This document shows positions 1 through 64,000 of a DNA stretch of 64,000 bases, piece by piece. This DNA is from Paractinoplanes durhamensis (GTDB lineage: Bacteria; Actinomycetota; Actinomycetes; Mycobacteriales; Micromonosporaceae). Numbering within the stretch: the stretch's first letter is position 1; each line of letters starts with the position of its first letter. The position numbers were made by a program, and so were the translations under genes. The DNA lies in NCBI RefSeq assembly GCF_016862175.1, contig NZ_BOML01000040.1, positions 124,001 through 188,000 of the forward strand, in the 5' to 3' direction. The notes beneath the pieces were generated by a model that was not told the DNA's origin, did no database searches, and saw only the letters and a program-made list of their open reading frames with translations.

Positions 1-59
1 GACAGCCACACGGTCGTATTCGGCTTGATCAGCAGCTTCTCGGCAATCGTCTTGGACAT
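1..59 (-). CDS. Hypothetical protein, N-terminal fragment cut by the window edge
   Basis: The minus strand reads an open frame from an ATG at 59-57 to the edge; the visible residues begin MSKTIAEKLLIKPNTTVW. I do not recognise the family with confidence; it looks like the start of a small cytoplasmic actinobacterial protein. The start is supported by a promoter just upstream: a consensus -35, a 17-nt spacer and a -10 placed six bases before the ATG, which suggests a leaderless mRNA. It is divergent from the glycosyltransferase. Confidence 0.55.
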   Translation of the reverse strand, partial: MSKTIAEKLLIKPNTTVWL

Positions 60-65
60 GATCCG

Positions 66-94
66 AGCCTGCCACCGACAAATTTTGTTGTCAA
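66..94 (-). promoter_or_regulatory. Sigma70-type promoter of the left-edge gene
   Basis: On the minus strand TTGACA (94-89) is followed after exactly 17 nt by CAGGCT (71-66), then six bases and the ATG at 59. The spacer is AT-rich with an imperfect palindrome (ACAAATTTTGT, 78-88), a possible repressor site. The geometry predicts transcription starting at the A of the ATG. Confidence 0.6.
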
Positions 95-132
95 GGACTT
101 CACGGGACTGCGCAGACACCACGAGGACCTCG

Positions 133-1695
133 ATGTCCGATAGCGTTCGCGGAATGGCGAGAATCCTGGTGGCATCGATGCCCTTCGCCGGGCACGTCGG
201 CCCGATGAGCGCGATCACCGCCGAGCTGGTGCGACGGGGCCACGAGGTAGTCGTCTACACCGGCGCGAAATACCGCGACCGCTTCCTGTCCGCCGGCGCC
301 ACCTGGCTCCCCTGGATCAAGGCCACCGACTTCGACGACGCCGACCTGGCCGCCACCTTCCCCGAGGTCGGCGACGGCAAGGGCTTCCGCGGCACCCAGG
401 CCAACGGTGAATACGTCCTCTTCGGCACCACCGCCGGCCAGATCGCCGACATCATGGCCGGCGCACCCTACGACCTGCTGGTGACCGACCAGGTCGCCTT
501 CGGCGGAGCCATCGCCGGCCAGGCACTGGGCATCCCGTGGGCAACGGTCACCGTCACACCGCTGTCCCTGACCAGCCGTCACCTGCCGGCCCTGGGCATG
601 CCGTGGACCCCGGGCGGCGGCCCGCTCGGCCGGGCCCGCGACGCCGCTTCGCGGGGCCTGACCAACGCGCTCTACCGACGCATCACCGACCCGAAGCTGA
701 ACAAGCTCCGCGCCGACGTCGGCCTGGGCCCGGTCGAGCCGGGCCGCCTTTTCGACGGCATCTACTCCACCGACCTGATCATCGCCCAGGGGGTGCCGGG
801 CCTCGAATACCCACGCCCCGACCTCCCGCCCTACGTCCACTTCGTCGGCCGCCTGGCCCCCGCAACCTCGCCGCCCGGCTCAGCCACCCCCTCCGCTGCC
901 GATATCGCTGCCGATGGCACTGCCGCTGACGCTGATACCGCAGCCGCCGCTGTCGCTGCTGCCGATGCAGCGACGGCCGCTGCTGATGCCGTTGCTGCAG
1001 CTGCCGCCGTTGCGGCGGCCGCCGCGGCCGGCCTGGCCGTTCCCCGGCCGGGACCGGCGACCCTGCACGACATCCTGGCTGACCCGGCTGACTCGGTCGG
1101 TGCAGGCCGCCCGGCTGGTCGAGCCGCTTCGCCGGCCGGCCCGGGCGGCTCAGCCGGCCTGCCCGACTGGTGGCCGGAGCTCGCCGAGGCCGCCACGGTC
1201 GTGCACGTGACCCAGGGGACCCTCGACATGGACCCGGCCGACCTGCTGCGGCCCACCATGGACGGGCTGGCCGACCGGGACGTGCTGGTCGTCTGCACGA
1301 CCGGCGGCGCCGACCCGGCCACGCTCGGGCCACTTCCGTCGAATGCGCGGGCGGCCACGTTTCTCCCGCACGACCTGCTGCTGCCGCTCGTGGACGTCAT
1401 GGTCACCAACGGCGGCTGGGGTGGGGTGCTGGCCGCCCTGCAGGCCGGGGTGCCGCTCGTCGTCGCCGGCGGTTCGCTCGACAAGCCGGAGGTTGCGCGC
1501 CGGGTGGCCTGGTCGGGCGCGGGCCTCGACCTGCGGACCGGAAGCCCGAAGGCCGCCCGGATCGCCGAGGCGGTCGACCGGGTGCGCTCCGACCCGGCCT
1601 TCCGAACCCGCGCCGGCGAGCTCGGCGCGGCGATGACGGCGGCGGGTGGTGCGCCGGTGGCCGTCGACCTGATCGAGGGATTGTTGCCGAGCTGA
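133..1695 (+). CDS. GT1-type glycosyltransferase with an Ala-rich insert
   Basis: About 520 residues. The N-terminal Rossmann half carries the MARILVASMPFAGHVGPM motif typical of macrolide/UDP-glucuronosyl-type transferases. The C-terminal half has a donor-site block (VTNGGWGG, then GVPLVV), with Asn where His is usual. These enzymes move a sugar from a nucleotide donor to a small molecule; acceptor and sugar cannot be read from sequence. Residues about 243-310 form an Ala/Asp low-complexity linker between the halves, longer than usual for the family. I chose ATG 133 because GAGG lies seven bases upstream; ATG 154 is the alternative. The gene stands alone, so a role in natural-product or lipid glycosylation is inference. 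Confidence 0.82.
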   Translation: MSDSVRGMARILVASMPFAGHVGPMSAITAELVRRGHEVVVYTGAKYRDRFLSAGATWLPWIKATDFDDADLAATFPEVGDGKGFRGTQANGEYVLFGTTAGQIADIMAGAPYDLLVTDQVAFGGAIAGQALGIPWATVTVTPLSLTSRHLPALGMPWTPGGGPLGRARDAASRGLTNALYRRITDPKLNKLRADVGLGPVEPGRLFDGIYSTDLIIAQGVPGLEYPRPDLPPYVHFVGRLAPATSPPGSATPSAADIAADGTAADADTAAAAVAAADAATAAADAVAAAAAVAAAAAAGLAVPRPGPATLHDILADPADSVGAGRPAGRAASPAGPGGSAGLPDWWPELAEAATVVHVTQGTLDMDPADLLRPTMDGLADRDVLVVCTTGGADPATLGPLPSNARAATFLPHDLLLPLVDVMVTNGGWGGVLAALQAGVPLVVAGGSLDKPEVARRVAWSGAGLDLRTGSPKAARIAEAVDRVRSDPAFRTRAGELGAAMTAAGGAPVAVDLIEGLLPS

Positions 1696-1793
1696 CCTGG
1701 GCTTACGGATCACGATGAGCTCCTTCCGATCGTCCTGGGCAGGTCTGATTCTGGCCTCGGCGGCACGGGCGGTGCTGAAGTTTCTCGCCGGCC

Positions 1794-1820
1794 TGTGGAC
1801 AACGGTTGGCCTGTGGATAA
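1794..1820. promoter_or_regulatory. Pair of DnaA-box matches upstream of the recQ-like gene
   Basis: TGTGGACAA (1794-1802) and TGTGGATAA (1812-1820) are the reverse complements of TTGTCCACA and TTATCCACA, both exact DnaA-box consensus forms. They share orientation and start 18 bp apart, within 65 bp of the helicase start codon. DnaA control of the helicase gene, or a small DnaA-binding cluster, is inferred. Confidence 0.55.
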
Positions 1821-1857
1821 CTCCGGTTCTGTCGGTGGCGGCTGATAGACATGCCGG

Positions 1858-4023
1858 GTGACCGAGACAACGCGGACAACAGCCGGGACGGCCGAGCGGG
1901 CAGCGGTGCGCGAGCGCGCCGAGGAGGTGCTGCGCCGGCTCGCCGGTGCGCATGCCGTTCTGCGCGAAGACCAATGGCGGGCCATCGAGGCGCTCACCGT
2001 CGACCGGCGGCGGGTGCTGTGTGTGCAGCGCACCGGCTGGGGCAAGTCGGCGGTCTACTTCGTGGCCACCGCCCTGCTGCGTGACGGTGTGACGGCCGAG
2101 CCCGATGATCCGCCGGCCGGCCCGACGGTCATCGTGTCCCCGCTGCTCGCGCTGATGCGTAACCAGGTGGAGGCGGCTGCCCGCGCCGGCATCCGGGCGC
2201 GCACCATCAATTCAGCCAACCTCGACGAGTGGTCCGAGATCGAGCACGAGATCCGGGCCGGCGCGGTCGACGTGTTGCTGATCAGTCCGGAGCGGCTCAA
2301 CAACCCCGACTTCCGCGACAACGTGCTGCCCGGCCTGGCCGGCAGCACCGGGCTGCTGGTGGTCGACGAGGCGCACTGTGTCTCCGACTGGGGCCACGAC
2401 TTCCGGCCCGACTATCGGCGCCTGCGCACGTTCCTCGCCGGACTCCCGGGCCGCACGCCGGTGCTGGCCACGACCGCGACCGCCAATTCGCGAGTGACCG
2501 CCGACGTGGCCGAGCAGCTCGGCGACGCGCTGGTGCTGCGCGGCCCGCTCGACCGTGATTCGCTGCGCCTGGCCGTGCTCGACCTGCCCAACCCGGCGCA
2601 TCGGCTGGCCTGGCTCGCCGACCACCTCGACCGGCTCCCGGGCTCCGGCATCGTCTACACACTCACCGTCGCCGGGGCCACCGAGACCGCCGACTTCCTG
2701 CGCTCGCGCGGCTTCCCGGTGGCGTCCTACACGGGCCAGGTGGAGGATGCCGAGCGCCGCGCCGCCGAGCAGGACCTTCAGGACAACAAGATCAAGGCGC
2801 TGGTCGCGACGTCGGCGCTCGGCATGGGCTTCGACAAACCCGACCTCGGCTTCGTGATCCATGTGGGCGCACCGCCGTCGCCGATCGCCTATTACCAGCA
2901 GGTCGGCCGGGCGGGCCGGGCCGTCGAGCACGCCGAGGTGGTGCTGCTGCCCGGCCGGGAGGATGCGGCGATCTGGCGTTACTTCGCGTCCCTGGCGTTC
3001 CCGCCGGAAGACCAGGTGCGCTCGGTGCTGGCCAACCTCGCGGCCGACCGTCCGATGTCGACGCAGGCCCTCGAGCCGCTGGTCGACCTGCGCCGTAACC
3101 GGCTCGAGATGATGCTCAAGGTTCTCGACGTGGACGGCGCGGTCCGCCGGGCCCGCGGCGGCTGGCTCGCCACCGGTGAGCCGTGGACCTACGACACCGC
3201 GCGGCTGCGCCGGGTCGCCGAGGCCCGCTCGGCCGAGCAGAAGACCATGATCGAGTATGCGGAGACCGACGCCTGCCGCATGGAGTTCCTCCGCCGCTGC
3301 CTCGACGACCCCGATGCGGTGCCGTGCGGCCGTTGTGACAACTGTGCCGAGCCGCTGTTCGACGCCGAGGTGTCACCGGCCTCGCTGGCCGCCGCCGACG
3401 CGTTCCTGGGCCGGCCCGGCGTCGAGATTTCCCCGAAGAAGATGTGGCCGACCGGCATGGCCGCGGTCGGCATCTCCCTCAAGGGCAAGATCGCCCCGGC
3501 CGATCAGATCGACCCCGGCCGGGCCGTCGGCCGGCTGTCCGACCTCGGCTGGGGTGGCCGGCTGCGCACGGTGGTCGCGCCCGAGGCGCCCGACGGCGCG
3601 ATCTCCGGCGAGCTGGCGGCCGCCGTGGTGGAGATCCTGAAGGCCTGGGCGCACGGCGAGGATGCCTGGAAGCGCCGTCCGGCCGCGGTGGTCGAGGTGT
3701 CTTCACGACGCCACCCCGAGTTGATCCACACGCTGGCCGAGCACATCGCCCGGGTGGGCCGGCTGCCGCTGCTGGGCGCGATCACCTCGGCCGCACCGCC
3801 CGGCGGCGACGCCCGGGGCAACAGCGCGCAGCGGGTGCGCGCCCTGCATGAGGCCTTCACTGTCCCGGCCGAGGTGACCGCCGAGTTGCCGACCCTGGGC
3901 GGCCCGGTCCTGCTGGTGGACGACCTGGTGGATTCGGGCTGGACGATGGTCCTGGCCGGCCGCGCCCTGCGCCGAGCCGGCGCCGAGGGGGTGCTGCCGC
4001 TGGCGCTGGCCGTGGCCGCCTGA
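1858..4023 (+). CDS. RecQ-family ATP-dependent DNA helicase with C-terminal phosphoribosyltransferase-like domain
   Basis: A 721-residue 3'-5' DNA helicase for recombination and fork repair. Walker A is TGWGKS (59-64), the motif II box is DEAH (170-173), and motif VI is QVGRAGR. A four-cysteine zinc site follows (Cys473 or Cys481, 490, 493, 496), then an RQC-like region. The last ~150 residues are not standard RecQ: VLLVDDLVDSG (684-694) is the PRPP-binding loop signature of type I phosphoribosyltransferases, like the ComF family. Fusions of this kind occur in actinobacterial RecQ proteins as I recall; the tail's substrate is unknown. The start is GTG; an upstream ATG at 1851 is in another frame. 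Two DnaA boxes lie in the promoter region. Confidence 0.88.
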   Translation: MTETTRTTAGTAERAAVRERAEEVLRRLAGAHAVLREDQWRAIEALTVDRRRVLCVQRTGWGKSAVYFVATALLRDGVTAEPDDPPAGPTVIVSPLLALMRNQVEAAARAGIRARTINSANLDEWSEIEHEIRAGAVDVLLISPERLNNPDFRDNVLPGLAGSTGLLVVDEAHCVSDWGHDFRPDYRRLRTFLAGLPGRTPVLATTATANSRVTADVAEQLGDALVLRGPLDRDSLRLAVLDLPNPAHRLAWLADHLDRLPGSGIVYTLTVAGATETADFLRSRGFPVASYTGQVEDAERRAAEQDLQDNKIKALVATSALGMGFDKPDLGFVIHVGAPPSPIAYYQQVGRAGRAVEHAEVVLLPGREDAAIWRYFASLAFPPEDQVRSVLANLAADRPMSTQALEPLVDLRRNRLEMMLKVLDVDGAVRRARGGWLATGEPWTYDTARLRRVAEARSAEQKTMIEYAETDACRMEFLRRCLDDPDAVPCGRCDNCAEPLFDAEVSPASLAAADAFLGRPGVEISPKKMWPTGMAAVGISLKGKIAPADQIDPGRAVGRLSDLGWGGRLRTVVAPEAPDGAISGELAAAVVEILKAWAHGEDAWKRRPAAVVEVSSRRHPELIHTLAEHIARVGRLPLLGAITSAAPPGGDARGNSAQRVRALHEAFTVPAEVTAELPTLGGPVLLVDDLVDSGWTMVLAGRALRRAGAEGVLPLALAVAA

Positions 4024-4162
4024 TCGGCGGCGGTCCCGCACCGGCCGGGGTGACCGCGGAATGTCGCGCCTAAGGGTGCCCGGTGGTGACAAATGGGCTG
4101 TTAGTGGACAGGATGGATCTAGGTAGGCGGGTTCGGCGAGGGGTGGCCGCGGGGCGGCCCGG

Positions 4163-4182
4163 ATACGGGTAGGGGGTATGCT
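4163..4182 (+). promoter_or_regulatory. CsoR-type operator overlapping the csoR -10 element
   Basis: The reverse complement of 4163-4179 is ATACCCCCTACCCGTAT, a 17-bp inverted repeat (ATAC...GTAT around C/G runs) of the form bound by actinobacterial CsoR. It overlaps a -10 element TATGCT (4177-4182) lying exactly six bases before the csoR ATG. Bound CsoR would therefore block its own leaderless promoter, and Cu(I) would release it. Confidence 0.7.
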
Positions 4183-4188
4183 GGCGTC

Positions 4189-4494
4189 ATGTCCGAAGAA
4201 TCGACGTCGCACCATGGTCCGCACGGTTACTCCGGTGACAAGGCGGCGCTGCTCGGGCGCCTCCGGCGCATCGAGGGACAGATCCGCGGGCTGCAGCGGA
4301 TGGTCGACGAGGACACCTACTGCATCGACGTTCTGACTCAGATCTCCGCGGCCAAGAGTGCGCTCCAGGCGGTGGCGATCGGCCTGCTCGAGGACCACCT
4401 GGCCCACTGCGTCGTCGACGCGGCGCGGGCCGGTGACCCGAGCGCCAAGGTCAAGGAGGCGTCCGACGCGATCGCGCGGCTCGTGCGGTCCTGA
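4189..4494 (+). CDS. csoR: CsoR-family copper-sensing repressor
   Basis: A 101-residue DUF156/CsoR protein, a four-helix-bundle repressor that leaves DNA when Cu(I) binds. The copper ligands are present with the spacing of mycobacterial CsoR: Cys45, then His70 (25 later) and Cys74 (4 later). A His-containing tail (residues 8-12) precedes the core. It lies just upstream of copZ and a putative copper-binding membrane protein, and a CsoR-type operator overlaps its promoter, so autoregulation is likely. No P-type copper ATPase is in the window, so export must be encoded elsewhere. Confidence 0.93.
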   Translation: MSEESTSHHGPHGYSGDKAALLGRLRRIEGQIRGLQRMVDEDTYCIDVLTQISAAKSALQAVAIGLLEDHLAHCVVDAARAGDPSAKVKEASDAIARLVRS

Positions 4495-4513
4495 CGGGCG
4501 AGGCGCGCAGAGC

Positions 4514-4597
4514 GGGCGAGAAGCGGTTCGGGCAGGCGAGAAGACAACCCGGGCGGGCGAAAGCGGTTCGGGCCGGCGAAAGCCGCGGGCGAGAAAA
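4514..4597. repeat. Imperfect direct repeats between csoR and copZ
   Basis: GGGCGAGAAGCGGTTCGGGC at 4514-4533 recurs with a one-base deletion at 4555-4573. Truncated GGCGAGAAG and GGCGAAAG copies follow each and end just before the copZ ribosome-binding site. This purine-rich spacer has no coding pattern of its own and looks like slipped-strand expansion. Confidence 0.5.
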
Positions 4598-4615
4598 CCG
4601 AAGAAAGGCAATTTC

Positions 4616-4828
4616 ATGGCTGTGACCAGCACCTACACCGTGACCGGGATGACCTGCTCGCACTGCGTCCAGGCAGTCACCGGCGAGCTCACCGCCCTGC
4701 CGGGCGTCGCGGAGGTGCAGGTCGACCTGGCCTCCGGCGCGGTCACCGTGACCAGCGAGACGCCCCTGGCTGCCGACGACGTGCGCGCCGCGGTGGACGA
4801 GGCCGGCTACGAGCTCGCGAATGCCTGA
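4616..4828 (+). CDS. copZ: CopZ-like copper chaperone (HMA domain)
   Basis: A 70-residue single heavy-metal-associated domain. The Cu(I)-binding loop is GMTCSHC, with Cys14 and Cys17, near the N-terminus, and the rest fits the ferredoxin-like HMA fold. It should carry Cu(I) in the cytoplasm to exporters or to CsoR. ATG 4616 is chosen because GAAAGG sits about eight bases upstream; a longer in-frame reading upstream crosses the low-complexity spacer and csoR and is not credible. Its stop overlaps the start of the next gene by eight bases, indicating co-translation. Confidence 0.92.
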   Translation: MAVTSTYTVTGMTCSHCVQAVTGELTALPGVAEVQVDLASGAVTVTSETPLAADDVRAAVDEAGYELANA

Positions 4829-6185
4829 CGGCTCAGCCGCCGAAGACGCAACCGGCGCCGGTCTGCGGCCGTCCGGCAGCACAACCGATGCCGGTGAGCG
4901 ACTGTCCAGCGGCGGCGGCGTGGCGGAGCAGCGGTCCGGCGGGGTCGAGCAGCCGACCAGCGCGGTCGAGCAGCACGCCTACGCGGCTGAGCAGCACGCC
5001 TACGCGGCTGAGCAGCACGTTGGAGCCGCGGAGCGACAGCCAGCCGCAGCCGCGGCTGAGCAGCAGGTCGGAGCAGCGGAGGAGCAGCAGGCCGGAGCCG
5101 CGGCTGAACAGGACGCTGGAGCAGCGGAAGAGCAGCAAGCCGGAGCCACGGAAGAACCGGTTGGCGGGAGTGAGCGCGATCTGACCGCGATCGGTCTCTC
5201 GGAGACGACCGCCGCGGGCGACAAGGCCGGGTTCCGACTGGCGGCCTTCGGCGCGCTGCTGATCGTGGTGCTCTTCGCGGGCTACGGCCTGGGCCGCCTG
5301 AACAACGGCACCGCCTCGGCGTCGGCACCACCGGCGACCGGCGCCGGAACAGGCACCGGCAGCGGCACAGGCACCGGCACCGGTGCGGCGATGCCGGGCA
5401 TGGACGAGAGCCAGCCGCACGCTCACGCCACCGACGGCACGGTCACCCAGACCGGCACCGCCGCCGCGACCTCGGTCGGTGCGGCGGTCGGGGGACTCTC
5501 GCTGAGCTCCGGCGGCCTGACCCTGGTGCCGGGCACGACGACGTTCGCGGCCGGGAAACCCCAGCGTCTCAGCTTCCGGATCACCGGGCCGGGTGGGGCG
5601 CCGGTCACGACGTACGCGATCGTGCACGAGAAGCTTTTGCACCTCATCGTGGTCCGGCGGGACCTGACCGGCTTCCAGCACCTGCATCCGAGCATGGCCG
5701 CCGACGGCACCTGGGGCATCGACCTCACGCTGCCGAACCCGGGGATCTACCGGATGGTCGCCGACTTCACCGCGGTCGTCGGTGGCGCGCCGATCGCCAC
5801 CACGCTCGGCAGTGACCTCACGGTGGCCGGAAACTACGCACCGGCGGCCCTGCCCGCGCCGATCAAGGCGGTGGCGACCGACGGGTTCGCGGTCGGCTAC
5901 GAGGGTGCGCCCAGCACGAAGTCGACCCAGCCGCTGCTGATCGGCGTGGCCGGGCCCGACCACCAGACCGCGGTGCTCGAGCCCTACCTGGGCACCTACG
6001 GTCATCTGGTGGTGCTACGGGCGGGCGATCTTGCCTACGTGCACGTCCACCCGGAGACGCAGCTGGTCGACGGGAAGGTCAAGTTCTGGGTGTCGGTGCC
6101 GAGCGCCGGGACCTACCGGATGTTCTTCGACTTCCAGGTGGCCGGCCAGGTGCACGACGCGGCCTGGACGGTCGCGGTCAACTGA
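4821..6185 (+). CDS. Membrane-anchored, His-motif copper-locus protein with heptad-repeat N-terminus
   Basis: A 454-residue protein translationally coupled to copZ. Residues ~36-115 are degenerate 7-9-residue repeats (EQHAYAA and variants), likely disordered or helical and cytoplasmic. One membrane segment follows (AFGALLIVVLFAGYGLGRL), then a Thr/Gly linker, then an extracytoplasmic region with two related blocks: HLIVVRRDLTGFQHLHP and HLVVLRAGDLAYVHVHPE. These His-rich paired motifs resemble the YtkA/FixH-like beta-sandwich proteins seen beside copper genes. Metal binding or copper delivery outside the membrane is inferred from the histidines and neighbours; no enzymatic motif is visible. 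Its end overlaps the convergent methyltransferase by eight bases. Confidence 0.75.
   Translation: MPDGSAAEDATGAGLRPSGSTTDAGERLSSGGGVAEQRSGGVEQPTSAVEQHAYAAEQHAYAAEQHVGAAERQPAAAAAEQQVGAAEEQQAGAAAEQDAGAAEEQQAGATEEPVGGSERDLTAIGLSETTAAGDKAGFRLAAFGALLIVVLFAGYGLGRLNNGTASASAPPATGAGTGTGSGTGTGTGAAMPGMDESQPHAHATDGTVTQTGTAAATSVGAAVGGLSLSSGGLTLVPGTTTFAAGKPQRLSFRITGPGGAPVTTYAIVHEKLLHLIVVRRDLTGFQHLHPSMAADGTWGIDLTLPNPGIYRMVADFTAVVGGAPIATTLGSDLTVAGNYAPAALPAPIKAVATDGFAVGYEGAPSTKSTQPLLIGVAGPDHQTAVLEPYLGTYGHLVVLRAGDLAYVHVHPETQLVDGKVKFWVSVPSAGTYRMFFDFQVAGQVHDAAWTVAVN
4926..5160 (+). repeat. 21-27-bp coding repeat array in the copper-locus membrane protein
   Basis: About eleven consecutive units begin GAG-CAG or GAA/GAG and encode EQxxxAA-type heptads. 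Two adjacent 21-bp units (4968-5009) are identical, so recent slippage is likely. Reading frame is kept throughout. Confidence 0.75.
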
Positions 6186-7311
6186 GCAGCTTCTCCAGCG
6201 CGGGGGTCACGGACCACTGACCGGTCAGGGTTTCGTACTCCTCGCGCTGGGCGGGGGTCGGCGCGGCGTCGGTGCGGCGGGCGCGCAGCAGCAGGTTGCG
6301 CGGGGTGTGGGCGGAGTCGATGAACTCGACCACCTCCACCCGGTAGCCGTGCAGGCGCAGCAGCGATGCCCGTAGCGAGTCGGTCAGCACGTCGGCGAAG
6401 CGTTCCCGCATGATCGCGTGCCGGGTGAGTTCGCCGAACGGGGCCGGTGCCGGGGAACCCTTCAGCTGGGCGGCGATGTCGTGGTGGCAGCACGGCGCGG
6501 CCAGCACCCAGTCGGCCTCCCAGCGCACCGCCCGGGCCAGCGCCTGGTCGGTGGCGGTGTCGCAGGCGTGCAGGGCCAGCACCAGGTCGGGGGTGAACGG
6601 CAGGCTCGCGTCCTCGATGGTGCCGGCCACGAACGTCACGTCGTCGGCGCAGCCCAGGTCGGCGGCGACGGCGGTGTTGCGTACCCGCTGGTCCTCGCGG
6701 ACGTCGACCCCGACCACCTCGACCTTCGCGCCGCGCCCGGCCAGGTAGCGGTAGGCGGCGAAGGTCAGGTAGGCGTTTCCGCAGCCCAGGTCGACGACGC
6801 GCAGCGGCGTCGGCAGTTCTTCGGGGAGCGTCGCGGCGAGCGCGCGCAGGAACGCGTCGACCTGGCGTCGCTTGGCCGCGTTGCCGCCGATCACCGAGAA
6901 CAGTGGATCGCCCGGGTCGAGCAGCCACTGCTTGGTGCGATCGTGAGCGAGATCACCCGTAGTGACCGCCGCGGACCGATGCACCTGAGCGTCACCCTTC
7001 TTGGTGATTCGTACCTGCACCGTCGCGGACGACGTCTCCACATGCCAGTTGCCGAACGGCTCGGCGAGCAGCTCGTCCACGGCCGCCGCGGCCTCGTCGC
7101 CGAACGTGACATTCCGGGTGAACGGGCGTGCCCCGTCGTCGGTGACGATCTGCAGCTTGGGCCCGCCCTTGAGGGCGACGGGGCGAAGCTCTGCCCTGGT
7201 CACCGAGGGTGTCTGACCGCGGCGGCGACCGGCCGCGACGGCTCGGGTGAGCGCGGGGTCGAGCAGGAGGGTGCGAACTTCGGCGAGCACGTCCGCCAAG
7301 GGCTGGGGCAT
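6178..7311 (-). CDS. Class I SAM-dependent methyltransferase (METTL25/RRNAD1-like)
   Basis: A 377-residue protein. The SAM-binding motif I is VVDLGCGNAYLTFAAY in the middle of the chain, with an acidic residue ending the next strand (VEVVGVDV). Two further blocks, LALHACDTATD and APCCHH, are characteristic of the RRNAD1/METTL25/GSTCD group. The N-terminal ~150 residues form a separate domain. The group is thought to act on RNA or on unidentified substrates; the target here is unknown. It converges on the copper operon with an 8-bp overlap, and no operon partner is visible. Confidence 0.75.
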   Translation of the reverse strand: MPQPLADVLAEVRTLLLDPALTRAVAAGRRRGQTPSVTRAELRPVALKGGPKLQIVTDDGARPFTRNVTFGDEAAAAVDELLAEPFGNWHVETSSATVQVRITKKGDAQVHRSAAVTTGDLAHDRTKQWLLDPGDPLFSVIGGNAAKRRQVDAFLRALAATLPEELPTPLRVVDLGCGNAYLTFAAYRYLAGRGAKVEVVGVDVREDQRVRNTAVAADLGCADDVTFVAGTIEDASLPFTPDLVLALHACDTATDQALARAVRWEADWVLAAPCCHHDIAAQLKGSPAPAPFGELTRHAIMRERFADVLTDSLRASLLRLHGYRVEVVEFIDSAHTPRNLLLRARRTDAAPTPAQREEYETLTGQWSVTPALEKLLS

Positions 7312-7416
7312 CCCTCAATTGTGCCTGGCCCCGGATCGGCGATTCGATCACAACGGGTGAGACATGAAGTGGATCTATCGCTACGCTGTGCCCCCAAGAA
7401 ATGAGGTGCGCAGCCG

Positions 7417-8073
7417 ATGTCCTTGATGGCCGACCTGCCGGGGGCCGACCGGCTCTCCGCCCGGCTGCGCCGGGACACGCACGCCGCGCACGAGGCGGCG
7501 CAGGGTAGCGGCTTTCTCGACGCGCTGGCCTCGGGCCTGCTGCCCTGGGAGGCCTACGCGGATCTCACCGCGCAGCACTGGTTCCTCTACGAAGCGCTCG
7601 AGCTGGCGGCCGGCACGATGGCCGACGACCCGGTGGCGCGCGCGTTCGTCTTCCCCGAGCTGATGCGGCTGCCGTCGCTCGAGGCCGATCTGCACTATCT
7701 GCACGGCCCGTGCTGGCCGGATCGGATCGCCGCGCTGCCGGCCACCACCACCTACTGCACCCGCCTGCGCTACGCCGCCAACTCGCACCCGATCGGCTTC
7801 ATCGCCCACCACTACACGCGCTACCTGGGCGATCTTTCCGGCGGGCAGTACCTGGGGCGTGCCATCGCCCGCGCCTACGGCCTGAACGGCGACGGCCACC
7901 GCTTCTTCATCTTCGACGGCATCGAGCCCACCGCCCTCAAGACCTACTACCGTCAGTTGCTTGACTCGCTGCCCTGGTCACACTACGAACAGGATGAGTT
8001 CGTCACCGAAGTGCTCGAGGCGTACCGGCTCAACATCGCCGTGCTCGACGACCTCCGTCGCCGCTGGACCTGA
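7417..8073 (+). CDS. Biliverdin-producing heme oxygenase
   Basis: A 218-residue HmuO/HO-1-type enzyme that opens heme to biliverdin, CO and Fe2+, used for iron acquisition or heme turnover. The proximal ligand is probably His25 in the DTHAAHEAA motif. The distal helix has GDLSGGQ, the flexible glycine-rich stretch over the heme. Length matches the family. GAGGTG lies ten bases before the chosen ATG. The DUF2470 gene begins 17 bp downstream, so the two form a small heme operon. Confidence 0.92.
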   Translation: MSLMADLPGADRLSARLRRDTHAAHEAAQGSGFLDALASGLLPWEAYADLTAQHWFLYEALELAAGTMADDPVARAFVFPELMRLPSLEADLHYLHGPCWPDRIAALPATTTYCTRLRYAANSHPIGFIAHHYTRYLGDLSGGQYLGRAIARAYGLNGDGHRFFIFDGIEPTALKTYYRQLLDSLPWSHYEQDEFVTEVLEAYRLNIAVLDDLRRRWT

Positions 8074-8090
8074 CCACCAGGGAGAAGACC

Positions 8091-8390
8091 ATGACCGATC
8101 CGTTCCCGCCCGAGGTGGTCGAGCAGATCGCCGGTCACATGAACGGCGACCACGCCGACGACAACCTGCTGATCGTGCGGTCGCTGGGCGGTATTCCGTC
8201 GGCCACCGCCGCCCGGATGTCCGGCATGGACGCCGACGCGATGGAGTTCGCCGCGGTGGTCGACGGCATCGAGGTCCCGGTCCGGGTCCCGTTCGCCGAG
8301 CGTCTCACCGAGCGCCGCCAGGTCCGGGCGGAAGCCGTCCGCATGTACCGCGACGCCTGCACTGCGCTCGGCGTAACCCCGAGCCACTGA
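8091..8390 (+). CDS. DUF2470 domain protein (heme-utilisation HugZ-like tail)
   Basis: A 99-residue stand-alone DUF2470 domain, with the typical opening IAGHMNGDHADDNLLI, where His and Asp residues are conserved. The same domain forms the C-terminus of HugZ/pyridoxamine-oxidase-like heme-degrading proteins. Its position after heme oxygenase suggests heme binding or handling, but the domain alone has no proven activity that I know of. A good ribosome-binding site (AGGGAG) precedes the ATG. Confidence 0.85.
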   Translation: MTDPFPPEVVEQIAGHMNGDHADDNLLIVRSLGGIPSATAARMSGMDADAMEFAAVVDGIEVPVRVPFAERLTERRQVRAEAVRMYRDACTALGVTPSH

Positions 8391-8528
8391 CGCTGCGTGA
8401 TCCCGACACGCTTCCTTTGAGTACGCCGTAGCACCGGAACCCGCCCGTCAGTGGGAGCACCGTCGGCCACCGGGCCGTCCGCCCGCTGCGGCCCGGCCCC
8501 GGTGGTAACGCTGCGGCCGGTAACGCAT

Positions 8529-8563
8529 TTCGGCCACGGTCCCGAATGGGAGCCGTGGCCGAA
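8529..8563. terminator. Bidirectional hairpin between DUF2470 and the DEAD-box helicase
   Basis: TTCGGCCACGG (8529-8539) pairs perfectly with CCGTGGCCGAA (8553-8563), with inner TCCC/GGGA pairing. It lies between two convergent genes, 14 bp beyond the helicase stop. No U-tract is visible on either strand. Confidence 0.6.
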
Positions 8564-8576
8564 TGACAGAAAACGA

Positions 8577-10424
<1,848 letters not shown>

Positions 10425-10633
10425 GAAGTTTTACGGGTGCCTCTCGTGGTGCGCCCGTCGTGTCAGGGGCGCGCTATGGGTAGGGCGCGGGCCACACGCT
10501 GATAAAAGCGGGCCGCACGCGCGCGGGTTGCCGCGGCGATTCAGGTCGTTTCAGGTGAAAGTGAATCGACGTCGACAGCAACGCACGCCAGTCTACCCGA
10601 CCGCGAGATCGTGCACCTCAGAGCAGAGTTACG

Positions 10634-10665
10634 GGAGGGCATCCCGGGACAACGGGATGCCCTCC
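10634..10665 (-). terminator. Hairpin terminator after the DUF3107 gene
   Basis: GGAGGGCATCCCG (10634-10646) and CGGGATGCCCTCC (10653-10665) form a perfect 13-bp stem with a six-base loop, 17 bp past the DUF3107 stop. There is no U-tract, as is common in actinobacteria. The rest of 10425-10681 is the helicase 5' region, with no further gene visible. Confidence 0.7.
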
Positions 10666-10681
10666 GGACGAGCTCTTAACC

Positions 10682-10906
10682 TCAGCGGGTGGTGAAGCCG
10701 AACGGTCGGTTGGACGACTCGGCGATCTCCACGTAAGCCACCTTGGCGATCGGGATGATCACCTTGCGGCCCTTCTCATCCGTGAGCGACAGCACGCTGT
10801 CCTTGGCCATCGCCTCGGTCACGGCCTGCTCGACCTCCGCCGGGCTCTGAGCGCTCTCGAGCACCAGCTCGCGCGGCGTGTGCTGCACGCCGATCTTGAC
10901 CTCCAC
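10682..10906 (-). CDS. DUF3107 family protein
   Basis: A 74-residue actinobacteria-specific protein (mycobacterial TB9.4/Rv3208A type), starting MEVKIGVQHTPRELVLES and ending in the conserved SNRPFGF. No catalytic motif is visible and the function is unknown. GTG is the start, supported by GGGAGGG about six bases upstream. It lies between the TetR gene and the helicase, as in other actinobacteria, and ends at a strong hairpin. Confidence 0.9.
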   Translation of the reverse strand: MEVKIGVQHTPRELVLESAQSPAEVEQAVTEAMAKDSVLSLTDEKGRKVIIPIAKVAYVEIAESSNRPFGFTTR

Positions 10907-10944
10907 GGGGCCCTCCCTCTGTGCATGTGTTACCGCACTGAAGG

Positions 10945-11604
10945 TTATCCGATTTCGGCCGGTGTTCCGCCCGATGCGCCGCCCTGCAGGGGGAAGCTGG
11001 CCACCCCGCGCCAGATCAGTGCAGCTACGAGCGATTCGGCTTCAGCTTTAGGCGTACGACGTCCGTTCGCGAGCCAGAACTGAGCCGACTGCCCGGCCGC
11101 CCCGACCAGGCCAGAGGCGAGCAGCTCGGCAGCATCCGAACTGAGCCCGGTGTCCGAGATGATGGTGTCGGTCACCGCGGCGATGCAGCCCTGCTCGACC
11201 CGCTCGACCCGTTGCCGGACCTGCGGATCGTTGCGCAGGTCGGACTCGAAGACGAGCCGGAAGGCCTCGCTCTCGTGGTCCATGAAGTCGAAGTAGGCCC
11301 GGACCGCGCCCTTGACCCGCTCCTTGTTGTCGTGCGTCGCCAGCATCGCGTCGCGAACCTTGGCGATTATCGCGTCGCAGTGCGTGTCGAGCAGCGCGAG
11401 ATAGAGCTCGAGCTTGCCGGGGAAGTGTTGATAGAGCACCGGCTTGGAAACCCCGGCCCGCTCAGCGATGTCATCCATCGCGGCGGCGTGGTAGCCGTGC
11501 GCCACGAAGATCTGCTGGGCGGCAGCCAACAACTGCTTGCGGCGCGCGGAGCGCGGCAAGCGAGTGGGCCGGGCGGTCTGTGCCCCGCCAGACGCAGCGG
11601 TCAT
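10945..11604 (-). CDS. TetR-family transcriptional regulator
   Basis: A 219-residue repressor. The N-terminal helix-turn-helix is clear (AGVSKPVLYQHFPGKLELYLALL); the C-terminal ligand domain is poorly conserved, as usual. Start ATG 11604 is chosen for its upstream GGAGG; longer in-frame extensions read through Pro/Arg-rich non-homologous sequence. It matches the TetR gene that accompanies DUF3107 in Mycobacterium (Rv3208). Ligand and targets are unknown; the divergent proline-rich gene 159 bp away is a candidate. Confidence 0.88.
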   Translation of the reverse strand: MTAASGGAQTARPTRLPRSARRKQLLAAAQQIFVAHGYHAAAMDDIAERAGVSKPVLYQHFPGKLELYLALLDTHCDAIIAKVRDAMLATHDNKERVKGAVRAYFDFMDHESEAFRLVFESDLRNDPQVRQRVERVEQGCIAAVTDTIISDTGLSSDAAELLASGLVGAAGQSAQFWLANGRRTPKAEAESLVAALIWRGVASFPLQGGASGGTPAEIG

Positions 11605-11763
11605 CTCTCTCAAACCTCCAGGGGGTCGGTCCCCGCGGTTGGGTCGGCGCGGATTGTCCGGATCGGCGCTCGTCGCAGTCGAGCCGGCAACTGTCGCGAC
11701 GCTGCAACTTATCGCCACCGCATGCACACGGTAGCCTCAGCACGGGCGAGCGAGGAGCGCGCG

Positions 11764-14106
11764 GTGGATGAATCAGGGCATTCCGGAGACACTGGAGCCG
11801 CAGAGGGCGGCAACAGTGCCGATTCGCGTGAGCGCACTCGGGTGAACGGCTGGGTGACGCAGGATAGTCCCTGGTCCAATGCGGGCAGCGCACTCGACCC
11901 GGAAAACGACGTACCGGCGTGGCGCCGGCCAACGCCGTTCCCGCGCAATCAGTCATTTCCCCCGCCCGACCGAGGATACGGCCCGGTTCAGCCCACTCCT
12001 CTGCAGCCGATCCCGGTGCAGCCCGCCTCGGCCGTGCCCAATCCGGTCCCGGCGCCCGCCCCGCCCGGCTTCGTCGATGCCAAACAGTCCGGCGAAATTC
12101 CCCCGTCCGTGGCACCCACGAGCCCCGGTGCCGAGGGCCGCTGGCCGGACACCCGCCCGCGCTACTCCGACCTGCTGGCTCACCTGACTCCGCCCGGCGG
12201 CGAGCCGGCCCGTCCGCCGGCGCCGCGTACCGAGCCGGGCGCGCCGTCGTCCCGCCCGATCGGCGAGAGCACCGGCGCCCCGATGGCCCGGCCCATCTCG
12301 CCCGAGCCGGGCCTGGGCTCCAGAGCCGCCGAAAGAGCCGCCGAAAGAGCCGCCGACCGGGCCGCAGACCAGGGCGCCGATCGAGTCGCCGACCGCGCAA
12401 CCGACCCCGGTCCGGGCTCCCGCCCGGTGAGCCCGGGTCTGGGCTCCCGCCCGGCCGACCCGGGCCTCGGCTCCCGGGCCAGCCGGCCCACCAGCCTGCG
12501 GACGGCCGAGGCGCGGGGCTACGACCTGCCCACGCCGAACAGCGCGCCGCCGTACCCGTATGAGGGCGACCTCGACGACAACCGGCCCACACCGCCGCCG
12601 CCCGCGCCCGCCCAGCAGCGCGCCGCCGTGCCCCTCGTGCGCCCCGCCGCCCCGTCGGCCCGGCGCTCCGAGTGGAGCCCGCCCGAGCCCGCCCGGCCGC
12701 AGTCGCCGGCGCCCTATCAGCCGAGCCCGCCGACCGCCCCCGCCGATGAAGCGCCGCCGGCCCGCCCGTCGTACGATCCGTCCAGCTTCCCGCGCCGGGT
12801 GTCGTACGAATCCGGGCCGGTCGCCGAGCCGTCGGGCTACACCCCGCCCGCGGCATATGCGGCGTTCGGCAACTCGCCCTCCGGCGCCGGAGCCGGTGGG
12901 CCGGCCGACCCCGGTCCTCGGGGTCTGCCGCAGCGCGTGCCGGCCCAACCGGACGTTCCGAGAGTTCCGGAGCCCCCGTTGACGGAGCCGACGGCCGAGA
13001 CGCCGCAGCTGGCCCGCATCGCGACGCATCTGCGCCGCGGTGACGTGGTGCAGCCGCGCGAGCGGGAGGAAGGCTTCGACGTCCAGGCGATCCTGGCCGC
13101 CGTCCGCGGCGTGGACGGCGTGCGGGACGCATCGTTGCGCGCCACCCCGACCGGCGCGCACAGCCTGCGACTCGACCTGGCCGAGGGCGCCGACCCGGCC
13201 GAGGTGAGCCGCCGGGTGGCCCGCCTGCTGCAGGACCGGATGGGTCTGGACGCGGCGATGAAGGGTGACGCACCACCAGCGCCCCCGGCAGCTCCGCCCG
13301 CCCCGGTCTCGCCGGCCGCCCTGGTGCCGACCCGGCAGCGCAGCGCGCCGCCGGCGCCGGTCGCGACGCCGACCCCGATGCCGGTCGCGGCCCCGACCCC
13401 GATGCCGGCCGCCACCCCGCCGCCGCCCCGACGGCCCGAACCCGAGCCCGAGCGGCCCCGCCTGGACCAGCGCCCACCCGAGCCGCAGCGCCCACCCGAG
13501 CCCGCCCGCCCGGTGGAGACCCCGCGCCCGGTTGAGGCCGCTCGCCCGGTGACGGCCGAGCGCATCCAGCCGCCCGCGCCCCGCGCCGAGGAGCGCAAGG
13601 AAGAGCGCCGCGACGAGCGCAAGGAAGAGCCGAACGCGGTGGTCCCGGCCGACGACGAGCCCGGCCCGCCGCGCCCGCTCTACCCCGGCGAGCAGCCCGG
13701 CCCGCGCATCGTCATCGAGAACGTCAACGTCAACACGTACGGCACGGACGCCTCGGTGGAGGTCCGGCTGGCGGTCGGCGGGCGGGTGTCGTCCGGCGTG
13801 GCCGACGGCCCGGCGGTCGACGGCTACCTGCTGCGGCTGTGCGCGATGGCCACCGCCGGCGCGGTCAACGACCTGCTGAGCGAGTCCGATCACCCGGACG
13901 GCCCGGCCCGCTGCTTCGTCGAGCACGCGGCCGCCGTCCCGTTCGGCAACCACCAGGTCGCCGTCGTCGTGCTGTTGTTGTCCTGCAACAGCTGGGTGGA
14001 GCAGCTGGCCGGCTCGGCGGTGGTGTCCAGTGACGACCGGCACGCCATGGTTCGGGCAACTTTGGCGGCGGTCAACCGTCGCCTAGAGGCACTCTTGTCC
14101 CGATGA
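11764..14106 (+). CDS. Large proline-rich protein of unknown function with conserved C-terminal domain
   Basis: About 780 residues. The first ~400 are disordered, rich in Pro, Ala, Arg and Ser, with internal repeats such as PGLGSRPADPGLGSRA and AAERAAERAADRAAD. A short folded segment follows (~410-500, VQAILAAVRGVDGVRDASLRA), then a second Pro-rich linker. The C-terminal domain (~646-780, beginning RIVIENVNVNTYGTDASVEV) looks globular, with alternating hydrophobic strands. There is no signal peptide or membrane segment. I do not recognise the family. GTG 11764 is chosen because GAGGAG lies six bases upstream; ATG 11722 is possible. It overlaps the hydrolase start by four bases. Confidence 0.7.
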   Translation: MDESGHSGDTGAAEGGNSADSRERTRVNGWVTQDSPWSNAGSALDPENDVPAWRRPTPFPRNQSFPPPDRGYGPVQPTPLQPIPVQPASAVPNPVPAPAPPGFVDAKQSGEIPPSVAPTSPGAEGRWPDTRPRYSDLLAHLTPPGGEPARPPAPRTEPGAPSSRPIGESTGAPMARPISPEPGLGSRAAERAAERAADRAADQGADRVADRATDPGPGSRPVSPGLGSRPADPGLGSRASRPTSLRTAEARGYDLPTPNSAPPYPYEGDLDDNRPTPPPPAPAQQRAAVPLVRPAAPSARRSEWSPPEPARPQSPAPYQPSPPTAPADEAPPARPSYDPSSFPRRVSYESGPVAEPSGYTPPAAYAAFGNSPSGAGAGGPADPGPRGLPQRVPAQPDVPRVPEPPLTEPTAETPQLARIATHLRRGDVVQPREREEGFDVQAILAAVRGVDGVRDASLRATPTGAHSLRLDLAEGADPAEVSRRVARLLQDRMGLDAAMKGDAPPAPPAAPPAPVSPAALVPTRQRSAPPAPVATPTPMPVAAPTPMPAATPPPPRRPEPEPERPRLDQRPPEPQRPPEPARPVETPRPVEAARPVTAERIQPPAPRAEERKEERRDERKEEPNAVVPADDEPGPPRPLYPGEQPGPRIVIENVNVNTYGTDASVEVRLAVGGRVSSGVADGPAVDGYLLRLCAMATAGAVNDLLSESDHPDGPARCFVEHAAAVPFGNHQVAVVVLLLSCNSWVEQLAGSAVVSSDDRHAMVRATLAAVNRRLEALLSR

Positions 14107-15074
14107 AGGGCGCAAGACTTTCCGACGACACCGTTCTGCTGCCGGACGACGACGCACCACCCCCGTGGCCCGCACGCCGGGTCGAGATCGGCGGGTCGAT
14201 GCTGCACGTCCGGGACACTCCGGCAACCCGGCCGGACGCCGAACCGGCCGTCTACGTGCACGGCCTCGGCGGCTCCTCGCAAAACTTCACCGACGTGGCC
14301 GGCCTGCTCGCCGGCCGCTTCGACGCCCAGGCGGTCGACCTGCCCGGGTTCGGCTACAGCGATCCGAGCCCGCGCTATTCGATCCCGGCGTTCGCCGCCA
14401 CCCTCACCGGCTACCTGGAGCACGCCGACCGGGGGCCGGTCCATCTGATCGGCAACTCGCTGGGCGGCTCCATCGCCGTACGCGTAGCCGCTCTTCGCCC
14501 TGATCTGATCCGTTCGCTCACCCTGATCTCCCCGGCGATGCCGTTCCTCGATCCGCGCCGCACGGCGCACGGCCCCTACCTGCCGGTGCTGGCGCTGCCG
14601 CTGGCCGACCGGATCTTCGCGTGGGGGATGACCCGGATCCCGGTCGAGGAGATGGCCGAGCAGGTGCTCGCCGCGTGCTTCGGCGACCCCCGGAAGGCGA
14701 GCGCGCAGCGCCGGGCCGAGGCGATGGACGAGATCCGGCTGCGTTACACGGTGGAGCACTATCCGAGCGCCTATCTGCGCACGCTGCGCGGCCTGGTCTC
14801 CAGCTTCCTGCGCGCGTACCTGCCGGGCCGTAACTCGATGTGGCGACTGGCCACCGAGATCACCGCGCCGACCCTGGTGATCGGCGGTCTCGGCGACCGG
14901 CTGATCGACCCGCGGGTGCCGGCCCAGGTGGCCCGGGCGATCCCGGACAGTCGGCTGCTGATCCTGCCGGGCGTCGGCCACGTCGCGCAGATGGAGGTGC
15001 CGCGGCTGGTGGCGCGGGCGATCGTCGGCATGCTCGACGAGATTTCGGCCCCGGCGGCGAAACCGGCCGGATAG
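14103..15074 (+). CDS. Alpha/beta-fold hydrolase
   Basis: A 323-residue alpha/beta hydrolase. The oxyanion region is VHGLGGSS, the nucleophile elbow is GNSLGG (Ser nucleophile), and the acid and histidine sit in GGLGDRLID and GVGHVAQME. An esterase or lipase is likely; the substrate is unknown. The ATG overlaps the upstream stop (ATGA), so the gene is translationally coupled to the proline-rich protein. A LipV-type hydrolase lies in the equivalent mycobacterial neighbourhood, as I recall. Confidence 0.85.
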   Translation: MKGARLSDDTVLLPDDDAPPPWPARRVEIGGSMLHVRDTPATRPDAEPAVYVHGLGGSSQNFTDVAGLLAGRFDAQAVDLPGFGYSDPSPRYSIPAFAATLTGYLEHADRGPVHLIGNSLGGSIAVRVAALRPDLIRSLTLISPAMPFLDPRRTAHGPYLPVLALPLADRIFAWGMTRIPVEEMAEQVLAACFGDPRKASAQRRAEAMDEIRLRYTVEHYPSAYLRTLRGLVSSFLRAYLPGRNSMWRLATEITAPTLVIGGLGDRLIDPRVPAQVARAIPDSRLLILPGVGHVAQMEVPRLVARAIVGMLDEISAPAAKPAG

Positions 15075-15142
15075 GGCGACGTCGCTCTCACAAGATCGGC
15101 CCGGCAAGACAACGATCGCTGCGTGTGAAACCCTGGCGATCG

Positions 15143-16018
15143 ATGATCGAGGAAGCCACCCTGCCCGTCACGCGGCCCCCAAATCCGCCGGACCGGTGGC
15201 GGCGCTGGTGGCTCGCGCTGCTCGTGCTGACCGCGGTGGTGGCGTCGGGTTTCCTCGCCGGGCGCGGGCTGAGCTCCAACGCAGCCACGGTCCCGACCAC
15301 TCCTGTGACTTCCATCACGCCATCCGCGTCAGCTCCGATGTTGGAGACCACGACGACGCCTTCGGCGCCGGCGGTGGACCAGCCGGCGGTGGACCAGCCG
15401 GCGGTGGATCAGCTGAGTCTGCCGGGTGCGGTTCCGTCGCACGGTTCCGGCACATTTGCGTACGCGACCACCCGCGGCCCGGTGCTCGGCACCCAGGGCA
15501 AACTGCGCCGTTTCCACGTCGCCGTCGAGCAGGGCAGCAACGAGGACCTGACCGCGTTCGCGAGCTCGGTGGTGTCGACCCTGGGCAACCCGCAGAGCTG
15601 GATCGGCGGCGGCCAGGTCCGGCTGCAGATGGTGCCCGGCGCGGAGAAGGCGGACTTCACGGTCTACCTGGCGACGCGGGACACGGCCGGGAAGATGTGC
15701 CTGAACGGCGGCACCAACATCCGGATCAACGGAGTGCCGTACACGTCGTGCCGCACCACCGGTAAGGCGATCATCAACCTGGACCGCTGGCGGTTGTCCG
15801 CGAAGCCCTACCTGTACGCGAAGGTGCCGCTGGCCACCTATCGGCAGTACGTGGTGAACCACGAGGTCGGGCACGAGCTCGGGCATCGGCACGAGGGGTG
15901 CCCGAAGGCGGGCGGCCCAGCTCCGGTGATGGTGCAGCAGACGCTCACCACCCGCGGTTGCGTGCCCTACGCCTGGCCGCGCCGGGGCAACGGGTTCCTG
16001 ACCGGTCCGGCGAGGTAG
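15143..16018 (+). CDS. DUF3152 membrane-anchored zincin-like protein (copy 1)
   Basis: About 291 residues: a basic N-terminus, one membrane anchor (WWLALLVLTAVVASGFLAG), a Thr/Pro linker with a VDQPA repeat, then the DUF3152 domain outside the membrane. The metalloprotease motif HEVGHELGH sits near the end, with Cys residues in pairs likely to form disulfides. Zinc peptidase activity is plausible but unproven for the family. Start ATG 15143 is chosen; GTG 15125 would add six residues and neither has a clear ribosome-binding site. A paralogue follows 53 bp downstream. Confidence 0.85.
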   Translation: MIEEATLPVTRPPNPPDRWRRWWLALLVLTAVVASGFLAGRGLSSNAATVPTTPVTSITPSASAPMLETTTTPSAPAVDQPAVDQPAVDQLSLPGAVPSHGSGTFAYATTRGPVLGTQGKLRRFHVAVEQGSNEDLTAFASSVVSTLGNPQSWIGGGQVRLQMVPGAEKADFTVYLATRDTAGKMCLNGGTNIRINGVPYTSCRTTGKAIINLDRWRLSAKPYLYAKVPLATYRQYVVNHEVGHELGHRHEGCPKAGGPAPVMVQQTLTTRGCVPYAWPRRGNGFLTGPAR

Positions 16019-16071
16019 CCAGCGAAAACCGCCCTTCTCCCGCGATCCGGCGTGGCAATCTCGGCTATGTC

Positions 16072-16935
16072 ATGACTTTGCCGGGAAGGACGGAAGAGGC
16101 GTGGGCCGGCGTCGCGGTCTGGAATCCCGACCGCAATCCGCCGGCGATGACCCGGCGCCCGTTGTCCCGCCAGGAGCCCCCGCCGCTCGCCGCCGAGGAC
16201 GAGCCGGTCGAGCCCCGCCCCGCCCGGTTCCGCCGCCGCATCCTGCTGGCCCTCGTCTACGTCCTGCTGGCCGCCGGAGTTCTCGCCGTGGGCCGATACG
16301 TGCGGGCCGACGAGGGCGACCGCATCGTGGTCCCACCGGCCCCGGCCCCCTCGGCTCGACCGGCCGTCGCCACCCCCGCCAAGCCAAAGGTCAGGCTGGC
16401 GGGCGCCAGTGGCTCGTTCGCCTACGTGGCCGGCTTCGGGCCGATCGTGGGGAACCGCGGACCGATCCACCGCTTCAAGATCGCGGTGGAGAAACCGACC
16501 GCCGGTGCCCTCGATTTCGCGAATCAGGTCAACCGGGTTCTCGGCGACCGCCGCAGCTGGATCGCGAGCCACCGCTTCCGCTTCCAGCGGGTCCCGGAGT
16601 CCGCGCACGCCGAGTTCATCGTCTACCTGGCCTCGGCGAAGACATCGGAGCGGATGTGCCGCACCGGCGGGCTGGAGACCGACGGATTCACCTCCTGCCG
16701 GGTGCCCCGGAAGGTGATCATCAACGACGACCGGTGGGCGGGGGCCATCCGTGGCTACGGCGCCTCGCTGGACGTCTACCGCGCCTATGCGGTCAACCAC
16801 GAGGTCGGCCACCAGCTGGGGCACGGCCACCAACGGTGTCCGGGCAAGGGCAAGGTCGCGCCGGTGATGATGCAGCAGACGTACGGTCTGAAGGGCTGCA
16901 TCGCCAATTCCTGGCCGTACCCGGGCGGTTCGTGA
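16072..16935 (+). CDS. DUF3152 membrane-anchored zincin-like protein (copy 2)
   Basis: About 287 residues with the layout of copy 1: cytoplasmic Arg-rich N-terminus, one membrane segment (ILLALVYVLLAAGVLAVG), Pro/Ala linker, and a DUF3152 domain with HEVGHQLGHGH. Corresponding positions are alignable (FAYVAGFGPIVGN versus FAYATTRGPVLGT), so this is a tandem duplication that has diverged. Mycobacterium has one copy (Rv3207c) in this place. The start is uncertain: ATG 16072 lacks a ribosome-binding site, and ATG 16147 would still retain the membrane anchor. Confidence 0.83.
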   Translation: MTLPGRTEEAWAGVAVWNPDRNPPAMTRRPLSRQEPPPLAAEDEPVEPRPARFRRRILLALVYVLLAAGVLAVGRYVRADEGDRIVVPPAPAPSARPAVATPAKPKVRLAGASGSFAYVAGFGPIVGNRGPIHRFKIAVEKPTAGALDFANQVNRVLGDRRSWIASHRFRFQRVPESAHAEFIVYLASAKTSERMCRTGGLETDGFTSCRVPRKVIINDDRWAGAIRGYGASLDVYRAYAVNHEVGHQLGHGHQRCPGKGKVAPVMMQQTYGLKGCIANSWPYPGGS

Positions 16936-17042
16936 ATATTCCCTGTCCCGCATGTCGGGCCGGTGGGCAACGTCATGGCTACGACATCCGTCAACGAGCA
17001 ACAATGGCTAGCGATCCTTACCGTCAACCCGGGGAGTAAACC

Positions 17043-18224
17043 GTGGCACTGCCCCCGCTCGTCGAGCCGGCCGCTGAGCTGACCATCGACGAGATCCGCC
17101 GCTACTCGCGTCACCTGATCATCCCGGACGTGGGGATGGACGGGCAGAAGCGGCTGAAGAACGCCAAGGTTCTCGCCGTCGGCGCGGGTGGCCTCGGCTC
17201 GCCGGCCCTGCTCTACCTGGCCGCCGCCGGGGTGGGCACGCTCGGCATCATCGACTTCGACACGGTCGACGAGTCCAACCTCCAGCGCCAGGTCATCCAC
17301 GGCGTCTCCGACGTGGGCCGGCCCAAGGCCGAGTCGGCCGCGGACAGCATTCGCGAGATCAACCCGCTGGTGAACGTGATCATTCACAACACCGCGCTGG
17401 ATCGCGACAACGTCCTGGAGCTCTTCAGCCAGTACGACCTGATCGTCGACGGCACCGACAACTTCGCCACCCGCTACATGGTGAACGACGCGGCCGTGCT
17501 GCTCGGCAAGCCGTATGTGTGGGGTTCGATCTACCGTTTCGACGGCCAGGCCTCGGTCTTCTGGGAGGAGCACGGTCCCTGCTACCGCTGCCTCTACCCG
17601 GAGCCCCCGCCGCCCGGCATGGTTCCGAGCTGCGCCGAGGGCGGCGTCCTCGGCGTGCTCTGCGCGTCGATCGGCTCGATCCAGGTCAACGAGGCGATCA
17701 AGCTGATCACCGGCATCGGTGAGCCGCTCGTCGGCCGGCTGATGGTCTACGACGCCCTGGAGATGGAGTACCGCAAGATCAAGGTCCGCAAGGACCCGAA
17801 CTGCGCGCTCTGCGGGGAGAACCCGACGGTCACCGAGCTGCTGGAGGACTACGAGGACTTCTGCGGCGCGGTGTCGGCCGAGGCCGAGGAGGCCACTCAG
17901 AACGCGACCATCACGGCCCGCGAGCTGAAGGACTGGCAGGACTCCGGCAAGGACGTGTTCCTGGTCGACGTGCGCGAGCCCGCCGAGTGGGAGATCAACC
18001 GCATCCCGGGTGCGGTGCTGATCCCGAAGGGGGAGATCCTCTCCGGCGAGGCGCTGTCCCGCTTCCCGCAGGACCGGCAGATCGTGCTGCACTGCAAGTC
18101 GGGCGTGCGCTCGGCGGAGGCCCTGGCCGCGATCAAGGCGGCCGGCTTCAAGGACGCCGTGCACGTCCAGGGCGGCATCGTCTCCTGGGTCAACACGGTC
18201 GACCCGTCCCTGCCTTCTTACTGA
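17043..18224 (+). CDS. moeZ: Adenylyltransferase/sulfurtransferase MoeZ
   Basis: A 393-residue two-domain enzyme. The N-terminal MoeB/ThiF domain has GAGGLGSP for ATP and two CxxC pairs (CYRC and CALC) for zinc. The C-terminal rhodanese domain has the active-site loop CKSGVRS with Cys351. It adenylates and thiocarboxylates sulfur-carrier proteins for molybdopterin, thiamine, cysteine and thio-natural products. GTG is the start, after GGGGAG. A perfect hairpin follows the stop. Placement next to DUF3152 matches the mycobacterial moeB1/moeZ locus. Confidence 0.95.
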   Translation: MALPPLVEPAAELTIDEIRRYSRHLIIPDVGMDGQKRLKNAKVLAVGAGGLGSPALLYLAAAGVGTLGIIDFDTVDESNLQRQVIHGVSDVGRPKAESAADSIREINPLVNVIIHNTALDRDNVLELFSQYDLIVDGTDNFATRYMVNDAAVLLGKPYVWGSIYRFDGQASVFWEEHGPCYRCLYPEPPPPGMVPSCAEGGVLGVLCASIGSIQVNEAIKLITGIGEPLVGRLMVYDALEMEYRKIKVRKDPNCALCGENPTVTELLEDYEDFCGAVSAEAEEATQNATITARELKDWQDSGKDVFLVDVREPAEWEINRIPGAVLIPKGEILSGEALSRFPQDRQIVLHCKSGVRSAEALAAIKAAGFKDAVHVQGGIVSWVNTVDPSLPSY

Positions 18225-18229
18225 CGACT

Positions 18230-18268
18230 ATCACTCTGGGGAGTTGAAACCTAGCTCCCCAGAGTGAT
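18230..18268 (+). terminator. Hairpin terminator after moeZ
   Basis: ATCACTCTGGGGAG (18230-18243) and CTCCCCAGAGTGAT (18255-18268) form a perfect 14-bp stem with an 11-nt loop, six bases past the stop codon. A short T/G stretch follows. Confidence 0.8.
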
Positions 18269-18324
18269 CGTTGTGCGTTAACAAACAGAGGCGGATTACC
18301 GTTCGGCGTTGTAGCGTCACCGAC

Positions 18325-19131
18325 GTGGTCGATATCGACGCCGCGATCGGGTACGTGGTCGCACATGGCGACACCGTGGAGCGCGCCCGGCTCTCCTACC
18401 TGCGCACCCAGCAGGCACCGGCGCCGGCCATCGTCGAGCGCATCGCGGCCGGGCAGACCGCGGCCGGCGGCTGGCCCGCCTCCACCGACGGGGTGATCCC
18501 GTCCGTCGACGCCACCTGTTTTCGGCTCAACGAGCTCGATGACCTGGGCGGCCTGCGCGGCGACGTGGTCGACCGCGCGCTGGGCTGGCTGGCCTCTGCA
18601 CAGCGGATGGACGGCACCTGGCAGGAGAACGAGTCGCTCGCCGCCGAGGCGCCGCCCTGGGCGATGCCGGGCGACCCGGAGGCCACCCTGCACCTGACCG
18701 CGCTGGCCGGCTTCTGGTTCACGGTCGCCGAGGTGGAGGTCCACCCGCACCTCGACCAGCCGGCCCGATATGCGAACACTCTCCAGGCCGCGGCCGGCTA
18801 TTTCGTCTCCCAGCTGCGCCCGGACGGCACCTGGCCGTCGTTCCTGGCGGCCGGCTGGCACGCCACCGGCCTGCTGCACGCCCAGCAGTTCTTCTACGAG
18901 TCGGCCCGGGTGCAGCTGGTGCTCGGCGACCGGCTGAACGACATGGCCCCGGCCGATGTGGCCTCGATGGCGGCCGCGCTGTGCCGGGTCAACCTCGGCG
19001 ACGACTGGCTGCTGCAGGAGGCGCGCAAGCGGCTGGCCGCCACCCAGCGCACCGACGGCGGCTGGGACAGCGCGGAGGGCCCGGCCTTCGACGTGAACAC
19101 GACGCTGACGGTGCTGCGCGCCTGCCGTTGA
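18325..19131 (+). CDS. Prenyltransferase/squalene-cyclase-repeat protein
   Basis: About 268 residues with an alpha/alpha-toroid look. Repeats resemble QW motifs of squalene/terpene cyclases: QRMDGTWQ, LRPDGTWPS and QRTDGGWDSAEG. It is much shorter than a true squalene-hopene cyclase, and no DXDD acid motif is visible, so it may bind isoprenoids or be a stand-alone half-barrel. GTG 18325 is chosen because a -10 (TAGCGT) lies seven bases upstream, implying a leaderless mRNA. It follows moeZ as Rv3205c follows in mycobacteria, as far as I recall. Confidence 0.7.
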   Translation: MVDIDAAIGYVVAHGDTVERARLSYLRTQQAPAPAIVERIAAGQTAAGGWPASTDGVIPSVDATCFRLNELDDLGGLRGDVVDRALGWLASAQRMDGTWQENESLAAEAPPWAMPGDPEATLHLTALAGFWFTVAEVEVHPHLDQPARYANTLQAAAGYFVSQLRPDGTWPSFLAAGWHATGLLHAQQFFYESARVQLVLGDRLNDMAPADVASMAAALCRVNLGDDWLLQEARKRLAATQRTDGGWDSAEGPAFDVNTTLTVLRACR

Positions 19132-19138
19132 CAGTCAG

Positions 19139-20386
19139 TCAGCCCCGGGTGTGGCCGTTGCCGGAGACGATGTATTTCGTGGAGGTCAGCTCGGGCAGGC
19201 CCATCGGGCCGCGGGCGTGCAGCTTCTGCGTGCTGATCCCGATCTCGGCGCCGAAGCCGAACTCGCCGCCGTCGGTGAACCGCGTCGACGCGTTGATCAT
19301 CACGGCCGCCGCGTCCACCCGGGCCGCGAACCGCCGGTTGGTGGTGGCCGACTCGCTGACGATCGCCTCGGTGTGCCCGGTGCCGTAGCGGCGGATGTGG
19401 TCGAGCGCGTCGTCCATCGAGTCGACGATCGCCACCGCGATGTCGGCCGACAGGTACTCCCGGCCCCAGTCGTCCTCGGTGGCCGGGACGACGTCGTCGC
19501 TGTAGTTGGCCACCCGCGGGTCGCCGTGCACGGTGACGCCCTTGAGCGCCAGCTCCTCCAGCACCAGCGGCAGGAACGAGTCGGCGATGTCGGCGTGCAC
19601 CAGCAGCGACTCGGCGGTGTTGCAGGTGGACAGTCGCTGGGTCTTCGAGTTGACCGTGACGGCCAGCGCCTTCTCCAGGTCGGCGGACTGATCCACGTAG
19701 ACGTGGCAGTTGCCCACCCCAGTTTCGATCACCGGAACCGTGGACTCCTCGACGACCGTCCGGATCAGGCTGGAGCCGCCGCGCGGGATGAGCACGTCGA
19801 CCAGGCCGCGGGCCCGCATCAGCTCCTTGACCGAGTCGCGGGTGGTGGCGTCGAGCAGCTGAATGGTGTCGGCCGGCAGGCCGGTGTCGGCGACCGCCTT
19901 GCGCAGCACCGCGACGATGGCGGCGTTCGAGCTGAACGCCGAGCCGGAACCCCGCAGCAGCGCCGCGTTCCCCGACTTCAGGCAGATGCCGGCCGCGTCC
20001 GCGGTGACGTTGGGCCGGCCCTCGTAGATGATGCCGACCACGCCGAACGGCACCCGCACCTGGCGCAGCTCGAGCCCGTTGGCCAGGGTCGAACCGCGCA
20101 CCACGTCACCGACCGGGTCGGGCAGCGCGGCGAGCTGGCGCAGCCCGTCGGCCATCGCCTCGACCCGGGCCGGGGTGAGCGTGAGCCGGTCGATCATCGC
20201 CTCGGTCTGGCCGGCGTCGCGCGCATTGTTCACGTCCACCGCGTTCGCGGCCACGATGTCCTCGGCCCGTTCGACCAGGCGGTCGGCCATCAGCAGCAGC
20301 GCCCGGTCCTTCTCGGCCCGGGTGGCGGCGGCCAGATCGATCGAGGCCACACGCGCGTCGGCGGCCTGCTTCAGCACAGTCGTCAT
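19139..20386 (-). CDS. proA: Glutamate-5-semialdehyde dehydrogenase
   Basis: A 415-residue gamma-glutamyl-phosphate reductase, the second step of proline synthesis. It reduces gamma-glutamyl phosphate with NADPH. The catalytic cysteine is Cys255 in [11 protein letters not shown], and [14 protein letters not shown] marks the cofactor side. Length is normal. It lies 12 bp downstream of proB on the same strand, so the two are one operon and may channel the labile intermediate. Confidence 0.97.
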
Positions 20387-20398
20387 CCGGAGCTCCCG

Positions 20399-21520
20399 TT
20401 ACAGAAGGACGAGGTCGTCACGATGGACCACCTCACGTTCATAGCCTGGTCCGAGTGCGGCCGCCAACTCGGGGGTGGAACGGCCGAGCAGCGCGGGCAG
20501 CTCGACGGCGTCGTAGTTGACCAGGCCGCGGGCCACCGGCGCGCCGGAGCCGGCATCGACCAGGTCGACCGGGTCGCCGGCCGCGAACGAGCCGTCCACC
20601 GCGGTGATCCCGGCCGGCAGCAGTGACTTGCGCCGGGCCACCACCGCGGTGACCGCGCCCGGGTCGAGGTGCAGCCGGCCGCGCGGCGCGGTGGCGTGGG
20701 CCAGCCAGAACAGTCGAGCGGCCGGGCGGTGCTCAGCCGCCCGGAACAGGGTGCCCACGTCGTCGCCGGTCATCACCGATCCGGCCTGCGGCGCCGAGGT
20801 CAGCACGACCGGGATGCCGAAGCCGGTGGCGATCCGGGCCGCCTCCACCTTGGTCACCATGCCGCCGGTGCCGACCCCGGACTTGCCGGGCGTCGAGACC
20901 TTGACGCCGGCCAGGTCGTCGTCGCCGGTCACATACGGAATCCGGCGGGACGCCGGGTCGGACGGGCTGCCGGTGTAGAGCGCGTCCACGTCGGAGAGCA
21001 GCACCAGCAGGTCGGCGTCGACCAGGGCGGCCACCAGCGCGGCGAGCCGGTCGTTGTCGCCGAACCGGATCTCCTCGGTGGCGACCGTGTCGTTCTCGTT
21101 CACGATCGGCACCGCGCCCAGGTCGAGCAGCTTGCGCAGGGTCCGGTACGCGTTGCGGTAGTGCACCCGCCGGGTCACGTCGTCGACGGTGAGCAGCACC
21201 TGGCCGACGGTCAGGCCGTGCCGGGCGAAACCCGCCGCATACCGTCCGATCAGCAGGCCCTGCCCGACCGAGGCCGCGGCCTGCTGGGTGGCCAGGTCGC
21301 GCGGGCGTCGGCGCAGCCGCAGCGGCGCCAGGCCGGCCGCGATGGCACCGCTGGAGACCAGCACCACCTCGCGCCCGTGGGTGGCCAGGCCGCCGAGCAC
21401 GTCGACGAGGGCATCGACCCGCTGCTCATCCAGGCCGCCGGCCGCCGTGGTCAGGGAGGACGAACCCACCTTGACCACGATGCGGCGCGCACCGGTCACC
21501 ACTTCGCGCACCCGGCCCAT
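20399..21520 (-). CDS. proB: Glutamate 5-kinase
   Basis: A 373-residue kinase that phosphorylates glutamate to start proline synthesis. The amino-acid-kinase domain opens VVKVGSSSLT, with VNENDTVAT and GTGGMVTKV typical of ProB. A C-terminal PUA domain follows, as in E. coli ProB. Feedback inhibition by proline is expected. ATG 21520 leaves only 52 bp to the divergent alkyltransferase-like gene; in-frame extensions upstream run antisense through that gene and are shadows. Confidence 0.96.
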   Translation of the reverse strand: MGRVREVVTGARRIVVKVGSSSLTTAAGGLDEQRVDALVDVLGGLATHGREVVLVSSGAIAAGLAPLRLRRRPRDLATQQAAASVGQGLLIGRYAAGFARHGLTVGQVLLTVDDVTRRVHYRNAYRTLRKLLDLGAVPIVNENDTVATEEIRFGDNDRLAALVAALVDADLLVLLSDVDALYTGSPSDPASRRIPYVTGDDDLAGVKVSTPGKSGVGTGGMVTKVEAARIATGFGIPVVLTSAPQAGSVMTGDDVGTLFRAAEHRPAARLFWLAHATAPRGRLHLDPGAVTAVVARRKSLLPAGITAVDGSFAAGDPVDLVDAGSGAPVARGLVNYDAVELPALLGRSTPELAAALGPGYEREVVHRDDLVLL

Positions 21521-21572
21521 TGTGCTCGGGTGGGTCGCCCGGACCGAGTCGAGATCCCATATCGTGGCCCGG

Positions 21573-21875
21573 GTGACACCGCAGGAGTACGTGGAAGAGG
21601 TGCTTTCACTCGTCGAGCGCATCCCGGCGGGCAAGGTCATGTCGTACGGTGCGGTCGCCGACGCGCTCGCCGAGGTCTCCGGGCGTAACTCGGCCCGGCA
21701 GATCGGCAACATCATGGCTCGCCATGGTGGCGGCGTGCCGTGGCACCGGGTGGTGAACAGCGCCGGACGGATGCCGCCCGGCCACGAGCAGGAGGCCCGG
21801 CAGCGGTTGCTGAGCGAGGGCGTCCCCTTGAAAGGTGATCGTGTGGACGTGTCCCGAGCCCTGTGGATGCCGTGA
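21573..21875 (+). CDS. Alkyltransferase-like (ATL/MGMT-family) DNA-damage protein
   Basis: A 100-residue stand-alone MGMT DNA-binding domain. The alkyl-accepting PCHRV motif is replaced by PWHRV, with Trp57 in the Cys position, the hallmark of alkyltransferase-like proteins that flag O6-alkylguanine for nucleotide excision repair rather than repair it. The Arg finger (GRNSARQIGNIMAR) is kept. GTG 21573 follows a -10 (TATCGT, 21560-21565) by seven bases, so a leaderless transcript is likely; GTG 21564 is an alternative. It matches mycobacterial Rv3204 by position and type. Confidence 0.88.
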   Translation: MTPQEYVEEVLSLVERIPAGKVMSYGAVADALAEVSGRNSARQIGNIMARHGGGVPWHRVVNSAGRMPPGHEQEARQRLLSEGVPLKGDRVDVSRALWMP

Positions 21876-22678
21876 TGGAAACCGGACAGGCGAGTAAGAC
21901 GGCCTACAGCGCGGCCCGCTACCGGGCCGCGCACCAGTTCCTGGAGCTCGGCGCGATCTTCAAGGACCCGCTGGCCCCGCGCATCCTCGGCGCGACCGCG
22001 GAGGAGTTGCAGGCCGACGCGCCCCGCCGGGCGATGCGGATGTTCATCGCGGCCCGGCACCGGTTCGCCGAGGACGCGCTGGCCGCGGCCGTGCGGCGGG
22101 GCGTGCGGACGGTGGTGGTGCTGGGCGCGGGGCTGGACACGTTCGCCTACCGCAACCCGTTCGAGGACGTGCGGGTGATCGAGGTCGACCACCCGGACAC
22201 CCAGGCCTGGAAGCGGGAGCGGCTGGCCGCGACCCACATCGAGGTGCCGCCGGGGGTGTCCTACACCGGCGTCGACTTCGAGAAGGAGTCGCTGGCCGAC
22301 CGGCTGCGGCTGGACGGGCCGGCGTTCTTCGTCTGGCTCGGCGTCGTCCCCTACCTGACCAGGGCGGGTTTCGACGAGACGCTCGGCTTCGTGGCCGGGG
22401 CGCCGGGCAACGAGGTGGTCTTCGACTACGCCCAGTCCCCGGCGAAGATGGCGCCGGAGCGGCGGGCCGCCCTGGAGGCCCGGGCCGCGCGGGTGGCCAA
22501 GATCGGCGAGCCGTGGCTGACCTACTTCGAGCCGGCCGAGATCGCGGCCGACCTGACCGGGCTCGGCTTCAGCGAGATCGAGGACCTCGGGCCGGCCCAG
22601 CTGGCCGCGCACTTCTTCGGCCGCAGCGACGTCCCGGCCGACACGCCGGGCGGGCACGTGCTGCGGGCGGTCAGGTAA
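21875..22678 (+). CDS. PPM1/LCMT-type SAM-dependent methyltransferase
   Basis: A 267-residue methyltransferase of the leucine-carboxyl-methyltransferase/TIGR00027 group. It has VVVLGAGLDTFAYR as the SAM motif, VIEVDHPDTQAWK with the ribose-binding acid, and the family-typical FFVWLGVVPYLT. The group includes O-methyltransferases of polyketides and many uncharacterised actinobacterial paralogues. The ATG overlaps the upstream stop by one base (TGATG), so it is coupled to the ATL gene. It converges on the TetR gene with an 8-bp overlap. Confidence 0.85.
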   Translation: METGQASKTAYSAARYRAAHQFLELGAIFKDPLAPRILGATAEELQADAPRRAMRMFIAARHRFAEDALAAAVRRGVRTVVVLGAGLDTFAYRNPFEDVRVIEVDHPDTQAWKRERLAATHIEVPPGVSYTGVDFEKESLADRLRLDGPAFFVWLGVVPYLTRAGFDETLGFVAGAPGNEVVFDYAQSPAKMAPERRAALEARAARVAKIGEPWLTYFEPAEIAADLTGLGFSEIEDLGPAQLAAHFFGRSDVPADTPGGHVLRAVR

Positions 22679-23354
22679 GCCCGATGAAGGCGGCGGCGCC
22701 GCGCATCTGGAACTCGAAGAAGCCCCGGCGGTCGTCGTCGACCGAGTTCTTGAGCTGGCCGAACAGCTCGGCGCTGACCGCGCCGTTGAGCTGGAAGTAG
22801 GCCGACATCGCGGAGCCGACGAGCCGGGGCGGGACGTTCGGGCCGAACTGCTCGGCGACCGCGGTCAGCTCCTCGACGTAGCGGCCGGTGGGCTCCGGTC
22901 GCGGTTCGATCTCGCCGGCCTGGTAGCCGGCCTGCACGATCGCGGCGATCGCCATGATCACCCGGGTGGCGGGCCCGATCGTGTCCTGCGGCGCCTGATA
23001 GCCGGGGACCGGGCTGCCGTAGATCAGGGCCCACTGGTGCGGGTCGGCGAGCGCCCAATCGCGTACGGCATGGGAAAGCGCGAGAAGCCGATCGGCCTGG
23101 CCCTCGGCCGGTCGGGCCGACGCCGTCTCGGCGGCGGCACCGACCCCGTCGTACGCCTCGATGATCAGCGCCGTGAGCAGGTCGTCCCGGCTCGCGAAGT
23201 AGCGGTAGACGGCGGACGAGGCCATGCCCACGTCCCGGGCGACCGCGCGCAGCGACAGGTTGGCCCCGTCGGTGGCGAGGTGCCGGCGGGCCACCGTCTT
23301 GATCTCTTCGGTCATCTCGGCCCGGACCCGGGCGCGAACTCCTGAGGCGCTCAT
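22671..23354 (-). CDS. TetR/AcrR-family repressor of the adjacent epimerase gene
   Basis: A 227-residue TetR regulator. Its helix-turn-helix is LRAVARDVGMASSAVYRYF, and a TetR_C-type ligand domain follows. ATG 23354 is chosen because longer frames run into the operator region. Two copies of a 13-bp palindrome lie between it and the divergent epimerase gene, making control of both genes likely. The ligand is unknown. Confidence 0.88.
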   Translation of the reverse strand: MSASGVRARVRAEMTEEIKTVARRHLATDGANLSLRAVARDVGMASSAVYRYFASRDDLLTALIIEAYDGVGAAAETASARPAEGQADRLLALSHAVRDWALADPHQWALIYGSPVPGYQAPQDTIGPATRVIMAIAAIVQAGYQAGEIEPRPEPTGRYVEELTAVAEQFGPNVPPRLVGSAMSAYFQLNGAVSAELFGQLKNSVDDDRRGFFEFQMRGAAAFIGLT

Positions 23355-23375
23355 GCGGACCAGTGTGCCATAACG

Positions 23376-23388
23376 AGAGCACTGCTCT
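23376..23388. promoter_or_regulatory. Palindromic TetR operator, copy 1
   Basis: AGAGCACTGCTCT is a perfect 13-bp palindrome around a central C, 22 bp from the TetR start codon. The second copy is centred 53 bp away, about five helical turns, so both lie on one face of the DNA. Confidence 0.7.
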
Positions 23389-23428
23389 TGTATTTCCCGC
23401 AAACGCGTGAGACTGTTGTTCCCAACAG

Positions 23429-23441
23429 AGAGCACTGCTCG
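23429..23441. promoter_or_regulatory. Palindromic TetR operator, copy 2
   Basis: AGAGCACTGCTCG differs from copy 1 only in its last base. It ends 15 bp before the epimerase ATG, next to the ribosome-binding site. A separate small inverted repeat, CTGTTG-TTCC-CAACAG (23413-23428), abuts it. Confidence 0.7.
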
Positions 23442-23456
23442 CTAAGGAGAACAGCT

Positions 23457-24389
23457 ATGTCGAACCACGTCATCATCGGCTCCGGCCCGATCGGCTCCGC
23501 CATCGCTCGGCTCCTCGTCGACCAGGGCGAAAGCGTCCGGATGATCACCCGCAGCGGAAGTGGCCCCGACCTGCCGGGCCTGGAACGGGTCGCCGCGGAC
23601 GCCTCCGACGCCCGCCGGCTGACCGAGCTGTCGGCCGGCGCCGAGACCGTCTACAACTGCGCGAACCCGAAGTACACCGAGTGGGAGCGCCTCTGGTTCC
23701 CGATGAACGACGCGATGATCGCCGCGGCCAAGGCGGCCGGCGCGGTCTACGTGATCACCGGGAACCTCTACGGCTACGGCCCGCAGCCCGGCGGCCGGAT
23801 GACCGAGAACACGCCGCTGGCCGCGGTCGGCCGCAAGGGCAAGGTCCGGATCAAGATGTGGCGCGACGCGCTCGACAGCGGGGTGCGCACGGTCGAGGTG
23901 CGCGGCTCCGACTACGTCGGCGCCGGCGCGATCGGCGTGTTCAGCTCGGTGCTGCTGCCGGCCATCCAAAGCGGGCGTACGGCGTGGGCCCCCGGCAACC
24001 CCGACCTGCCGCACAGCTTCACCTACACCGGCGACATGGCCCGCACCATGGTCACCCTGGCGCGCGACGAGCGGGCTTACGGCAAGGCCTGGCACGCCCC
24101 GACCCAGCCCGCCATCACCATCCGCGAGCTGGCCGACCGCTACACCGCGCTGACCGGCCGGCCCCGGGTGAAGATCCGCAAGATGCCGCGGTTCGTGATG
24201 CGCACCGCCGGCCTGGTCGTCCCGATGGCCCGTGAGCTGGCCGAGATGGACTACCAGTTCTACGCACCGTTCCACCTGGACAGCCGGCTGACCGAGGACA
24301 CCTTCGGCCTCAAGCCCACCGACCTGGCCGTCCCGCTGCGGGAGACCGCCGCCGACGCCCAGAACGTGGCCGCCCGCCGGATGAACTAG
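23457..24389 (+). CDS. NAD(P)-dependent epimerase/reductase-type (extended SDR) protein
   Basis: A 310-residue Rossmann protein. The nucleotide-binding loop is GSGPIGSAIARLL (a GxGxxG variant of the atypical SDRs), and YGYGP stands where the family's Tyr-x-x-x-Lys might be expected, without a clear canonical Lys. It resembles NAD-binding epimerase/dehydratase or NmrA-like proteins; substrate unknown. AAGGAGA precedes ATG 23457. Two TetR operators upstream indicate inducible expression. Its stop lies in a triplicated 18-bp repeat shared with the convergent gene. Confidence 0.8.
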   Translation: MSNHVIIGSGPIGSAIARLLVDQGESVRMITRSGSGPDLPGLERVAADASDARRLTELSAGAETVYNCANPKYTEWERLWFPMNDAMIAAAKAAGAVYVITGNLYGYGPQPGGRMTENTPLAAVGRKGKVRIKMWRDALDSGVRTVEVRGSDYVGAGAIGVFSSVLLPAIQSGRTAWAPGNPDLPHSFTYTGDMARTMVTLARDERAYGKAWHAPTQPAITIRELADRYTALTGRPRVKIRKMPRFVMRTAGLVVPMARELAEMDYQFYAPFHLDSRLTEDTFGLKPTDLAVPLRETAADAQNVAARRMN

Positions 24390-24429
24390 AGAAGCCGGAT
24401 GAACTAGAGAAGCCGGATGAACTAGAGAA
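24376..24429. repeat. Three perfect 18-bp tandem repeats across two convergent stop codons
   Basis: GCCGGATGAACTAGAGAA occurs three times in a row. Each unit contains CTAG, a TAG stop on both strands. The first unit holds the epimerase stop and the third the gamma-glutamyltransferase stop, so the repeat expanded within the junction without harming either protein. Confidence 0.9.
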
Positions 24430-25813
24430 GCAGGCCGACGCCGGCCCGGCGGGGATCACCCGCCGCGCCGGCCTGGCCGACCGCGGTGACCCCGCCGAAG
24501 TAGTGATTGAGGCCGGACCACTGCTCGATCTTCCAGCCGGCCTCGGCCAGCGCCGCCAGCTCGTCACCGGGGTAGCCGCCCTCGGCGTGCACGGTGTCGC
24601 CGACCACGTGGAAGCGCGACCGGCCGATGGCCGTGGCCATGTCGAGGTCGTCGGCCAGCACCCCGAGCAGCGTGTCGATCAGGGCCGTGCGGATCCGCGA
24701 CGCACCGGCCGAGCCGGCCGCCACCGCCAGCCGCCCGTCCGGGTCGATCACCACGAGCGGGCACATGTTGGACGGCATCCGGCCACCCGGCGCGAGGTCG
24801 TCGGTGATCAGCTCACCCTCGCCGAGCATCGAGTTGAGGTTGATGCCCAGCCCGGGCAGCCACACCCCGGAGCCGAGCCCCAGCGTCGTGGTGATCACGC
24901 AGGCGTTCCCCTCGGCATCCACCACCGACACGTTGGTGGTGTCGCCGACCCGCTGCCGCCCCTGGTCGCGCAGCGCCCCGGCCAGCCCGACCGCCCGAGC
25001 GGGCCGGGACAGGTCGGCGGGCAGCGCCCCGATCGTGTCGACCACCCGGTTCAGATCGTGCCGGGCCCGCACCTGGTAGTCGCCGAGGGTGGCCCGATCG
25101 ACGTGCGTCTCGAGCACCGCGTACGCGGCGAGGTCGCGCGGACCGAGTGAACCGCCCGCGCCGCGCACCGCGTCGACGATGACCGGGGCGAAGTCGCCGG
25201 TGTAGAAGATCGACGGGCCGGCCACCGCGAGAGCGTCGAGCGCGGTCGCCAGGCCGGGGTGGAAGAGCAGGTCACCGCCCTGCAGCCGCTTCCCGTTCGG
25301 GGTGTAGATCGCGGCGCCCTCGCCGTAGGCCAGCGCGGGCGCGCACGAGTCGAGCGTGCGGGCGTGCGCCTCCGGGGTCGGCACCCCGGTCTTGGCCAGC
25401 GTCAACGCGGGCGCCACCAGCTCGGCCCAGGGCAACCGCCCCCACCGCCGGTGCACCTCGCCGCAGCCGGCCGGCACCCCGGGCACCGCCGCGCTCGCCC
25501 CGCCGATCGAGTAGACCTGCGGCAGGCCGCCGAAGAACACGTCCACCGAGATCATCGGCCCGGGTTCGGCGTCGCCGTCCAGGCCGGGCGCCGCCACGAA
25601 GAAGTCGAGGCAGGTGACCTCGCCGGTGGCCACCTCGAAGTAGGTGGCGAACCCGCCACCGCCCAGCCCGGTGAAGATCGTCTCGGTCACGCAGGTGGCC
25701 AGGACGGCCGCCACCGCCGCGTCCGCCGCCGTTCCGCCGTCCTGCAGGATCTGCAGGCCGGCCTGTGCGGTCGCCGGGTGGCTGGCAGCGACGCCGGCCG
25801 GAACGCTTTTCAT
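24422..25813 (-). CDS. ggt: Gamma-glutamyltransferase-family protein
   Basis: A 463-residue Ntn-hydrolase that should self-cleave and act on gamma-glutamyl amides such as glutathione analogues. The cleavage/nucleophile motif is GDTTNVSVVDAEGN, with Asn where TTHxS is usual; RMPSNMCP and GSAGASRIRT are the substrate-binding loops. It is shorter than classical GGT (about 560-580) and I see no signal peptide from the chosen ATG, so it may be cytoplasmic. Longer starts up to 25873 exist but read across the promoter of the divergent MFS gene. Confidence 0.82.
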   Translation of the reverse strand: MKSVPAGVAASHPATAQAGLQILQDGGTAADAAVAAVLATCVTETIFTGLGGGGFATYFEVATGEVTCLDFFVAAPGLDGDAEPGPMISVDVFFGGLPQVYSIGGASAAVPGVPAGCGEVHRRWGRLPWAELVAPALTLAKTGVPTPEAHARTLDSCAPALAYGEGAAIYTPNGKRLQGGDLLFHPGLATALDALAVAGPSIFYTGDFAPVIVDAVRGAGGSLGPRDLAAYAVLETHVDRATLGDYQVRARHDLNRVVDTIGALPADLSRPARAVGLAGALRDQGRQRVGDTTNVSVVDAEGNACVITTTLGLGSGVWLPGLGINLNSMLGEGELITDDLAPGGRMPSNMCPLVVIDPDGRLAVAAGSAGASRIRTALIDTLLGVLADDLDMATAIGRSRFHVVGDTVHAEGGYPGDELAALAEAGWKIEQWSGLNHYFGGVTAVGQAGAAGDPRRAGVGLLL

Positions 25814-25862
25814 CTGGCGAAGCGTAGGCGCCGCGGCAAGATCGTGGTTAGCATGCGCGACC

Positions 25863-27191
25863 ATGACGACCACCGGTCCCTCTCCGGAAGTACAACCGGC
25901 CGAGCAGTTGCCTCGCCGCGTGCTGGCCGGTTACTCCCTGGGTTCGCTGGTCACGGGTGCCTTCGGCACCGTGCCGGGTTTGCTCCTGCTGCCCTATCTG
26001 ACCGATACGTTAGGTGTTGCGGCGGGGGTGGCCGGTCTGCTGGTCCTGCTACCGAAGGCCTGGGACGTGCTGGTCAATCCGATCGCCGGCCGGGTCTCCG
26101 ACCGTCGCGGCGACCGGCGTTCCTTCCTGCTGGTCGCCGGCCTGGTGCTCGCCGTGCTGTTCGCGGCCATCTTCGCCGGTCCCGTCGGCAGCGGCGCCGG
26201 GGCCGGCGCCTACGTCGCGATCGCCTTCCTGGCCGCCGCCACCGCCTACGCGTTCTTCCAGGTGCCCTACGTCGCGATGCCGGCCGAGCTGACCGACGGG
26301 TACGCCGAGCGCACCCGCCTGATGACCTGGCGGGTCGCCGTGCTGGCGCTGGCCATCCTGGTCTCCGGGGCGCTGGCCCCGCTCGTCGTCGACCGGACCG
26401 GTGGTGGCCTGGTCGGCCACCGGTGGTCCGGCATCTTCGTCGGTGTCCTGATCGTCCTGGGCACGCTCGGCGTCTACTTCGGCACCCGCTCGGCCGAGAC
26501 CCGCGCCGCCGGCGAATCCGAGCCGAACCTGCGTAGCCAGCTGCGCATCGCCGCCGCCAACCGTCCCTTCCGCGCGCTGCTGCTCTGCTGGATCCTGCAG
26601 GCCGTCGGCATCGGCACGATGCTGGCCGGAGTGCAGTACTTCGCCGACCACGTGGTCGAGACCGACTCCGGCGCCACCTTCCTCTTCGCCGCCTTCGTCG
26701 GCCCGGCGTTGCTGGTCATGCCGTTGTGGAGCCGGGTGGGCGCCCGCTTCGGCAAGCTCCGCTCGCTGATCGCCGGTTCGCTGCTCTTCGCGGCCGGCGC
26801 GCTGATCCTGCTGACCGCCACCACGCTGCCGCCGGTGGCGGTCTATCTGGTGGTGGCCCTGATCGGCTGTGGCTACGCCGGTCAGCAGGTCTTCTCCCTG
26901 TCGATGCTGCCCGACTGCATCGCCTACGACACCGCGCGGACCGGCCGCCGCCAGGCCGGTGTCTTCACCGGGCTGTGGACGGCGGGGGAGACTCTCGGGC
27001 TGGCCCTCGGCCCCGGCATCTACGCCTTGATCCTCCAGCTCTTCGGCTATGTCTCGTCGTCGACCGGGGAGGCCGCCACCCAGGACGGCACCGCCCGGCT
27101 CGGCGTGCTGCTCGGCTTCACCGCGGTGCCCGCCGTGCTGGTCGGCGCCGCGGTCCTGCTGCTGGGCGCCTACCGGGACGTCGAGCGGTAG
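25863..27191 (+). CDS. MFS transporter, GPH (glycoside/cation symporter)-like
   Basis: A 442-residue, 12-segment transporter. LLPKAWDVLVNPIAGRVSDR after the second membrane segment and its two-half layout are typical of MelB/GPH-type symporters and related MFS_1 carriers. The substrate is unknown. A possible -10 (TAGCAT, 25849-25854) lies eight bases before the ATG, giving a very short or absent leader. The divergent gamma-glutamyltransferase starts 50 bp away, so transport of a glutamyl product is possible but speculative. Confidence 0.82.
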   Translation: MTTTGPSPEVQPAEQLPRRVLAGYSLGSLVTGAFGTVPGLLLLPYLTDTLGVAAGVAGLLVLLPKAWDVLVNPIAGRVSDRRGDRRSFLLVAGLVLAVLFAAIFAGPVGSGAGAGAYVAIAFLAAATAYAFFQVPYVAMPAELTDGYAERTRLMTWRVAVLALAILVSGALAPLVVDRTGGGLVGHRWSGIFVGVLIVLGTLGVYFGTRSAETRAAGESEPNLRSQLRIAAANRPFRALLLCWILQAVGIGTMLAGVQYFADHVVETDSGATFLFAAFVGPALLVMPLWSRVGARFGKLRSLIAGSLLFAAGALILLTATTLPPVAVYLVVALIGCGYAGQQVFSLSMLPDCIAYDTARTGRRQAGVFTGLWTAGETLGLALGPGIYALILQLFGYVSSSTGEAATQDGTARLGVLLGFTAVPAVLVGAAVLLLGAYRDVER

Positions 27192-27207
27192 CGACTACCG
27201 TCAACTC

Positions 27208-28629
27208 ATGTTCGAAGCGTTGCCCGAGCAGGGCGTCCCCGGTGCGCAGATCCTCGACGAGCTGCGTGAGCTCCGCCGGGCCGACCTGCCCACGCACGGT
27301 GGCCGCCTGTTCGCCTACGTCTACGACCCCGCCCTCGACGGCCTCGACGAGCTGGCCCAGGCTGCCTACGCGATCTCGGCGCACGTCAACGGCCTCGACC
27401 CGACCGCCTTTCCGTCGCTGCTGGCGATGGAGAACGCGCTGGTCGGCGCCGCGGCCCGGCTGCTGGGCGGCGACCAGGAGACGGTCGGCAGCGTCACCAG
27501 CGGCGGCACCGAGTCGCTGATCCTGGCGGTCAAGGCGGCCCGCGACAGCCGTCCCGAGCCGGCCACCCCGCGCCTGGTGATCCCGTCCACCGCGCACGCC
27601 GCGTTCGCCAAGGCCGCGCACTACCTGCGGGTGGCGCTCGACGTGGTGCCGGTCGGCGCCGACCTGCGCGCCGACCCGGCCGCCATGGCCGCCGCGATCA
27701 CCGCCGACACGGTGCTGGTGGTGGCGTCCGCGCCGTCCTACGCGCACGGCGTGGTCGATCCGATCCCGCAGCTGGCCGCGATCGCCGCCGAGCGCGGCGT
27801 GCGCTTCCACGTGGACGCCTGCTTCGGTGGCTGGGTCCTGCCCTACCTTCGCCGGCTCGGGGCCGACCTGCCGCCGTTCGACCTGTCCGTTCCCGGCGTC
27901 ACCAGCATCTCGGTCGACCTGCACAAATACGCCTACGCCCCGAAGGGTGTCTCGGTCCTGCTGCACCGCACCGAGGAGCTGCGCCGCCCGCAATACTTCG
28001 CGTTCGCCGGCTGGCCGGGCTACACGATGATCAACCCGATCGTGTCCTCCACCCGCTCCGGCGGCCCGATCGCCGGTGCGCTGGCCACGATGCGCCACAT
28101 CGGCGACGCCGGCTACCTGGAGCTGGCCCGCAGCACCCGGGAGGCGGTCGGGGTCCTGGCCGCGGCGGTCACCGAGACCGACGGGGTCAGCCTCTTCGCC
28201 CCGCCGGAGACCAGCGTGGTGTGCCTGACCGCGGAAGATCCGTTCGTGCTGGCCGACGAGCTGGCCGCCCGCGGCTGGCACACGCAGCCGCAGATGTCGT
28301 TCGGCGACCTGCCCGCCACGATTCACCTGACCGTGACGGCGGCGATCGCGCCCACCGCCAAGGAGTTCGCCGCCGACCTGGCCGCCGCCGTGGCCGCGAC
28401 CCGAGAGCGCGGCCCGGCACCGGTGCTCGACCTGACCGGCCTCACTCCCGAGATGATCACGCCGGACCTGGTGGCCGGCCTGGCCGAGGGCCTCGGCCTG
28501 GGCGGCGGCGACTTCAGCCGGATGGCCGCGGTCAACTCGCTGCTCGACACCGTCCCGCCGGCCGTGCGCGAGGCGCTGCTGACCAGCTTCCTCAGCCTGC
28601 TGCAGCGTCCGGCGAAGACCACAGAGTAG
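27208..28629 (+). CDS. PLP-dependent decarboxylase / sphingosine-1-phosphate-lyase-like protein
   Basis: A 473-residue fold-type I PLP enzyme of the group II decarboxylase superfamily. The cofactor lysine is Lys240 in VDLHKYAYAPKG, and Asp203 in HVDACFGG holds the pyridine nitrogen. The pattern SGGTESLILAVKAAR (98-112) binds phosphate. It looks closest to sphingosine-1-phosphate-lyase/glutamate-decarboxylase-like bacterial proteins; the substrate is not predictable. A -10 (TACCGT, 27196-27201) sits six bases before ATG 27208, so the mRNA is probably leaderless. It ends two bases before the nuoB -10 begins to be used. Confidence 0.85.
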   Translation: MFEALPEQGVPGAQILDELRELRRADLPTHGGRLFAYVYDPALDGLDELAQAAYAISAHVNGLDPTAFPSLLAMENALVGAAARLLGGDQETVGSVTSGGTESLILAVKAARDSRPEPATPRLVIPSTAHAAFAKAAHYLRVALDVVPVGADLRADPAAMAAAITADTVLVVASAPSYAHGVVDPIPQLAAIAAERGVRFHVDACFGGWVLPYLRRLGADLPPFDLSVPGVTSISVDLHKYAYAPKGVSVLLHRTEELRRPQYFAFAGWPGYTMINPIVSSTRSGGPIAGALATMRHIGDAGYLELARSTREAVGVLAAAVTETDGVSLFAPPETSVVCLTAEDPFVLADELAARGWHTQPQMSFGDLPATIHLTVTAAIAPTAKEFAADLAAAVAATRERGPAPVLDLTGLTPEMITPDLVAGLAEGLGLGGGDFSRMAAVNSLLDTVPPAVREALLTSFLSLLQRPAKTTE

Positions 28630-28639
28630 GTTGACGACG
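28627..28639 (+). promoter_or_regulatory. Leaderless promoter element of nuoB
   Basis: TAGGTT (28627-28632) is a -10 match, followed by six bases and the GTG of nuoB. Its first three bases are also the stop codon of the upstream decarboxylase gene. No consensus -35 is evident. Confidence 0.5.
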
Positions 28640-29208
28640 TGGCCGGTCTGCCAGGAGTGCTCGGGGAGCCCATCCGGTTCGTTCTGAACTGGGGGAGGCG
28701 CTATTCGCTCTGGGTGTTCAACTTCGGGCTGGCGTGCTGCGCGATCGAGTTCATCGCGTCCAGCATGAGCCGGCACGACTTCATGCGCCTCGGGGTGATC
28801 CCGTTCGCGCACGGCCCCCGCCAGGCCGACCTCATGGTCGTCTCCGGCACGGTCACCGACAAGATGGCCCCGGCCATCAAGCGGCTCTACGACCAGATGC
28901 CCGAGCCGAAATACGTGATCTCGTTCGGCTCCTGCTCCAATTGCGGCGGCCCCTACTGGGATTCCTATTCGGTGACCAAGGGCGTCGACCAGCTCATCCC
29001 GGTCGACGTCTACGTGCCCGGCTGCCCGCCCCGCCCGGAGGCGTTGCTGCACGGCATCCTGCGCCTCCAGGAGAAGATCGCGGCCGAGCAGTCCGGGCCC
29101 GGCGGAGTGTCGCGCCCCGATCCACTGGCCGCCATCGGAAGCCGGCCGCGCGACGCTTCCTCTCTGACTGCCCCGATGGTCACTCCGCCGATGGTCGCCG
29201 CCGACTAG
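28639..29208 (+). CDS. nuoB: NADH-quinone oxidoreductase subunit B
   Basis: A 189-residue subunit that carries cluster N2, the last iron-sulfur centre before quinone. All ligands are present: Cys33-Cys34 in the ACC motif, Cys99 in GSC, and Cys129 in VPGCPPRPE; Cys102 is an extra. A ~40-residue Pro/Ser tail follows the core. GTG is the start, six bases after a -10. It opens a partial complex I cluster but is separated from nuoC by a DUF2252 gene, and neither nuoA nor nuoD is nearby. Confidence 0.95.
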
Positions 29209-29218
29209 TCTGCGCGTT

Positions 29219-30514
29219 ATGAGCCCTCGCGCGGATTTCATCATCGACGTTCTCACCAGGGAATTCGGCGAGCTGATGGCGCTCGATCCGGCCGCCTTCC
29301 GCCGCAAGTTCCGCAAGATGGCGGCGTCGCCGTTCGCCTTCTACCGGGGCAGCGCCTCGCTCTTCTACGCCGACCTGACGAGTGCGTTCCAGGACGACAG
29401 CTTCCTCGACGCGCGGACCAGCCGGGTGTGGATCCACGGCGACCTGCACGCGGAGAATTTCGGCACCTACATGAATTCGTCCGGCGTCCTGGTCTTCAAC
29501 GTCAACGACTTCGACGAGGCGTATGTCGGGCCCTTCTCCTGGGACCTCAAGCGCTTCGCCGCCAGCCTCGCCCTGATCGGCTATTCGAAGGCGCTCTCCG
29601 ACGACAACATCAGCACGCTGGTCCGGGCGTTCGCCCAGTCCTACCTGATCGAGCTGCGGGCGATCGCGGCCGGCGGCGACGACGCGATCGGCTCGATCAC
29701 CCTCGACACGGCGGACGGCGTGCTGCGCCGCGTGCTGCAGGAGGCACGCCTCAACACCCGGGTCGACCTGCTCGCCGGCCAGACCACGATCGATGACTAC
29801 GAGCGCCGGTTCTCGCTGGGCGACGGCGTCTACGAGGTCGACGAGGTGACCTCGTCGCTGGTGGAGGCCGCGTTCACCGACTATCTGGGCACCCTGCCCG
29901 AGGCGAGCCGCCCGGTGTCCACCACCATCAAGGACATCAAGCTGCGCAAGGGCGTGGGCATCGGCTCGGCCGGCCTGCCGTCCTACAACATGCTGCTCGA
30001 GGGCCACACCCAGGCCCTGGAGAATGACGTGATCATCTACATGAAGCAGGCGCAGGTGCCGGCCGTGGCCCGGTGGATCGACGACGACCGGGTGAAGGCG
30101 CACTTCAAGCACCAGGGCCACCGCACCGCCGAGTCGCAGCACGCCCTGCAGGCGCACGCCGACCCGTGGGTCGGCTACACCACGCTCAACGGCATCGGCC
30201 AGCTGGTCGCGGAGGTCTCACCGTATGCCGCCGACCTCGACTGGGCCGACGTCAACGAGCCCGACGAGCTGCTCGGCGTGATCACCGACCTGGGCCGCGC
30301 GGTCGCCCGGATGCATTCGGTCGCCGACGACGAGTCCAGCCACGATCTGGTCGACTTCTCCACCGAGGAGGCCATCGCCGCGGCCGTCGACAAGGACGAG
30401 AAGGGCTTCGTCGAGCACCTGGTCGAGTTCGCCCACCGCTACGGCGACCAGGCCCGCGAGGACCACCAGGACTTCGTCGACCTGTTCCGCAACGGACGGC
30501 TGCCCGGCCTCTGA
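29219..30514 (+). CDS. DUF2252 protein (kinase-like fold) inside the nuo cluster
   Basis: A 431-residue DUF2252 protein. WIHGDLHAENFG and FNVNDFDEAYVGPFSWDLKR are the catalytic-loop (HGDxHxxN) and metal-binding (DFD) motifs of aminoglycoside-phosphotransferase-like kinases, so ATP-dependent phosphorylation of a small molecule is plausible. The target is unknown. It lies between nuoB and nuoC on the same strand, which is not part of known complex I. A -10 (TAGTCT) seven bases before the ATG suggests its own leaderless transcript. Confidence 0.82.
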   Translation: MSPRADFIIDVLTREFGELMALDPAAFRRKFRKMAASPFAFYRGSASLFYADLTSAFQDDSFLDARTSRVWIHGDLHAENFGTYMNSSGVLVFNVNDFDEAYVGPFSWDLKRFAASLALIGYSKALSDDNISTLVRAFAQSYLIELRAIAAGGDDAIGSITLDTADGVLRRVLQEARLNTRVDLLAGQTTIDDYERRFSLGDGVYEVDEVTSSLVEAAFTDYLGTLPEASRPVSTTIKDIKLRKGVGIGSAGLPSYNMLLEGHTQALENDVIIYMKQAQVPAVARWIDDDRVKAHFKHQGHRTAESQHALQAHADPWVGYTTLNGIGQLVAEVSPYAADLDWADVNEPDELLGVITDLGRAVARMHSVADDESSHDLVDFSTEEAIAAAVDKDEKGFVEHLVEFAHRYGDQAREDHQDFVDLFRNGRLPGL

Positions 30515-30536
30515 TCGGGAAAAGGCCGGAAAACCA

Positions 30537-30549
30537 TAGGATGACGCCA
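30537..30549 (+). promoter_or_regulatory. Leaderless promoter element of nuoC
   Basis: TAGGAT (30537-30542), then six bases and the ATG of nuoC. There is no ribosome-binding site, consistent with transcription starting at the start codon. Confidence 0.5.
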
Positions 30550-31166
30550 TGACGCCCGAAGAGGTCGGCGAACGCCTGGTCACGCTCATGGCGGACTACC
30601 AGCCGGACGCCCCGGACATGGAGGACGCGACCGCGTCCGTCTCCGGTGGCGGCCCCGGCCACGAGCGCGCCGTCGTCGACGTGCCGGTCGCCCGCTGGTG
30701 GGAGGCGATCGGCACGGCGAAGCACAACGGCGCGCTGGGCTGCGACTTCTTCGACTGGCTGTCCGCCGTCGACGAGCTGGAGGAGGGCTTCTCCGTCCTC
30801 TGCCACCTCTACTCGACTCGCCGCAAGCACTCGCTGCTGCTGCGCACCCGGGTCCCTCGGGAGGACCCGGTGGTCGAGTCGGTGGTCGAGCTGTTCCCCG
30901 GCGCCACCTGGCACGAGCGCGAGACGTTCGAGATGTTCGGGATCACCTTCGCCCGCCACCCCGACCTGAAGCCGCTGCTGCTGCCGCCCGGTTTCGAGGG
31001 CCACCCGCTGCGCAAGGAGTTCGTCCTGGCCGCCCGGGTCGCCAAGGCCTGGCCGGGCGCGAAGGAGCCGGGCGAGTCGGAGGCGGGCACGGCCAAGCGG
31101 GCCCCGATGCGGCCGCCCGGCGTGCCCGATCCGGCCGAGTGGGGCCCGCGGGCGGGGGACAAGTAA
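30549..31166 (+). CDS. nuoC: NADH-quinone oxidoreductase subunit C
   Basis: A 205-residue 30-kDa-type subunit of the peripheral arm. The signature WHERETFEMFGITFARHPDLKPLLLP is present with the family's acidic and aromatic residues. A Pro/Glu tail of about 45 residues follows. It is NuoC alone, not fused to NuoD. Its stop overlaps the nuoH start (TAATG). NuoC normally docks NuoD, which is missing from the locus. Confidence 0.93.
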   Translation: MTPEEVGERLVTLMADYQPDAPDMEDATASVSGGGPGHERAVVDVPVARWWEAIGTAKHNGALGCDFFDWLSAVDELEEGFSVLCHLYSTRRKHSLLLRTRVPREDPVVESVVELFPGATWHERETFEMFGITFARHPDLKPLLLPPGFEGHPLRKEFVLAARVAKAWPGAKEPGESEAGTAKRAPMRPPGVPDPAEWGPRAGDK

Positions 31167-32122
31167 TGCCGCTCTGGCTCGACCTGACCATCCGGGTGGT
31201 TGCCGTGGTGGTCGGCTTCCTCACTCTCCCGCTCATCGTCGGCCAGGCCGAGCACAAGGTGATGGCGCACATGCAGGGGCGCCTCGGCCCGATGTATGCG
31301 GGCGGTTACCACGGCTGGGCGCAGCTGGTCGCCGACGGCGTGAAGTTCGTCCAGAAAGAGGACATCGCCCCGCGCGACGCCGATCGCCGGGTCTTCCGCC
31401 TGGCGCCGCTGGTCGCGCTCTTCCCCTACCTGCTGGTGCTCCTGGCCATCCCGCTGGGCCCCGACCTGGTCGCCCAGCCGCTGGATGTGGGCCTGTTCTT
31501 CGTGCTCGCCGTCCTCGGCGTGGGCGTGCTCGCCGTGCTGATGTCGGCGTGGGCGAGCGCCAACAAATACAGCCTGCTCGGCGGCCTGCGCGGCGCGGCC
31601 CAGCTGCTCGGCTACGAACTGCCGCTGGTGCTGGCCGCGGCGAGCGTCGCGATGGCGGCCGGCACGCTGAGCCTGCCCGGCATCGTCGAGGCGTGGAAGC
31701 CCTGGTGGCTGCTCTGGCAGGCACCGGCCGCGATCATCTTCTTCATCGCCGGCCTGGCCGAGATCCGCCGCCCCCCGTTCGACATGCCGATCGCGGATTC
31801 GGAGCTGGTCTTCGGCTACATGACCGAATACACCGGGCTGCGTTTCGCGTTCTTCCTGCTCGCCGAATATGTCGGCATCATCGTGATCGCCGCCCTGACC
31901 ACGGTCCTGTTCCTGGGCGGCTGGCACGGCCCGCTGTCCGACCAACTCGGCTGGCTGTGGACCCTGCTGAAGATCTTCGCGCTGTCCTTCGTGATCATCT
32001 GGCTGCGGGTGACCTACCCCCGGCTGCGCGAGGATCAGCTGCAGCGTCTCTGCTGGCTGGTCCTGGTGCCGTTGGCGCTGGCTCAGTTGGTATTGACCGC
32101 CGCGGTAAAGATCGCGACGTAG
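31166..32122 (+). CDS. nuoH: NADH-quinone oxidoreductase subunit H
   Basis: A 318-residue, eight-segment membrane subunit that forms part of the quinone cavity and couples reduction to proton pumping. QLLGYELPL and AEIRRPPFDMP...SELVFGYMTEY are the conserved NuoH blocks. It is coupled to nuoC by a one-base overlap. A 17-bp inverted repeat starts right at its stop codon, separating it from nuoI. Confidence 0.95.
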   Translation: MPLWLDLTIRVVAVVVGFLTLPLIVGQAEHKVMAHMQGRLGPMYAGGYHGWAQLVADGVKFVQKEDIAPRDADRRVFRLAPLVALFPYLLVLLAIPLGPDLVAQPLDVGLFFVLAVLGVGVLAVLMSAWASANKYSLLGGLRGAAQLLGYELPLVLAAASVAMAAGTLSLPGIVEAWKPWWLLWQAPAAIIFFIAGLAEIRRPPFDMPIADSELVFGYMTEYTGLRFAFFLLAEYVGIIVIAALTTVLFLGGWHGPLSDQLGWLWTLLKIFALSFVIIWLRVTYPRLREDQLQRLCWLVLVPLALAQLVLTAAVKIAT

Positions 32123-32204
32123 TGAGGGTTGTTCAGGACGGTTGAGACCATCCCGTTCACCCGACGGCAGCCTGCAACTCAAGGTAGGTCCTGAATAACC
32201 CTCA
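32123..32204. repeat. Long inverted repeat between nuoH and nuoI
   Basis: TGAGGGTTGTTCAGGAC (32123-32139) and GTCCTGAATAACCCTCA (32188-32204) are inverted copies matching at 16 of 17 positions, separated by 48 bp with further partial pairing. The left arm begins at the base after the nuoH stop. It could be a transcript hairpin or a MITE-like remnant; no target-site duplication is evident. A second G/C hairpin (32210-32237) follows. Confidence 0.65.
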
Positions 32205-32257
32205 ATCCGCGGGGGTGTGCTCGCATCAAAACCCCCGACGGGGCAGGATGTGCGTTT

Positions 32258-32893
32258 GTGACTGATGACGGGGAGCGGGGCACGCCGGGTAAAGGGCTGG
32301 TGCAGGGGCTCGCCGTCACCCTCAAGACGATGACCAAACGGTCGACCACCCGGCAATATCCGGACGTCGAGCCGGAACTCCCGCCGCGCAGCCGAGGCGT
32401 GATCGCGCTGCTCGAGGAGAACTGCACGGTCTGCATGCTCTGCGCGCGCGAATGCCCCGACTGGTGCATCTACATCGATTCGCACAAGGAAGAGGTCGTC
32501 GTTCCGGGCGCCGCCCGCGCGCGGCAGCGAAACGTCCTCGACCGCTTCGACATCGACTTCTCGCTCTGCATGTACTGCGGCATCTGCATCGAGGTCTGCC
32601 CGTTCGACGCGCTGCACTGGACGCCCGAGTTCGAATACGCCGAGACCGACGTGCTCGATCTGCTGCACGACAAAAATCGGCTGGGTGAGTGGATGCGCAC
32701 GGTGCCTCCGCCGCCGGCTCACGACGTGCTCGGCGAACCTTCGAAGGAGGAGGCGACGGCCGCGCGGAAAGCTGCGGGTCCGGGGGCGGCAACTGCGGCG
32801 AAGACGAATGTACGCCGAGCCTCTCCGACAACCGCAGAACGACCGAACCGCGCTGCTCAAGCCCAGCCCGAACCCCCGGAGCAACCGCAGTGA
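32258..32893 (+). CDS. nuoI: NADH-quinone oxidoreductase subunit I
   Basis: A 211-residue 23-kDa-type ferredoxin subunit. Its two [4Fe-4S] sites (N6a/N6b) are complete: Cys56, 59, 62, 66 and Cys104, 107, 110, 114. An Ala/Pro-rich tail of about 60 residues is added. GTG is the start; a -10-like CAGGAT lies eight bases upstream. The frame overlaps nuoJ by four bases (GTGA). It starts the second part of the cluster after the inverted repeat. Confidence 0.95.
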
Positions 32894-33876
32894 CCGTGGC
32901 GGACGCGCTGCTGCTGGCGCTCGGTCTGATCGCGGTCGGTTCCGGCGCGCTCGTGGTCACCAGCAGCCACCTGGTCCGGGCCGGCTTCTACCTGGTGGTG
33001 AGCCTGGGCGCGATCGCCGGTCTCTACCTGGTGATGGGCGCCGAGCTGGTCGCCTGGGTGCAGGTGCTGGTCTACGTGGGCGCCGTGGTCGTGCTGCTGC
33101 TGTTCGCGGTGATGCTGACCCGGGCCCCGATCGGCCCGTCGGATGACCTGGACCGGCCGAAGGCCCCGGCCGTGATCATCGGCGCCGGTGTCGGCTTCGG
33201 ACTGACCGCGCTGCTGGCCGACGCGTTCCGCTGGACCGAGTTCGAGCTGCCCCCGCCCGGCAACGCCGAGCGGGTCGGCGAGCAGGTCTTCGGCGCCTGG
33301 GTGCTGCCGTTCGAGGTGCTGTCGATCCTGCTGCTGGCCGCCCTGATCGGCGCGATCGTGCTGTCCCGCCCCGACCTGGGCGCCCGCGTCGACCCGTCGG
33401 CGCCGGAGCCGGCCCCGCCGCCGGACCCGGTCGACGAGTCGGCCGAGGTGGTGGCCCGCCTGGAGCGGATCGCCGCCCGCCAGGCCGCCGCGCAGGCCCG
33501 GGTGCGGCAGGCCCGCGCCGACCAGGAGGCGGCCGAGGCAGCGGCGAACGCGCCGGCCCCCGAGCCCGAGCCGGAGGACCCGCGCCGGCGGGCGGCCCAC
33601 AACCTCATCTTCGAGGCCCACGACGCCCGGCCGAAGATCGGCGAGCCGGGCCAGGCCGAGGTCATCGACTCGCGGATCATTCCCGGCGAGAGCGTGGTGG
33701 AGAGCGAGGAGCCGATCGAGCGCCCCGCGCGGCAGCAACCGGCCATCGAGGGCAACGTCGTCGAGGGCGAGTTGGTCGAGGACAAGCCGGCCGCCGCCCG
33801 GCCGGACAAATCGGGCATCGAGGGTCACGCGGACCGCCTGGCACTCCCGGCGAGTGACGACGAGAAGGAGCAGTGA
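32890..33876 (+). CDS. nuoJ: NADH-quinone oxidoreductase subunit J with long C-terminal extension
   Basis: A 328-residue protein. The first ~160 residues are a normal five-segment NuoJ, including the pi-bulge region [20 protein letters not shown]. The remaining ~168 residues are soluble, charged and Pro/Ala-rich, with a likely coiled-coil ([20 protein letters not shown]). E. coli NuoJ is about 184 residues, so this doubles the subunit. The extension faces the cytoplasm if topology is normal. GTG 32890 overlaps the nuoI stop. Confidence 0.93.
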
Positions 33877-34250
33877 TGCACGCGGTCATCCCGTACGTCA
33901 TCGCCTCTCTGCTCTTCGCCCTCGGCGTCTACGGCGTCCTGCGCCGGCGCAACGCGATCCTGGTCCTGATGGCGGTCGAGCTGATGCTCAACGCGGTCAA
34001 CCTGATCCTGGTGGCGGCGGACGCGACGGTCCGCTCGGTGCTGGCCGGCGTGCGCCCCGAGGCCTGGGCCTATCCGGTGCCGGAGCCGCGGTCCGGCGCC
34101 ATCTTCGCGCTGTTCATCATCGTGCTGGCCGCCGCCGAGGTGGGCGTCGGCCTGGCGATCGTGTTGCAGTACTACCGCCTGCACCGGGCCGTGAACCTGG
34201 ACGAGGTGGTGCTGGATGAGCACGACCACGAGAAGCAGGTGACGTCGTGA
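33876..34250 (+). CDS. nuoK: NADH-quinone oxidoreductase subunit K
   Basis: A 124-residue, three-segment MrpC-like subunit. Both essential membrane glutamates are present, in VELMLNAVNL and AAAEVGVGLAIVL. A hydrophilic tail of about 20 residues is added. ATG 33876 follows AAGGAG; a GTG codon immediately before it is a weaker option. It overlaps nuoL by four bases. Confidence 0.95.
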   Translation: MHAVIPYVIASLLFALGVYGVLRRRNAILVLMAVELMLNAVNLILVAADATVRSVLAGVRPEAWAYPVPEPRSGAIFALFIIVLAAAEVGVGLAIVLQYYRLHRAVNLDEVVLDEHDHEKQVTS

Positions 34251-36157
34251 CCGCCGCGGCCTTCGGTGCGCTGATCCCGGGCGCACCCCTCCTGCTGGGT
34301 CTCGCCGGTCTGCTGATCCGGCCCGGCGACGATGACGAGCACCACACGCCACGCCGGCTGGCCGCCGGTCTCGGCATCTTCGGCGCCGCCGTCGCACTCG
34401 CCGTGACCGTGGAACTGCTACTCGGCGCGACCATGCCGCTCGCCGCCAACACGCACTGGATCGGCATCGGCGACATCGACGTCACGCTCGGTTTCTCGGC
34501 CGACCTGGCGGCGCTCTACATCGCTCTCGCGGTCGGTGTGGTCGCCCTGTTCGTGCAGATCTACTCGGTGGCCTACCTGCACGACGACCCCCGCTACGCG
34601 CCGTACGCCGCCCAGGTCAGTCTGTTCACCGGCGCGATGCTGCTGGTCGTCACGTCCGGCGACCTGATCGGCATGCTGGTCGGCTGGGAGGTGATGGGCG
34701 CCTGCTCGTACCTGCTGATCGGCCACGACCGCCGGTTGCCCGAGGCGCCGGCCGCCGCGGTGAAGGCGTTCGTGGTCACCCGGGTCGGCGACGTCGGCTT
34801 CCTGCTCGGCATCGCGCTGCTGGCGGTCGACGCCGGCACCACCCGGATCAGCGTGATCCTCACCCACGACTACGGCCACGGCACGCTGACCGCCGCGTTG
34901 CTGCTGGTGCTGGCCGGGGTGGCCGGCAAGAGCGCCCAGTTCCCGCTGCACACCTGGCTGCCCGACGCGATGGCCGGCCCGACCCCGATCTCGGCCCTGA
35001 TCCACGCGGCCACCATGGTCGCGGCCGGCGTCTACGTGGTGTTCCGGCTCTACCCGCTCTACGCGCAGTCGCCGGCCGCGCTGGCCGTGCTGGGCGTCGC
35101 CGCGTCGATCACGATCCTGCTGGGCGCGCTGAGCGCGACCGCGCAGGACGATCTGAAACGGGTGCTGGCCTGGTCGACGGTCAGCCAGATCGGCTACATG
35201 ACCGGCGCGCTGGCCGTGGGTTCGCCGGCCGCCGCCCTGTTCCACCTGCTCACCCACGCCGCGTTCAAGGCGCTGCTGTTCCTCGCGGCCGGCGCGGTGA
35301 TCCACGCGGTGGGCACCAACTACCTGTCCCGGATGGGCGGCTTGCGCGAGCACATGCCGATCACGTTCTGGTCGTTCGTGGTCGGGCTCGGCGCGCTGGC
35401 CGGGCTGCCGCCGTTGGCCGGCTTCTGGTCGAAGGAGAACGTGCTGGCCGCGGCCGCGCACGCCACCGACGGCAGCGGTCCGGCCCCGGTCTGGGTGGCC
35501 TGGTTGGTGTGGGTGGCCGCGCTGTTCGCGGTGGCGATCACCGCCTGGTATGCGACCCGTCTCCTCCTCTGCGCGTTCTTCGGCATCTCCCGCGCACACG
35601 GCCCGGACGGCCCGGACTGGGAGGTCGGCTTCGACGACGCCCAATACACCCCGCCGCACGCCCCGCACGACCCACCCGGCCTGATGCGCTGGCCGATCCT
35701 GCTGCTCGCGATCCCGGCCGCGCTGCTCGGCCTGGCCGCCTACGCCCCCGGCTTCCGACAGGCTCTTGAGCTGGCGGACCCGCACCTGGGCGTGGCCGTG
35801 GTGCTGCCGCTCGTGCTGCTCGCGCTCGGCGCCGGCTCCGCCTGGTGGCGGTGGCGGGCGGCGCCGGGCACCGACCCGGCCCTGGTGCTCGGCCCGGCCC
35901 GGCCGTTCCTCGCCGCCGGGTTCCGCCTCGACGACGTGCAGAACCGCCTGGTCGTCCGCCCGGTGAAACAGCTCGCCCGGCTGGCCCGCAAGACCGACGA
36001 GCGGGTCGTCGACGCCGCGGTCGAGGGCACCGGCACCGGCACCAGCTGGCTGGGGGAGCTGGTCGCCGAGATGCACCGGATCGCGCTGCCCTGGGCCGCG
36101 CTCATCGTCTTCGCCGGCGCCCTGCTGCTGACCGTCTGGTTCGGAGTCGCCTCGTGA
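34247..36157 (+). CDS. nuoL: NADH-quinone oxidoreductase subunit L
   Basis: A 636-residue antiporter-like subunit with a long lateral helix at its C-terminus. The key residues of the proton channel are kept: Glu in GWEVMGACSYLLIG, Lys in AGKSAQFPLHTWLPDAM, and Lys in LAGFWSKENVLA. It should therefore pump if assembled. GTG overlaps the nuoK stop (GTGA). The loop before the last helices is shortened and Pro/His-rich relative to E. coli. Confidence 0.95.
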   Translation: MTAAAFGALIPGAPLLLGLAGLLIRPGDDDEHHTPRRLAAGLGIFGAAVALAVTVELLLGATMPLAANTHWIGIGDIDVTLGFSADLAALYIALAVGVVALFVQIYSVAYLHDDPRYAPYAAQVSLFTGAMLLVVTSGDLIGMLVGWEVMGACSYLLIGHDRRLPEAPAAAVKAFVVTRVGDVGFLLGIALLAVDAGTTRISVILTHDYGHGTLTAALLLVLAGVAGKSAQFPLHTWLPDAMAGPTPISALIHAATMVAAGVYVVFRLYPLYAQSPAALAVLGVAASITILLGALSATAQDDLKRVLAWSTVSQIGYMTGALAVGSPAAALFHLLTHAAFKALLFLAAGAVIHAVGTNYLSRMGGLREHMPITFWSFVVGLGALAGLPPLAGFWSKENVLAAAAHATDGSGPAPVWVAWLVWVAALFAVAITAWYATRLLLCAFFGISRAHGPDGPDWEVGFDDAQYTPPHAPHDPPGLMRWPILLLAIPAALLGLAAYAPGFRQALELADPHLGVAVVLPLVLLALGAGSAWWRWRAAPGTDPALVLGPARPFLAAGFRLDDVQNRLVVRPVKQLARLARKTDERVVDAAVEGTGTGTSWLGELVAEMHRIALPWAALIVFAGALLLTVWFGVAS

Positions 36158-37635
36158 ACGCCTACCAGGTGATGCTGGTCGCTACGGTGGCTCTGCCGGC
36201 CGTCGGGGCGGGCCTGCTGTCGATGCTTCCGGCCAAGCGCGCCGGGATCATCGCGACCGTCTTCGCCGCCGCGGCCCTGATCCCGATCGTCGCGCTGGCG
36301 TTCGCCGCCGACGACGACGACGGGATCAGATCAGGGGCGGCCATCCACCCCTGGGCCGAGGTCGATCTCTCCTGGGTGCCGGCCCTGCACCTCGACTTCC
36401 ACCTGGGCGTCGACGGCGTGTCCTATCCGCTGGTCGCGCTGACCGGGCTGCTCACCCTGCTCTGCTGCGCGTACACGATGTGGCGTGCGCCGGCCGGCGG
36501 CTCACCGCGTACCCTCCTGGTCCTGCTCTTGATCTTGGAAGCCGGCATCCTCGGCACCTTCCTCTCCCTCGACCTGATCCTGTTCTTCCTGTTCTTCGAG
36601 GTCACCCTGCTGCCGATGTACGCGGTGATCGCCGGTTGGGGTGGCGAGGACCGGCGCCGCGCGGCCCGCAAGTTCGTGCTCTACACACTCTTCGGCTCGA
36701 TGCTCCTGCTGATCGGCGTGCTGACCGTGGCCGTCCACGCCGGCACCGCCGACCTGGTCGCCCTCACCGGCGGAACCGGGCTGACCAAGGGCACCCAGTA
36801 CGCCGCCTTCGCCCTGTTCGCCGTCGCGTTCGCGGTGAAGGCCCCGCTCTGGCCGCTGCACACCTGGCTGCCGGACGCGCACACCCAGGCCCCCACGGTC
36901 GGCTCGGTGATCCTGGCCGGCGTGCTGCTGAAGATGGGCACCTACGGCCTGATCCGGGTCGGGCTCGGCGTGACCCCGCTCGGCGCCGAGTGGGCGTCGC
37001 CGCTGCTGGGCATCCTGGCCGCGGCCGCGATCCTGGCCGGCGCCCTGATCTGCCTGCGGCAGACCGAGCTGAAGCGGCTGATCGCCTATTCGAGCGTCGG
37101 CCACATGGGTTTCGTGCTGCTCAGCATCGCCACCCTGACCACCACCGGCGTCCAGGCCGCGCTGCTCGGCAACGTGGCCCACGGGCTGATCACCGGCCTG
37201 CTGTTCTTCCTGGCCGGGGCGATCAAGGACCGGGCGCACACCGGCGAGCTGGCCGACCTGGGTGGCCTGCGGGAGACCGCGCCCCGGCTGGCCGGCCTGC
37301 TCGGGTTCGCCGCGATCGCGTCGCTCGGGTTGCCCGGGCTGGCCGGGTTCTGGGGTGAGGCGTTCGCGGTGGTCGCCGCGGTCGAGCGCGGTGGTGTCCT
37401 CTGGACGATCCTGGCGGTGCTGGCCGCGATCGGCGGTGCGCTGACCGCCGCGTACTTCCTGCGGTTGCTGCGCAAGGTGACGCACGGCCCGGTGGGTACG
37501 CCGGTGGCGCCGGCGATCGCCGGCGCCGAATGGTTCGCGTGGTCGCCGCTGGTCGCCCTGACGCTTGCCGTGGGCCTGGTGCCGTCGCTGGTGCTGGCCG
37601 CGACGTCGCTGCCGGTGGAGGCGCTGATCCCATGA
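36154..37635 (+). CDS. nuoM: NADH-quinone oxidoreductase subunit M
   Basis: A 493-residue antiporter-like subunit. Channel residues are intact: Glu in FFEVTLLPMYAVIAG, Lys in FAVKAPLWPLHTWLPDAH, and Glu in LAGFWGEAFAV. The GTG start overlaps the nuoL stop by four bases. The length is typical. Confidence 0.95.
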   Translation: MNAYQVMLVATVALPAVGAGLLSMLPAKRAGIIATVFAAAALIPIVALAFAADDDDGIRSGAAIHPWAEVDLSWVPALHLDFHLGVDGVSYPLVALTGLLTLLCCAYTMWRAPAGGSPRTLLVLLLILEAGILGTFLSLDLILFFLFFEVTLLPMYAVIAGWGGEDRRRAARKFVLYTLFGSMLLLIGVLTVAVHAGTADLVALTGGTGLTKGTQYAAFALFAVAFAVKAPLWPLHTWLPDAHTQAPTVGSVILAGVLLKMGTYGLIRVGLGVTPLGAEWASPLLGILAAAAILAGALICLRQTELKRLIAYSSVGHMGFVLLSIATLTTTGVQAALLGNVAHGLITGLLFFLAGAIKDRAHTGELADLGGLRETAPRLAGLLGFAAIASLGLPGLAGFWGEAFAVVAAVERGGVLWTILAVLAAIGGALTAAYFLRLLRKVTHGPVGTPVAPAIAGAEWFAWSPLVALTLAVGLVPSLVLAATSLPVEALIP

Positions 37636-39080
37636 CCATCGACCACGTGACGCTGCTGCCGCTCTACGCGGCGTCCGGGACCGCCGTCCTGGTGCTGCTG
37701 ATGGATCTGCTCGTCGCCCGGCGCGGCATCACGGTCGGCGTGCTCGCTCTGGGCGGGGTGGCCACCGCGGTCGGTGCGATCGTGGCCGGCACCCGCCCGC
37801 CGACGTTCTGCGCGGGCGCCGAATGCTCGTGGGTCCCGACGCCGCTGGCCGCGGTGATGGCCGTGATGTTCGCGGCGCTCACCGTCGGCGTGCTGGCCCT
37901 GTCGGTGCCGTCGCTGCGGATCGGCGCGGCCCCGCCCGGCGAGTTCTGCTTCCTGCTCGCCGCGTCGATGACCGGCGGCGTCGTGATCGGCTACGCCGGC
38001 GACCTGATCTCGCTGATCGTCGGGCTGGAGACACTGACCCTGCCGCTCTACATCCTGGTCGGCCTGCGCCGCTTCGGCCCGGGCGAGAAGGTCAGCACCG
38101 CGGGCGCCTCCGCCTCGATCACGTTCTTCCTGATCAGTGTCGTGTCCACGGCGATCGCGCTGCTCGGGGTGGCCCTCAATTACGCCGCCACCGGCGTGAT
38201 CCACCTCAATCATCTGGTCGCCGGGATCGGCCCGCTCGGCCCGGTCGCGCAGACCGGCGCCGCGCTGCTGGTGATCGGCTTCGCCTTCAAGGTGGCGGCC
38301 GTCCCGATGCACGCGTGGGCGCCGCCGACCTACGAGGGCTCGCCGCTGCCGGTGGCCGCCTACCTGTCCACCGCCTCGAAGCTGGGCGGCGTGCTGGCCC
38401 TGATCGCGATCGTGTCCAGGCTGGACACCGGGCCGGTGGTGGCCGCCCTCGCGGTGCTCACCATGACGACCGGCAACCTGGTCGCGCTGCGCCAGCAGCG
38501 GATGGTGCGGCTGCTCGCCTGGTCGTCGATCGCCCAGGCCGGCTACATCCTGGCCGCGCTCGCGCTGGGCGCCGCGGGGGTGCGGGCGGCCGGCGTCTAC
38601 GCGGTGTTCTTCGTGCTGCTCGAGTTCCTCGCGTTCGGCGTCGTGGTCGCGCTGCGGCCGCCCGCCGCGAACGGCGGTGACCTGCTCGCCTACCGCGGGG
38701 CCGGCCGCCGGCACCCGTGGCTGGGCGCGGCGATGGTGCTGGCCCTGGCTGGGCTGGCCGGCCTGCCGCCCGGTCTGGTCGGCATGTTCGCCAAGGTCAC
38801 CGTGGTGGACGCGCTGCTCGCCGAGGGCTGGGGCTGGCTGGCCGGTTTCGTGGCGCTGAACGCGGTGATCGGCCTGGCCTACTACGTGCGGGTCGGCGCC
38901 AACCTCTACGTGACGCCGCCCAAACCCGGCATCCAGATCGTCGACCCGGATCTGCTGGAGGCGGTCACCCACCCGCGCCTGCCGGTGACCCGCCCGGTGG
39001 CGGCCGCGCTGATCGCCGCGGCGGTCGCGGCGGTGGCGATCGGCTTCGCGCCGCAGCTGCTGTTCGACGCGCTCAGCTGA
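37632..39080 (+). CDS. nuoN: NADH-quinone oxidoreductase subunit N
   Basis: A 482-residue antiporter-like subunit that ends the cluster. Glu in GLETLTLPLYILVG, Lys in FAFKVAAVPMHAWAP and Lys in GMFAKVTVVDA match the channel residues of NuoN. ATG 37632 overlaps the nuoM stop. Its end overlaps the convergent MOSC gene by eight bases. Confidence 0.95.
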   Translation: MTIDHVTLLPLYAASGTAVLVLLMDLLVARRGITVGVLALGGVATAVGAIVAGTRPPTFCAGAECSWVPTPLAAVMAVMFAALTVGVLALSVPSLRIGAAPPGEFCFLLAASMTGGVVIGYAGDLISLIVGLETLTLPLYILVGLRRFGPGEKVSTAGASASITFFLISVVSTAIALLGVALNYAATGVIHLNHLVAGIGPLGPVAQTGAALLVIGFAFKVAAVPMHAWAPPTYEGSPLPVAAYLSTASKLGGVLALIAIVSRLDTGPVVAALAVLTMTTGNLVALRQQRMVRLLAWSSIAQAGYILAALALGAAGVRAAGVYAVFFVLLEFLAFGVVVALRPPAANGGDLLAYRGAGRRHPWLGAAMVLALAGLAGLPPGLVGMFAKVTVVDALLAEGWGWLAGFVALNAVIGLAYYVRVGANLYVTPPKPGIQIVDPDLLEAVTHPRLPVTRPVAAALIAAAVAAVAIGFAPQLLFDALS

Positions 39081-39732
39081 TCCGGCGCTCGACCTCGGCG
39101 CGCATGCCGTCGGGCAGCGCCTCGGCGTCGAGCAGCCGGGCGAGGCGCGCCGGTTCGAGCATGTAGACCTGGAACGCCTCGGCGATGCTCACGCTCTTGT
39201 CCGGCCGGTGGACGACCGTGATCGGGTCGCCGGTCTGCACGAAGCCGGGCGTCACGATGCGCAGGTAGGCGCCGGTGCGGTTCTCCTTGGTGAACCGCTT
39301 CAACCACTTCGGCTCCGCCATCCGGGCCTGGAACGTGGCGCACGGGATGCGGCCGAACGTGGGCTGCAACTCCAGCTCCTCGCCGACCCGCCACACCTCG
39401 CCGATCATCGCGCCGTTCACGTCGATCCCGAGCGTGGTGAGATTTTCCCCGAAGGCGCCGCCGGCCAGCTGCCGGTCGAGCTGCTTCTCCCACCAGTCGT
39501 AGTCCTCCCGGGCGTACGCATAGACCGCCTGATCGTCCCCGCCGTGGCTCTTGATGTCGCCGATCGGGTCGCCGACCAGCCCGCTGTGCAGCCCGGTCGT
39601 CTTCGGCCCCGGCCGCCGCACCTGCACCGGGTGGTCGACCGGCCGCTTGTCGATCCCGGTCATCGCGAGCTTCTTGGCCGGGTTGGCGCGCGGCACCCCG
39701 ACATTCACCGAAAGCACCGTGCCGTCACTCAC
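39073..39732 (-). CDS. MOSC domain protein (YiiM-like)
   Basis: A 219-residue MOSC protein. Conserved blocks include GDIKSHGGDDQAVYAY, GAFGENLTT, IGEVWRVG and the Cys in RIPCATFQAR, the Cys proposed to hold sulfur or molybdopterin. It probably takes part in Mo-cofactor-dependent reduction of N-hydroxylated compounds (YiiM-type), which is inference from the family. GTG 39732 overlaps the upstream GNAT stop (GTGAGTGA) with GGAG four bases before it, indicating coupling. Confidence 0.85.
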   Translation of the reverse strand: MSDGTVLSVNVGVPRANPAKKLAMTGIDKRPVDHPVQVRRPGPKTTGLHSGLVGDPIGDIKSHGGDDQAVYAYAREDYDWWEKQLDRQLAGGAFGENLTTLGIDVNGAMIGEVWRVGEELELQPTFGRIPCATFQARMAEPKWLKRFTKENRTGAYLRIVTPGFVQTGDPITVVHRPDKSVSIAEAFQVYMLEPARLARLLDAEALPDGMRAEVERRIS

Positions 39733-40546
39733 GAAACTCCACCACCACTCGATCCTCGATGGGCTGATACCCCAACCGCTGGTAGAGCCCGTTACTTGTC
39801 GGATTGGCCAGGTCGGTGACGAGCACGACCGCCGCGGCGCCCAGGTCCAGCGCGTCCCTGGTGGCCACGGTAGTGGCCGCTCCCGCATACCCGCGACCGC
39901 GAAACTCCTTCGGCGTCCAGACCATCTGCACCCGGACCATGCCTGCCCCGAGCCGGGAGCGGACCGCCATCGACACCGGCCGTCCGTCGTCCTCCCAGAG
40001 CACGACCCCGCCGTACCCGATCCGGTCGTCGACGGCCGCCCCGAAGTCGCCGCTGTGCTCCTCGCCGATCTCGTCGTAGAACTCGGCATGCCAGCGCAGC
40101 AGCAGATCGCGGTCGTCGGCGGTGGCCGTCCGCGACCGCCCGCCCGGCGCGGCCGGCGGCACCAGAGTGTCCAAGAGGTACAGCCGGGTGCGCATCTTCA
40201 CGGTCGCCGCGGTCTTGCGGCCGGCCACGAACTCGTCGATATCGTCGGCCACCAGGTTCACTCCGGTCAGCGGCCGGTCGGCAAGCGCCTCGACCGCGGC
40301 CGGAACGGCCCCGGCGGGCAGGGCACTGAACATCATCGGGTGTGGCGGGGTCTGCAGGAGCACAGCGCCCGACGGCCCACGCCAAAAGCCGAAAACCGGT
40401 TCCCCCGGCCCGTACGCATGAAGTCCGCGCCGCCGCAACGTGTCGATCAGCGTGAGAAACACGGTGTGCTGGACCGGACGCGACCGCAAGAATTCTTCCG
40501 CGGCCGAGGCGAAGGCCTCGAGGTCCGCGGTCAGCTCCCAAGACAT
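39725..40546 (-). CDS. GNAT-family N-acetyltransferase
   Basis: A 273-residue protein. The C-terminal half is a GNAT domain with the acetyl-CoA loop FRGRGYAGAA and the final NPTSNGLYQRLGYQP strand-helix. The N-terminal half is a second, degenerate GNAT-like region. The substrate is unknown. A -10-like CAGGAT (40558-40553) lies exactly six bases before the ATG, so the transcript is probably leaderless. It is coupled to the MOSC gene. Confidence 0.83.
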   Translation of the reverse strand: MSWELTADLEAFASAAEEFLRSRPVQHTVFLTLIDTLRRRGLHAYGPGEPVFGFWRGPSGAVLLQTPPHPMMFSALPAGAVPAAVEALADRPLTGVNLVADDIDEFVAGRKTAATVKMRTRLYLLDTLVPPAAPGGRSRTATADDRDLLLRWHAEFYDEIGEEHSGDFGAAVDDRIGYGGVVLWEDDGRPVSMAVRSRLGAGMVRVQMVWTPKEFRGRGYAGAATTVATRDALDLGAAAVVLVTDLANPTSNGLYQRLGYQPIEDRVVVEFRE

Positions 40547-40586
40547 GTACTGATCCTGGCCGCGAAGCGACGGAATTGCACCCCGA

Positions 40587-41597
40587 TTAAAGACCCCAGG
40601 CCTTCGCGATCCGAGCCAGCGAGTCCTGCCTGGTCGCCGGGTCGTAGACCGTGCCGGCCAGCATCAACTCGTCCGCCCCGGTGCGCTCCACCAGCGCGTC
40701 CAGGTCGGCGACCACCTCGTCGGCGGTCCCCGCGTACTGCGTGCCCGGCAGCGAGTCGAGCATCGCCCGGTCCAGATCGGACAGTTCGACCGCCGCGGCC
40801 TGCTCGGGCGAGATGATCGGCCCGAGCCGCCCGGTCCGCAGACTCAGCGCCATGATCCGCGAAGGCCCGGCCAGGTAGAGCGCCTCCTCGCTGGTCTCGG
40901 CGGCGATCACCGACGCGCTGACCATCGCGTGCGGCTCCGGGAAGCGCGGCGACGGCTTGAACCCGGTCCGGTAGAGCCGCAGCGCCGACTCCACATCGGA
41001 GCTGATCGCGAAGTGGTAGGCGTAGCAGAACGGCAGCCCCAGCGCGGCCGCGATCTGCGCGCCGTAGGTCGAGGACCCGAGCATCCACACCTCGGGGAAG
41101 CTCTCCGCGGCCGGCGTGGCCCGCAGCCGGCCGGCGGTGGCGTTCTCGATCCGGTCGTCGCCCAGCAGCGCCAGCAGCGTCTGCAGATGCTCCGGGAACT
41201 GCTCGACGGTCAGGTAGGGCGAGACCCCGCGCAGCGCCGCCGCGGTCGCCTGAGCGGTGCCCGGCGCCCGCCCGAGGCCGAGATCGATCCGGCCCGGGTG
41301 CAGCGCCTCCAGGATCGCGAACTGCTCGGCCACCACGAACGGCATGTGGTTCGGCAGCATCACGCCACCGGAACCGACCTTGATGCGGTTGGTGCGCGCG
41401 GCCACCGCGGCGATCAGCACCGGCGGCGCGGTCGACGCGACGGCCGGCATGTTGTGGTGCTCGGCCACCCAGAACCGGTGATAGCCCAGCTCATCGGCGG
41501 ACTTGGCAACTTCCAGGGTGCCGCGGAGCGCGTCGGCGCTGGTGTGCCCCTCGCGGACGGTGGCCAGATCGAGCACGGAAAGCGGGACGCGCGTCAT
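40587..41597 (-). CDS. LLM-class flavin-dependent oxidoreductase (luciferase-like)
   Basis: A 336-residue TIM-barrel luciferase-like monooxygenase. It has FWVAEHHNMPAVASTAPPVLIAAVAART, PFVVAEQFAILEALHPGRIDLGLGRAPG and VWMLGSSTYGAQIAAALGLP, all typical of the MsnO8-like group that uses FMNH2 or F420. The substrate is unknown. ATG 41597 is chosen; TATGGT (41610-41605) lies seven bases upstream, pointing to a leaderless mRNA, and it contains an alternative ATG at 41609. Confidence 0.86.
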   Translation of the reverse strand: MTRVPLSVLDLATVREGHTSADALRGTLEVAKSADELGYHRFWVAEHHNMPAVASTAPPVLIAAVAARTNRIKVGSGGVMLPNHMPFVVAEQFAILEALHPGRIDLGLGRAPGTAQATAAALRGVSPYLTVEQFPEHLQTLLALLGDDRIENATAGRLRATPAAESFPEVWMLGSSTYGAQIAAALGLPFCYAYHFAISSDVESALRLYRTGFKPSPRFPEPHAMVSASVIAAETSEEALYLAGPSRIMALSLRTGRLGPIISPEQAAAVELSDLDRAMLDSLPGTQYAGTADEVVADLDALVERTGADELMLAGTVYDPATRQDSLARIAKAWGL

Positions 41598-41646
41598 GAT
41601 GGCGACCATAACGCGGCGCCGGCCGGCAGCCGGTGTGAGCTGGGCG

Positions 41647-42099
41647 TCAGTGCTTCTGGTTGCGGATCGCCTGCACGCCCACGGTGACCGCGCCGAGGGC
41701 CGCTCCCGGCACCAGCAGCCACACCGGCCACGGGTAGATCGAGCCGTCCACGCTCGCCACCACCAGGCCGAAAACCACCAGGTTGACCACGGTGACCGCG
41801 GCCCAGATGGTCCAGAGCACGAGCAGCGCGACCGGCAGCCGTCGCGCTCGGCGGCGCTCCTCCGCCTGTCGGCGAGCGGCGACGTCGGTTGCGCTGAGAC
41901 CGGGCCGCGGCAGGTCCGAGACGAGCACAAGCAGTTCCTGGTACGTCTTGGCGCCGTACGCGTCGCGCACCCGGTCGTCGTATTCGTGGAGCGACAACCG
42001 GCCCTCGTCGAGCGCGGCCTTCAGCTGATCGGCGACCTTCTGCCGGTCGGCGTCGGCCGCCCGAAGCGTCTCGACATCGGCCCGCGTTTCTTTCCCCAT
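41647..42099 (-). CDS. DUF1707 membrane protein
   Basis: A 150-residue protein. The N-terminal DUF1707 domain (residues ~6-60: LRAADADRQKVADQLKAALDEGRLSLHEYDDR in part) is a small actinobacterial helical domain of unknown role, often found with membrane or signalling modules. Two membrane segments follow (LPVALLVLWTIWAAVTVVNLVVF and WLLVPGAALGAVTVGV). ATG 42099 is preferred over ATG 42117 because GGAGGGAG lies six bases upstream. Function unknown. Confidence 0.83.
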   Translation of the reverse strand: MGKETRADVETLRAADADRQKVADQLKAALDEGRLSLHEYDDRVRDAYGAKTYQELLVLVSDLPRPGLSATDVAARRQAEERRRARRLPVALLVLWTIWAAVTVVNLVVFGLVVASVDGSIYPWPVWLLVPGAALGAVTVGVQAIRNQKH

Positions 42100-42147
42100 C
42101 GGACGCTCCCTCCCCATGGATGCGGGGACACATTATCCGAGAAACGT

Positions 42148-42624
42148 TCAGTGTTGATGCCCGTGCGCCTCGGCGTTGCCATGGTGGTATTCGTGCGCCA
42201 CCGCGTGCCCCTTGCCGCGCGCGATCATCCACCGGTTGACCGGCACGGTGACCACGAACGCGATGGCCAGCGAGGCGACCAGGCTGCCCCAGAACAGAAG
42301 GTCGCCCAGCCCCGCATCCATGGCGCCCGGAATGACCAGCAGGCTGCCGTTGTCGACCAGCTCCATCACCGCGATCGAGATGGTGTCGGCGGCCAGCGCG
42401 ACGCCGAGCGCCCGCCGGAAGCCGACCCCGGCCGCGAGCACCGGCCGGATGGCCAGCGTGTAGCCGAAGAAGAAGGCCAGCACGATGGAGAGCGCGATGT
42501 TGCCGGCGTTGTGCCAGCCGAGCGCAGTGCTGATCACCATGCCGAGGATCTCCCCGATGGCGCAGCCGGTCAGGCAGTGCAGCGTGGCGGAGATGGCCGC
42601 CCGCGTGAGCTCCCGAGATTCCAT
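42148..42624 (-). CDS. DUF4396 membrane protein with His-rich tail, likely in the CsoR regulon
   Basis: A 158-residue protein with four likely membrane segments. The opening ATLHCLTGCAIGEILGMVIS is the conserved core of DUF4396, and the C-terminal tail is His-rich (HEYHHGNAEAHGHQH). The family has no proven function that I know of. A near-perfect CsoR-type operator lies 11 bp upstream, so copper-inducible expression is expected, and the Cys/His content would suit metal transport or binding. A TTG start at 42633 is possible; neither start has an ideally spaced ribosome-binding site. Confidence 0.8.
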   Translation of the reverse strand: MESRELTRAAISATLHCLTGCAIGEILGMVISTALGWHNAGNIALSIVLAFFFGYTLAIRPVLAAGVGFRRALGVALAADTISIAVMELVDNGSLLVIPGAMDAGLGDLLFWGSLVASLAIAFVVTVPVNRWMIARGKGHAVAHEYHHGNAEAHGHQH

Positions 42625-42634
42625 GGCATCCAAG

Positions 42635-42651
42635 GTACCCCTGGGGGGTAT
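42635..42651 (-). promoter_or_regulatory. Second CsoR-type operator, upstream of the DUF4396 gene
   Basis: Read on the minus strand, 42651-42635 is ATACCCCCCAGGGGTAC, an almost perfect inverted repeat of the CsoR consensus form and very close to the site in front of csoR. A -10-like TTTTAT/TATACC overlaps its upstream end, so binding would block transcription. Confidence 0.72.
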
Positions 42652-42704
42652 AAAAGCAAGAGTATCCAGCTCTGCTTACACAGACGCGCTGCGGCGCTGA
42701 TGAG

Positions 42705-43964
42705 CTATGCGGCGAGCTGCTGTTGCGCGCGCTCCTCCACCCGGCGGTCGGCGCGAGCGATCGAGCCGCTCGGCACCGCCGCCACCAGCGCCGCGATCAC
42801 CAGCACGCTGCCGGCGAAGACGAACGCCCACGGCAGCCCGCCCGGCCGGTCCACGATCGCGCCGGCCACCGCACCGCCGGCCGCGCTGCCGCCGACCGAG
42901 ACGGTCACGGTCCAGGTGTACGCCTCGTTCAGCATCGCGGCCGGCGCGAGCCGCCCGACCAGCGTGTTGCCGACGGTCAGCGCCGGCGCGATGGTCACCC
43001 CGCCCAGCACCAGCGCCATCCCCAGGTAGAGCGGGCTCGGCATCGCGGTCAGGATCAGGAAGCTGACCGCGACCGCCCCGAGCAGCCAGGCGAACTGCCG
43101 GGTCAGGGCCATGGTGGGCCGCCGGGTGCCGAACCAGATGCCACCGATCGCGCTGCCCACACCCCAGATGCCGAGGAGTACGCCGCCGAGGCCGTCCCCG
43201 CCGCCGTGCTGCCCGGCGTACGCCGGAACGATGACGCCCGCGGCGCCGAACGCCGTTCCCAGCGCGACCACGCAGATCATCAGGGCCGGGAAGCCGCCCG
43301 CGGTGAGCGGGCCGAGCCCCTTGGCCGCGTGCCCGCTGTGCTGCCGGGGCCGCTGCCGCATCACCGGCAGCCGGGAGATCCAGCCGGTGCCGACGAAGGT
43401 GGCGACCGCGGCCGCCAGCAGCGCCGACGCCGGCCGGTGGGTGATCACCACGAGCGCCGACACCAGGATCGGGCCGAGCACGAACACCAGCTCGAAGAGC
43501 GAGGTCTCGGCGGCCAGCGCGGCGCCGCGCAGATGATGCCGGCCGGAGCCGGCCTCGGTCATGTTGTTCCAGCCGCGCCGGATCGCCGCGGTCAGCGGGG
43601 GATAGGTGGCGCCCGCGACCGCCGACGCCACGAAGATCCATGGCAGGGCCGCCTCGCCGCCGCGGCTCACCAGCACCAGGCCGACGAGCGCGAGCGGGTG
43701 CAGCAGGGCGGTGGCGAGCAGGATCGGGGCCGGCCCGATCCGGTCGGCGAGCCGCCCCGCGATCGGGCTGACGGTGGCGCCGGAGATCGCGTAGACCCCG
43801 CCGGTGAGGCCGGCCGCCGAGTAGCTGCCGGTGGTCTGCTGGACGAGCAGCAGGAGCGCGAGCGGCGTCATCCCGATCCCGAGCCGGGCCAGGATGCCCA
43901 CGCTGAGCAGGACCCGGCCGCCGGGGAGCCGCCAGACGCCGACGTACTGACGCAACGCGGCCAC
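42705..43964 (-). CDS. MFS exporter (AraJ/EmrD-like)
   Basis: A 419-residue, 12-segment major facilitator. [14 protein letters not shown] is the signature loop between segments 2 and 3, and the second half repeats it weakly ([11 protein letters not shown]). A drug or sugar efflux role is typical; the substrate is unknown. GTG 43964 is chosen over longer frames because GGGGAGG lies six bases upstream. The next gene downstream is DUF4396, across 80 bp holding the CsoR site. Confidence 0.83.
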
Positions 43965-44058
43965 GTCTCGCCTCCCCGTGTAACGACCCGACCTGCGTTC
44001 CGACCCTAACCGGGAAACATCCCGGAAATACATGGCCGGTAATGCGGAACACATGGCG

Positions 44059-44086
44059 AAGGGCCGCCGGCGAACCGGCGGCCCTT
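44059..44086 (-). terminator. Hairpin terminator after htpX
   Basis: AAGGGCCGCCGG (44059-44070) and CCGGCGGCCCTT (44075-44086) form a perfect 12-bp stem with a tetraloop (TTCG on the minus strand), eight bases past the htpX stop. Confidence 0.75.
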
Positions 44087-44094
44087 CAGGGTGG

Positions 44095-44964
44095 TCATCG
44101 GTACTGGATGGCGCCCGCCTGCTGGCGGAGCCGGGCGATGCGCTGCTCCATCGGCGGGTGGGTGGAGAACAGCGCCGAGATGCCGCCGCCCCGGAACGGG
44201 TTGGCGATCATCAGGTGCGCGGAGCTGGTCAGCTGCCCGTCCGCGGGAAGCGGGAGCCGCTGGGCGCCGTACTGAATCTTCTCGAGCGCACTGGCGAGCG
44301 CGAGCGGGTCCCCGGTCAGCTCGGCACCGGAGGCGTCCGCCTGGAACTCCCGGTTCCGGCTGATCGCCAGCTGGATGATCGAGGCGGCGAGCGGGCCGAG
44401 GATCAGCATGAGCAGCAGCGAGGCCGGGTTGGGGCCGTCGTCGTCATCCGAGCCACCCAGCGGCAGGAAGATCGCCAGCTGGGCGAACATGGTGATGATC
44501 CCGGCCAGCGCCGCGGCGACGCTGGAGATCAGGATGTCCCGGTTGTAGACGTGCGAGAGCTCGTGGCCGATGACGGCCCGCAGCTCCCGCCGGTCGAGCA
44601 GCTGGGTGATCCCGACGGTGACCGCCACCGCCGCGTGCTGCGGGTTACGCCCGGTCGCGAACGCGTTGGGCTGCATGGACGGCGACACGTAGAGCCGGGG
44701 CATCGGCTGGCCGGCGGTCGCCGACAGCTCCCGCACCATCTGGTGCAGGGCCGGGAACTCGGCCTCGCTGACCGGCCGGGCCCGCATGGACCGCAGCGCG
44801 AGCTTGTCCGAGTAGAAGTAGCTGAACGCGTTCATCCCCAACGAGATGACCACGGCGAACACGAGGCCGCCGCTGCCGCCGACCCAGTAGCCGATCGCCA
44901 GGATCAACCCACTGAGCAGGCCGAGCAGGGCGGCCGTCTTGAGACCGTTGTGATGGCTGGACAA
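44095..44964 (-). CDS. htpX: Zinc metalloprotease HtpX
   Basis: A 289-residue membrane protease for quality control of misfolded membrane proteins. Two N-terminal membrane segments precede the zinc motif HELSH (His134, Glu135, His138); the third ligand is Glu in NREFQADA. Two more hydrophobic stretches flank it. The start is TTG, decided by AGGAG six bases upstream; no ATG gives the conserved N-terminus. An inverted repeat with 8-bp arms lies immediately upstream, a possible regulatory site. Confidence 0.93.
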
Positions 44965-44975
44965 CTGACACTCCT

Positions 44976-45011
44976 AGGTGAGATGCGTACCTACGTGAAC
45001 GCCTCTCACCT
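44976..45011. promoter_or_regulatory. Inverted repeat in the htpX promoter region
   Basis: AGGTGAGA (44976-44983) and TCTCACCT (45004-45011) are perfect inverted copies separated by 20 bp. They sit directly upstream of the htpX ribosome-binding site. They do not match the HAIR or CIRCE heat-shock operators that I know. Confidence 0.4.
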
Positions 45012-45053
45012 GCGTTTTCATCCGACCCTGGCTGTGAGTTGGCTGAACCGCCC

Positions 45054-45103
45054 GGGAAAACGAAAACGGCCCCGGGCGCGTCTCCGCAGCCTCCGGGGCC
45101 GTT
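45054..45103 (-). terminator. Intrinsic terminator of tRNA-Tyr
   Basis: AACGGCCCCGG (45065-45075) pairs with CCGGGGCCGTT (45093-45103). Read on the minus strand, the stem runs into TTTTCGTTTTCCC, a clear U-rich tail, nine bases beyond the tRNA. Confidence 0.85.
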
Positions 45104-45114
45104 CTCTGTGCTGG

Positions 45115-45195
45115 TGGCGGGTAGAGGATTCGAACCTCTGAAGCTTTCGCGACGGATTTACAGTCCGCTCCCATTGGCCGCTCGGGCAACCCGCC
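45115..45195 (-). tRNA. tRNA-Tyr (anticodon GTA)
   Basis: The minus strand folds as a class II tRNA: acceptor stem GGCGGGT/ACCCGCC, T-arm AGAGGTTCGAATCCTCT, anticodon loop CTGTAAA (GTA) and an extended variable arm. The discriminator is A at 45115, and a CCA end is encoded in the genome (45114-45112). Confidence 0.95.
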
Positions 45196-45345
45196 TGGGC
45201 ACACTGTTGCGGTCTCCCGCAGCAGCGGAAAACAGAATAGCCGTACCGCGGCCCGGGTACGCAACCGGGTACCGTCGGCATGTCGGAGGCCGGGTCGCCG
45301 GTCTCCCGCTTACATCGACGTACGCCATCCCGCAGGAGTCTGATC

Positions 45346-45837
45346 ATGGCAGCCAGCCCGTCCTTCGACATCGTGAGCAAGGTCGACAGTCAGGAGGTCG
45401 ACAACGCGTTCAACCAGGCGGAGAAGGAGCTGGCCACCCGCTTCGACTTCCGGGGCACGGGCACGGTCGTCGCCAAGTCGGGGGAGAGTTTCACGATCAC
45501 GTCCGAGACCGAGGAGCGGGCCGTCGCCGCGCTCGACGTGTTCAAGGAGAAGCTGGTCAAGCGGAACATCTCGCTGAAGTCGCTGGACGCGGGGGAGCCG
45601 CGGCAGTCCGGCAAGACCTACAAGATCGACCTCAAGGTCGTCGAGGGGATCGAGTCCGACAAGGCCAAGGCGATCAGCAAGAAGATCCGCGACGAGGGCC
45701 CGAAGGGCGTGCAGGCGCAGATCCAGGGCGACCAGCTGCGGGTGACCGGCAAGAAGCGGGACGACCTGCAGGCCGTCATCACCCTGCTGAAGTCCGAGGA
45801 TTTCGGGGTCGCGCTCCAGTTCACCAATTACCGCTGA
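45346..45837 (+). CDS. YajQ-family nucleotide-binding protein
   Basis: A 163-residue YajQ/DUF520 protein with duplicated RRM-like halves ([16 protein letters not shown] at the start, [21 protein letters not shown] at the end). YajQ homologues in other bacteria bind c-di-GMP and act as effectors; binding here is not shown. A diguanylate-type signalling protein lies 2 kb away. CAGGAG precedes ATG 45346 by nine bases. Confidence 0.93.
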
Positions 45838-45867
45838 CGCGGAGCCGTTCGGCGGCAGACTGGGGTG

Positions 45868-46170
45868 ATGAGCACCAGCACCTGGACCATGGTCGGCGGC
45901 GGTGTCGCCGGCTTGGCTCTGGTGGTGTTCGGCGTCGGGATGCTGATCACCGGACGCGCGCCGGATGCCACCGTGCGGTCGTTCCGCACCGTGCGTGAGG
46001 CCGGCCTCTATCACCTGCTGTTCGGGGCGGGCCTGGCGCTCGTGGTGCTGGGCACGGCCGTCCGGGTCGCCGTGGTGACGGTGTTGACCAGCGTGGCCGC
46101 GGTCGCCCTGGTCGGGGTGGCGGTGGTCCGGTTCCGGCCGCGCGGTCACCGGCGCCAGTTGAAGCAGTGA
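45868..46170 (+). CDS. Small three-segment membrane protein, unknown
   Basis: A 100-residue protein with three hydrophobic stretches (GVAGLALVVFGVGMLITG, YHLLFGAGLALVVLGTAV, VVTVLTSVAAVALVGVAVV) and a basic C-terminus. I do not recognise it. ATG 45868 is chosen; a GTG codon directly before it is in frame. It lies 30 bp after yajQ and 24 bp before the LysE gene, so it may be part of one transcription unit. Confidence 0.65.
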   Translation: MSTSTWTMVGGGVAGLALVVFGVGMLITGRAPDATVRSFRTVREAGLYHLLFGAGLALVVLGTAVRVAVVTVLTSVAAVALVGVAVVRFRPRGHRRQLKQ

Positions 46171-46193
46171 CCGGTAACGACTAGAAACGGCGT

Positions 46194-46829
46194 GTGGACC
46201 TGACGCACGCCGTTCTTTCATTCGCCGTGCTCGGCGCCCTGCTGACGATCACGCCGGGGCTGGACACCGCTCTCGTGCTCCGCGCCGCGGTGACCATGGG
46301 CCGCGGGCCGGCCTTCGCCACCGCGCTCGGCATCAATGCGGGCGCTCTCACCTGGGGTGCGGCCGCCGCGGTAGGGGTCTCGGCCCTGCTCACCGCGTCC
46401 CAGGTGGCCTACACGATCCTGCGGGTGGCCGGCGCCGCCTACATGATCTACCTGGGCGCGAAAATGATCTTGGCCGCCATAAAGCATGACAAAACGGACG
46501 TAGTGCTCGACAACGCCGCCCATGGCGCGACCTTCTGGTCCACCTTCGGGCGTGGTCTCCTCACCAACCTGCTCAACCCCAAGGTGGGCGCCTTCTACGT
46601 GGCGGTGCTGCCGCAGTTCATCCCGTCCGGCGAGTCCCCGCTCCTGGTCGGCCTGCTGCTGGCGCTGGTGCACGACGTCGAGGGCATCCTCTGGTTCGCC
46701 GCGATCATCCTGGGTGCCGGTGCCCTGCGCGGCCACCTGGCCCGCCGGAAGGTCCGGGCCGCCGTCGACGGCGGCACCGGTGCGGTCCTGCTCGGATTCG
46801 GCCTGAAGCTGGGCCTGTCGAGCCGATGA
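46194..46829 (+). CDS. LysE/RhtB-family amino-acid exporter
   Basis: A 211-residue, six-segment LysE-type translocator. TITPGLDTALVLRAAVTMGRGPAFATALGI in part matches the conserved first helices, and NLLNPKVGAFYVAVLPQF is the family block in the middle. It exports amino acids or derivatives, specific substrate unknown. GTG 46194 is the start with no ribosome-binding site; a -10-like TAGAAA is six bases upstream. Confidence 0.88.
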   Translation: MDLTHAVLSFAVLGALLTITPGLDTALVLRAAVTMGRGPAFATALGINAGALTWGAAAAVGVSALLTASQVAYTILRVAGAAYMIYLGAKMILAAIKHDKTDVVLDNAAHGATFWSTFGRGLLTNLLNPKVGAFYVAVLPQFIPSGESPLLVGLLLALVHDVEGILWFAAIILGAGALRGHLARRKVRAAVDGGTGAVLLGFGLKLGLSSR

Positions 46830-46863
46830 CGTGGTCCGACCGTCCTCGCGGGACCGTCGGCGA

Positions 46864-47196
46864 TCAGGAGTCCAGTCCCTGCTCCTCCAGCCACCGGGAG
46901 TGCGATTCCCAGGCGGCCTGCTTGCTGCTGCCCAGTGCGGTGCCGATCTGGGTCCACGAGGCACCGGCGCCGCGGGCCGAGCGCACCATGGACTGTCGGC
47001 CGTAGCCCGCCTTGCGGATGACGACCTCGCTGAGCGCGAGCATTTCCAGCGCCTCATCCTTACCGAGCGGCGGGGAGTTGCCGGCCGCTTCACCGGCCAT
47101 TGCGGCCAGTGCATCCCGCATCCTCAGTTCGTCGTACCGCGTTGTAGCGGTCGAGAGGGTGTGCTGTCGCTCCAGTTCGTCCGGTGATGCCGTCAT
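46864..47196 (-). CDS. Small helix-turn-helix protein
   Basis: A 110-residue protein with a C-terminal helix-turn-helix, GASWTQIGTALGSSKQAAWE, of a type common in small actinobacterial regulators, and a helical N-terminus. Targets are unknown. ATG 47196 sits six bases after CAAAGT (-10-like), with TTGACG 18 nt further upstream, so a leaderless transcript is likely. That -35 lies in a perfect palindrome (47222-47233), a candidate autoregulatory site. Confidence 0.7.
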   Translation of the reverse strand: MTASPDELERQHTLSTATTRYDELRMRDALAAMAGEAAGNSPPLGKDEALEMLALSEVVIRKAGYGRQSMVRSARGAGASWTQIGTALGSSKQAAWESHSRWLEEQGLDS

Positions 47197-47221
47197 AGGC
47201 CCACTTTGATCGTCAGGAACG

Positions 47222-47233
47222 CTTGACGTCAAG
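47222..47233. promoter_or_regulatory. Palindrome over the -35 of the small HTH gene
   Basis: CTTGACGTCAAG is a perfect 12-bp palindrome containing the minus-strand -35 TTGACG. A further CTTGAC half-site starts six bases on (47239-47244). Confidence 0.45.
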
Positions 47234-47390
47234 TGATCTTGACGAGGCAGAGACGAATTGCCCTCACTTACTTGTTTATATCCGGCGTAAAGCCGTCAAT
47301 TTTGCTGGGTGAAATCCGTGCCTAACCTCAGCCGTTCGGTCAGGATTTAGGTATGGGGGTCGCCGAGTCGCTCGTGCACACTGCCCATCG

Positions 47391-47403
47391 CACACCTGGT
47401 GTG
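47391..47403. promoter_or_regulatory. Palindrome upstream of the small secreted peptide gene
   Basis: CACACCTGGTGTG is a perfect 13-bp palindrome 54 bp before the peptide's ATG. No regulator is identified. The rest of 47245-47457 is AT-richer than its surroundings (for example TTGTTTATAT at 47272-47281), as expected for a promoter region. Confidence 0.35.
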
Positions 47404-47457
47404 GCACCATCATGTGACCCCCCACTGGGCACTTCTATAGACCCGCAGGAGCCGAAG

Positions 47458-47607
47458 ATGTTCACAAGGAAGCTGGGCCGCATGCTCGGCTTGGTCTTCG
47501 TCCTCGCCGCGACCGTCGGAGGGGTCGGCGCTGCGGCCGGGGCGCAATATCAGAGCGGTGCTCCCACTGCTGTTCAGGTGGCAGACTCCAGCATCACCTG
47601 GGAGTGA
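47458..47607 (+). CDS. Small secreted peptide (49 aa) upstream of the GGDEF-EAL gene
   Basis: A 49-residue product: basic start (MFTRKLGRML), hydrophobic core (GLVFVLAATVGGVGAAAG), a possible AGA cleavage site, and a mature part of only about 20 residues. GCAGGAG gives a well-spaced ribosome-binding site. I know no family. It lies 53 bp before the GGDEF-EAL gene with no terminator between, so the two are probably co-transcribed; a signal sensed by that membrane protein is possible but untested. Confidence 0.6.
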   Translation: MFTRKLGRMLGLVFVLAATVGGVGAAAGAQYQSGAPTAVQVADSSITWE

Positions 47608-47660
47608 CCGCGGAGCGGTGAGCGGCGCTGCGGTATCGCCTTGACCTGCGAGGGAGCATT

Positions 47661-50189
47661 ATGGCTGGGCGTCCTAGAGTGCGGCGTCGCTCTGCCCAGT
47701 ACGCATGGCTGATCACCAACCCTCTGGCGATCTTTGCGCTGATCTGTCTCGTCTCGTTCTGGGTGATTTATCCCCATTGGTATACGGCGTGGCCCGTCGG
47801 ACTACTTGCGCTCGTGCTTTACGTGGTCGCCGATATCGGCGTTCTCAATTTCGTGGTCGGGCGAAGCGTCTTCAAGGTCGCCCTCTCTGAGCTCCCGTTC
47901 GTGCTGGCGCTCTATTTCCTGACGCCACCGATGGTCATCTGCGTCGGCACGCTGGCCATGATCATCTGCCAGCTCCGCGCCTCGCTGCCGGCCACCAAGA
48001 TGTGGTTCAACGTCGCCAAGACGGCCGCCGGCGCCTCCATGGCACTGCTGGTGATCGCCGCCCTCCCCGACATCCGCGGGGCCGGCCCCGGCACCTGGGC
48101 GATCCTCTTCGCCGCCATGGCCGTCAGCTTCTTCTTCGAGATCGTCTGCCTGGCCTCGGTGATGGGCGTGGTGCAGGGCGTCCGCGCCGCGCAGGACGTG
48201 TTGAGCGCGATCTGGGCGCCGATGCTCCTCTCCGGCGTCAACGTCGTCGTCGGCCTGGTCTTCCTGGTCGCGCTCGACGCCACCTGGTGGGCGGCCATCC
48301 TGCTGACGGTGCTGGCCGCCGCCCTGGTTCTGGTGCTGCGCTCGCTGGCCGAGTTCTTCCGCCAGCACCGCACCCTCTCCGAGGTCTACGAGCTCACCCA
48401 GGCGATCCGCGAGGCGGGCACCGATTCGAGCCTGCCCGACGTGCTGCTCGGCCGGGTCCGCGCCCTGATGCGCGCGGAGTACGCGACGCTCTGGCTGGAG
48501 CCGCAGGGCCGCTATCCCGAGGTGCTGCTCACCGCCCGGGTGGAAAACAAGGGCCTGCTCGATCTGTCGACCACCCCGCCGTCGGTTCGCGAGCGCTCGA
48601 TCGCCGAGGGAAAGACGGTCGCGGTCGGCCGCCGCCTGGGCTCGGACACCGACCTTCGCCCGGCCCTGCAGGCCGCCAAGGTCAAGGATGTCGTCGTGGT
48701 ACCGCTGCGGTCCGGCCGCACCGCGATCGGCAGCCTCGAGGTGATCAACCGGATCGGCGAGACCCGGACCTTCCGCGACGCCGACGTCCAGGTGCTGGAG
48801 ACGGTCGCGGCGCATGCCGCGGTGGCGGTGGAAAACTCCCGCCTGGTCGAGCGGCTGCGCTACGACGCCTACCACGACCGGCTCACCGCGCTGCCCAACC
48901 GCCGCCGGATCACCGACGCGCTGGCCGAGTCGGTGAAGGTGCGCGCCGAGGAGGAGGTCGTCGCGGTCCTGCTCTTCGACGTCGACGGGCAGCGCGACGT
49001 GAACGAGTCGATGGGCCACGGCGCCGGCGACAAGCTGCTCGCCGAGGTGGCCGAGCGCCTGCGGGCGATCGCCGGCCCGGGCGCCCTGGTCGGCCGGATC
49101 GGCGGCGACGAGTTCGTGGTGACGCTGCGGGCCGAGAGCACCGACGCGACCGTGGAGCTGGCCACCCGGATGCGCGAGCAGATGCGCGGCCCGATGACGG
49201 TGGGGAAGCTGACGCTCGACGTGGACACCGCGGTCGGTGTCGCGGTCTACCCCGACCACGGTGGCGACCCGGAGACGCTGCTGCAGCGGGCCGAGCTGGC
49301 CGCGAATGCGGCCAAGGTCCTGCCATACGGGGTGCAGCTGTTCCACCCGGCCCTGGAGTCCCGCGCGGTCCGTCGCCTGGGCATCGCGGCCGACCTGCGC
49401 AAGGCCCTCGACAACGGCGATCTGGACGTCTACTTCCAGCCCAAGGTCACGCTCACCGACCGCCATCTGGTCGGGGTGGAGTGCCTGGCGCGCTGGCAGC
49501 ACCCGACCCACGGCGAGGTGTCCCCGGAAGACTTCGTGGCCGTCGCCGAGCACACCGGACAGCTCTCCAAGCTCACCGAGCGGGTGCTCACCGAGGGCCT
49601 GCGGCGCTGCCGGGAGTGGGCCGACGCCGACCGTCCGCTCTCCATCGCGGTCAACCTGTCGGTGCGCACCCTGCTCGACTCCCGCTTCCCCGACCAGGTC
49701 GAGGCGCTCCTGACCCAGTCCGGAGTGGCCGCCGCCCAGGTCACCTTCGAGATCTCCGAGCCGGGCATGCTCGGCGACATCGAGCGGGTGCTGCCCACCC
49801 TCTACCGCCTGCGCGATCTGGGCGTCCGCCTCAGCGTGGACGACTTCGGCACCGGTGCCTCGTCGCTGTCCTATCTGCGGCAGTGGCCGGTGCACGAGGT
49901 GAAGATCGACGACAGCTTCGTGCAGGGCATGGCCACCGACTCGGGCGATCTGGCGATCGTGCGGGCCGTGGTGAGCCTGTCCCGCGAATTCGGGCTGACG
50001 GTGGTGGCCGAGGGGGTGGAGAGCGAGCTGACCCTCGACCTGCTCGAAGAAATGGGCTGCGAGATAGGCCAGGGTTATCTGTTCTCCCGCCCTCTTCCCT
50101 ATGAGCGTCTGGAGGCCTGGTTCAGCGCCCAGACCGAGCCGGAATCGACCCCGACCGGAGAGGTCAGAAGGCTCCGCGCGGTTATCTGA
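47661..50189 (+). CDS. Membrane GAF-GGDEF-EAL cyclic-di-GMP signalling protein
   Basis: An 842-residue protein. About seven membrane segments (residues ~15-230) lead to a GAF-like domain (~255-400), a GGDEF domain and an EAL domain. The cyclase signature GGDEF is intact (481-485), but the substrate motif reads DVDGQRDVNESMGH, with Gln-Arg for Phe-Lys and Glu for Asp. The phosphodiesterase signature is ECL (607-609) instead of EAL; other catalytic parts remain (NLSV, DDFGTG, KIDDSF, AEGVE). So either activity could be reduced. GAGGGAG precedes the ATG. A putative secreted peptide gene lies upstream. Confidence 0.93.
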   Translation: MAGRPRVRRRSAQYAWLITNPLAIFALICLVSFWVIYPHWYTAWPVGLLALVLYVVADIGVLNFVVGRSVFKVALSELPFVLALYFLTPPMVICVGTLAMIICQLRASLPATKMWFNVAKTAAGASMALLVIAALPDIRGAGPGTWAILFAAMAVSFFFEIVCLASVMGVVQGVRAAQDVLSAIWAPMLLSGVNVVVGLVFLVALDATWWAAILLTVLAAALVLVLRSLAEFFRQHRTLSEVYELTQAIREAGTDSSLPDVLLGRVRALMRAEYATLWLEPQGRYPEVLLTARVENKGLLDLSTTPPSVRERSIAEGKTVAVGRRLGSDTDLRPALQAAKVKDVVVVPLRSGRTAIGSLEVINRIGETRTFRDADVQVLETVAAHAAVAVENSRLVERLRYDAYHDRLTALPNRRRITDALAESVKVRAEEEVVAVLLFDVDGQRDVNESMGHGAGDKLLAEVAERLRAIAGPGALVGRIGGDEFVVTLRAESTDATVELATRMREQMRGPMTVGKLTLDVDTAVGVAVYPDHGGDPETLLQRAELAANAAKVLPYGVQLFHPALESRAVRRLGIAADLRKALDNGDLDVYFQPKVTLTDRHLVGVECLARWQHPTHGEVSPEDFVAVAEHTGQLSKLTERVLTEGLRRCREWADADRPLSIAVNLSVRTLLDSRFPDQVEALLTQSGVAAAQVTFEISEPGMLGDIERVLPTLYRLRDLGVRLSVDDFGTGASSLSYLRQWPVHEVKIDDSFVQGMATDSGDLAIVRAVVSLSREFGLTVVAEGVESELTLDLLEEMGCEIGQGYLFSRPLPYERLEAWFSAQTEPESTPTGEVRRLRAVI

Positions 50190-50220
50190 GCAGCGGTTTT
50201 TCCTTAGTGGGGGAGTCGAT

Positions 50221-50249
50221 TTCACCCCTGCCCGAGGGTCGTGTAGCCT
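50221..50249 (+). promoter_or_regulatory. Promoter of the tRNA-Thr/tRNA-Met pair
   Basis: TTCACC (50221-50226), 17-nt spacer, TAGCCT (50244-50249), 34 bp before tRNA-Thr. Confidence 0.5.
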
Positions 50250-50283
50250 TACTCCTGCGCAACAAGCGAGTGATCGCGCGCAA

Positions 50284-50356
50284 GCCCCCTTAGCTCAGTC
50301 GGCAGAGCGTCTCCATGGTAAGGAGAAGGTCTACGGTTCGATTCCGTAAGGGGGCT
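50284..50356 (+). tRNA. tRNA-Thr (anticodon GGT)
   Basis: A 73-base cloverleaf: acceptor GCCCCCT/AGGGGGC, D-arm GCTC...GAGC, anticodon stem-loop CTCC-ATGGTAA-GGAG giving GGT, T-arm TACGGTTCGATTCCGTA. CCA is not encoded. It is the first of two tRNAs before rpmG, as in mycobacteria. Confidence 0.95.
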
Positions 50357-50418
50357 CTACCGGGTTCGTTCCCCGCCGCCGGCGCTGGCAAAGCTCCGGT
50401 TTGCGCCGAGCCTGGCTC

Positions 50419-50491
50419 GGCGGTGTAGCTCAGATGGCAGAGCAAGCGGCTCATAATCGCTGTGTCGCCGGTTCAAGTCCGGCCACCGCTA
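50419..50491 (+). tRNA. tRNA-Met (anticodon CAT, elongator type)
   Basis: A 73-base cloverleaf: acceptor GGCGGTG/CACCGCT with a terminal G-U pair, D-arm GCTC...GAGC, anticodon loop CTCATAA giving CAT, T-arm GCCGGTTCAAGTCCGGC. The paired 5' end and lack of three G-C pairs at the anticodon stem fit elongator rather than initiator. Confidence 0.93.
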
Positions 50492-50499
50492 CTTGCGAC

Positions 50500-50520
50500 G
50501 GGACCCTTCCCTGGGGTCCC
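50500..50520 (+). terminator. Short hairpin after tRNA-Met
   Basis: GGGACCC (50500-50506) and GGGTCCC (50514-50520) form a 7-bp stem, followed by ACTTTG. It probably ends the tRNA transcript. Confidence 0.5.
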
Positions 50521-50523
50521 ACT

Positions 50524-50553
50524 TTGCAGATCGGCCCCATCAGCGTCTACGCT
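50524..50553 (+). promoter_or_regulatory. Promoter of rpmG
   Basis: TTGCAG (50524-50529), 18-nt spacer, TACGCT (50548-50553), 44 bp before the rpmG start. Confidence 0.55.
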
Positions 50554-50597
50554 GTCAGGTCGTAAAGTAATCACAGTGAGCAGGAAGGCACCTTGCC

Positions 50598-50765
50598 GTG
50601 GCCAAGGCGACCGACGTCCGTCCGAAGATCACCCTGGCGTGTACGGAGTGCAAGGAGCGGAACTACATCACCCGGAAGAACCGGCGTAACGACCCCGACC
50701 GCGTCGAGCTGAAGAAGTTCTGCCCTCGGGATGGCCGGCACACCGTGCACCGCGAGACGCGCTAA
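50598..50765 (+). CDS. rpmG: 50S ribosomal protein L33
   Basis: A 55-residue L33 starting [19 protein letters not shown]. It is the zinc-binding (C+) form: CTEC near residue 15 and a second pair reduced to a single Cys in [13 protein letters not shown], with His residues nearby. It binds 23S rRNA near the E site. GTG is the start, preceded by AGGAAGG. It sits between tRNA-Met and hadA as in mycobacteria (rpmG2). Confidence 0.95.
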
Positions 50766-50841
50766 CTCGCACCAGCTTCACCCTGCGCCGTCCGGGCCCT
50801 TCCTCGAAGGGCCGCCGGGCGGCGCAGAGTAGTTTGTGGGC

Positions 50842-51291
50842 ATGCCCTTGGACCAATCCTTCGTCGGACGGACGTACCCGCCCACCGAGCCCTACCTCGT
50901 CGGGCGCGAGAAGATCCGCGAGTTCGCCCGCGCCATCGGCGCCACCGACCGGGAGTATGTCGACCCCGAAGCGGCCCGCGCGATCGGCTACCAGGACGTC
51001 GTCGCCCCGCCCACCTTCCCGATCATCATCACGATGGCGTCCAGCCACGCGCAGATCGTCGAGGACCCGGAGCTCGGCATCGACTACAGCCGAGTGGTGC
51101 ACGGCGACCAGAAGTTCGCCTACGCCCGCCCGATCGTGGCCGGCGATGCGCTGGTCTGCGTCAACACCGTCGAGGAGATCACCACCCGCGGCGGCCACGA
51201 CTTCATGACCACGCGCAGCGACGTCACGACCGAGGCCGGCGAGCCGGTCGTCACCGTGTGGGCCAAGCTCGTGCAGCGCGGGGAGGAGTGA
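50842..51291 (+). CDS. hadA: MaoC-like (3R)-hydroxyacyl dehydratase subunit A
   Basis: A 149-residue hot-dog-fold protein of the FAS1-like/HadA type (VGREKIREFARAIGATDREYVDP, APPTFPIIITM). HadA is the substrate-binding subunit that pairs with HadB to dehydrate (3R)-hydroxyacyl-ACP in fatty-acid elongation; it lacks the catalytic Asp-His. ATG 50842 is chosen because TAGTTT (50830-50835) lies six bases upstream, a leaderless arrangement; GTG 50836 would overlap that spacer. It is followed by hadB after two bases. Confidence 0.88.
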   Translation: MPLDQSFVGRTYPPTEPYLVGREKIREFARAIGATDREYVDPEAARAIGYQDVVAPPTFPIIITMASSHAQIVEDPELGIDYSRVVHGDQKFAYARPIVAGDALVCVNTVEEITTRGGHDFMTTRSDVTTEAGEPVVTVWAKLVQRGEE

Positions 51292-51293
51292 AC

Positions 51294-51683
51294 GTGTCGT
51301 TCGAGTCGCAGACCTTCCGGGTCACCCGGGCCGATCTGGTCCGCTACGCCGGTGCCTCCGGTGACTTCAACCCGATCCACTGGAGCGAGCGTTTCGCGAC
51401 CGGTGTCGGCCTGCCCGGCGTGATCGCCCACGGCATGTTCACGATGGCTCTGGTGGGCCGGGCGGTGACCGCCTGGGCCGGCGCTCCGGACGCGGTCGTC
51501 GAGTTCGGCGTGCGCTTCGCCCGGCCGGTTCCGGTGCCCGACACCGACGAGGGCACCGAGGTCGTCGTGACCGCCACGGTCAAGGGCGAGACCGAGGACG
51601 GCAACACCAAATTGGCGCTGACCGCGACCTGTCAGGGCGAGAAAGTTCTGTCCCTCGCGCAGGCGGTTGTACGGAAGCGGTAG
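51294..51683 (+). CDS. hadB: MaoC-like (3R)-hydroxyacyl dehydratase subunit B
   Basis: A 129-residue catalytic hot-dog subunit. The hydratase-2 motif is AGASGDFNPIHW, with catalytic Asp and His, and GLPGVIAHGMF follows. It forms the active heterodimer with HadA. GTG 51294 is preferred over GTG 51288 because GGAGGAG lies five bases upstream, at normal spacing. Mycobacteria carry a third gene, hadC, here; this window goes straight to tRNA-Trp. Confidence 0.9.
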   Translation: MSFESQTFRVTRADLVRYAGASGDFNPIHWSERFATGVGLPGVIAHGMFTMALVGRAVTAWAGAPDAVVEFGVRFARPVPVPDTDEGTEVVVTATVKGETEDGNTKLALTATCQGEKVLSLAQAVVRKR

Positions 51684-51689
51684 GGCGGG

Positions 51690-51719
51690 TTGGGCTAACC
51701 CGGTGTGAACCCGTACACT
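51690..51719 (+). promoter_or_regulatory. Promoter of tRNA-Trp
   Basis: TTGGGC (51690-51695), 18-nt spacer, TACACT (51714-51719). The predicted start lies about 70 bp before the tRNA; secE may be read from the same promoter. Confidence 0.5.
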
Positions 51720-51794
51720 GGTCCGCCGTGGGGCTGTGACCCCCTGAACTCGTCTGCGCACAGCAGGTGGAGTGCAGGGAAAGCCGCCTCGCAC

Positions 51795-51867
<73 letters not shown>

Positions 51868-51972
51868 CGCAACTCTCCTGACGTGCCCGCCCGGTGCGCG
51901 GTCCGCACGACCCCCGCGCCGGATCGAGCGCCGACGGGGGTCCACCACCACCGATCACGGAAGTAGGGCGGC

Positions 51973-52356
51973 ATGGCCGAGAGGAACCGACCCGGTGACG
52001 CCGGCGACCCGGCCGACGACGAGGTGTTTGACGATGCCGTCGCCGAGGACGTGGCCGACGACGAGGACGCCGACGGCGAGCCGGTAGGCCGTGGCGGCAC
52101 TGCCGTCCGCGAGCGGACCAAGGACGCCGAGGCGCCGAAGGCGAAGAAGGCCGCCCGGCGATCCGGGTTCTTCGGTCGCATCGGTGGTTTCTTCCGTGAG
52201 GTCGTCAGCGAGCTGCGTAAGGTCATTTGGCCGACCCGCAAGGAGTTGCTGACCTACACGACGATCGTGATCGCGTTCGTGACGATCATGACCGCCATCG
52301 TGGCTGTCCTGGACTACGGGTTCGGCAAGGGCATCCTCTGGGCGTTCGGCGGCTGA
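51973..52356 (+). CDS. secE: Preprotein translocase subunit SecE
   Basis: A 127-residue single-spanning SecE. The conserved amphipathic helix and cytoplasmic motif are FFREVVSELRKVIWPTRKEL, followed by one membrane helix (TIVIAFVTIMTAIVAVLDYG). The first ~60 residues are an acidic, disordered extension rich in Asp/Glu, longer than in most bacteria. It stabilises SecY. It is 48 bp upstream of nusG. Confidence 0.96.
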   Translation: MAERNRPGDAGDPADDEVFDDAVAEDVADDEDADGEPVGRGGTAVRERTKDAEAPKAKKAARRSGFFGRIGGFFREVVSELRKVIWPTRKELLTYTTIVIAFVTIMTAIVAVLDYGFGKGILWAFGG

Positions 52357-52404
52357 GCAGGCCCGCCGGAGTTCTTTCGAAGACTTATGTGGAAGTGAGC
52401 GAGC

Positions 52405-53130
52405 GTGCCTGAGTACGACGACGAGACCACGCCGGCCACCGACGAGCAGTCGTCGGTCGCCACGGTGGACGCCGACGAGTCGGTCGAGGCCGCCCCCGCC
52501 GAACCGGCCGAGGTGCCGGCCGCCGAGGACGACGAAGATTTCGACCCGGTGCAGGAGCTGCGGCAGAAGCTGCGCTACGCGCCCGGCGACTGGTACGTGG
52601 TGCACTCGTACGCCGGTTACGAGAACAAGGTCAAGACCAACCTCGAGACCCGGATCACGAGCCTCGACATGGAGGAGTTCATCTTCCAGGTCGAGGTGCC
52701 GACCCGCGAAGAGGTCGAGGTCAAGAACGGCAAGCGCCAGCAGGTCAACAACAAGGTCTTCCCGGGCTACATCCTGGTCCGGATGGATCTGACCCCCGAG
52801 TCCTACTCGTGTGTGCGCAACACGCCCGGCGTGACCGGCTTCGTGGGCGCCACCGACCGGGTCGACCGGCCGGCCCCGCTCTCCCTCGACGAGGTGCTGA
52901 AGTGGCTGGCACCGGCGGTCGAGACCGAGGAGAAGAAGGCCAAGCCCGAGATCAAGGTCCTCGACTTCGAGGTGGGCGACTCGGTCACGGTCACCGACGG
53001 CGCGTTCGCGTCGCTGCCGGCCTCGATCAGTGAAATCAATGCCGACCAGCAGAAGTTGAAGGTTCTGGTCTCCATCTTCGGTCGCGAGACGCCGGTGGAG
53101 CTCAACTTCAACCAGGTCACCAAGATCTGA
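52405..53130 (+). CDS. nusG: Transcription termination/antitermination protein NusG
   Basis: A 241-residue NusG: an acidic N-terminal tail (~50 residues, actinobacterial), the NGN domain that binds RNA polymerase ([19 protein letters not shown], then FPGYILVRM), and a C-terminal KOW domain ([16 protein letters not shown]). GTG is the start. In almost all bacteria rplK follows; here the next gene is rplA. Confidence 0.97.
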
Positions 53131-53195
53131 CAGCACGTCAGTGGGAGGGGCTCCGACATCGGGGGCCCCGCCAACAACCACAGGAGTAATCAGAA
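53131..53195 (+). other. nusG-rplA junction where rplK would be expected
   Basis: Only 65 bp separate the nusG stop from the rplA ATG. They hold a GC-rich segment with GGGGC/GCCCC inverted complementarity (53149-53171) and the rplA ribosome-binding site (AGGAG, 53184-53188). No part of an L11 coding sequence is present here, nor did I find an L11-like product anywhere else in the window. Confidence 0.85.
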
Positions 53196-53906
53196 ATGAA
53201 GCGCAGCAAGGCGTACCGCGCCGCAGCCGAGAAGATCGACGTCACCAAGCTCTACGAGCCGGCCGACGCGATCAAGCTCACCAAGGAATCCAGCTCCACC
53301 AAGTTCGACTCGACCGTCGAGGTCGCGATGCGGCTGGGTGTCGACCCGCGTAAGGCGGACCAGATGGTCCGCGGCACGGTCAACCTGCCGCACGGCACCG
53401 GCAAGACGGCCCGCGTGATCGTCTTCGCCCAGGGCGCCAAGGCCGAAGAGGCCGTGGCGGCCGGCGCCGACGAGGTCGGCACCGACGAGCTCGTGGCCCG
53501 CATCCAGGGCGGCTGGCTCGACTTCGACGCCGCGATCGCGACCCCCGACCAGATGGCCAAGATCGGTCGGATCGCTCGTATCCTCGGCCCGCGTGGCCTC
53601 ATGCCGAACCCGAAGACCGGCACGGTCACCATGGACGTGACCAAGGCGATCAACGAGATCAAGGGCGGCAAGATCACGTTCCGGGTGGACAAGCACTCGA
53701 ACCTGCACCTGATCATCGGCAAGGCCTCGTTCTCCGAGGAGCAGCTGGCCGACAACTACTCGGCCGTGCTCGACGAGGTCCTGCGGGCCAAGCCGTCGGC
53801 CGCCAAGGGCACCTACCTGCGGAAGGTCACCTTCACCACCACGATGGGCCCCGGCGTGCCGGTCGACCCGAAGGTCGTGAAGGGCATCAAGCAGGCCGAG
53901 GCCTGA
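53196..53906 (+). CDS. rplA: 50S ribosomal protein L1
   Basis: A 236-residue L1 of normal length ([14 protein letters not shown] at the start, [14 protein letters not shown] as the RNA-binding loop). It builds the L1 stalk and often represses its own operon by binding an mRNA mimic of 23S rRNA. AGGAG precedes the ATG. It follows nusG directly, with rplK missing, and ends at a strong intrinsic terminator. Confidence 0.97.
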
Positions 53907-53925
53907 TCAGCCAGTAGTTCTACGG

Positions 53926-53957
53926 AAGGCCCCCGGGACATCCCGGGGGCCTTTTTT
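53926..53957 (+). terminator. Intrinsic terminator of the secE-nusG-rplA operon
   Basis: AAGGCCCCCGGGA (53926-53938) pairs with TCCCGGGGGCCTT (53941-53953) around a two-base loop, and the stem runs into TTTTTT. This is the best rho-independent terminator in the window, 20 bp after rplA. Confidence 0.95.
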
Positions 53958-53974
53958 GTGGCAGGCTTGCCGCC

Positions 53975-54787
53975 GTGCGCTTCCAGGATGTCTGGTTCCG
54001 GTATTCAAGACGCTCCGACTGGACGCTGCGCGAAGTGGACGCGACGGTCGACCCGGGCGCGACGGTAGTGGTCCTGGGTCGCAACGGCGCCGGCAAATCC
54101 ACCCTCCTCCAGCTGGCCGCGGGCGTCCTGCGCCCCAGCCGCGGCCTGCTCGGCGACCGTCCCGCCGTGATCGGCTGGGTCCCCGAGCGATTCCCCGCCG
54201 ACCAGCCCTTCACCGCCGGCGACTACCTGCGCCGGATGGCGACGATCCGCGGCATCACCGACCCGCACGCCGTCGACCGCTGGATCGAGCGCCTCCTGCT
54301 CACCGAGCACACCGAAACCCGCCTCGCCGACCTCTCCAAGGGCACCGCGCAGAAGGTCGGCCTCGCTCAGGCGCTGCTCGTCCGACCCGGCCTGCTCGTC
54401 CTGGACGAGCCATGGGAGGGCCTCGACGCGGTCGCCCGCACGCTGATCCCCGACATCGTCACCGAGGTGACCGCGGCCGGCGGCATGGTCCTGGTCAGCG
54501 ACCATCGCGGCGAGATCACCGCCCTCCCGGACGCGATCCACTGGACGGTCTCCGAGCACGGCGTGCACGCCGCCGAGTCGCCGAACGCTTCGGCCGAGGC
54601 GGAGGTGATCGTCGAGGTGGCGATGCGAAGATCCGAGGCGACCCAGGCGGTGGCCCAGCTGCGTGCCGCCGGTCACCGAGTGCTGCGCATCCAAGATCAA
54701 GTTCCAGATGCAGATGTACGCGGTGGAGCCTTCCTCGCCGAACCAGACCGCGCCCAGGAAGCTCCCGTCGACCGGGAGTCCCGATGA
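53975..54787 (+). CDS. ABC transporter ATP-binding protein
   Basis: A 270-residue ATPase: Walker A GRNGAGKST, signature LSKGTAQKVGLAQ, Walker B LLVLDEPWEGLD, and H-loop SDHRG. The C-terminal ~80 residues are variable. It pairs with the permease gene that overlaps it. GTG 53975 starts 17 bp after the rplA terminator, seven bases after a -10-like CAGGCT, so it is probably a separate leaderless unit. Substrate unknown. Confidence 0.88.
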   Translation: MRFQDVWFRYSRRSDWTLREVDATVDPGATVVVLGRNGAGKSTLLQLAAGVLRPSRGLLGDRPAVIGWVPERFPADQPFTAGDYLRRMATIRGITDPHAVDRWIERLLLTEHTETRLADLSKGTAQKVGLAQALLVRPGLLVLDEPWEGLDAVARTLIPDIVTEVTAAGGMVLVSDHRGEITALPDAIHWTVSEHGVHAAESPNASAEAEVIVEVAMRRSEATQAVAQLRAAGHRVLRIQDQVPDADVRGGAFLAEPDRAQEAPVDRESR

Positions 54788-55467
54788 CCGCCCTGGTGGC
54801 CATGCGAGTGGCCGGCTTCGTCCGCGGCGGCCGGGCCCTGGCCCCGCTGATCGCCGTGCTGGTCGTGCTGGGCGTGATCTACGGCGGGGGAGCGTCCCCG
54901 GCCGCGGTCGCCTACGGCTACTCGGCCGCCGCCCTCTTCCCGGTCCTGGCCTGGCTGACGAAGCTGCTGCTCGACACCGAACCGGACGTGCAGCGCCGCC
55001 TGGCCCGCCTGGCCGTCGGCCCGGCCCGGGAGGCAACCGCGGGCGTGCTCACCGCGATCCTGCTGTCCCTGGTGGTCTGCGCCGCCGCGATGGTCGCCCC
55101 CTGGCTGTTCCACGGCATCGACACCGAACAGAGCCTGGCCACCGGCATCGCCCTCGGCGTGCTGGCCCACCTGTTGGCGGTCCCGCCGGCGGTGGCACTG
55201 GGCGCCCTGGCCAGCCGAGCGGTAACCGGAAGCGTGCGCCTGGGCGTGACGGTGCTGGTGGTGTCCGCGGTCCTGGTGGTGGTCCTGGGCCTGACGACAT
55301 CCTGGGCCCCCTGGCTGGTCCCGCCGGTGATGGCCACGGCCCGAGCCCTGAACGACCCCAGGTTCCCGCCATCGGCCGCGACCCTGGCCGTGCTCACCGG
55401 CTGGGCAGCGGCTTGGTGCGCCGCCGCTTACGCCGCCTACGGCTGGTTCCGCCGTTCCCGAGCCTGA
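54784..55467 (+). CDS. ABC transporter permease (membrane subunit)
   Basis: A 227-residue protein with about six membrane segments, of the ABC-2-like exporter type found beside CcmA-like ATPases; no clear family signature. The ATG overlaps the ATPase stop by four bases, indicating a coupled pair. The pair lies between rplA and rplJ, which adjoin in most bacteria. Substrate unknown. Confidence 0.78.
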   Translation: MTALVAMRVAGFVRGGRALAPLIAVLVVLGVIYGGGASPAAVAYGYSAAALFPVLAWLTKLLLDTEPDVQRRLARLAVGPAREATAGVLTAILLSLVVCAAAMVAPWLFHGIDTEQSLATGIALGVLAHLLAVPPAVALGALASRAVTGSVRLGVTVLVVSAVLVVVLGLTTSWAPWLVPPVMATARALNDPRFPPSAATLAVLTGWAAAWCAAAYAAYGWFRRSRA

Positions 55468-55583
55468 AACCGAGGCCACCGGAAACCGCGGCCGGCTGAG
55501 CGCCCCGCGGTCGGGACCCCCGGCCGCTCGGCCCTCCGCACGGGAGGGGCTGCTTTTCGCGCGTGAGGCGGGAGCGGCCCGAT

Positions 55584-55612
55584 TTGGCGGTGGCGGTGAG
55601 ACCGCGTACTCT
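55584..55612 (+). promoter_or_regulatory. Promoter of rplJL
   Basis: TTGGCG (55584-55589), a 17-nt spacer, TACTCT (55607-55612), giving a predicted start near 55619 and a leader of about 230 nt. Upstream, 55468-55583 holds no gene that I can see; it is GC-rich with short complementary segments. Confidence 0.65.
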
Positions 55613-55618
55613 TCTGAA

Positions 55619-55850
55619 TCGAAGTTCCACCCATAGACCGCTGGTCGCCGCAACCACCGTTCGCAAGACGGAGGTCGCGGTCGAAGGTCCCGCAGAGAGC
55701 GGGCGGCCCGCGCAGGGGAGAACGGTTCGTGAATCTGGTTCATGTTTTCTCTGAGCCTGCTTCCGCCCCGTGCGCCCTGCGCCGGGGCGTTTCTCATTCT
55801 CGGTTCCTTCTCCCCAGACCAGTGGCTTTGAGCACTGAGAGAGGAGGGAC
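55619..55850 (+). ncRNA. Ribosomal protein L10 leader (mRNA autoregulatory element)
   Basis: The rplJL 5' leader folds like the L10 leader: GACCGC (55636-55641) pairs with GCGGTC (55677-55682), enclosing CCGT (55657-55660)/ACGG (55668-55671), with purine-rich internal loops of kink-turn type. L10-(L12)4 binds such leaders and represses rplJL. A hairpin at 55764-55793 could act as attenuator. Boundaries are approximate. Confidence 0.6.
55764..55793 (+). terminator. Possible attenuator hairpin in the rplJ leader
   Basis: CGCCCCG (55764-55770) and CGGGGCG (55783-55789), followed by TTTCTC. It ends about 57 bp before rplJ, so premature termination coupled to the L10 leader is possible. Confidence 0.45.
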
Positions 55851-56399
55851 ATGGCGGACAAGCCGGTCCGGGCCGACAAGGCCAATGCCGTCTCCGAGCT
55901 GACGGACAACTTCCGTAACTCGGCGGCCACCGTGTTGACCGAGTACCGCGGCCTCACGGTGAAGCAGATCACCGAGCTGCGGCGCTCGCTCGGCCAGGAG
56001 ACCAAGTACTCCGTTTCGAAGAACACGCTGGCCAAGCGGGCAGCTACCGACGCGGGCATCGAAGGTCTCGACGCGCTGTTCACCGGTCCTACCGCGCTCG
56101 CCTTCATCAGCGGCGACCCGGTCGAGGCGGCCAAGAGCCTTCGGGCTTTCGCCAAGGCCCACCCCGTCCTGATCATCAAGGGCGGCGTCTTCGAGGGCAA
56201 GCCCCTCACCGCTGACGAGGTCAACAAGCTCGCCGACCTCGAGTCCCGTGAGGTGTTGCTGGCCAAGCTGGCCGGCGCCATGAAGGGCAACCTGAGCAAG
56301 GCCGCGGCGACGTTCCAGGCTCCGCTTTCCCAGGCTGTGCGCCTGGTGGACGCCCTGCGTGCCGAGCGCGAGAAGGACGGTTCCGCCGAGGCCGCCTGA
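55851..56399 (+). CDS. rplJ: 50S ribosomal protein L10
   Basis: A 182-residue L10, the base of the L7/L12 stalk. The rRNA-binding N-terminal domain ([27 protein letters not shown]) is standard, as is the C-terminal helix that holds L12 dimers. GAGAGGAGGGAC before the ATG is a near-ideal ribosome-binding site. It is followed by rplL after 54 bp and is probably autoregulated through the leader. Confidence 0.97.
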
Positions 56400-56453
56400 C
56401 GGCCTCGCGAACCACGCAGTTTTTAATTCAGAAGCTAAGAAAGGTTGCCAAAC

Positions 56454-56837
56454 ATGGCGAAGCTCAGCACCGACGAGCTGCTCGACGCGTTCAAGGAAAT
56501 GACGCTCATCGAGCTGTCCGAGTTCGTGAAGACGTTCGAGGACGTCTTCGACGTCAAGGCTGCCGCGCCCGTCGCGGTTGCCGGCCCGGCCGCGGCCGGC
56601 CCGGCCGCCGAGGCTGCCGTCGAGCAGGACTCCTTCGACGTCGTCCTCGAGGGCGACGGCGGCAAGAAGATCCAGGTCATCAAGGTCGTGCGTGAGCTGA
56701 CCGGCCTGGGCCTCAAGGAGGCCAAGGACGCCGTCGAGTCCGCCCCCAAGGCGATCCTCGAGGGTGTCAACAAGGAGAAGGCCGAGGCCGCCAAGGCCAA
56801 GCTCGAGGGCGAGGGCGCCAAGGTCACCCTCAAGTGA
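56454..56837 (+). CDS. rplL: 50S ribosomal protein L7/L12
   Basis: A 127-residue stalk protein: dimerising N-terminal domain ([20 protein letters not shown]), an Ala/Pro hinge, and the factor-binding C-terminal domain ([21 protein letters not shown]). It recruits translational GTPases. ATG 56454 is chosen over an upstream in-frame ATG at 56445 by homology and the AAAGG ribosome-binding site. Confidence 0.97.
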
Positions 56838-56868
56838 TCTAACGCTCCACTGCACCATCTTGCGGATG

Positions 56869-56894
56869 GCGAGGACCCGTGCTCGGGTCCTCGC
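56869..56894 (+). terminator. Terminator/attenuator after rplL
   Basis: GCGAGGACCCG (56869-56879) pairs with CGGGTCCTCGC (56884-56894) around a four-base loop, and TATCTGTATTTTG follows. It should reduce readthrough into rpoBC, as the beta-operon attenuator does in other bacteria. Confidence 0.75.
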
Positions 56895-56970
56895 TATCTG
56901 TATTTTGTTACGCATTGTCGCAGGTGACGGCCTTGTGTGGGGCTGTCGTCCTGCCGACCGGCAAAGCCGG

Positions 56971-56998
56971 TTTAATCGGGCAATCCATGGAGTATGGT
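56971..56998 (+). promoter_or_regulatory. Possible distal rpoB promoter
   Basis: TTTAAT (56971-56976), a 16-nt spacer, TATGGT (56993-56998). It is weaker than the proximal promoter. The rest of 56895-57266 has no gene on either strand that I can support. Confidence 0.3.
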
Positions 56999-57266
56999 CG
57001 CTAAGACGTGCCCGCCACCCGGCGGCTCGTGTCCGACCCGCGGCGCAGCCCTTGACTGAGTGTCCGCTGACAGGCACGCTGACATCAGCAAGTCATCCGC
57101 GCTTGCGACAGCCGCCTTCGGGTAACCCGGTGTTCCACGGGTCGCTCGCAGGTGGCACCCGAGGGAGACAAGCCGCGTTCCGAGCGGCCCCGCACGAGGC
57201 ATTGACCAGTGAGGCGCAGGTCAGAGGCCGCGGGGACACGTTCCGCAGGCACCCTCAGGTGTGGGC

Positions 57267-57295
57267 TGGACAGCGGTTAGCCGAGCGGCTACACT
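57267..57295 (+). promoter_or_regulatory. Main rpoBC promoter
   Basis: TGGACA (57267-57272), exactly 17 nt, then TACACT (57290-57295). The downstream stretch CTAGTTTGCGCTGCCTTCTG resembles the conserved actinobacterial rpoB start region as I remember it. The leader is about 150 nt to the TTG start. Confidence 0.7.
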
Positions 57296-57453
57296 GCTAG
57301 TTTGCGCTGCCTTCTGCCTTGAGCCCTGCCTGGACATCCATCCGGATGAATTCCTGGGGGCTCGTTGGAGTGCCTACAAACGAGGGCAACGCAAACAGTT
57401 GCATACCGCAGCTGCAGCCGCATCAGCAGCACCGGTCCTCGGAAGGACGCATC

Positions 57454-60894
<3,441 letters not shown>

Positions 60895-60899
60895 CGGAT

Positions 60900-60927
60900 G
60901 GCGCCCCCTCGTCACTGAGGGGGCGCC
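60900..60927 (+). other. Intercistronic hairpin between rpoB and rpoC
   Basis: GGCGCCCCCTC (60900-60910) and GAGGGGGCGCC (60917-60927) form a perfect 11-bp stem with a six-base loop, five bases after the rpoB stop. There is no U-tract. An mRNA processing or stability element is more likely than a terminator, since rpoC must be read through. Confidence 0.6.
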
Positions 60928-60978
60928 GCCGCCGGCCTTGAATTCATTCCGAGCAACGAAACACGAGGGATAGTCCAA

Positions 60979-64000
<3,022 letters not shown>

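Follow-up and report, generated by a model that had tools for sequence, protein, structure and literature searches.

A predicted CsoR operator, kept in related actinobacteria, points to a copper-related role for the DUF4396 membrane protein

Why a gene for a small membrane protein of a family without assigned function, DUF4396 (PF14342), should be preceded by a palindrome resembling the operators of the copper repressor CsoR, 38 kb away from csoR, is the question raised by the locus analyzed here, in a 64,000-base stretch of the Paractinoplanes durhamensis genome (the window). CsoR is a standard copper switch of actinobacteria, and the addition of a conserved membrane protein to its regulon would give an entire Pfam family a role that can be tested. 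Regulation of this gene by CsoR turned out to be strongly supported, while the biochemistry of its product can be proposed more cautiously. A copper switch lying before the gene, and kept in most of the close relatives examined, makes it very probable that DUF4396 helps handle excess copper.

The features discussed are collected in Table 1. The gene downstream of the site does encode a DUF4396 protein, as had been proposed: the match to PF14342 has an E-value of 2.6e-41 and 141.7 bits (curated cut-off 27) and covers profile positions 4-141 of 141, as befits a nearly full-length member. It is the only PF14342 match in the 10.5 Mb genome, and its closest named relative, 94% identical, is found in Paractinoplanes ferrugineus; NCBIfam and PHROGs gave no match for it. 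Upstream, the MFS gene has its 3' end at the site and facing the operator, which is therefore placed to serve DUF4396; service to the MFS gene was rejected for this reason. The DUF1707 gene on the other side could be co-transcribed with DUF4396; no evidence places it in the unit.

Table 1. Coordinates of the features discussed (window positions unless otherwise stated)
Feature	Coordinates	Strand	Remarks
Imperfect CsoR-type site ATACCCCCTACCCGTAT	4163..4179	.	nine bases before the csoR ATG; 10.4 bits
csoR, copper-type repressor	4189..4494	+	PF02583, E 6.4e-31; YC.D...H...C residues
copZ-like copper chaperone, HMA domain	4622..4828	+	PF00403, E 2e-16
Uncharacterised protein X, after copZ	4821..6185	+	no Pfam match
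DUF1707 protein	41647..42117	-	30 bp downstream of DUF4396
DUF4396 (PF14342) membrane protein, 161 aa	42148..42633	-	four predicted helices; TTG 42633, alternative in-frame ATG 42624
Predicted CsoR type-2 operator ATACCCCCCAGGGGTAC, 17-mer	42635..42651	-	TAC-X9-GTA, arms TACCCC/GGGGTA; 23.9 bits
MFS transporter	42705..44054	-	upstream of DUF4396, same strand; outside the unit
Sulfur cluster with second CsoR-family repressor	G000:C56:145000-161000 (L007)		six N4 operator-like sites

The preliminary description had read the minus-strand 17-mer as a nearly perfect CsoR palindrome. This holds, since its arms are perfect over 6 bases each, the outermost pair (A/C) being mismatched, and it is the sole occurrence of TACCCN3-6GGGTA in the window. 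The Streptomyces type-2 CsoR operator is described, in the available passages of PMC3902906, as TAC-X9-GTA with G-tracts (consensus ATATACCCCTNAGGGGTATAT), and S. lividans CsoR is reported there to require TAC and GTA 9 bp apart. Positions 42636-42650, reading TAC-CCCCCAGGG-GTA, fit this rule, and G/C tracts are present inside the repeat (TACCCC...GGGGTA). The S. lividans/coelicolor CsoR regulon (csoR, copZA1, copZA2) has the same operator class; three CsoR-bound sites are named in those passages, none of them before a DUF4396 gene.

A scoring matrix trained on 67 sites, all from other genomes, ranked the DUF4396 site first in the window, followed by the csoR-promoter site and by a third place at 0.5 bits. 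That the first two are very similar, as originally stated, proved to be overstated: they differ at 5 of 17 positions, and the csoR site is imperfect (it is one of the 7 places where ATAC-N9-GTAT occurs in the 10.5 Mb). The TTG start of DUF4396 is one base after the 17-mer and the in-frame ATG ten bases after it; in the 66 loci with a strict site described below, the median distance from site to first in-frame ATG or GTG is 31.5 bp. Neither a sigma-70-type promoter nor a terminator was found by consensus search around 42635-42651. The repressor encoded in the window carries, at Y44, C45, H70 and C74, the YC.D...H...C motif, given as the metal motif of Cu(I)-sensing CsoR in the accessible part of PMC4531530.

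Conservation was evaluated in a set of 80 loci, mostly actinobacterial, obtained from 93 listed places by excluding the window itself and 12 others, mostly fragments or weak matches. In 66 of the 80, the region from -350 to +30 relative to the DUF4396 match contains a strict TACCCN5GGGTA site; with spacers of 3, 4, 6 or 7 bases the count is zero each time, as it is for each of the reversed patterns. Elsewhere in these loci, 15 N5 sites were found in 931,683 bp. The 14 loci without a strict site include four in which copZ and copA, preceded by the operator, come first and DUF4396 follows them with the same orientation (Aeromicrobium, L087; Kribbella, L088; Saccharopolyspora endophytica, L103; a Pseudonocardiales MAG, L120). 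csoR is present in the first three of them, where the gene order is csoR-copZ-X-copA-DUF4396; 7 of the 80 loci have a relative of protein X between copZ and copA, and three of these continue into DUF4396. One more locus shows a near-match (L130), four show weak, imperfect candidates (L117, L153, L160 and L164, the last at -440 and scoring no better than another place in the same locus), and five show nothing (L092, L105, L108, L139, L150).

Other taxonomic depths were sampled as well. Within the bacterial family of the window, the strict site precedes 28 of the best 30 places (misses: L022, L046) and 30 of 34 further places encoding the HCLxGC type of the protein (misses: L177, L194, the fragment L206, and L189, which has an imperfect upstream site of 13.9 bits), or 58 of the 64 HCLxGC-type genes taken together. 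The other motif subtypes of the same bacterial family, which serve as an internal control, have the site in 0 of 14 cases; two fragments, L214 and L216, were counted in neither subtype. A second actinobacterial genus has the N5 site at 28 of 29 loci (30 places were listed, the thirtieth, L050, belonging to the phylum sample). In the phylum sample, 12 of 15 HCLxGC loci have it, the remaining ones being L051, which has an N4 site, L057 and the fragment L076, as against 0 of 13 other DUF4396 loci, a group in which some are fragments and four match the family weakly, scoring below its cut-off. The upstream stretch searched began at -350 for the 80 loci, -400 for the phylum sample and -450 for the second genus and the further loci of the bacterial family, and ended at about +30 to +60. 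All these counts cover related species, which are not independent, and lists of best matches favour the HCLxGC type. The gene is missing from 22 of 81 genomes of the second genus, where copper defence consequently does not need it.

The recurrence of the site bears on the simplest objection, namely that the palindrome arose by chance or is a structural repeat, with no regulatory role. TACCCN3-6GGGTA occurs at 17 places in the whole genome, against 6 for the reversed control. In favour of the objection, three of the six N5 (15-bp) sites in its 10.5 Mb, scoring 15.0, 12.8 and 6.1 bits, look incidental, no copper gene being seen nearby. A site standing before one gene family in most of the 80 loci, and absent at every control spacing and in reversed form, nevertheless leaves chance a practically negligible probability.

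The motif scan of the genome, which had been proposed as a check, also sets the three strongest N5 sites apart by their neighbours. The DUF4396 site ranks first; the second (22.2 bits) lies 12 bp ahead of a gene for a copA-type ATPase and has a divergent oxidoreductase gene on its other side, and the third (21.1 bits) is flanked by a DUF305 gene and by a short His-rich ORF. In this genome csoR, copZ and X lie together at 4-6 kb of the window, DUF4396 38 kb away and the copA-type gene on another contig. Each of these three dispersed units has a CsoR-type site, so that the "second operator" of the preliminary description can be seen as one piece of a dispersed copper regulon.

The genome encodes two PF02583 repressors, the second of which lacks YC.D...H...C, and look-alike sites accompany both. 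It is therefore conceivable that the DUF4396 site belongs to the second protein, likely a persulfide sensor (CstR-like), and that DUF4396 answers sulfane sulfur. The gene of the second repressor has rhodanese and metallo-beta-lactamase-rhodanese genes as neighbours in its cluster, together with genes that look, by eye, thioredoxin- and TauE-like; six operator-like sites of the N4 (14-bp) type lie in this cluster, which is probably a persulfide (CstR-type) regulon, and one more such site lies before a pyridine-nucleotide oxidoreductase gene, SQR-like by eye. The S. coelicolor SCO0620 persulfide repressor and CstR belong to the same superfamily as CsoR and have near-identical half sites; however, according to the part of PMC7533328 available, their targets are sulfur genes and the S. 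coelicolor site, ATACCn6GGTAT, is one base shorter. The cluster sites agree with that sequence, whereas the site at 42635-42651 has N5 spacing and does not conform to ATACC-N6-GGTAT with its TACCC-N4-GGGTA core. The shorter spacing of the sulfur-cluster sites makes the copper CsoR the likely regulator of DUF4396. An N4 site does precede three HCLxGC-type genes, L051 and the fragments L206 and L214, but none is found upstream of DUF4396 in the 80 loci or in the 29 of the second genus, and strong N5 sites keep company with copper genes; control by the persulfide sensor is thus very unlikely. In L206 and L214, fragmentary HCLTGC-type genes, the upstream site is one base short and has perhaps decayed along with the gene. 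A further N4 site, TACCCTCCTGGGTA, ends in ATAC/GTAT and is found where a gene resembling groES by eye begins, a groEL-like one following (L013:1942; G000:C41:3941-3954); it is possibly a persulfide-type operator before a chaperonin operon. Spacing may provide a simple rule, N5 for copper and N4 for persulfide, to separate look-alike regulons, drawn from one genome and two published Streptomyces regulators.

Spacing, agreement with the Streptomyces consensus in the passages of PMC3902906, genome-wide ranking and conservation before DUF4396 all uphold the original reading: as judged from sequence, 42635-42651 is very probably an operator of CsoR, and DUF4396 a CsoR-controlled gene.

Gene company was examined next to the operator evidence. 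Relatives of csoR, copZ, copA or DUF305 were found near 13 of the 80 loci, some of the others being short contigs; most cases accordingly rest on the operator. Among 21 plasmid contexts, picked by hand from matches in 36 + 109 records, 13 have a copper-linked gene, the metal specificity of ATPases in these contexts being known by annotation or similarity only. A Kineococcus plasmid has csoR, HMA, ATPase and DUF4396 genes behind two sites; in S. liliifuscus, CopC and DUF305 genes belong to the context, and in S. clavifer a gene for a four-helix copper-binding protein adjoins DUF4396. Copper-linked contexts are also found in two Halomarina, Caballeronia, Rubrobacter, M. lentiflavum, Hymenobacter and A. 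caldus, and in Deinococcus aetherius, where the oxidase sequence was seen in the search with the fusion protein described below. All four Streptomyces plasmids examined have an N5 site before DUF4396. Four genes follow one another on one strand in Ensifer: one that looks HMA-like by eye, DUF4396, one for a copA-type ATPase and one for a MerR-family regulator. The first two of them are each preceded by a repeat-like CTTGACC...CAACGGTGGGAA, presumably CueR/HmrR-like. A Bradyrhizobium BTAi1 protein combines DUF4396 and a multicopper oxidase in a single fusion, with an extra hydrophobic stretch in between (L166:5776-7668); places covering at least 80% of this protein were found in 22 plasmid records, including other proteobacteria, Deinococcus and cyanobacteria, and several cyanobacterial plasmids have DUF4396 and a "copper oxidase" annotated as neighbouring genes. 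On Kineococcus and Streptomyces plasmids, a gene for an F510_1955-family "glycosylhydrolase" adjoins DUF4396 (L078:6652-7584, L080:4894-5799).

The other 8 plasmid contexts leave some room for a different role under CsoR control, in which the protein would move or repair copper-damaged haem, thiols or another metal, its Cys and His residues being structural. No copper gene was seen in the contexts of S. globisporus, S. tendae, Kozakia, H. jeotgali, S. casei, B. japonicum and Methylomagnum, nor in that of Frigoribacterium, where DUF4396 begins at base 1 and the upstream side falls outside the record; the 2.5 kb S. casei plasmid is entirely devoid of TAC-N9-GTA. The HCxxxC motif also varies in other subtypes (HCVAGD, HCGAGC, HCATHC), its second Cys being replaced by Asp (HCVAGD/HCLAGD) in BTAi1, A. 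caldus and Hymenobacter. Against these observations, the multicopper oxidase fusions, the metal-ATPase neighbours and the differing types of regulator found across phyla all point to copper, and make another substrate improbable. A direct role of DUF4396 in copper handling appears likely from the sequence comparisons.

The conserved Cys/His core ascribed to the protein was recovered in two alignments, of 40 and 56 sequences (the first, A1, left out 5 family rows, long-type rows and fragments; the second, A2, took 55 of the 80 loci). Invariant in both are, among others, H19, C20, G23, C24, G27, E28, D83, S86, M90, E91, D94, N95, N133, G140, G142, H143 and H147. The His-rich tails are also real, though variable, and either N- or C-terminal. 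Four proteins outside the alignments (L177, L181, L194, L210) end in GHAVVPH in place of GHAVVHxxH, the last His being shifted. L177 and L194 are each the second copy in their genome and have no operator; this ending was considered as a mark of operator-less copies and rejected, because L181 and L210 keep the site.

As to topology, loops 1-2 and 3-4 contain almost no Lys or Arg on average, against a mean of about 2.5 to 3 of these residues in loop 2-3 and likewise in the C-terminal stretch, which, by the positive-inside rule, places both ends in the cytosol; the HCxxxC and GHA-His motifs are accordingly predicted at the cytosolic face. The periodicity of the invariant residues suggests a metal path over helices 1 and 3. 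The AlphaFold2 model features four long helices (mean pLDDT 81.6, pTM 0.70). Its best Foldseek E-values, 0.48 against the PDB and 0.63 against viral models, are in the range of chance helical-bundle matches, and the best VIA-align Z, 8.8 with a bacterial dynamin, is within that of common helical bundles. A profile search against the sequences in the PDB returned no relative (best E 0.26). With no clear structural match to the model, nothing in the fold says transporter.

From these observations we infer the following course of events. At low copper, CsoR would occupy 42635-42651 and so cover the region in which the gene starts, blocking transcription; Cu(I) binding would release it, as for S. 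lividans CsoR at its own operators, and DUF4396 would then be produced alongside CopZ and CopA. With four membrane helices and both ends in the cytosol, the protein would capture cytosolic Cu(I) by the HCxxxC motif, where helix 1 reaches the cytosol, by GHA-His just after helix 4 and by the His-rich tails. A polar stripe on helices 1 and 3 (C20, C24 and E28; D83, M90, E91, D94 and N95) might pass the ion outward or, alternatively, deliver it to a partner protein such as CopA, or a multicopper oxidase in other phyla. DUF4396 is in our view probably a dispersed member of the copper regulon, repressed by CsoR, that captures Cu(I) and exports it or hands it on.

Whether it exports or hands on is a finer question. 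It is quite possible that DUF4396 transports Cu(I) rather than buffering it. It may instead be a membrane-anchored Cu(I) buffer or chaperone feeding CopA or, in other phyla, multicopper oxidase, and no transporter: its variable-length His-rich tails and predicted cytosolic motifs would suit such a function, as would the oxidase fusion and the operons that, in some species, also contain copZ and copA. D83, M90, E91, D94 and N95, however, are invariant inside the predicted membrane part, where a mere anchor would not need them, and most DUF4396 copies are not beside copA; buffering is only slightly less probable than transport. Carried to its full extent, the transport reading would make DUF4396 a Cu(I) transporter of a new class, small and with four helices, induced through CsoR in actinobacteria and through other regulators elsewhere, with a Cys-Cys-Glu / Asp-Met-Glu-Asp-Asn path working without ATP, and, in other phyla, with the fused multicopper oxidase oxidising copper on its arrival outside. 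This proposal, as a whole, we consider rather unlikely.

In the literature searched, DUF4396 is named beside a metal-resistance cluster, in the available part of PMC7760498; no further mention of its name, and none of its accessions, was found. The available passages on CsoR do not name it, an earlier mention under a gene number being possible: further predicted CsoR targets, listed in the portion of PMC6414726 at hand, are SCO1044, SCO3280, SCO4137, SCO7265 and SCO6710 (glycosyl hydrolase), and one of the first four could be a DUF4396 protein. No mention of the plasmid cop cluster was found in the accessible part of the Kineococcus radiotolerans copper proteome paper (PMC2928746), and the word "copper" is absent from the Actinoplanes paper PMC7682106. 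Copper modulates development and antibiotic production in Streptomyces, according to the same portion of PMC6414726. Our results suggest that copper handling in actinobacteria includes a component beyond CopZ and CopA.

DUF305 is another "unknown" family found in the same copper neighbourhoods, and belongs to a different Pfam family. Its members are known as exported proteins rather than four-helix membrane proteins, and we take CopM to be one of them. CopM is a copper-binding protein involved in copper resistance, as stated in the part of PMC4335983 available. In the window's genome, the strong N5 site next to the DUF305 gene is located 27 bp before the divergent His-rich ORF, of 139 aa (L009:2597-3058; G000:C21), which has no Pfam match and looks, by eye, like the truncated N-terminus of a copper ATPase.
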